Positions 1 through 34,352 of a stretch of DNA of 34,352 nt are shown piece by piece. The stretch is taken from the NCBI GenBank assembly GCA_003021755.1, contig PXQZ01000018.1:9246-43597 (forward strand). Reading direction: 5' to 3'. The stretch comes from Halobacteriales archaeon QH_8_67_36. Lineage in GTDB: Archaea; Halobacteriota; Halobacteria; Halobacteriales; Haloarculaceae. Position numbers and translations under genes: made by a program. How positions within the stretch are numbered: position 1 is the first letter of the stretch; each line of letters starts with the position of its first letter. A model generated the notes under the pieces. The model did no database searches. It was not told the origin of the DNA and worked only from the letters and a program-made list of their open reading frames with translations.

Positions 1-549
1 ATGAGCGACCTGACCGCGACGCTCCACACGACAGCGGGCGACATCGAAGTCGAACTGTACGAAGACCGTGTCCCCAACACCGTCGAGAACTTCGTCGCGC
101 TGGCGGAGGGCGCCGACGACTACGACGGGGCCGAGGTCGGCCCCGGCACCGGCGCCTGGGAGGACCCCGAGTCGGGCGAGAAGCGCATCGACCCGCTGTA
201 CAACGACATCGAGATTCACCGCGTCATCGATGACTTCATGATACAGATGGGCGATCCGACCGGCACCGGTCGCGGCGGCCCCGGCTACACCTTCGAGGAC
301 GAGTTCCACGACGACCTGACCCACGACGAGGCCGGCATCCTCAGCATGGCGAACCGGGGCCCCGACACCAACGGCTCGCAGTTTTTCATCACGCTGGGCG
401 CCACGCACCACCTCAACGGGAAACACGCCGTCTTCGGGGAGGTCACCGATGGCATGGACGTCGTCGAGGAAATCGGCGCGACGGAGACGGACCCGAACGA
501 CGCACCCACCACGCCGATTCACCTCGAATCAGTCGACGTTCACCGGTAA
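1..549 (+). CDS. Peptidyl-prolyl cis-trans isomerase, cyclophilin type
   Basis: Translation carries cyclophilin signatures (FHRVI-like IHRVIDDFMIQMGDPTGTGRGGPGYTFEDEF, LSMANRGPDTNGSQFFITLG, HLNGKHAVFGEV). Confidence 0.95.
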   Translation: MSDLTATLHTTAGDIEVELYEDRVPNTVENFVALAEGADDYDGAEVGPGTGAWEDPESGEKRIDPLYNDIEIHRVIDDFMIQMGDPTGTGRGGPGYTFEDEFHDDLTHDEAGILSMANRGPDTNGSQFFITLGATHHLNGKHAVFGEVTDGMDVVEEIGATETDPNDAPTTPIHLESVDVHR

Positions 550-2892
550 TCACTCGGTCCGACTCGGCGTTCCCCGTGTCGTCGGCCGGCGGCGCGGGAA
601 CCGCTTTCTGAGATACCGCACGAGAGGGAAGAGCCGCTCACTCAGTTGCCCGCGAACGCCCGTCTCACTGGCGTAAACCAGCACCGGTACGTCCCGCTGG
701 GCCGACAGCCGTACCACTTCGTCGGGCGTGCTCCCGAACAGCGCCTGCTTGAGCCAGCGGTCCCGGGAGGCCCCGACGATGAGGACGCCGCCGTTGTCGG
801 CGGCCGTCTCGACGAGCCCCTCGGCGACCGAGCCGGCGAAGACGTCGGTGACGGCGGGTTGTTCTACGTCATCGAGCGCGTCCACCGTCCCCAAGGAGGT
901 CTCGTCGGTTCCCTGTTCCCCGGACGAAACGTTGATGAGGTGGAGGTCGCTCCCGCGCTTCCCGAGCGTGTCGACCACCGGGAGCAGTGCCCGGTGGTGT
1001 TGGCCCCCGCCAGCACCGACGTTGATAGTGTCCAGGTCGTCCACGACGACGGTCTCGCTGGCGAAGAACACGTCACAGGGGGCTTTGCTCCCGACCGTCT
1101 CGGTCACGTCCCGGTGGCGCTCGGGATAGCCCATCAGGATGCGGTCTGCGTCGTCGTCGCGAGCCGTCTGGACGATGTCGAATGCCACGTCCTTGCAGGT
1201 GTGGCCCTCGACGATGTACTCGACGTCGAGGGTGGCCTCGTCGAGTTCGTCCTCGATGCGCCGGGAGCGGGCGGCGGCCGTGTCCTGCACCGTTTCCCAC
1301 GGGGTCTGGTCGGGCACCTGCGTGACGTTGAGTACGTGGACGAGCAGCTCCCGGTCGGCGGTGGATCCGAGCGCCGCGGCGAGACGGACGTACCGGAGCG
1401 CCCGGCCGGGTCGGGCGACGGGGACCAGTATCCGGTGGCGGTCAGTAGCGGTCGGTTCGGCTGTCGTCTCCGCCTCCGCCTCCGCCGCCGCTTCCGGTTC
1501 CGGTTCGTGCGGGACCTCTCGACGTAACTCTTTGCGGCCGGGCGCACCGCCCCAGACGACGTACGCGACGACCAGCACCCCGGTCAGTACGAGGCCGGTG
1601 ACGACGCCTTCGAGGGGGAGGTTGTAGATGAGCCCGAGGTTCGCCAGGATACCGACGACCGGGACCACGGGCACCCCCGGGACGCTGAACCCGCGCTGGA
1701 TATCCGGAAACCGCCGCCGGGAGACGATGAGTGCGACGTTGACGACTGCGAGCGGAAGCAGGAGGTTCAGCGTCGCGAAGCCGGTCAGGGCCGTGAGCCC
1801 GAGCTGGAGTCCGACCGCCGCGCCGAGGCCGCCCTCCGCGGGGAGGACGCCGATGAAGACGGCGATGAGGACGATGATGACCGCCGTCGCGGTGGCGACG
1901 CTCCAGAACGGCGTGCCGTACTCCGGGTGGATGCGCGAGAACCGCCGCGGGGCCTGTCCCTGCCGTCCCATCAGTGAGCCGATGGAACTCGCGGCGAGGA
2001 TGGAGGCGTTCGAGGCCGAGACCATCGAGAAGATGGCGCCGGCGACGATGAGCGAGCGGCCGATGGGACCGAGAAAGCCGGCGGCGACCTCTCCCATCGC
2101 CGTCTCGCCCTGTTCGGCGATGATTTCCGCCGGAACCGGCGAGTTCACCATGGCGACGATGACGAACGCGTAGAGGACGGTGACCGTGACCATGCTCGCG
2201 GCGATGGCCCGCGGGACGGTCCGCTGGGGTTCGATTATCTCCCCGGCGCTGGCCGCGATGGCCGAGAAGCCAAAGAAGGTGATGAACGCGAGTGCGGAGA
2301 TGGTGAGGATGTCAACGGCGCCGCTGCTGAAGCTCGTCGTGAACTCCGTCACCGCCGTGGTCGGCCCGCGGAAGGTGAACGCGCCGCCGATGAACGCAAT
2401 GAGGACGGCGACTTTCGCCCCGGTGACGAGAAGCTGGAAGCCGCCGCTCTCCTCGGTGCCGCGGGCGTTGAGGACGCCAAGCAGGACGGCCGTGAGGACG
2501 CCGGTCGTCCCGTGAGGGAGCACGTGGAGCCACTCCGGGAGAACGAACTCGAAGAACCACTCGTCCATCGTCGCCAGGTAGAACGCCGTCGTCCCGGTGT
2601 AGCCCAGAAACAGCGACATCCCGATGGCGTATGTTAGCAGGTCCCGGTCCTCGAAGGTCCGCGAGCAGAACAGGTAGCCGCCGCCGTTCTCGGAGTAGAT
2701 CGAGGCGAACTCCGAGTACGCCGCCGCCGTCACCCCCGCGATGAGCGCCGCGATGACGAAGGCGACGACGGCGCTGGAGCCGATGGCGGCGACGGCGGTT
2801 CCCGACAGCGAGAAGATGCCGGCCGCTATCATCGTTCCGAGCCCGATCGCGAAAGCGATCTTGAAATCGAGTGTCCGTGTGTGCTGAACCAT
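550..2892 (-). CDS. APC-family amino acid permease fused to C-terminal universal stress protein (USP) domains
   Basis: N-terminal multi-TM APC signature (GLGTMIAAGIFSLSG), followed by an acidic linker and two USP-like segments (HRILVPVARPGRALRYVRLAAALGS; GGVLIVGASRDRWLKQALFGSTPDEVVRLSAQRDVPVLVY). Confidence 0.9.
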   Translation of the reverse strand: MVQHTRTLDFKIAFAIGLGTMIAAGIFSLSGTAVAAIGSSAVVAFVIAALIAGVTAAAYSEFASIYSENGGGYLFCSRTFEDRDLLTYAIGMSLFLGYTGTTAFYLATMDEWFFEFVLPEWLHVLPHGTTGVLTAVLLGVLNARGTEESGGFQLLVTGAKVAVLIAFIGGAFTFRGPTTAVTEFTTSFSSGAVDILTISALAFITFFGFSAIAASAGEIIEPQRTVPRAIAASMVTVTVLYAFVIVAMVNSPVPAEIIAEQGETAMGEVAAGFLGPIGRSLIVAGAIFSMVSASNASILAASSIGSLMGRQGQAPRRFSRIHPEYGTPFWSVATATAVIIVLIAVFIGVLPAEGGLGAAVGLQLGLTALTGFATLNLLLPLAVVNVALIVSRRRFPDIQRGFSVPGVPVVPVVGILANLGLIYNLPLEGVVTGLVLTGVLVVAYVVWGGAPGRKELRREVPHEPEPEAAAEAEAETTAEPTATDRHRILVPVARPGRALRYVRLAAALGSTADRELLVHVLNVTQVPDQTPWETVQDTAAARSRRIEDELDEATLDVEYIVEGHTCKDVAFDIVQTARDDDADRILMGYPERHRDVTETVGSKAPCDVFFASETVVVDDLDTINVGAGGGQHHRALLPVVDTLGKRGSDLHLINVSSGEQGTDETSLGTVDALDDVEQPAVTDVFAGSVAEGLVETAADNGGVLIVGASRDRWLKQALFGSTPDEVVRLSAQRDVPVLVYASETGVRGQLSERLFPLVRYLRKRFPRRRPTTRGTPSRTE

Positions 2893-3002
2893 TGGCGTTT
2901 TTAATGTTATTACTATTACATGTAACTCTGTCGCCTATGTGCCTAGGGCAGTATCTGACGGGTGGGAAACAGCTATTGCGCCAGTGCTTCTCGTTCCGGA
3001 CA

Positions 3003-3779
3003 GTGGCACACATCGAACGACTCACAGTGTATCCGGTGAAGGGACTGGACCGGCTCACAGTCGACCGGTCGCGGGTGCGTCCCGGTGGGACGCTCGAACA
3101 CGACCGGGAGTTCGCGCTACTGGACGGTGACGGCGAGCGGGTCAACGCGAAGCAGTCCGACCGCTTTCACGCGCTGGAGACGACCTACGACCCCGAGACG
3201 GTGACGCTGCGTGTCGACGCGCCCGAGCGCTGCGAGTTCGCCCTCGACAGCGAGGACGGACGGGCCGAGGCGGCGGCGTGGCTCACCGACGCTCTCGGGC
3301 TGGACGGTGACCGTCGGCTCGACCGGAACACCGATGTGGGACACGTCGACCGCCGGAGCATGGGCCCGTCGGTCATCAGCACCGCGACGATCGAGACGGT
3401 CGCCGGCTGGTTCGACGACATGACCGTCGAGAGCGCGCGGCGGCGGTTGCGCGCGAACGTCGAGGTTGGCGGCGTCCCGGCGTTCTGGGAGGACCGGTTC
3501 GTCGGGGAGAACGCGCCGGCGTTCCGGGCCGGCGACGTGCGCATCGAGGGCGTCACTCCCTGCGGGCGCTGTGTCGTTCCGTCGCGAGACCCCGACACCG
3601 GCGAGCCGACCCCCGAGTTCCGCACCGAGTTCCTCACCAACCGGCAGGAGACGTTCCCCGAGTGGGCCGACCGGGACGCCTTCGACCACCTCTACAGCCT
3701 GATGATCATCGCCAGCGTCCCCGAAGCCGACCGCGGGGAGACCATCGCCGTCGGCGACGAGGTCGAACTCGTCGCGTGA
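3003..3779 (+). CDS. MOSC domain-containing protein
   Basis: MOSC N-like start (VAHIERLTVYPVKGLD) at a GTG in frame with ORF 2871..3779, and MOSC motif GVTPCGRCVVPSRDPDTGEPTPEF. Confidence 0.85.
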   Translation: MAHIERLTVYPVKGLDRLTVDRSRVRPGGTLEHDREFALLDGDGERVNAKQSDRFHALETTYDPETVTLRVDAPERCEFALDSEDGRAEAAAWLTDALGLDGDRRLDRNTDVGHVDRRSMGPSVISTATIETVAGWFDDMTVESARRRLRANVEVGGVPAFWEDRFVGENAPAFRAGDVRIEGVTPCGRCVVPSRDPDTGEPTPEFRTEFLTNRQETFPEWADRDAFDHLYSLMIIASVPEADRGETIAVGDEVELVA

Positions 3780-3829
3780 GTGCTACGGGAACCGACAGCG
3801 GAAAGTCCGTCGGCGCGCTACCGGGCGCT

Positions 3830-4171
3830 ATGACAGAGGCCGACGAACCCGTCGACCCCAGCGAGGTCGGGGAGCAGAACGCACCGCCGGTCGAGGAGAA
3901 GCCATACAAGATAATCTTCGAGGCCAACAAGTGCTTCGGTGCTGGCAAGTGCGCCGAGATGTCGACGAACTGGTCGCTGGACCTCGACACCGGCGTCGCC
4001 AAGCCCGAGACGTACTTCTTCGGCGAGGACGAACTCGACCACAACGTCGCAGCGGCCGACATCTGCCCGGCGAAGAAGGGCCGCGGCGTCATCCACGTCG
4101 TCGACCGCCGGGCCAACGAGGAGATCGCCCCCGATCCGGCCGGCGATGGCAGCCTCTCCGTCGACTGGTAA
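3830..4171 (+). CDS. Ferredoxin-like protein with reduced cysteine set (Cx2Ax2C...CP)
   Basis: In-frame ATG at 3830; motif KIIFEANKCFGAGKCAEMS ... ADICPAKKG. Confidence 0.8.
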   Translation: MTEADEPVDPSEVGEQNAPPVEEKPYKIIFEANKCFGAGKCAEMSTNWSLDLDTGVAKPETYFFGEDELDHNVAAADICPAKKGRGVIHVVDRRANEEIAPDPAGDGSLSVDW

Positions 4172-4211
4172 CCGAAACCCGTTTTCCCCCGGGGCGTTCA
4201 GGTGGGGACGC

Positions 4212-4296
4212 GCGAGGGTAGCCGAGCCTGGCCAAAGGCGGTGGGCTTAAGACCCGCTCCCGTAGGGGTCCGCGCGTTCAAATCGCGTCCCTCGCA
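4212..4296 (+). tRNA. tRNA-Leu(UAA)
   Basis: Perfect 7-bp acceptor stem GCGAGGG/CCCTCGC, anticodon loop CTTAAGA (TAA), long variable arm, T arm gcgcg-TTCAAAT-cgcgt. Confidence 0.93.
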
Positions 4297-4412
4297 TCAC
4301 TCTTGCTGCGTCTCGTTCGCGAACGACGGCCACGTCGCTCCCGGGTTTCGGTACCGCAAACGGAACCGCGGGGCCTGTGTCAGAGCCGCCGTGTTCGGTC
4401 GCCGAGCCCCGC

Positions 4413-5225
4413 TCAGCCCGAATCCTGCGTGACGAACAGGTCGAAGCCGGTGTCGCTTGGCTCGTCGTCGGGCGTGAGATACCCCGCCGCGAAGGCGGTG
4501 TAGCCGGTTCCGCCGTTCAGGCTCACGTCGAAGTCGGCGACGACGTCGCCGTCATTGCTCTCGGTGTCGCCGCGTACCTCGACGGTGTAGTCGTTGGCGT
4601 CCAACTCGGTCGAACCCGATTCCGTGTAGTCGACGCCGTCGAACAGCACGACGTCGCCGCCCGCGGCGGTGACGTCGACCGCCGGGGCGTCGGGCGAGAG
4701 GTGGACCAGACGGAGTCGGGCCGTGTCGCCGCCCGGCGAACTGGTGTCGTCGACGAGTATCTCCGGGGCGAACGCCTCGTCGGCGCCGTCGCTGATTTCG
4801 CCGGCCGCGGCGACGGTGTAGGCTGTGTCGGCCTCCACGGTGATGGTGTCGTCGAACACCGACGTGCTCCGGTCGCCCGCCGCCGTGATCTCGACGTCGT
4901 GGTCGCCGGCAGCGAGTTCGAGATAGCTGCTCGTCGTCCCGAACGCTACGTCTTCGAGCACGGCCGTCCCGTCCACGTAGACGTCGACGTTCGGCGCGTC
5001 CGGCGACATGTGCGAGACGCGGACCATCGCCATCTCCGACATCTCGCCATCGTCGGTGTCGGTCTCCGTCTCCGTCTCGGGGGCCATCCCGCCGTCCGTC
5101 TCAGTGCTGTCGACCGTCCCGGTGGGGGAACTCTCTCCGCCCTCACCCCCGCAGCCGGCGAGTCCGACAGTCGCTACCGTTCCGATACCGAGCAAGACCC
5201 TCCGTCGGCTTGTATCCGATGACAT
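4413..5225 (-). CDS. Secreted lipoprotein with two DUF4397-like domains
   Basis: Start MSSDTSRRRVLLGIGTVATVGLAGCGG: twin-arginine motif plus lipobox; two repeats with VRVSHMSPDAPNVDVYVDG / LRLVHLSPDAPAVDV. Confidence 0.85.
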   Translation of the reverse strand: MSSDTSRRRVLLGIGTVATVGLAGCGGEGGESSPTGTVDSTETDGGMAPETETETDTDDGEMSEMAMVRVSHMSPDAPNVDVYVDGTAVLEDVAFGTTSSYLELAAGDHDVEITAAGDRSTSVFDDTITVEADTAYTVAAAGEISDGADEAFAPEILVDDTSSPGGDTARLRLVHLSPDAPAVDVTAAGGDVVLFDGVDYTESGSTELDANDYTVEVRGDTESNDGDVVADFDVSLNGGTGYTAFAAGYLTPDDEPSDTGFDLFVTQDSG

Positions 5226-5526
5226 CACTTGCATCCGAAGAGTGTCGGGAATATAATACATTTCGCAACTCGGACTAAACTCTCACTCAAATCCCTGCAA
5301 ACTCCGACGAGAATCTCTCTAAACACGCTACGTGAAAGAGTGGCCGAAATGGTTTTACCGAATATTCCCCGAGTATGATACATGGGAAAGAGGCGTTCGG
5401 GCGCAGTCCACACGTCGGTGAGGCCGGAGTTCGGCGGCGAGTCACGCCGCGACGGCCGAACCGGCAGTCGGTGCCCGGACCCCGATGTCGGTAGATTCTT
5501 TTCGTATCCTTCGGAAGCCCACACGA

Positions 5527-5805
5527 ATGGATACGGTCCTCTGGCAGACGCTTGCCGGCACACGCGGGGGACCGAACCGCGCCCGTGTCCTTCGTGCGCT
5601 GGACGACCAGCCGCGCAACGCCAACCAGCTCGCCGACGACCTCGACCTGGCGTACAACACGATTCGGCACCATCTGGAGGTCCTCGAAGAGAACGGTGTC
5701 GTCACCAGCAGCGACGCCAGCTACGGCGTCATCTACCTGCCCAGCGAGCGGGCACGGGACAACTGGGACACGGTCGAACAGATACTCACACAGGTGGACG
5801 ACTGA
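5527..5805 (+). CDS. ArsR-like winged-helix transcriptional regulator
   Basis: In-frame ATG at 5527: MDTVLWQTLAGTRGGPNRARVLRALDDQPRNANQLADDLDLAYNTIRHHLEVLEENGVV, typical winged helix. Confidence 0.85.
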   Translation: MDTVLWQTLAGTRGGPNRARVLRALDDQPRNANQLADDLDLAYNTIRHHLEVLEENGVVTSSDASYGVIYLPSERARDNWDTVEQILTQVDD

Positions 5806-5856
5806 TATGAACGCACCATCACGGGCCAGGGTCGTCGACGGGACTCGGGAGGCACC

Positions 5857-6141
5857 ATGAGTCTCGTCCTCGACGCCGCGAGAATCGCCGCCGCTGTCAA
5901 CATCCTGCTGCTGGGTGGTATCATCGCCATCTGGGTCCGGACGTATCGGGAGGTACGCGCGCCGATGACGTTGGGCTCTATCGTGTTTGCGGCCTTCCTG
6001 CTGGCCGAGAACGCCGTCGCGCTGTACTTCTATTTCAACGCGCCCGCCGGGATGCCGGCGCTGGCGGTCGAAGTGATGGCGGTCCTCCAGATTCTCGAAG
6101 CCGTCGGTATCGCCGCGCTGAGCTACGTCACCTGGAAGTAG
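5857..6141 (+). CDS. Small membrane protein (94 aa)
   Basis: Three predicted hydrophobic helices; directly downstream of the HTH gene. Confidence 0.75.
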   Translation: MSLVLDAARIAAAVNILLLGGIIAIWVRTYREVRAPMTLGSIVFAAFLLAENAVALYFYFNAPAGMPALAVEVMAVLQILEAVGIAALSYVTWK

Positions 6142-6191
6142 TTCCGTCCGAGACGACGCGCTTTTGCGGCCCAGTGCCCTATCGAACGCCA

Positions 6192-6704
6192 ATGACCGAC
6201 GTTCCCGACGACGTTGCAGACGTGTTCGACGCCCGCGAAACCTTCGTCCCCAGTGGCAGCGGCTACGTGGTCGAGACGACGAGCTTCGAGGGCCACGTCA
6301 CCGCGAGCGAAGGCAAGCAGTGGCGCACCGACTACGAGGTCACCGTCCGAGCGCCGTCGCTACAGGCCGCGACGGTCGACGAGGTCGGCCCCGCGGTGCG
6401 TGACGGCTGGTTCGAAACGCTGGAACGCCGCCTCGAAGACGCTCCCAAGTCCACCCGCGTCGCCGTCGACCTCGACGAGTACACGGTCGAAGCAGACGAC
6501 GAGGAGGTCGTCGTCACCTACCGCTTCAGCCTCGGTGGCGAACGCGAGGCCGCCGACGTGGCCAAGACCTTCGTCGAGTACGTCGAAGGGACCTACGTCG
6601 AGGGTATCGTTCCCGGCTACGAGTACGTCGGCGTCGTCGCCGACCTCATGAGCGCTGCGAGTTCCGGTGGCAGTGAGGGGAGTCGCGGCGGGACGCCGCT
6701 GTAG
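6192..6704 (+). CDS. Conserved haloarchaeal protein (DUF5813-like)
   Basis: In-frame ATG at 6192 (MTDVPDDVADVFDARETFVPSGSGYVVETTSFEGHVTASEG); typical haloarchaeal codon use. Family assignment from memory. Confidence 0.7.
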   Translation: MTDVPDDVADVFDARETFVPSGSGYVVETTSFEGHVTASEGKQWRTDYEVTVRAPSLQAATVDEVGPAVRDGWFETLERRLEDAPKSTRVAVDLDEYTVEADDEEVVVTYRFSLGGEREAADVAKTFVEYVEGTYVEGIVPGYEYVGVVADLMSAASSGGSEGSRGGTPL

Positions 6705-6770
6705 CGGTCGAGCCGGAGCGTACGGCGAGCGAAGCGAGCCACCGGCCGTCTTTCGCCAGGTTTTTGAAGT

Positions 6771-6814
6771 ACGGGGTTCCCGCAGCGCCGCGTAGCGGCG
6801 CGAGGAAACCCCGT
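6771..6814. terminator. Nested hairpin between convergent genes; possible bidirectional terminator
   Basis: Outer arms ACGGGGTT/AACCCCGT, inner arms GCGCCGC-GTA-GCGGCGC; flanked by T5 on the + strand (6761-6765) and T5 on the - strand (6824-6820). Confidence 0.5.
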
Positions 6815-6833
6815 GCTATAAAAAGTGGGTTCC

Positions 6834-7064
6834 CTAGTCCATCGCGATGTACGTCTGCGTGGACTCGACGCCCTCGATGTCCTGGACATGTGTCGCGGCG
6901 GCGTCCTTGACGGCGGCGGGTGTGTCGACGCTCACCTTGACGATGAGGTCGACGTCGCCGGCGACGATGTGGGCCTCGGTAACGCCGTCGATACCCTCGA
7001 TTTCGCCCCGCAGCCGGTCGGCATCGCCGGTGTGGGCCTTGACCATGACGTAGGCGGTGACCAC
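6834..7064 (-). CDS. Stand-alone Lrp/AsnC ligand-binding (RAM) domain protein
   Basis: 76 aa, MVTAYVMVKAHTGDADRLRGEIEGIDGVTEAHIVAGDVDLIVKV; no HTH. Confidence 0.88.
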   Translation of the reverse strand: MVTAYVMVKAHTGDADRLRGEIEGIDGVTEAHIVAGDVDLIVKVSVDTPAAVKDAAATHVQDIEGVESTQTYIAMD

Positions 7065-7066
7065 GT

Positions 7067-7753
7067 TCAGGCACCTCCCAGCGCCTTGGAGGGGCCGCTC
7101 TCACCCACGACGATGCTCCGGACGTCCGAGAGCGCGTCGAAGTCGGCCAGCACGACCAGGTGGTCGCCGGCGTCCAGCGTCTCGTCGGGGTCGGGGACGT
7201 CCAGTGGGGCGTCGCTTTTCCCGTGGGCGAGCAGTCTGGTGTCGGCGGGCAGTTCGAGTTCGGAGAGCGAGTAGCCTTTCATGGGTGCGGAGTCGGTGAT
7301 GGTGAACTCGACGAGCTGGAGGTGCTGGGCGATGTCGGCGATGGCGCGGATGTTCCCGCCCAAGAGCGCGTTCTTGGCGGCGATGGCGCCGAGTCGCTCG
7401 GGGTAGATTATCTCGTCGACGTCGGACGCGTAGCGGCGGTATATCTCCTCGCGGTAGTCCTCGTCGATGCGCATGACGGTGCGACAGCCGTACTGCTTGC
7501 CGATCATGCAGGCGACGAAGTTGTCGTTCAGGTCGCCGGTGAGCGCACCGATGGCGTCCGCCTCGGCCAGGTTCGCCGATTCTAGCGTCTCTTCGAGGGC
7601 CCCGTCGCCGTCGAGAACGTCGAAGCCGGCGGCCCGTGCCCGCTCGACGGCACCCTCGTCGCGCTCGATGAGTGTGACGTCGTGTCCACTCTCCCGCAGT
7701 ACCCGCGCGGTCCGAAGTCCAACACGGCCGGCACCCACGATAACGTATAGCAT
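7067..7753 (-). CDS. TrkA family potassium uptake regulatory protein (TrkA-N + TrkA-C)
   Basis: Start MLYVIVGAGRVGLRTARVLRESGHDVTLIERD (Rossmann RCK) with a TrkA-C-like C-terminus. Confidence 0.9.
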   Translation of the reverse strand: MLYVIVGAGRVGLRTARVLRESGHDVTLIERDEGAVERARAAGFDVLDGDGALEETLESANLAEADAIGALTGDLNDNFVACMIGKQYGCRTVMRIDEDYREEIYRRYASDVDEIIYPERLGAIAAKNALLGGNIRAIADIAQHLQLVEFTITDSAPMKGYSLSELELPADTRLLAHGKSDAPLDVPDPDETLDAGDHLVVLADFDALSDVRSIVVGESGPSKALGGA

Positions 7754-7853
7754 AGACGGCAGTATGCGACGGGGACGAATAAAAGTACCCCGCACGCCGC
7801 TTTGCCTACCGTCGGTCGGCCGCCGGAAGTCGTCAGTCGCGCGAACGTTTTTC

Positions 7854-7880
7854 ATACCGTGGTACGTTATACCACAGTAT
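7854..7880. promoter_or_regulatory. Imperfect dyad (candidate operator) overlapping the start codon of the downstream gene
   Basis: ATACCGTGGTACGTTATACCACAGTAT: arms ATACcGTGGTA / TACCACaGTAT with a 5-nt spacer; ATG starts at 7879. Confidence 0.5.
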
Positions 7881-8109
7881 GGCATCCGCGTTCATCATGC
7901 TAAAGACGGTCGCCGGCAAGTCCGAGGAACTGCTCGACGCGGTCCGGAGCTCGGCGGGCATCACGGAGGCACATATCGTCGCGGGGCAGTACGACATCAT
8001 CGCCGAGGCCACCGGCGAGGAAGTGTACGACGTGATGCAGTCGGTATCGACACGCGTGCGTGACCTCGACGGCGTCGCCGACACACGAACCTACATCTGT
8101 CTGGAGTAA
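7879..8109 (+). CDS. Stand-alone Lrp/AsnC ligand-binding (RAM) domain protein
   Basis: 76 aa, MASAFIMLKTVAGKSEELLDAVRSSAGITEAHIVAGQYDIIAEA; paralogous to 6834..7064. Confidence 0.88.
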   Translation: MASAFIMLKTVAGKSEELLDAVRSSAGITEAHIVAGQYDIIAEATGEEVYDVMQSVSTRVRDLDGVADTRTYICLE

Positions 8110-8280
8110 CCGACACCGGCCAGTGCGGGACCATCGACCACGGGAGCAGTCGGGTGACCCAGTCGCCCGACGACCCCGGGAGCCGTCTTCGAGGTGAACG
8201 GTGGAACCGTGATCGACCGTGACCGGAGACTCGTCGAGCAGTTCCGACACGGCAAAGAGTCTCGCCGCCATACGGACGGT

Positions 8281-8595
8281 ATGGTCAGCGCCGTCGCCGT
8301 CGCCGGGCTGGTCGTCATCGTGCTTGTCAACAGCGCGGTGACGGCACTGATGACACGCTTCTTCAGGGTTCGCCTCCACACTCGGTGGGGCGGGCTACTC
8401 TACTCGCTGTTGCTCTGTCCGCTCGCGCTTCTCGTCCTCGGCGTCGTGCTGTCGGTGCCCGTCGGCCCGTTCATCGACCTCGGCACGATCACGTTCCTGG
8501 CGCTGGTGGTCGTGCTCCCGCTAACGTTGGGGATGACGTTCGACTACGTCTGGATGCCCTCGCCCGACGACGTCGAACTGCCGACGTCGACCTAG
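8281..8595 (+). CDS. Small membrane protein (104 aa), conserved haloarchaeal type
   Basis: ATG at 8281; hydrophobic helices [54 protein letters not shown]. Confidence 0.75.
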
Positions 8596-9179
8596 TCGAG
8601 AACCGCGTCCCGGACCTGTCGGTAGACCGTATCGGGCCCCTGTGTGGCGTCGACCCGAACGAAGCGGTCGGGGTCGGCGTCGATGAGCCGTTCGTAGTTC
8701 ACCCGAACGTCGGCGAGGTAGTCGGCCGTCTCGAACTTGTTCGTGGCGCCGCTGCGTCGGGCGGCCGTCTCGGGGTCGAGGTCGAGATACACCGTGCGGT
8801 CCGGAGGCCGGGTCCAGGGGTCGTGGACCCGCCTGACGTAGGCCAGCGGGTCGTCGAAGCGGTCGCTGTCGGCGAGCGTGGCACCCTGGTAGGCGTATCG
8901 TGAATCGGCGTAGCGGTCGGAGATGACAAGCGACCCGTCGTCGAGTGCCGGCCGGACGGTGTCGGACAGGTGGGCCGCGTGGTCGGCAGTGTAGAGGAAC
9001 AGCTCCGCCAGCGAGTCGGCGCCGTCGTCCTCGATGGAGCGCATGACCGCCTCGCCGTACCAGCTGTCGGTCGGTTCGCGGGTGAACACGGTGTCGGCTG
9101 GCAGGGCGTCGTCGGCCCGCAGCCGTTCCCACACCGTCGTCTTCCCGCTCCCGTCGAGCCCCTCCAGCGTCACGAGCAT
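8592..9179 (-). CDS. tmk: Thymidylate kinase
   Basis: [21 protein letters not shown]-loop; [16 protein letters not shown] and [16 protein letters not shown] motifs. Confidence 0.93.
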
Positions 9180-9354
9180 ACCGGTGTGTCGGTGGCCGGG
9201 TACGTAAGCGCCCCGAACCCCGATACGGACTGCCGAGCCGTTTCCCGGTCCACGACACCCGGAGTCGAGGATACCCGAAAGAGACTCGGACAGTCCGTCC
9301 GCCCCCAGCTGGTTTCGCCATATCTTTACAGTCTCTCGGCGGAAAGGAGGGCGT

Positions 9355-10257
9355 ATGGACGTACTTGTAGCCGGCGGGACTGGCTTCGTTGGACAGTATC
9401 TCTGCCGGGAACTCGACGATAGAGACCATGACGTGACCGCCCTGTCACGGAACCCCCACGACGCCGAGCTCCCCGACGGCGTCATCCGGAAAGAAGGTGA
9501 CGTGACCGACTACGACAGCATCGAAGGCGCCTTCGAGGGCCGGGATGCCGTCGTCTTCCTCCCCGCGCTCTCGCCCCTATTCAAACCCGACGGCGGCGAC
9601 GAGATGCACGAGGTAGTCCATCTGGGCGGCACCGAGAACGCCGTCCGCGCGGCCGAGGAACACGACGTGGACCGCTTCCTCCAGATGAGCGCGCTGGGCG
9701 CGGACCCTGCCGGTGCGACCCACTACCTCCGCGCGAAAGGGAACGCCGAGGCAGTCGTGAAACAGTCCGATCTCGACTGGGTCATCTTCCGCCCGTCGGT
9801 CGTCTTCGGCGACGGCGGCGAGTTCGTCTACTTCACCAAGCGGCTGAAACAGATATTCGCGCCCGCAGTCCCGCTCTACCCGCTCCCGGGCGGCGGAACG
9901 AAGGCCCACTTCCAGCTCATCTGGGTCGAGGACCTCGTGCCGATGCTCGCAGACGCGCTGGAAGACGACGACCACGTCGGCCAGACCTACGAGGTCGGCG
10001 GGTCCGAAACGCTGAGTCTGCGGGAAGCGACGGAACTGGTCTTCGAGGCTGAGGGCACGTCCATCACCATCGTCCCCCTGCCGATGCCGCTGGCGAAGAT
10101 CGGGCTCCCCGTACTCGGCTCTCTCGGGTTCCCGATGGGGAGCGACCAGTACGAGGGGCTGGACTTCGACAATACGCCGACGACCAACGACGTCGAGTCG
10201 TTCGGTCGCGACCCCGCGTCGCTCCGGTCGTTCCGCTCGTATCTCGGCCTCTCATAG
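9355..10257 (+). CDS. NAD(P)-binding epimerase/dehydratase (complex I NDUFA9-like)
   Basis: [32 protein letters not shown] Rossmann motif; [20 protein letters not shown]. Confidence 0.88.
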
Positions 10258-10428
10258 TCACCCGGCCGCGAACGGAGGTCTGTCGCCGTCTGTCGATAGT
10301 CTGGACTGAAAACGCTCCGAGTACGTCAGATATCTTTTATTTCTTCGTAGAGCTTTCATCGATGAGATTTGGGCAAAAAACTTATACGCACTATCCTACT
10401 TACCACTTTCAACCGGAGAACCATATCA

Positions 10429-11607
10429 ATGAAACTCGCGATGATCGGCTTCGGGCAGGCCGGTGGCAAAATCGTGGATAAATTCCTCGAGTACGACGAG
10501 AAGACGGGCTCGGGAATCGTCCGCTCGGCCGTGGCGGTCAACACGGCCAAAGCTGACCTGCTGGGGCTAGAACACATACCGGAAGAGAACCGGGTGCTCA
10601 TCGGCCAGGCCCGCGTCAAGGGCCACGGCGTGGGCGCCGACAACGAACTCGGGGCCGAAATCGCCGAGGAGGACATCGACGAGGTCCAGGGGGCCATCGA
10701 CAACATCCCCGTCCACGAAGTCGACGCGTTCCTCGTCGTCGCCGGCCTCGGTGGCGGGACCGGGTCCGGTGGGTCGCCGGTCGTCGCGAAACACCTCAAA
10801 CGCATCTACACCGAGCCCGTCTACGGGCTCGGCGTCCTGCCCGGCAGCGACGAGGGCGGCATCTACACGCTCAACGCCGCCCGGTCGTTCCAGACGTTCG
10901 TCCGCGAGGTGGACAACCTCATGGTGTTCGACAACGACGCCTGGCGCCAGACCGGCGAGTCCGTCGAGGGCGGCTACGACCACATCAACGAGGAGATCGT
11001 CCGCCGCTTCGGGGTCCTCTTCGGCGCTGGCGAGGTCGAGGCCGGCGACAACATCGCCGAGAGCGTCGTCGACTCCTCGGAGATAATCAACACGCTCGAC
11101 GGCGGCGGCGTCTCCACCGTCGGCTACGCCTCCGAGGACGTCGAGGTCAGCTCCGGGGGCGGGCTGCTATCGCGGTTCAAAGGCGACAGCGGCGGCGACG
11201 ACGGCATCGACACGGCCAACACCACCAACCGAATCACGTCGCTGGTCCGCAAGGCCGCGCTCGGGCGGCTGACACTGCCCTGCGAGATCGAAGGCACCGA
11301 GCGCGCCCTGCTCGTGATGGCCGGGCCGCCGGAGCATCTGAACCGGAAGGGTATCGAGCGCGGCCGCAAGTGGCTCGAGGAACAGACCGGCTCCATGGAA
11401 GTCCGCGGCGGGGACTACCCGACCAACGCCCCGAAGGTCGCCGCTTCGATCCTACTGGCCGGCGTCCACAACGTCCCCCGTATCAAGGAGCTCCAGCAGG
11501 TCGCCATCGAGGCACAGGACAACATCGACGACATCCGCCAGCAAAGCGAAGATAACTTGGAGAACTTGGTTGAAGACGATGAGGATGAACTCGATCCACT
11601 ATTTTAG
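10429..11607 (+). CDS. cetZ: CetZ-type tubulin/FtsZ family protein
   Basis: MKLAMIGFGQAGGKIVDKFLEYD and tubulin signature GLGGGTGSGGSPVVAKHLK; T7-loop region and overall layout as haloarchaeal CetZ. Confidence 0.93.
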   Translation: MKLAMIGFGQAGGKIVDKFLEYDEKTGSGIVRSAVAVNTAKADLLGLEHIPEENRVLIGQARVKGHGVGADNELGAEIAEEDIDEVQGAIDNIPVHEVDAFLVVAGLGGGTGSGGSPVVAKHLKRIYTEPVYGLGVLPGSDEGGIYTLNAARSFQTFVREVDNLMVFDNDAWRQTGESVEGGYDHINEEIVRRFGVLFGAGEVEAGDNIAESVVDSSEIINTLDGGGVSTVGYASEDVEVSSGGGLLSRFKGDSGGDDGIDTANTTNRITSLVRKAALGRLTLPCEIEGTERALLVMAGPPEHLNRKGIERGRKWLEEQTGSMEVRGGDYPTNAPKVAASILLAGVHNVPRIKELQQVAIEAQDNIDDIRQQSEDNLENLVEDDEDELDPLF

Positions 11608-12370
11608 GGCGACCGTTGCACTGCTTTGCGTCGTTGGGCTGGTGGCCGTTGCGGGCACAGCGGGTGCCTTCACCGTCTCCCCGGAGGGCACTGTCCCCAA
11701 CGAAACCGCCGTCGGCAGCGAGGTGTCGGTGACGTACGTCATCGAGGACCCGTACGACGGGCCCCCGAACGAGTACACGATAGAGGGCGAGACCGAACTG
11801 GAGAACGTAAGCTGGACCGTCGAGGTGTTCGACCAGGGTGATAGCGTCGACCAGACGACGTACGGCGACCAGTCGTTCAGCCAGTCCATGGACCGCGACG
11901 GGGACCAGAACGGTGACGAGGTACGCATCACGCTCGAAGGGACCGTCCCGCCCGTCGAGAACTACACCTACGAGCCACGGGAGAACTACAGCCTCGTCGA
12001 GTTCGCCCGAGTGACCGGGAGCAACGAGAACGAGTTCCGGAACGACTCCGCGCACCACTACACTGAACAGAGCCGCGAGGCCCGCCAGGCCATCGACGAC
12101 GCCGGGACGGCTATCGACGAGGCCGGCGGCAACAGCGAGGCCGAGAACCTCCGTACCGGCGCCATCTCAGCCTACGAGAACGACAACTTCGAGAACGCCA
12201 TCTCACTCGCGAACCAGGCCCGGAACACCGCCGAAGAGGCCCAGCAGAGCCAGCAGACCACGCAGACGCTGCTGTACGCGGCCGGCGCCGTCGTGCTCGT
12301 TCTCCTGCTCGGTGGCGGCGGGTACTACGCCTACAGCCAGTCTCAAGCGGACGATTACAGCAAGCTGTAA
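11579..12370 (+). CDS. Membrane protein with signal peptide and C-terminal TM helix; overlaps cetZ
   Basis: N-terminal hydrophobic signal ([22 protein letters not shown]), helical region rich in E/A/Q/N, C-terminal TM ([22 protein letters not shown]). Start 11579 or 11585. Confidence 0.8.
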
Positions 12371-12981
12371 TGCGACTCGTCGTCCCCGTCTCGGGGTCCG
12401 ACCCGAAAACACGCCTCTCCCCCGTTCTCACGTCCGACGAGCGCCGCGATTTCACCGAGGCGATGCTTGCAGACGTGCTGACTGCGCTCCGTGCGGCCGA
12501 CCACAGTCCCGAGGTCGTCGCGACGGCGCCGGTCGACTGTGACGCACCCGTCACGGTCGACGAACGCGGCCTCGACTCGCTCGTCAACGACCTGCTGGGG
12601 GAGACTGATGGCGAACTCGCGGTCGTGATGGCCGACCTGCCGCTGCTCGGACGGTCGTCCGTCGAACGGTTGTTCGAGCCCGATGCCGACGTCGTACTGG
12701 CGCCCGGACTGGGCGGGGGGACCAACGCCTTCGTTTGTCGCCATCCCGACTTCCGCGTGGACTACCACGGGGCGTCCGTTCGGGACCACCGCCACATCGC
12801 CCGCGAGGCCGGGGCGACCGTCGCCGAGGTGGACTCGCGACGGCTGGCGACGGACATCGACGAACCGTCCGACCTCGCCGAGGTCCTGCTCCACAGTGAC
12901 GGGGCCGCCGCCGACTGGCTCCGCGACGGCGGCTTCGAACTCCTCGCTGACGACGGCCGTGTGACCGTCGAGCGGGCGTGA
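12370..12981 (+). CDS. cofC: 2-phospho-L-lactate guanylyltransferase (coenzyme F420 biosynthesis)
   Basis: [33 protein letters not shown] and [17 protein letters not shown]; 1-nt overlap with the upstream gene. Confidence 0.9.
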
Positions 12982-13032
12982 GCGGTCGCCGGAGGCGAGA
13001 CGCTTACGGTCCTCTGGCCCGAACCGGCGAGC

Positions 13033-13608
13033 GTGCAGTACGAGCGGCTCACGAAGGGTATCGCGGCCGTCTTCGGCGTCCTCACAGCCGTACTGACCGT
13101 GGTGGGCATCCTCTCCAGTCCGGCCGTGCTCTTTCTGGCGCTGATGTTCGGGGCCTCGACGTATCTGATGTACTACCATCTCAGTGGGAAGATGGCCGCG
13201 AGCGTCTACGAGCGCGTCGAGCGACGGGCGGCGACCGACGGACGCGGCGCCCGCCGGGGTGACGGGCGCGGCGGCTTCGGCGCCGGACCGCGCGAGGAGT
13301 GGGAGCCGCCCCGCGACGGACGGGCGCGCCGCGCTGCGGAGCGCGTGCGACAGGAGCGAGCGCGTCGCCAGCAGGCCCGGGGCGCACAACAGCAAGCGGG
13401 ACGACGACGCCGGCGCGTCCAGCAGCGCTCCGGTCCCAGCCCGGCAGAGGCCTACGACCGACTCGACCTGGACCCCAGCGCCGACGAGAGCGCGGTCAAG
13501 GCGGCCTACCGCGAACGGGTCAAGGAGACCCATCCGGACACGGACGGCGGAAGCGAACGCGAGTTCAAGCGGGTGCAGGCGGCCTACGAGACGCTCACCG
13601 ACGACTGA
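13033..13608 (+). CDS. Membrane-anchored J-domain protein
   Basis: GTG start at 13033; two hydrophobic helices, basic linker, C-terminal J domain (AYDRLDLDPSADESAVKAAYRERVKETHPDTDGG). The HPD tripeptide is present. Confidence 0.88.
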   Translation: MQYERLTKGIAAVFGVLTAVLTVVGILSSPAVLFLALMFGASTYLMYYHLSGKMAASVYERVERRAATDGRGARRGDGRGGFGAGPREEWEPPRDGRARRAAERVRQERARRQQARGAQQQAGRRRRRVQQRSGPSPAEAYDRLDLDPSADESAVKAAYRERVKETHPDTDGGSEREFKRVQAAYETLTDD

Positions 13609-13648
13609 GGACCGCAACGACCAAATCCGTGCCGACAGCAGAGAACGT

Positions 13649-14326
13649 ATGACCGAGACGCCGCCGTTGCTGGTCGATATCGACGGAACGCTCACGGATG
13701 AATCCCGAGCTGTCGACCCGCACGTGTTCCCGGTGCTGTCGGAGTGGCCGGAACCGGTCGTCGTCGCGACGGGCAAGGCGATGCACTACCCCATCGCGCT
13801 CTGTGAGTTCGTCGGCATCGATTACACGGTCATCGCGGAGAACGGCGGAGTGGTGTTCATCGAGGCGACCGACTCGCTCCATATCGAGGGCGACAGGGCC
13901 GCGTGTCTCGCGGTCGCCGAGGCGTACCGCGACATGGGCCACGAGATTGGCTTCGGCGATGTCGACCTGGCGAACCGGTGGCGCGAGACCGAGGTGGTCG
14001 TCGACATCTCCCAACCCGTGGAGCCGCTGCGACGCCTCGCCGAGGAGCACGGACTCGAACTTCTGGACACCGGCTTCGCCTACCACGTCACCGACACCCG
14101 TACAAACAAGGGGACCGGACTGGAGACGGTCTGTGCGGAACTGGGGCTGGAGCCGACGGCGTTCCTCGCGGTTGGCGACTCCGTCAACGACGCCGAGGTG
14201 TTCGACGTGGCGGGGGAGTCGGTGGCCGTCGCCAACGCAGACGAGACGGCTCTCGCCCGTGCCGACCGCGTGACCGAGGCGAGATACGCCGACGGCTTCC
14301 TCGAAGCGGTCGAGCCGTACCGATAG
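13649..14326 (+). CDS. Phosphoglycolate phosphatase (HAD superfamily, archaeal)
   Basis: ATG at 13649: MTETPPLLVDIDGTLTDESRAVDP ... KGTGLETVCAELGLEPTAFLAVGDSVNDAEVF. Confidence 0.88.
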   Translation: MTETPPLLVDIDGTLTDESRAVDPHVFPVLSEWPEPVVVATGKAMHYPIALCEFVGIDYTVIAENGGVVFIEATDSLHIEGDRAACLAVAEAYRDMGHEIGFGDVDLANRWRETEVVVDISQPVEPLRRLAEEHGLELLDTGFAYHVTDTRTNKGTGLETVCAELGLEPTAFLAVGDSVNDAEVFDVAGESVAVANADETALARADRVTEARYADGFLEAVEPYR

Positions 14327-14542
14327 GGGCAAACTGGTGACATCGACGGGAGGGCGGACGAGCGGGGCTGGTGTCACACGACCGCTGAACCCCGCCGATA
14401 CGTTGGCTACATAGACCGCCCTGGCCCTGCCTTCAGATATAAACCCTCGCTGTGAGAGACAGAGACGATCACCGGACACAACGGGAAGAAGCGACCGTAT
14501 ACCCGGGGAAAGCTTTTGTCTTCCCCTCCGTTACGGACCGCC

Positions 14543-16146
14543 ATGAGCCCTGACCGGGCCGTCCTCCAGCGCGCGCTGGACCGCGGCGAGCAGGAGGGTG
14601 GAAGCGTCGAGTTCAAGGAGCGGCTCACCGAGGACCTCCACCTCTCGGAGGGACGGCTGGAATCGCTGGCCGCACAGCTTCGTCACCGCGTCCTCTCCGG
14701 CGAGGGCGAGGCCACCTACGTCGTCGGCGTCACGGATGACGGCGGGCTGGCCGGTATCTCCCCCGACGACTTCTCCGAGTCGATGGACGTGCTGAGCCTG
14801 CTGGCCGAAGAGGCGGGCGCCCACATCGAGGAGGTACAGACGTGGGGTGTCGATAGCGCTGTCGGGGGCGACACCGACGGCGCGGACGCCCAGGGCATCG
14901 TCGGCGTCGCAACCGTCCGCGAGGGCGCGGTGCTTGAAGACGACGACCACATCGTCGTCGGCACCGCCGGCCACGTCGACCACGGCAAGTCCACGATCGT
15001 GGGCTCGCTCGTGACGGGTGAGGCCGACGACGGGGAGGGAAACACGAGAGGATTCCTCGACGTTCAGCCCCACGAGGTCGAACGCGGGCTCTCGGCGGAC
15101 CTCTCGTATGGCGTCTACGGCTTCGACGAGGACGGGCCGGTCCGGATGGACAACCCCCACCGCAAGACCGACCGCGCCCGCGTGGTCGAGGAGTCCGACC
15201 GGCTCGTGAGCTTCGTCGACACCGTCGGCCACGGCTGGTGGGCCAGAAACTGGACTACGGACTGCTCGCCGTGGCCGCCGACGACGGCGTCACCGAGACG
15301 ACCCGCGAGCATCTGGGCATCCTGCTGGCGACGGAACTCCCGACCATCGTCGCGCTCACGAAGACCGACCTCGTGACTGACGAGCGGGTCACCGAGGTCG
15401 AACGCGAGGTCGAGCGGGCGCTGCGGGAGGTCGACAAGACGCCACTACGGGTCGAGCGCTACGGCGTCGACGCCGCCATCGAGGAGATATCCGAAACCGT
15501 AGTCCCCGTGGTGACGACCAGCGCCGTCACCGAGCGCGGTCTGGACACGCTCGATGAGATGTTCGAACGGCTGCCCAAGACCGGCGGCGAGATCGGCGAG
15601 TTCCGGATGTACATCGACCGGACCTACAACGTCCAGGGTGTCGGCGCCGTCGCGTCCGGCACCGTAAAATCCGGCGAGGTCGAGGCCGGCGACGAACTCC
15701 TGCTCGGGCCGATGCAGGACGGCCAGTTCCGCGAGGTGGAGGTCCGCTCCATCGAGATGCACTACCACCGCGTCGACGAGGCCAAGGCGGGCCGCATCGT
15801 CGGCATCGCGCTCAAGGGCGTCCGCGAGGCCGACATCGAACGCGGGATGGTCCTGCTTCCGGGAGACGCCGACCCCGAGCCGGTTCGTGAGTTCGAGGCC
15901 GAGGTGATGGTGCTGAACCACCCGACACGCATCGGCGACGGTTACGAGCCGGTCGTCCACTTGGAGACCATCAGCGAGGCCGCGAAGTTCTACCCCGACG
16001 ACGGCCAGTTGCTGCCGGGCGACGCCGGGGACACGCAGGTTCGGTTCAAGTTCCGGTCGTACCTCGTCGAGGCGGGCCAGAAGTTCGTCTTCCGCGAGGG
16101 CCGCTCGAAGGGCGTCGGCACGGTCACGGACGTACGGACAGACTGA
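14543..16146 (+). pseudogene. GTPBP1/2-like translational GTPase, disrupted by a frameshift at about 15232
   Basis: First part (frame of ORF 14516..15376) has G1 GTAGHVDHGKST and G3 DTVGH; the second part (15238..16146) resumes VGQKLDYGLLAVAADDG, G4 TKTD and beta-barrel domains in another frame. Only 2 nt lie between the His codon (ends 15232) and the Leu codon (15235-15237). Confidence 0.85.
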
Positions 16147-16339
16147 CCCCGTTGGGCACGCTCGCTTTATCAGTCGCGCACTTTTTGACGGTACGAAGCT
16201 GCCCGTCTTCGGTGCCAGCGGTCGCGTCGGGCGGCGCCTCCGTGAGTACGCACAGTCCGGCGGCCACGGCGGTCTATGAGAGCCGGCGGCTGGCGCGTGA
16301 AAGGTGCCGAGGGCGGCGAATCAGTGCGAGCCATCGCGG

Positions 16340-16819
16340 TCAGGACTCACGGAGCCGGTACTCGCCGTTCTCGTGGCTCGCTAGCCCGAACTCGACGGCC
16401 CACGCCAGCAGGCGCTCGGTCCGTTCGCGCCAGACGGCAGCCCAGTCGACGTGTCGCTCGCGTTCCCAGCGAGGCACCGTGTCCCGAACCACCTCGAAAC
16501 ACTCCATCGCCGTCCGAGTCTCCTCCAGGACCTCCAGCGTCTCCCGAGCGCCGAAGACGTTCTCGCGGAACCGGGCTCCCAGTTCGCCATCGGCCGGCCC
16601 GTCGCGCACCTGGCTGTAGCCGCGGTCGTGTCCGGCCGCGAGGCCCAGCGCCCGGACGAACGTCAGGTACTCCCTGGCTTCGTCGCGTGACTGCAGGTCG
16701 GTGCGGTCGCGAATCCGGCTACAGCAGTCCGCGACAGTCCCGGGGACGAGCGGCAGCGCCGACTGGACGTCACGGAGGAAGGCCACCGACCGTGGTTCCG
16801 GGACGACCTTGTAGCGCAC
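16340..16819 (-). CDS. Conserved hypothetical protein (159 aa)
   Basis: GTG start at 16819 (VRYKVVPEPRSVAFLRDVQSALPLVPGT...) just after the Mch stop; coherent haloarchaeal translation. Confidence 0.7.
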   Translation of the reverse strand: MRYKVVPEPRSVAFLRDVQSALPLVPGTVADCCSRIRDRTDLQSRDEAREYLTFVRALGLAAGHDRGYSQVRDGPADGELGARFRENVFGARETLEVLEETRTAMECFEVVRDTVPRWERERHVDWAAVWRERTERLLAWAVEFGLASHENGEYRLRES

Positions 16820-16823
16820 GGCC

Positions 16824-17756
16824 TTAGAGGCCGAAGCTCTCGGCCAGTACGTCCCCGTGCGTCTCGCCGACGACGTGGGTGTCGCCGCCGACCACGTCGA
16901 CCGTGACTTTCGCCGGCCCGAACAGGTCGACCGGGAGTTCGGCGAAGTCCCAGTCGGCGTCCTCGAAGACCCCTTCGAGCGGTCGGCCGTACTCAGCCCC
17001 GGCGATGGAAGGCACGTCATCGACGTCGTCGACCGGTTCGTCGACGGTGAGGTGGACCTCGCTCCCGTAGGCCAGCGCGTCCGTGGTTCGAGCCATCGCC
17101 GTCGCCTCGTCGGCGGCGACGGGGGCGACCGGCGCACGCCCATTGGCAGAGAGCACTTCGGCCGGGTCGTAGCCCAGTTCGGTCAGCCGGAAGACGGCGA
17201 TTTCGGCGGCCCGCGCCGCGCTCACGACGCTGCCCGTGACGCTTGCGGTGGCAAAGACGGGCAGGAAGACGCCCGTCTCCGGGACGCCGGTTCGCTCGGC
17301 GACCTGCGCGGCGACGGCCTCGCCCGGTAGCTGGTCGGCCTCGACCGCGAGGACGGCGAACTGCTCGTCCTCGCGGTAGCCGATGCGGCCGAAGATGTCC
17401 TCCTCGGCGACCAGCGCGCGGGCCGGCCCGCTGCCAAGCCCCTCGAAACCGTCGGTCGCAAGCTCCCACCCGCCCTTCTGGGAACAGAGCAGCGCCAGTG
17501 CCGGGTGGTCCGTCCCGAGTTCGACGTGGGTCAGCGGCGCGCCGGCCACGGCCGCCATGTCCGTCTGGACCGTCGCCAGTCCGGCCGTCTGCAGTTCGGC
17601 GAGTACCAGCCCGGCCTCGACGGCGCCGGGGACCTCGACGCCGAAGTCGAGTACGGCGGCGTCACCATCCAGCGCGTGGACGTCTATCGTCAGTTCGTCC
17701 GCGAAGTCGATGGCCTCGTCGACCAGCTCCGTGGCCATCCGATTGAGCGTGTTCAT
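16824..17756 (-). CDS. mch: Methenyltetrahydromethanopterin cyclohydrolase
   Basis: MNTLNRMATELVDEAIDFADEL; LALLCSQKGGWEL; FGRIGYREDEQFAVLAVEAD - Mch family pattern. Confidence 0.92.
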   Translation of the reverse strand: MNTLNRMATELVDEAIDFADELTIDVHALDGDAAVLDFGVEVPGAVEAGLVLAELQTAGLATVQTDMAAVAGAPLTHVELGTDHPALALLCSQKGGWELATDGFEGLGSGPARALVAEEDIFGRIGYREDEQFAVLAVEADQLPGEAVAAQVAERTGVPETGVFLPVFATASVTGSVVSAARAAEIAVFRLTELGYDPAEVLSANGRAPVAPVAADEATAMARTTDALAYGSEVHLTVDEPVDDVDDVPSIAGAEYGRPLEGVFEDADWDFAELPVDLFGPAKVTVDVVGGDTHVVGETHGDVLAESFGL

Positions 17757-17780
17757 ACGCGGCTTTCGCCAGCCTCCCTT

Positions 17781-18113
17781 TTAATTGCCGCCTTCGGGCG
17801 CGTCGCTCCTGGCCTCGCGGCCCAGTTCCGCCTCGACCCGAGTGACTTTCTCGCTTGCCCGCCGGTCGACCCCGCGCTTGTCGTCGATTTTCAGGAACGT
17901 CTCCACGCGGTCGGACCGGGCGCCGACGGCCTCGTGGGCCGCGTGGGCGGCCGCGAACAGCTCCTCGCTGTCGTCGGCCTCGACGATGGTGCCCATCGGC
18001 GTCGTCTCGTACTCGACGTCGAACTCGTCCAAGGCGGCCACCGCGTCGGCGACGTAGGGTGCCATGCTCTCCTCGACGACCGGTGCGACCGAGAGGAATC
18101 CGATGCAGGTCAT
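17781..18113 (-). CDS. MTH1187 family thiamine-binding protein
   Basis: MTCIGFLSVAPVVEESMAPYVADAVAALDEFDVEYETTPMGTIVEAD. Confidence 0.88.
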   Translation of the reverse strand: MTCIGFLSVAPVVEESMAPYVADAVAALDEFDVEYETTPMGTIVEADDSEELFAAAHAAHEAVGARSDRVETFLKIDDKRGVDRRASEKVTRVEAELGREARSDAPEGGN

Positions 18114-18420
18114 GGTTCGCATTGCGCCCGGGACCCTCCTAACGCTACTGTTTGTTTGGCTCTCTCGTGTCGATCTCGACGGCCGCGACGCGTCCGAGAC
18201 CGCTACCGAGGACACTGGCGTAGTCCCACTGGACCGGCGGCTGCCCGAAACGGAGCTGGACACGTACGTCCACGAACCGACATCGATCGACTGGCGGACG
18301 AATTCGACGATATCGCAGACCTGGTGAGTAATACGGATTATTGTAGCGACGTACCGGTAGTCGCCGACCCCGCAGGCGCTATCCGGAAACAACCCGCTTA
18401 GGAGTTAGGTTTTGAGAAGA

Positions 18421-18442
18421 TGCGCTGGCTGGGATTTGAACC
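18421..18442 (-). repeat. Exact 22-nt duplicate of the tRNA-Gly 3' end (att-like tRNA fragment)
   Basis: TGCGCTGGCTGGGATTTGAACC at 18421-18442 is identical to 18581-18602 within tRNA-Gly. Confidence 0.85.
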
Positions 18443-18509
18443 GGACTCAGACGTTCCTGGTTACTCACTCCGTTCGTTTCCTGGGCTGCGACTGATAGGG
18501 TTCAAATCC
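18432..18509. repeat. Inverted repeat GGATTTGAACC ... GGTTCAAATCC
   Basis: 11-nt perfect arms at 18432-18442 and 18499-18509. Confidence 0.75.
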
Positions 18510-18580
18510 AGAAGCGATTTCACGACTCACGGGTGCGAGTACACGCTACGCGGCGCTCGCGGGAAAGTTCGTCGTAGAAA

Positions 18581-18652
18581 TGCGCTGGCTGGGATTTGAA
18601 CCCAGGTTGTGACCATGGCAAGGTCACGTGATACCAACTACACTACCAGCGC
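18581..18652 (-). tRNA. tRNA-Gly(GCC)
   Basis: Reverse complement GCGCTGGTAGTGTAGTTGGTATCACGTGACCTTGCCATGGTCACAACCTGGGTTCAAATCCCAGCCAGCGCA: 7-bp acceptor stem, GCC anticodon, T loop TTCAAAT. Confidence 0.95.
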
Positions 18653-18744
18653 TCACTTCGTTCGCCCCGCCCTCACGACCATGTGAGGTCGCTCGGTACC
18701 GGTGCGCACGTCGCCCCGCTGCATTCCGGACTGGCGGGGGTGAT

Positions 18745-18755
18745 GGTAAAAAGCC
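18745..18755 (-). promoter_or_regulatory. Candidate TATA box for tRNA-Gly
   Basis: - strand GGCTTTTTACC about 95 nt upstream of the mature 5' end. Confidence 0.4.
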
Positions 18756-18927
18756 TTGCGTTTCACAGGGAAGTTCGGGGGCAACGTGGGTATCGTGTTG
18801 TCACCCGGTACTGACACCGCGGTCACATCGACGACTTTCGGAAGCGGCAATCGCCGTGTGTGCCGTTCGCACGCGACGGGCCTCGAAGGGGCGTGTGAAC
18901 GCGTCCCATCGCACGCGCGAAGCGGGG

Positions 18928-18937
18928 TCTTTTTACC
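18928..18937 (+). promoter_or_regulatory. Candidate TATA box for the SPOUT-r-protein operon
   Basis: + strand GGGTCTTTTTACC upstream of the ATG at 18994; shares CTTTTTACC with the divergent tRNA promoter. Confidence 0.45.
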
Positions 18938-18993
18938 GTAGGGGCGGAGTAGTATCGCTACAGTCTAGTGGCGCGACGTGGAAGCGTCACGGC

Positions 18994-19839
18994 ATGACGA
19001 CCAGCGTACTCGTGCCCGACTCCCTCACACGGGAAGCCGAGGACCGACGCGAGGCGACTCGCAAACTGGGATACGTGGCCCGCGCGGCCACGACGTTCCA
19101 GGTCGACCGGCTGACGGTGTTTCCGGACCCAGACGGAGCCGGCAAACGGGAAGACGGGTTCGTCGAAACCGTGCTGCGGTACGCCGCGACGCCGCCGCAC
19201 CTTCGAAAGGAGATGTGGGGCAAGCGGGACGAACTAGAGTACGTCGGCGTCCTGCCGCCGCTCCGCGTGCGTTCACAGACCGGCTCCGGATCCGAGGGTT
19301 CGGGGTCGTTAAGACAGGGAATCGTGACCGAGGTCGGAGCTGATGGGCGCGTCCGGGTCAATTGCGGTATGCAACACCCGATCTCCCTCCCCGTTCCGGA
19401 CGGACTGGACGCGGGCGAGGGGGAGCGCGTGACCGTCAGGGTCTCTTCGCGACGGCCGGTCCGGGCGAAACTCGTCGACCACCCCACGCCGGGGTTCGAC
19501 GTCGTTTCCGCGGACCTCAACAGGGCACTCTCGCGTGACGACGCCGGACTCACCATCGCGTCATCGCGATACGGTGAGCTGGCAACGACTCGTCGGCTGG
19601 GCCAACTGGCCCACCGACGGGACACCGAGGGCGGCATGACAGTCGCTTTCGGGGCACCCGAGCGTGGGTTACCGTCCATACTCGACGTGGACCCGGACTC
19701 CGTCCGGGGAGACCAGCACAACGACGAATCCACAGGGTTCGACCGCTGGCTGAATACGGTTCCGAACCAGGGCAGCGAGGTCGTGCGAACTGAAGAAGCG
19801 ATGTTCGCCTCCCTCGCCTGTCTAACCCTCACGGAGTAA
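18994..19839 (+). CDS. SPOUT-family RNA methyltransferase (putative RNA uridine N3 methyltransferase, COG2106-like)
   Basis: ATG 18994, MTTSVLVPDSLTREAEDRREATRKLGYVARAATTFQVDRLTVFPD; conserved position 5' of uL3 in haloarchaea. Confidence 0.85.
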   Translation: MTTSVLVPDSLTREAEDRREATRKLGYVARAATTFQVDRLTVFPDPDGAGKREDGFVETVLRYAATPPHLRKEMWGKRDELEYVGVLPPLRVRSQTGSGSEGSGSLRQGIVTEVGADGRVRVNCGMQHPISLPVPDGLDAGEGERVTVRVSSRRPVRAKLVDHPTPGFDVVSADLNRALSRDDAGLTIASSRYGELATTRRLGQLAHRRDTEGGMTVAFGAPERGLPSILDVDPDSVRGDQHNDESTGFDRWLNTVPNQGSEVVRTEEAMFASLACLTLTE

Positions 19840-19843
19840 ACGA

Positions 19844-20860
19844 ATGCCACAACCAAGCAGACCACGCAAAGGCTCGCTGGGCTTTGGCCCGCGCAAGCGC
19901 TCGACGAGCGAGACGCCTCGCTTCAACAGCTGGCCGTCCGACGACGGCCAGCCGGGCGTCCAGGGGTTCGCCGGCTACAAGGCGGGTATGACACACGTCG
20001 TACTCGTCAACGACGAACCCAACTCCCCCCGCGAAGGGATGGAGGAGACTGTCCCGGTGACAGTCGTCGAGACGCCGCCGATGCGCGCCGTCGCCCTGCG
20101 TGCGTACGAAGACACGCCGTACGGTCAGCGTCCGCTGACGGAGGTCTGGACCGACGAGTTCCACGAGAACCTCGACCGGGCCCTGAACCTGCCGGAGGAC
20201 CACGACCCGGACGCTGCTGAGGAACAGATACGCGACGCTCTCGGGAGCGACACCCTCGGGGACGTGCGTCTCATCACGCACACCGTCCCCGACGCCGTTC
20301 CGAGCGTCCCGAAGAAAAAGCCCGACGTGATGGAGACTCGCGTCGGCGGTGGGTCCGTCGCGGACCGCCTCGACCACGCCCTCGAACTCGTCGACGACGG
20401 TGGCGAGCACTCGATGAACGACGTCTTCCGCGCCGGTGAGTACACCGACATCGCGGGCGTCACCAAGGGCAAAGGGACACAGGGTCCCGTCAAGCGGTGG
20501 GGCGTCCAGAAGCGGAAGGGCAAACACGCCCGCCAGGGCTGGCGCCGACGCATCGGCAACCTCGGCCCATGGAACCCATCTCGCGTGCGCTCGACGGTCC
20601 CCCAGCAGGGACAGACCGGCTACCACCAGCGCACCGAACTCAACAAGCGCCTCATCGACGTCGGCGAGGGCGACGACGCCACCGTCGACGGCGGCTTCGT
20701 CAACTACGGCGAGGTCGACGGGCCGTACACGCTCGTCAAAGGCTCGGTCCCCGGCCCGGACAAGCGCCTGGTGCGCTTCCGGCCCGCGGTCCGACCCAAC
20801 GACCAGCCGCGCCTCGACCCCGAGGTGCGCTTCGTCTCCACGGAATCGAACCAGGGATAA
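19844..20860 (+). CDS. rpl3: 50S ribosomal protein L3 (uL3)
   Basis: MPQPSRPRKGSLGFGPRKRSTSETPRFNSWP; GVTKGKGTQGPVKRWGVQKRKGKHARQGWRRRIGNLGPW. Confidence 0.97.
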   Translation: MPQPSRPRKGSLGFGPRKRSTSETPRFNSWPSDDGQPGVQGFAGYKAGMTHVVLVNDEPNSPREGMEETVPVTVVETPPMRAVALRAYEDTPYGQRPLTEVWTDEFHENLDRALNLPEDHDPDAAEEQIRDALGSDTLGDVRLITHTVPDAVPSVPKKKPDVMETRVGGGSVADRLDHALELVDDGGEHSMNDVFRAGEYTDIAGVTKGKGTQGPVKRWGVQKRKGKHARQGWRRRIGNLGPWNPSRVRSTVPQQGQTGYHQRTELNKRLIDVGEGDDATVDGGFVNYGEVDGPYTLVKGSVPGPDKRLVRFRPAVRPNDQPRLDPEVRFVSTESNQG

Positions 20861-20863
20861 TCC

Positions 20864-21604
20864 ATGCAGGCAACCATCTACGATCTGGACGGCGAGGCCG
20901 ACGGCGAGGTCGAGCTCCCCGGTGTCTTCGAGACGCCGGTCCGCTCGGACCTCATCGCCAAGGCAGTACACGCCGCCCAGGCAAACCGAAAACAGGACTA
21001 CGGAACCGACGAGTACGCCGGCCTGCGAACGCCGGCAGAGTCGTTCGGTAGCGGCCGCGGTCAGGCACACGTCCCCCAACAGGACGGCCGTGCCCGCCGC
21101 GTCCCGCAGGCGGTCAAGGGCCGCGCGGCCCACCCGCCCAAAGCCGAGAAAGACCGCTCCGTCGACATCAACGACAAGGAGCGCCAACTCGCCGTCCGGT
21201 CGGCGCTCGCCGCCACGACGGACGCCGAACTCGTCGCCGAGCGCGGTCACGAGTTCGACCGTGATGAGGTCCCCGTCGTCGTCTCCGACGACTTCGAGGA
21301 CCTGGTCAAGACCCAGGCGGTCCTGGGGCTGCTGGAGGCGCTCGACATCGACGCGGACATCGAGCGCGCCGACGACACGAAAATAAAGGCCGGACGGGGT
21401 TCGATGCGCGGACGGAAGTACCGCCGCCCCTCCTCCATCCTCTTCGTGACCAGCGACGAGCCGTCCACGGCCGCCCGCAACCTCGCGGGCGTCGACGTGG
21501 CCACCGCGCGTGAGGTCAACGCGGAAGACCTCGCGCCCGGCGCCGCGCCCGGCCGGCTCACCGTCTTCACCGAGTCCGCCGTCGAGGAGGTCGGTTCCAG
21601 ATGA
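20864..21604 (+). CDS. rpl4: 50S ribosomal protein L4 (uL4)
   Basis: MQATIYDLDGEADGEVELPGVFETPVRSDLI; AGRGSMRGRKYRRPSSILFV. Confidence 0.97.
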   Translation: MQATIYDLDGEADGEVELPGVFETPVRSDLIAKAVHAAQANRKQDYGTDEYAGLRTPAESFGSGRGQAHVPQQDGRARRVPQAVKGRAAHPPKAEKDRSVDINDKERQLAVRSALAATTDAELVAERGHEFDRDEVPVVVSDDFEDLVKTQAVLGLLEALDIDADIERADDTKIKAGRGSMRGRKYRRPSSILFVTSDEPSTAARNLAGVDVATAREVNAEDLAPGAAPGRLTVFTESAVEEVGSR

Positions 21605-21858
21605 GCTGGGACGTCATCAAGTATCCACACGTCACGGAGAAGGCCATGAACGACATGGACTTCCAGAACAAGCTCCAGTTCGTCGTCGACGACGCCGCTG
21701 GGAAGCCGGCGGTCGCCGAGGCCGTCGAATCCCAGTACGACGTCACAGTCGTCGGCGTGAACACGCAGCACACGATGGACGGCGACAAGAAGGCCGTCGT
21801 GCGCCTCTCGGAGGACGACGACGCCCAGGAAGTCGCCTCCAGGATCGGGGTGTTCTAA
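21601..21858 (+). CDS. rpl23: 50S ribosomal protein L23 (uL23)
   Basis: MSWDVIKYPHVTEKAMNDMDFQNKLQFVVDD; 4-nt ATGA overlap with uL4. Confidence 0.97.
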   Translation: MSWDVIKYPHVTEKAMNDMDFQNKLQFVVDDAAGKPAVAEAVESQYDVTVVGVNTQHTMDGDKKAVVRLSEDDDAQEVASRIGVF

Positions 21859-21860
21859 CG

Positions 21861-22628
21861 ATGGGACGACGAATTCAAGGACAACGACGCGGTCGCGGGA
21901 CGTCCACGTTCCGGGCGCCCTCGCACCGCTACAAGGCCGACCTGCAGCACCGCAAGGTCGAAGACGGCGACGTCGTCGCCGGGACCGTCGTGGACATCGA
22001 GCACGACCCGGCCCGCTCGGCGCCCGTCGCGGCCGTCGAGTTCGAGGACAGCGAGGGACAAAGCGCCTCGGGCAGCCGAACGCAGTCCGGCGACGGCGAC
22101 CACCGACTCGTGCTCGCGCCGGAAGGCGTGGGCGTGGGCGACGAACTGCAGGTCGGCGTCAGTGCCGAAATCGCCCCCGGGAACACGCTTCCGCTCGCGG
22201 AGATTCCCGAGGGTGTACCGGTGTGTAACGTCGAGTCCAGCCCCGGTGACGGTGGCCGCTTCGCCCGCTCGTCGGGCGTCAACGCCACGCTGCTCACCCA
22301 CGATCGTAACGTCGCGGTCGTGACGCTTCCCTCCGGGGAGATGAAGCGACTGGACCCGCAGTGTCGTGCGACCATCGGCGTCGTCGCCGGTGGCGGCCGG
22401 ACCGATAAGCCGTACGTCAAGGCCGGCAAGAAGCATCACAAGATGAAAGCCCGCGGGACGAAGTACCCACGCGTCCGTGGTGTCGCGATGAACGCCGTCG
22501 ACCACCCCTTCGGTGGCGGTGGCCGACAGCACCCCGGCAAGCCCAAGTCCATCTCCCGCAACGCTCCACCGGGACGCAAAGTCGGGGACATCGCCTCGAA
22601 GCGGACCGGTCGAGGTGGTAACGAATGA
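21861..22628 (+). CDS. rpl2: 50S ribosomal protein L2 (uL2)
   Basis: MGRRIQGQRRGRGTSTFRAPSHRYKADL; GVAMNAVDHPFGGGGRQHPGKPKSISRNAPPGRKVG. Confidence 0.97.
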   Translation: MGRRIQGQRRGRGTSTFRAPSHRYKADLQHRKVEDGDVVAGTVVDIEHDPARSAPVAAVEFEDSEGQSASGSRTQSGDGDHRLVLAPEGVGVGDELQVGVSAEIAPGNTLPLAEIPEGVPVCNVESSPGDGGRFARSSGVNATLLTHDRNVAVVTLPSGEMKRLDPQCRATIGVVAGGGRTDKPYVKAGKKHHKMKARGTKYPRVRGVAMNAVDHPFGGGGRQHPGKPKSISRNAPPGRKVGDIASKRTGRGGNE

Positions 22629-22633
22629 GGTCC

Positions 22634-22654
22634 GTTGCACGCTGTGTGTGCAAC
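22634..22654 (+). promoter_or_regulatory. Hairpin in the uL2-uS19 intergenic gap
   Basis: Perfect 7-bp arms GTTGCAC / GTGCAAC, loop GCTGTGT. Confidence 0.55.
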
Positions 22655-22667
22655 ACCCTCATCGGTG

Positions 22668-22680
22668 TCACCGGAGGTGA
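22668..22680 (+). promoter_or_regulatory. Shine-Dalgarno GGAGGTGA contained in a short hairpin upstream of uS19
   Basis: TCACC-GGA-GGTGA; the uS19 ATG is at 22687. Confidence 0.55.
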
Positions 22681-22686
22681 GAACAA

Positions 22687-23109
22687 ATGAGTTCAGAGTA
22701 TCAAATCGGCCACGAGGGAGCGTTCTCCTTCCGAGGCCACACGCTCGACGAGCTACAGGACATGGAGCTCGAAGAAGTCGCGGAACTGCTCCCCGCTCGC
22801 CAGCGGCGAAGTATCGAACGCGGTCTGACCGAGGAAAAGCAGAAGCTCCTCGCAAAGGCCCGCGACGCCGAGGAGGAGGCGACGGCCAACGACCCCATCC
22901 GCACGCACCTGCGCGACATGCCGGTGCTGCCGGTGATGGTCGACCTCACCTTCGCCGTCCACAACGGGCAGGCGTTCGAGCGCGTGCGCGTCGAGCCCGA
23001 GATGCTCGGCCACTACCTCGGTGAGTTCCAGCTCACCCGCAGCTCGGTCGAACACGGTCAGGCCGGCATCGGGGCGACACGCTCCTCGAAATTCGTACCG
23101 CTCAAGTAA
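22687..23109 (+). CDS. rps19: 30S ribosomal protein S19 (uS19)
   Basis: [73 protein letters not shown]. Confidence 0.97.
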
Positions 23110-23111
23110 TC

Positions 23112-23621
23112 ATGGGAATCAGCTACTCAGTCGACGCCGACCCGGACGTCACCGCGAAAGCGATGCTTCGGGAGCGGCAGATGAGCATCAAGCACAGCAA
23201 GGCCATTGCCCGCGAAATCAAGGGCAAGACGGCCGGCGAGGCCGTCGAGTTCCTCGAATCGGTCGCCGCGGGCGACCGGCCGGTCGCGTTCAAACAGCAC
23301 AACTCCGGCGTCGGCCACGAGTCGAAGGTCGACGGCTGGGACGCGGGTCGCTTCCCGAAGAAGGCCAGCGAGGCCTTCATCGACCTGCTGGAAAACGCCA
23401 TCGGCAACGCCGACCACCAGGGTTTCGACGGTGAAACCATGGAAATAATGCACGTCGCCGCCCACAAGGTCGGCGAGTCGCAGGGTCGCAAACCGCGTGC
23501 GATGGGCCGGGCGTCCGCCTGGAACGCCACGCAGGTCGACGTCGAACTCATCCTCGAGGATAGCGAGGCCGCCGAGGCCTCGGACCGGAGCGGCGGTAGC
23601 CGCGACGGGGGAGACACGTAA
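23112..23621 (+). CDS. rpl22: 50S ribosomal protein L22 (uL22)
   Basis: MGISYSVDADPDVTAKAMLRERQMSIKHSKAIAREIKGK. Confidence 0.97.
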   Translation: MGISYSVDADPDVTAKAMLRERQMSIKHSKAIAREIKGKTAGEAVEFLESVAAGDRPVAFKQHNSGVGHESKVDGWDAGRFPKKASEAFIDLLENAIGNADHQGFDGETMEIMHVAAHKVGESQGRKPRAMGRASAWNATQVDVELILEDSEAAEASDRSGGSRDGGDT

Positions 23622-24556
23622 TGGCCGACGAACAGCAGTTCATCGAGGACGGGCTCCAGCGGACCCAGATCGACGAGTTCTTCGCAGAGGAGCTCGGTCG
23701 CGCCGGCTACGGCGGCATGGACGTCGCCAAGACGCCGATGGGCACGCAGATCGTCCTCAAAGCCGAGAAGCCGGGGATGGTCATCGGCAAGGGCGGGAAG
23801 AACATCCGGAAGATCACGACGGAACTCGAGGAGCGGTTCAACCTCGACGACCCACAGATCGACGTCCAGGAAGTCGATGAGCCGGACCTCAACGCCCGCA
23901 TCGTCGCGGACCGCCTGGGTAACGCCCTCGAACGCGGCTGGTACTTCCGAAAGGCCGGCCACACCACCATCGACCGAATCATGGAGTCGGGCGCGCTCGG
24001 TGCCGAAATCGTCCTCTCCGGGAAGGTCACCGGTGCACGCTCGCGCGTCGAGAAGTTCAACCGCGGCTACATCAAGCACAACGGCGAACCCGCCGAGGAC
24101 ATCGTCGACAGCGGTGTCGGCGTCGCCGTGATGAAGCTCGGGACCATCGGCGTCCAGGTGAAGATAATCCCGCCGAACGCCCAGCTTCCCGACGACTTCG
24201 AGGTCTACGAGGACGTCGAGATCGAGGACTACGTCCCCGACACGGACGGGGAAAGCGTCGAGGAACTCCTCGAAGGCGAGCCGGCGGAGGCCGACGAGGC
24301 CGCCGAAGCCGACGCCGAGGAGGCCGCTGACGCGGCCGACGAGGAGGTCATCGAGGAAGCGGTCGATATCCCGACTGACGACGACGTCGAGGACGTCGAC
24401 GTCGACGAACTCGAAGACGCCGTCGACGAGGAACTCGACGAGGACGTCGAGGCCGAAGCCGCGGAACTCATGGACGAGATGGACAGCGCGGACGGCGAGT
24501 CCGCGGACGGTTCGGGCGGCGAGGGCCGCGAGGACGACGAGGAGGGTGACGAATAA
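23621..24556 (+). CDS. rps3: 30S ribosomal protein S3 (uS3) with long acidic C-terminal tail
   Basis: KH domain [24 protein letters not shown]-terminal ~100 residues almost entirely D/E/A. Confidence 0.97.
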
Positions 24557-24774
24557 TGGCCGTCCTCCACGTCCAGGAGATTCGCGACATGACCCCCGCC
24601 GAGCGGGAGGCGGAACTCGAAGACCTCAAGACGGAACTGCTCAACGCCCGCGCCACGCTGGCTGCGGGTGGCGCCCCGGACAACCCGGGTCGCATCAAGG
24701 AACTGAAGAAGGCCATCGCCCGCATCAAGACGATTCAGGGCGAAGAAGGCGACCTCCAGTCGGAGGACGAATAA
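24556..24774 (+). CDS. rpl29: 50S ribosomal protein L29 (uL29)
   Basis: [33 protein letters not shown]. Confidence 0.95.
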
Positions 24775-25160
24775 TGCCACTGACACCCGAGACGCTCACG
24801 CGGCACGAACTCGTCGGCCTCGACGTCGAGGTCGTCGCGGCGTCCAACCCGGACGCCGTCGGTATCAGCGGCCGCGTCGTCATGGAGACGACACAGCTGC
24901 TGACCGTCGAGCGAGACGCTCGGGTGTGGCACGTGCCGAAGGCGGACGCGACGTTCGCGTTCGACCTCCCCTCGGGCAGCAGCGAGGCCCACAGCGCCTC
25001 GACAGGCGTGAGTAGCGCAGAGCGCGCGGACCGATCGAGCGGGCAGAGCCCGCGAGATAGCGGCGACGAGCCGCGAACGCGGGTCCGGGTGGAGGGCGAG
25101 CGACTCGTCGACCGTCCCGCCCGACGCACAGCGAACGCAGGTGATTCCAAATGGCGCTAG
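24774..25160 (+). CDS. rnp1: Ribonuclease P protein component 1 (Rpp29/Pop4 homologue)
   Basis: [46 protein letters not shown] ... [12 protein letters not shown]; 1-nt overlap with uL29. Confidence 0.92.
24996..25058 (+). repeat. Palindromic low-complexity element translated in frame within rnp1
   Basis: GCCTCGACAGGCGTGAGTAGCGCAGA...GCGGGC-AGA-GCCCGCGAGAT; aligns with 27010-27075. Confidence 0.6.
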
Positions 25161-25501
25161 GACTGAACGTACAGGAACCGGAGACGGCCTGTTCCGACCG
25201 GAACTGCCCCTTCCACGGAGAGCTCTCCGTGCGCGGGCAGACGCTGAACGGAGAGGTCGCTTCCACTGACATGGAGAAGACCGTCGTCGTCGAACGCGAG
25301 TACGACGTGAAGGTGCCCAAATACGACCGCTTTATGAAGCGGCGGAGCCGCGTCCCGGCTCACGCACCCGATTGTCTCGACCTCGCGGTCGGTGACACGG
25401 TCACGATAGCAGAGTGTCGACCGCTCTCGAAGACGAAAAGTCACGTCGTCGTGAGTGTGGCCGGCGAGGCCACGGACGACTTCGAGGACGGTGAGCAATA
25501 A
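25151..25501 (+). CDS. rps17: 30S ribosomal protein S17 (uS17)
   Basis: [61 protein letters not shown]. Confidence 0.96.
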
Positions 25502-25899
25502 TGGAGGCAATGAACGCCGACGTCACCCAGGGCCTGGAGAAGGGCTCGCTGGTAACGTGTGCCGACAACACCGGTGCACGCCAGCTGAAAGTCGTCTCCG
25601 TCCACGGCTACTCGGGGACGAAAAACCGCCATCCGAAGGCGGGGCTGGGCGACAAGATCACGGTCTCGGTCACCAAGGGGACACCCGAAATGCGTCGCCA
25701 GGTGCTCGAAGCCGTCGTCGTCCGCCAGCGCAAACCCATCCGCCGTCCCGACGGCACCCGCGTCAAGTTCGAAGACAACGCGGCCGTCGTCGTGGACGAG
25801 AACGAGGACCCGCGCGGGACCGAGCTGAAAGGCCCCATCTCGCGGGAAGTCGCGGAACGGTTCGGGAGCGTCGCCTCCGCAGCGACGATGATCGTATAG
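25501..25899 (+). CDS. rpl14: 50S ribosomal protein L14 (uL14)
   Basis: [31 protein letters not shown]; start at 25501 or 25510. Confidence 0.96.
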
Positions 25900-25903
25900 A
25901 CCA

Positions 25904-26266
25904 ATGACACAGCAACCAGACAAACAGCGAAAGAGCGACCGAGACGCTCCGCTGCACGAGCGACACAAGCAGGTGCGGGCCACGCTGACCGAGGACCTCC
26001 GCGAGGAGTACGGCCAGCGCAACGTCCGCGTCAACGCCGGGGACACCGTCGAGGTGCTCCGTGGCGACTACGCCGGCGAGTCGGGCGAGGTCCTCGCCGT
26101 CGACCTCTCGGATACCGTCATCCACGTGGAGGACGTCACCCTGGAGACCACCGACGGCGAGGAAGTCCCCCGCCCGCTGGACACCTCGAACGTTCGGGTC
26201 ACGGACCTGAACACCGAGGACGAGCGCCGCGAGGCGCGTCTCGAATCGGAGGACGATACCGCATGA
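25904..26266 (+). CDS. rpl24: 50S ribosomal protein L24 (uL24)
   Basis: [30 protein letters not shown] motif. Confidence 0.96.
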
Positions 26267-27111
26267 GCAAGCATCAGAAGCGCCTGTCGGTGCCCGACAG
26301 CTGGCCCGTCGAGCGCAAGACGGCAACGTTTACGGTCAAGGCCGGTGCCGGCCCGCACGGTGAGTCGGGGGTCCCCCTGCTCATCGTCCTGCGGGACGTG
26401 CTGGGCTATGCCGACACCCGCAAGGAAGCGCGCTACGCGCTCAACGAGGACAACGTCCTCATCAACGGGACGGCCGTTTCCGACGAGGAACGACCCGTCG
26501 GGATGTTCGACATCATGGCCTTCACCGAGCGCGAGGAGTACTACCGCGTCTTCCCCGGCGAGGGCGGCCGGCTGGCGCTGACGGCCATCGAGGCCGACGC
26601 CGCCGAGTCCAAGCTCGGGAAGATAGTCAACAAGACCGATGTCGCCGGCGGCGACGTCCAGCTCGGCCTCCACGACGGTGAGACGCTCATCGTCGAGGAC
26701 GGCAACGAGTACTCGGGCGGCGATTCGGTCGTCGTCGACAACGAGACCAGCGACGTCATCGCCCACTTCGAGTACGAAGAGGGCGCACTCGTCACGGCAG
26801 TCGACGGTGCCCACGCGGGCGAGATCGGCACCATCGACGAGATTCAGGTCACGCCGGGCTCGGCCCGGAACAACGTCCTCGTCGAACAGGACGGGGGCAG
26901 CGAGGCTCCCGATGAAGCCTCCGAAGGCGGCGACGCCGCCGACGGCTTCGAGACGGTCGAGGAGTACGTCGTCGTCATCGACGAGAACTTTACTGGCGAT
27001 GCCGGAACGGCATCGGAAAACGCGAATAGCGCGGAACAGAGTTCCGCGGACAGTCAAGCGGCGGAGCCGCGAGACGACGGTGAAGCCGTGAGCGAGGGTG
27101 ACAGCGAATGA
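26263..27111 (+). CDS. rps4e: 30S ribosomal protein S4e (eS4) with extended C-terminal region
   Basis: [60 protein letters not shown]. Confidence 0.96.
27010..27075 (+). repeat. Palindromic low-complexity element translated in frame within rps4e
   Basis: GCATCGGAAAACGCGAATAGCGCGGA... with perfect hairpin CGCGGAAC-AGA-GTTCCGCG (27030-27048) and GCGGC-GGA-GCCGC (27058-27070). Confidence 0.6.
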
Positions 27112-27641
27112 GCTCCGATAGCGGCTCGGGCGCCGACTTCCACGAGATGCGCGAACCCAGCATCGAGAAGGTCGTCGTCCACATGGGTATCGGCCACGGT
27201 GGCCAGGACCTGGCCAACGGCGAGGACATCGTCACCGAGATTACGGGTCAGCGCCCGGTTCGGACGCGAGCGAAGCGGACCGTCGGCGAGTTCGACATCC
27301 GTCAGGGTGACCCCATCGGTGCGAAGGTCACGCTGCGTGGTGACGACGCCGAAGCGTTCCTCGGGACCGCACTCCCGCTCGCCGACCTGGCCGCGAGCCA
27401 GTTCGACGACACCGGCAACTTCAGCTTCGGTATCGAGGAACACACGGAGTTCCCGAGCCAGGAGTACGACCCGAGCATCGGAATCTACGGGCTGGACGTG
27501 ACGGTCAACCTCGTCCGCCCGGGCTATCGCGTCGCCAAGCGGGACAAGGCGTCCCGCTCGATTCCGTCGAACCACCGACTCGACCCGGATGACGCAGTCG
27601 CGTTCGTCGAGTCGACCTTCGACGTCGAGGTGAGCGAATGA
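27108..27641 (+). CDS. rpl5: 50S ribosomal protein L5 (uL5)
   Basis: [45 protein letters not shown]. Confidence 0.97.
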
Positions 27642-27805
27642 GCGAAAGTGAAACCCAACAGGCCGAAGACGAGCGTACCGGCCAGCTAGAGTCCTGCCAG
27701 CGCTGCGGGCGCGAGCAGGGTCTCGTCGGCAAGTACGACATCTGGCTGTGTCGCCAGTGCTTCCGGGAGATCTCCCGGGGCATGGGATTCAGGAAGTACA
27801 GCTAA
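27638..27805 (+). CDS. rps14: 30S ribosomal protein S14 (uS14), zinc-binding, 55 aa
   Basis: Read directly: [55 protein letters not shown]; CxxC...CxxC. Too short for the supplied ORF track. Confidence 0.97.
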
Positions 27806-27807
27806 CT

Positions 27808-28200
27808 ATGACAGGAAACGACCCGTTCGCCAACGCACTGTCGGCACTCGACAACGCCGAGAGCGTCGGGCATCTGGAGCAGACTGTATCGCCCGCCTCG
27901 AACGAGATCGGTAGCGTACTCGAGGTCTTCTACGACCGCGGGTACATCGACGGATTCAGCTTCGTCGACGACGGCAAAGCCGGTGAGTTCGAGGTCGAAC
28001 TGAAAGGAGCCATCAACGAGTGTGGCCCGGTCAAGCCCCGCCACTCCGCGGGCGCAGACGAGTTCGAGAAGTGGGAAAAGCGGTTCCTCCCCGCCCGTGA
28101 CTACGGGACCCTCGTCGTGACGACCAGCCACGGAATCATGAGCCACTACGAGGCTCGTGAGGAAGGCGTCGGTGGCCAGGTAATCGCATACGTATACTGA
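27808..28200 (+). CDS. rps8: 30S ribosomal protein S8 (uS8)
   Basis: MTGNDPFANALSALDNAESVGHLEQTVSPASNEIGSVLEVFYDRGYI. Confidence 0.97.
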   Translation: MTGNDPFANALSALDNAESVGHLEQTVSPASNEIGSVLEVFYDRGYIDGFSFVDDGKAGEFEVELKGAINECGPVKPRHSAGADEFEKWEKRFLPARDYGTLVVTTSHGIMSHYEAREEGVGGQVIAYVY

Positions 28201-28202
28201 CA

Positions 28203-28739
28203 ATGCCACGAGTAGAACTGGAGATTCCGGAGGACGTGTCCGTCTCCCAGGACCATCTCGACCTCACGGTCGAGGGTCCCGAGGGAACGGTCACACGTCG
28301 GCTCTGGTATCCCGACATCGACGTCACAGTCGCGGACGACGTCGTCGCGGTCGAGTCCGACGAGGACGACGCCAAGACGCTGTCGACGGTCGGGACCTTC
28401 GAGAGCCACATCGAGAACGTGTTCCACGGCGTCACGGAGGGGTGGGAGTACGAGATGGAAGTCTTCTACTCTCACTTCCCGATGCAGGTCACCGTCGAGG
28501 GCGACGACGTCGTCATCGAGAACTTCCTCGGCGAGAAGGCCGCCCGTCGGACTACCGTCCACGGTGACACCGACGTGTCGGTCGACGGCGAGGAACTGAC
28601 CGTCACCGGCCCCGACATCGAGGCCGTCGGGCAGACCGCCGCGGACATCGAACAGCTCACGCGCATCAACGACAAGGACGTGCGCGTGTTTCAGGACGGG
28701 GTGTACATCACCCAGAAACCGTCCAGAGGTGACGCCTGA
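28203..28739 (+). CDS. rpl6: 50S ribosomal protein L6 (uL6)
   Basis: [37 protein letters not shown]. Confidence 0.97.
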
Positions 28740-29611
28740 TGGCGGACAACCCCGACAACACGAGTAACGACGCCAACGCCAACGAGGAAGGGCTCCCGCA
28801 GGGAGAGGCTCCCGAGGAAGACATCGAGTCCGAGAAGCCCACCACAGGCGAGTCAGCTGAGGACCCGGACCAGGTCGCCGAAGCGGCCGAATCCGAGGCC
28901 GAGGCCGAGAGCGACGACCGGATGGAGCTCACCGACATCAGCGGCGTCGGCGAATCCAAGGCGGAGGCGCTCCGCGAGGCCGGCTTCCGGACGGCTGAGG
29001 ACGTCCGCGGCGCGAGCCAGTCCGAACTGGCCGAGGCCGAGGGCGTCGGCAACGCACTCGCCGCCCGCATCAAGGCAGACGTCGGCGGTCTCGAAGTCGA
29101 GACCGAGACGGAAGCCGAGGTCGAAGAGGAGGGCGACGAGGAAGCCGAGGCCGACGAGGACGTGGAGACGGAGCTCCGGGCCCGCGGTCTCAGCGAGAAG
29201 ACGCCGGACCTCGACGACGAGACGGCTCGACTGCTGGCCCAGCGACACCGCGTCGGCGGCCCGCAGTTCAACCGACAGGACCACCACAAGAAAAAGCGCG
29301 TGTCGACGTCCTGGCGCAAGCCACGCGGCGACCTCTCGAAACAGCGCCGCGACATCAAGGGCAAGGGCGCCACCGTCGAGGCCGGCTTCCGAACCCCGAA
29401 GGCCGCACGTGGCAAACACCCCTCGGGCTTCGAGGAAGTCCGCGTCCACAACGTGGACGACCTGGAAGGCGTCGACGGGGACAGCGAGGCCGTCCGCATC
29501 GCCTCGAAGGTCGGCGCTCGCAAGCGCGAGCGCATCGAGGAGGAAGCCGAGGACGCGGGCGTCCGCGTGCTCAACCCCACCTACGAGGAAGTCGAGGTGA
29601 GCGAGCAATGA
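28739..29611 (+). CDS. rpl32e: 50S ribosomal protein L32e (eL32) with N-terminal helix-hairpin-helix extension
   Basis: C-terminal [35 protein letters not shown]-terminal [52 protein letters not shown]. Confidence 0.96.
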
Positions 29612-30057
29612 CGGATCTCTCCGCACAGAAGCGACTCGCATCGGACATCCTCGACGTCGGGAAAGACCGCGTCTGGCTCAACCCCGAGCGCCAGAGTGAC
29701 ATCGCCGACGCCATCACTCGCGAGGACGTTCGCGAACTGGTCGAGGAGGGTGCCATCACGGCGAAAGACGCGAAGGGCAACTCCCGCGGTCGCGCTCGCG
29801 AACGCAAGGAGAAGCAGGCCTACGGCCACCAGAAGGGAGCCGGTTCCCGGAAGGGCAAGGCCGGGGCCCGACAGAACGAGAAGCAAAACTGGGAGTCCCG
29901 CATTCGCGCACAGCGGACGAAGCTGCGCGAACTGCGTGACGACGGCACGCTGTCGAAGTCCGTCTACCGCGACCTGTACGACAAGGCCGGCGGTGGCGAG
30001 TTCGACAGCGTCGCCGACCTACAACGATACATCGACGCAAACCACGGTGACGAATAA
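29608..30057 (+). CDS. rpl19e: 50S ribosomal protein L19e (eL19)
   Basis: [50 protein letters not shown]. Confidence 0.97.
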
Positions 30058-30620
30058 TGGCGACAGGACCACGATACACGGTGCCGATGCGGCGACGCCG
30101 CGAGGCCCGAACCGATTACCATCAGCGGTTGCGCCTGCTGAAATCCGGCAAGCCCCGCCTTGTCGCTCGAAAGAGCAACAAGCACACCAGGGCGCAGCTG
30201 GTGACTCTCGGGCCGGACGGCGACCGAACGCTGGCGGCCGCACAGTCCGGTGACCTGGAGGCGTACGGCTGGGAGGCGCCGACGGGCAACATGCCCGCGG
30301 CCTACCTCACCGGTCTGCTCGCCGGGCTCCGCGCGCTGGATGCGGGCGTCGAGGAAGCGGTGCTCGACATCGGCCTCAACACCCCGACCCCCGGAAGCAA
30401 AGTGTTCGCAATACAGGAGGGCGCAATCGACGCCGGCCTGGAAATCCCCCACAACGACGACGTACTCGCCGACTGGCAGCGCACGCGCGGTGGCCACATC
30501 GCCGAGTACGCCGAGATGCTGGACGAACCGCTGTACAGCGGGGACTTCGACGCGGCAGACCTCCCGGAGCACTTCGACGAGACCCGGGAGACACTACTGG
30601 AAGGTGACATCGAACTATGA
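30057..30620 (+). CDS. rpl18: 50S ribosomal protein L18 (uL18)
   Basis: [43 protein letters not shown]. Confidence 0.97.
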
Positions 30621-31255
30621 GCGGTAACAACGGCTGGGAACCCCGGACACGCCTCGGCAAGCGGGTTGTCGAGGGCGAGATCGACTCCATGACGGAGGCG
30701 CTCAACTCGGGACTTCCCCTGAAAGAATCGGACGTCGTCGACCAGCTCGTTCCCGACCTGGAAGACGAAGTGCTGGACATCAACATGGTCCAGCGGATGA
30801 CCGACTCCGGCCGGCGGGTGAAGTTCCGCTGTGTCGTCGCGGTCGGCAACCGCGACGGGCTGGTCGGCTACGCCGAAGGGCGTGACGACCAGGTCGGCGG
30901 CGCCATCCAGAAGGCCATCGACGTGGCCAAACTGAACATCATCGACGTCTCCCGTGGCTGTGGGTCCTGGGAGTGTGGCTGTGGCCGTCCGCACACGGTC
31001 GCGCTGCGCACCGAGGGCAAGGCCGGGAGCGTCGAGGTCGAGCTCCAGCCCGCACCGCGCGGGCTCGGACTCGCGGGCGGGGAGACCGTCCGCAAGGTGC
31101 TCGAACTCGCCGGCATCGAGGACATCTGGACCCGTTCGAGCGGGAACACGCGAACCACGGTCAACTTCGCCAAGGCGACGTTCAACGCCCTGCAGAACAC
31201 GGCCGAGGCCCGCGTCCCCGAGCGCACCTTCGAGAAACGAGAGGTGATCGAGTGA
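30617..31255 (+). CDS. rps5: 30S ribosomal protein S5 (uS5)
   Basis: [58 protein letters not shown]. Confidence 0.97.
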
Positions 31256-31719
31256 TGCACGCACTCGTCCAGATTCGCGGCGACGTGAACATGGATACGG
31301 ACATCCACGACACGCTGCAGATGCTGAACATCCACCACGTCAACCACTGCACGTTCGTCCCCGACACGGAGACCTACAGCGGGATGGTGACGAAGGTCAA
31401 CGACTTCGTCGCCTTCGGCGAACCCAGCCAGGAGACGGTCGAACTCCTGCTTTCGACGCGCGCAGAGCCCGCGGAGGGCGACGCCGACATCGACGACGAG
31501 TGGATCGCCGAGAACACCGAGTTCGACGACATCGAGGGACTGGCCTGGGCGCTGGTCTCCGAGGAGACGACCCTCAAGGAGCAGGGCCTCTCCCCCACAC
31601 TCCGTCTGCACCCGCCACGGGGCGGCCACGACGGCATCAAACACCCGACCAAGGAGGGCGGCGAACTCGGGCGACACGACACCGAGGGCATCGACGCGCT
31701 CCTGGAGGCGATGCGATAA
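31255..31719 (+). CDS. rpl30: 50S ribosomal protein L30 (uL30)
   Basis: ATG 31255: [57 protein letters not shown]. Confidence 0.96.
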   Translation: MHALVQIRGDVNMDTDIHDTLQMLNIHHVNHCTFVPDTETYSGMVTKVNDFVAFGEPSQETVELLLSTRAEPAEGDADIDDEWIAENTEFDDIEGLAWALVSEETTLKEQGLSPTLRLHPPRGGHDGIKHPTKEGGELGRHDTEGIDALLEAMR

Positions 31720-32213
31720 TGACGAACAAGAAACGACGACAGCGTGGCTCGCGCACGCACGGCGGCGGCTCGCACAAGAACCGACGCGGTGCCGGTCACC
31801 GCGGTGGTCGCGGCGCCGCCGGCCGGGACAAACACGAGTTCCACAACTACGACCCGCTCGGCAAGAGCGGCTTCAAGCGCCCGGAGCAGGTACAAGAAGC
31901 GGTCGCGACGGTCGACGTCCGCGAACTCGACGAGAACGCGCCGCTGCTGGCCGCCGACGGCCTCGCCGAAGCGGCCGACGACGGCTACATCATCGACGCC
32001 CGCGAGGTCGTCGACGAGGCCGAGGACGCCGACGTGGTGAAGGTGCTCGGTGCGGGCCAGGTCCGCAACGAACTCACCCTCATCGCCGACGAGTTCTCGG
32101 CGGGCGCAATCGAGAAAGTCGAAGACGCGGGCGGCACCGCAGAGTTGACCGACTTCGGTAAAGAGCGGCAGGCAGCTGCCGACACCGAAGGCAAGTCGGA
32201 CGACGAGGACTGA
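31719..32213 (+). CDS. rpl15: 50S ribosomal protein L15 (uL15)
   Basis: ATG 31719: MTNKKRRQRGSRTHGGGSHKNRRGAGHRGGRGAAGRDKHEFHNYDPLGKSGF. Confidence 0.96.
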   Translation: MTNKKRRQRGSRTHGGGSHKNRRGAGHRGGRGAAGRDKHEFHNYDPLGKSGFKRPEQVQEAVATVDVRELDENAPLLAADGLAEAADDGYIIDAREVVDEAEDADVVKVLGAGQVRNELTLIADEFSAGAIEKVEDAGGTAELTDFGKERQAAADTEGKSDDED

Positions 32214-32222
32214 GGAGAGACA

Positions 32223-33698
32223 ATGAGCTGGAAGGACACCGCCGAACCGCTGCTCGTGCGTATGCCGGCGATCCGCCGTCCGGAGGGGCACGTCCCGTTC
32301 AAGCGCAAGCTCGCGTGGACGGGTGGCGTGCTGGTGCTGTACTTCTTCCTGACGAACGTGAAGCTGTTCGGCCTCGACATCGACGCGAGCCAGCAGGTCT
32401 TCGGTCGGTTCGGGTCGATCCTGGCCTCCGGCCAGGGGAGTATCATGCAGCTGGGTATCGGGCCCATCGTCACCGCCTCCATCGTGTTGCAGTTGCTCGG
32501 CGGGGCGAACCTGCTCGGCTTGAACACGCAGGACGACCCGCGGGACCAGATACTCTACCAGGGGCTCCAGAAGCTGCTGGTCGTCGTGATGATCTGTCTG
32601 ACCGGGCTCCCGATGGTGTTCGCGGCGGACTTCCTGCCGCCGGATACGGCCGTCGCCCAGTCGCTGGGTATCGGTACGACCGGCGTGCAGGCGCTCATCT
32701 TCGCCCAGATGTTCGTCGGCGGCGTCCTCATCCTGTTCATGGACGAGGTCATCTCCAAGTGGGGCGTCGGCTCCGGTATCGGCCTGTTCATCGTCGCCGG
32801 CGTGAGCCAGCGCCTGCTGGGCGGGCTGCTGTCGACGCCGTTCATCGGCAACCGGAACGGTATCATCTACACGTGGTACCTCTACATCACGGGCCAGCAG
32901 GCCACGGGGTCGCTGTTTACGGCCTCGGGCATCCAGACGCTGTTTCTCTCGCCCGGCGGCGGCCGACTGCTCGCGCTCATCACGACGGTGCTCATCTTCT
33001 CCATCGTCGTCTACGCGGAGTCGGTCCGCGTCGAGATTCCGCTCTCGAACGCGCGGGTGAAAGGCGCGCGCGGTCGCTTCCCCGTGAAGCTCATCTACGC
33101 GAGCGTCCTGCCGATGATTCTCGTCCGTGCGCTCCAGGCCAACATCCAGTTCCTGGGGCGCATCCTCAACCAGCAGGTCACGACCCTGCCGGGCTGGGTC
33201 GGGACCTACAACAACGCCGGCCAGCCCGTGGGCGGCCTGTTCTACTACCTGGCGCCGATCCAGGCGCCCGGCGACTGGATGTGGTTCCTGGACCCGACGA
33301 CGAACCCGGTCTGGCAGATACTCATCCGCATCGGTGTCGACCTGACGTTCATGCTGGTCGGCGGGGCTATCTTCGCCGTCTTCTGGGTCGAGACCACCGA
33401 CATGGGCCCCGAGGCGACGGCAAAGCAGATTCACAACTCCGGGATGCAGATTCCGGGCTTCCGCCAGAATGTCGGCGTCATCGAGAAGGTGCTAGAGCGG
33501 TACATCCCACAGGTCACCGTCATCGGCGGTGCCCTCGTCGGGCTGCTCGCAGTGCTCGCCAACATGATGGGCACCATCGGAAACGTCTCCGGAACCGGGC
33601 TGTTGTTGACGGTCTCCATCACGTACAAGCTGTACGAGGAGATCGCCGAGGAGCAGCTCATGGAGATGCACCCGATGATGAGACAGATGTTCGGCTGA
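32223..33698 (+). CDS. secY: Preprotein translocase subunit SecY
   Basis: MSWKDTAEPLLVRMPAIRRPEGHVPFKRKLAWTGGVLVLYFFLTNVKLFGLD; 10-TM SecY pattern; conserved position after uL15. Confidence 0.97.
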   Translation: MSWKDTAEPLLVRMPAIRRPEGHVPFKRKLAWTGGVLVLYFFLTNVKLFGLDIDASQQVFGRFGSILASGQGSIMQLGIGPIVTASIVLQLLGGANLLGLNTQDDPRDQILYQGLQKLLVVVMICLTGLPMVFAADFLPPDTAVAQSLGIGTTGVQALIFAQMFVGGVLILFMDEVISKWGVGSGIGLFIVAGVSQRLLGGLLSTPFIGNRNGIIYTWYLYITGQQATGSLFTASGIQTLFLSPGGGRLLALITTVLIFSIVVYAESVRVEIPLSNARVKGARGRFPVKLIYASVLPMILVRALQANIQFLGRILNQQVTTLPGWVGTYNNAGQPVGGLFYYLAPIQAPGDWMWFLDPTTNPVWQILIRIGVDLTFMLVGGAIFAVFWVETTDMGPEATAKQIHNSGMQIPGFRQNVGVIEKVLERYIPQVTVIGGALVGLLAVLANMMGTIGNVSGTGLLLTVSITYKLYEEIAEEQLMEMHPMMRQMFG

Positions 33699-33818
33699 AC
33701 CGTTTCGAACAACCCTTTTCAGTTGTACACTCGCACCGAGCGGTGGCGCTGGGACTCGTCTGCGCTCCGGCGACACGTGGCGCCGGGCGGACCTAGCGAC
33801 TCGACGCCGTTGGTGCGC

Positions 33819-33959
33819 TCACCCGACCGTGTGGCGAGCGATACTGTCAGTTCCACAGGCCGGCCGGTGCTGCACCCATGGGCTGACCGAGGTTCCGCAT
33901 CGTCGACACTCGTGGACGGTCCCAGCTTCGTTCAGCATCGTGCGTAGCTCCCCGAGCAT
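33819..33959 (-). CDS. Candidate small zinc-finger protein (46 aa)
   Basis: In-frame ATG at 33959: MLGELRTMLNEAGTVHECRRCGTSVSPWVQHRPACGTDSIARHTVG; resembles haloarchaeal small CxxC proteins. Confidence 0.55.
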   Translation of the reverse strand: MLGELRTMLNEAGTVHECRRCGTSVSPWVQHRPACGTDSIARHTVG

Positions 33960-34208
33960 CGGCCTGTCGGGCGTTCCGGGCAACGACTGGTCGGTGTCCC
34001 CGTTCGACACGGGGTGTCGGAGACACGACGGCCGTCGATGCCAGAATGTGAGGCTGTGATATGGCACTGTCGAGTATCCGATCTGGAGTGACCGAGCAAA
34101 AGACACCACTTACCGGGCACCCCTTCGGCCAGTACCCAGCGGCCACGGCGTGAGAAAATACAACCGGCCATTGTGTCCGTCTGCGCTATCCCAAGCGCGG
34201 TTCCGGCG

Positions 34209-34352
34209 CTACTGGCCCGCTTCCCAGCTGAACAGCCCCGCTTCGACCTCGTTGTTCAGCGCACGGAGCGCGTCACTGATGTCCTCGCCGACGGGCATCT
34301 CGTCGCGGCCATGTTCGATGATACTCCGGACCTCCGGGAACGGCCCCATCTG
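34209..34352 (-). CDS. 3' end of a gene truncated by the window edge; product unknown
   Basis: - strand open frame to the window edge: QMGPFPEVRSIIEHGRDEMPVGEDISDALRALNNEVEAGLFSWEAGQ*. Confidence 0.6.
   Translation of the reverse strand, partial: QMGPFPEVRSIIEHGRDEMPVGEDISDALRALNNEVEAGLFSWEAGQ

Follow-up and report, generated by a model that had tools for sequence, protein, structure and literature searches.

Downstream of the tRNA-Gly(GCC) gene in the window (the whole stretch of 34,352 nucleotides that was analysed) lies what is probably an array of a single unit, from a family of tRNA-anchored hairpin units found throughout the haloarchaeal class; the unit would have been inserted site-specifically at the T-loop of the tRNA gene. 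The probability of this reading, which draws on comparison of sequences, is put at roughly 0.55. No description of tRNA-anchored hairpin arrays was found in the open-access literature, and the family is apparently undescribed.

The tRNA-Gly locus and the anatomy of the unit

The tRNA-Gly(GCC) gene, on which ARAGORN and Rfam agree, has its 3' end duplicated downstream. A sequence-only reading of the locus had reported an exact duplicate of 22 nucleotides in the same orientation. This was confirmed, and the repeat extends to 23 nucleotides when the A at 18420 and 18580 is included (18420-18442 and 18580-18602). The two copies are separated by a 138-bp spacer that contains no gene. With up to three mismatches allowed, the repeat occurs in the window at these two positions and nowhere else, and it has no match in 100 dinucleotide-preserving shuffles; the duplication is far above chance expectation.

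On one side the tRNA is flanked by genes for a cyclohydrolase (MCH) and a thiamine-binding protein; the genes on the other side encode an RNA methyltransferase and ribosomal proteins L3 and L4. None of the genes around the tRNA is an intI-type integrase gene beside the attachment site, and no element gene, integrase included, lies between the two repeats, a stretch of 138 bp that is occupied by a conserved hairpin unit. An Rfam scan of the window left the spacer unmatched; its sole results were the tRNA and an unrelated leader. The latter is a match to RF03135 (L4-Archaeoglobi ribosomal leader) at 19340-19439 on the plus strand (76.6 bits, E 2e-14). It lies upstream of the L3 gene and inside the predicted RNA methyltransferase frame (18628-19839), an odd position for a leader. 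The features of the locus are listed in Table 1.

Table 1. Features of the tRNA-Gly(GCC) locus in window coordinates. Covariance-model E-values are rough.
Feature	Position	Strand	Evidence
tRNA-Gly(GCC) gene, anchor of the array	18581..18652	-	ARAGORN; Rfam RF00005, 65.9 bits
tRNA 3' end, T-loop start through 3' acceptor strand, direct repeat copy 1	18581..18602	-	exact repeat
Spacer half with palindrome GCGAGCGCCGCGTAGCGTGTACTCGC	18510..18580	-	RNA fold -21.8 kcal/mol, z -1.4
T', inverted copy of tRNA T-loop segment, GGATTTGAACC in tRNA direction	18499..18509	-	inverted repeats I3 and I7; match to local T-loop in related arrays
Hairpin core	18443..18498	-	covariance model R1, 81.4 bits, E 4.8e-21 (the sequence is itself a seed of the model); compensatory changes in P2
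Displaced second copy of tRNA 3' end (T2 and acceptor), end of unit	18420..18442	-	exact 23-nt repeat

Read in the direction of the tRNA, the spacer begins with TTTCTACGACGAAC and continues with the palindrome, T', a 56-nucleotide core, and the displaced tRNA 3' end. T' forms an 11-nucleotide perfect inverted repeat with 18432-18442 of the displaced copy. Both this inverted T-loop copy and the status of the spacer as a conserved family had been missed by the sequence-only reading. Units in general are about 80-160 bp in length, carry no genes, and have the same order of parts: palindrome, T', hairpin core, and a copy of their own tRNA from the T-loop to the 3' end. In the palindrome half the hairpin form recurs between units while the sequence varies, comparable palindromes being present in related units. 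Folded as DNA, the palindrome half of the window unit (18510..18580) is not distinguishable from shuffles.

The hairpin is formed by T', the core, and the displaced T-loop copy together. It is composed of an 11-bp outer stem (P1), an internal loop, an inner stem (P2, 18492-18495 with 18447-18450), a T.T mismatch (18491/18451), two C-G pairs (CG/CG), and a variable tip. In the seed alignment P2 covaries with Watson-Crick pairs only. Its two variable pairs read C-G, G-C, or U-A and C-G, A-U, or G-C in 31 aligned relatives, with no G-U. In these related sequences, whose changes are non-independent events, 97% of the cells in the core structure are paired, and its covariation score is 0.213, compared with 0.077 when shuffled; the signal is lost when partners are slid.

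T' tracks the T-loop of the local tRNA. It is GGATTTGAA behind most tRNAs, GGATTCGAA behind tRNA-Gln, GGAATTGA behind tRNA-Lys and tRNA-Gly(TCC), CGATTTGAA behind tRNA-Tyr, GGACTCGAA behind tRNA-Asn, and GAATTTGAA behind tRNA-Thr(GGT). At 83 sites where the displaced copy has diverged by mutation, T' still has the tRNA version; 11 apparent matches of T' to the mutated copy trace to four loci in which the alignments look spurious. The match between T' and T-loop therefore dates from insertion and is not maintained later. Selection for the P1 stem after insertion was rejected, there being essentially no compensatory change once the displaced copy mutates.

Distribution and turnover among haloarchaeal genomes

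Matches to the hairpin model R1 are present in 94 of 98 Halobacteria genomes, with 1-35 matches in each. A second search with the model, across the phylum, covered about 24 Halobacteria, 22 of which had matches, and about 124 genomes outside that class, which had none. The window's own genome, an incomplete assembly of 1.7 Mb (58% complete), has 10 matches, most of them beside tRNA-Gly, Gln, Leu, Arg, and Lys genes. Genera named by a pattern scan across the genome collection include Halorubrum, Halosimplex, Halorussus, Halorarius, Haloarcula, and Natrialba. The core was found behind nearly all tRNA types.

Association with tRNA genes was counted in three complete genomes of another genus. With a limit of 1 kb, a tRNA gene on the same strand precedes 88 of 96 matches, which stand 33-628 nucleotides downstream of it. 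The other eight follow displaced tRNA 3' fragments or a tRNA-Pro that the Rfam search had not detected. Dispersed insertion independent of tRNA, as in MITEs, was not found among the 96. In two genomes, copies of a tRNA gene's own 3' end occur within 700 nucleotides at 38 of 80 tRNA genes (59 copies), compared with 22 of 743 control trials that used the 3' ends of other isotypes. Of 148 pairs of similar units in different species, 131 are at the same tRNA, where 12% would be expected.

At the level of DNA similarity, the window locus and loose pieces of its spacer were found in 59 of 60 relatives, many of these matches being to the tRNA itself. Behind tRNA-Gly, one unit is present in many congeners, two in some, and none in some. 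An insert of about 50 nucleotides, rich in palindromes (CACCGACGGAC..GTCCGTCG..GCAATCGC..GCGATTGCTCACT), follows GGTTCAAA within the displaced T-loop copies of the congeners' tRNA-Gly loci L015, L016, L018, L022, and L027 and splits these copies; it is another small repeat nested in the array.

Clean pairs of less and more occupied loci were found between two congeneric species (G032 and G130) at tRNA-Asn, Arg-CCG, Gly-GCC, and Ser-TGA. In the first three, the more occupied locus has one additional unit and one additional 22-nucleotide repeat, exact or near-exact, and Ser-TGA has two extra units. At tRNA-Asn, the less occupied species has the tRNA followed by GAATTTCTG; the more occupied species has the tRNA, a 137-bp unit, an exact 22-nucleotide copy, and then GAATTTCTG. 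The sequence-only reading had allowed that the window site might still be a live attachment site, and sites of this kind are evidently live, congeneric species differing by whole units exactly there. Its interpretation was upheld in part only; the true integrated elements in related loci have other boundaries.

The extra units are proximal to the tRNA in 4 of 4 loci, few on which to rest the polarity of unit gain, and the flanking shared units are 98-99% identical. Decay points the same way, the last copy being more decayed than the first in 12 arrays and the reverse holding in one (sign test, p = 0.003). In the tRNA-Ser and tRNA-Asp arrays of Haloarcula, differences arise at the distal end about as often as at the proximal end. 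The preferred, though not the sole, reading is proximal growth, as deletion between the 22-nucleotide repeats can give the same pattern. Mean unit identity is 0.61 within one array and 0.57 between different tRNAs. Because units within an array are barely more alike than units behind different tRNAs, the arrays do not seem to be mainly tandem duplications.

Viral and plasmid origins were both rejected. The inverted-repeat pattern has no match in the viral contig collection, and the core patterns have 13 + 1 matches there, without flanking T-loop arms, which on inspection were judged to be chance. The plasmid search gave one weak match only, on a Natrinema megaplasmid, a replicon of 987 kb.

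Insertion at the T-loop and competing explanations

Site-specific insertion is proposed because the boundaries run exactly from the T-loop to the tRNA end, the tRNA is intact, the inserts carry no genes, and the inverted copy is T-loop-specific. The unit would be inserted at the T-loop by site-specific recombination, the incoming unit bringing a new tRNA 3' end and the old 3' end being pushed downstream. Serial insertions would stack the array, with the newest unit adjoining the tRNA. With less confidence, the recombining form may be a single strand folded so that T' and the T-loop copy pair and rebuild a double-stranded site, as in attC. Recombination of such a folded strand with the tRNA T-loop is favoured because the plan of the hairpin resembles that of attC. 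In many units (for example L250 unit 1 and L217 unit 1) a near-identical core stands behind different tRNAs with only T' altered to fit the local T-loop; the mechanism of the switch is not apparent, and simple recombination of tRNA-specific circles does not explain it.

A tyrosine recombinase acting in trans would carry out the recombination. A XerA-like tyrosine recombinase is present in 96 of 96 haloarchaeal genomes, the window's included, and nearly always in single copy. Tyrosine recombinases as a type are the leading candidate for the enzyme, and the XerA-like protein is one candidate among them. The gene also occurs in genomes without hairpin matches; restriction to array-bearing genomes was rejected for it, as it is universal. 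A second group of tyrosine recombinases, with a cysteine-rich insert, was detected by BLAST in five of five array-rich genomes (G062, G046, G134, G130, and G060; loci L325, L330, L339, L327, L326, and L332) and was not seen by BLAST in four genomes without hairpin matches. It was not adopted as the array enzyme, since its members adjoin other tRNA boundaries in the cases inspected.

The chance that the array works like a cassette array is put at about one half. The fuller proposal is a haloarchaeal integron-like system in which dozens of tRNA genes would serve as platforms, gene-less cassettes would be recombined as folded single strands, T-loop complementarity would set the target, and arrays would record the order of insertion. 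This is offered tentatively, the odds being judged to run against it.

Conventional double-stranded integration is an unlikely alternative. The units would then be mini-elements, minicircles integrated by attP x attB recombination at the T-loop through the integrases of resident elements, with T' as an arm-type site only. A repeat from the T-loop to the 3' end is a common outcome of T-loop crossover, and integrases adjoin arrays in G062 and G130. However, the integrase elements inspected use other boundaries, and an arm site has no obvious need for a T' that fits each T-loop exactly. In L044 (G038), an 8-kb insert with a Phage_integrase gene (5708-13850) lies between tRNA-Gly(TCC) and its old hairpin array; the integrase gene is beside the tRNA, and the displaced tRNA fragment starts in the anticodon arm. 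The integrase-domain ORF of L044 overlaps another reading frame. In L332 (G062), the integrase is beside an acceptor-only fragment of 13 nucleotides, a length like that given for SNJ2 (PMC8371274). The true integrated elements in related loci adjoin hairpin arrays that were already there.

Less probable still is a structured RNA, in which the units would be trailers transcribed by read-through, with hairpins that serve tRNA processing, termination, or regulation. Nearly all units are on the tRNA strand, and the window hairpin folded as RNA has a z of -2.7. On the tRNA-sense strand G-U exceeds A-C at the model pairs by 80 to 12, a count of non-independent events dominated by two columns, which keeps an RNA role open. 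On the other side, about half of the tRNA genes have no units, orthologous genes differ between species, and no Rfam family matches the unit. The lack of compensatory change in P1 also speaks against this explanation, as does the folding of the window hairpin as DNA, where the strand opposite the tRNA folds at least as well (-14.7 kcal/mol versus -12.3 kcal/mol for the other strand).

Slightly more doubtful again is an origin through homology only: short repeats of the T-arm and acceptor would recombine homologously or by slippage, template switching would generate the palindromes, and no dedicated recombinase would take part. The 22-nucleotide repeats permit deletion and duplication, and near-identical neighbouring units are present in some arrays (L011, L039, and L076). 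Most neighbouring units, however, are unrelated in detail, the boundaries are precise, and the conserved structure of the core recurs behind nearly all tRNA types.

Very improbable is the sequence-only reading's explanation, an att-like scar left by a larger element that was excised or reduced to 138 bp. A direct repeat of the tRNA 3' end fits, such elements are present in relatives, and the repeat does stand as the mark of a site-specific event at that end. The spacer, however, is no remnant of a mobile element: it is a conserved hairpin unit that recurs behind many tRNA genes across Halobacteria, and the viral and plasmid searches are against the explanation.

Comparison with known systems

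The attC sites of integrons are imperfect hairpins with an outer stem carrying the recombination sequence, an inner stem, internal loops, and a variable tip, and IntI recombines the folded single strand (PMC8946536). Integron cassette arrays with attC have also been reported in archaeal MAGs (PMC9668308), in a paper from which the words Halobacteria and haloarchaea are absent. The hairpin arrays are like integrons in having a single anchor site and an attC-like hairpin at the end of each unit. They may also be alike in gaining new units next to the anchor, for which the four proximal loci and the decay gradient speak and against which the distal differences stand. The P1/P2 architecture and its compensatory changes fit the attC-like plan, a similarity of plan only. 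The arrays differ from integrons in their tRNA anchor, in having no neighbouring intI and no gene cassettes, and in having many anchors per genome. The integron core-site consensus is GTTRRRY; in the shared sequence GTTCAAATCC of the hairpin units, GTTCAAA breaks it at the fourth base. Membership among integrons was rejected on the missing intI, the missing GTTRRRY core, and the tRNA anchors.

If the proposed reading holds, arrays at about half of the tRNA genes in the counted genomes would explain many 3'-end duplications that are now attributed to proviruses. The arrays may amount to a second cassette system, one built on tRNA genes and using single-strand recombination sites, or they may represent a novel class of non-autonomous element that targets specific tRNAs. 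It also becomes possible to test directly whether the units shield the tRNA genes, draw in integrases, or are wholly selfish.

With the integrative elements that target tRNA genes through archaeal tyrosine recombinases (PMC8371274), the arrays share a tRNA 3'-end repeat in the same orientation and an intact tRNA. They differ in that the insert is about 0.1 kb and gene-less, about half of the tRNAs in the counted genomes are affected, and an inner inverted T-loop copy is present. The small mobile repeats of Haloquadratum, MITEs and PATEs (PMC3119063), are likewise short, non-coding, palindromic, non-autonomous, and haloarchaeal. Those elements are dispersed, whereas the hairpin units lie behind tRNA genes and duplicate 22 nucleotides of the local tRNA gene.

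In CRISPR arrays and in casposon insertion, a repeat is duplicated with each insertion beside a fixed anchor, and the oldest units are distal. The hairpin arrays resemble both in the repeat duplicated at each proposed insertion, the fixed anchor, and the distal position of the presumed oldest units, and their unit order could act as a strain-level record. They differ in what is inserted, which is a conserved hairpin family and not foreign sequence.
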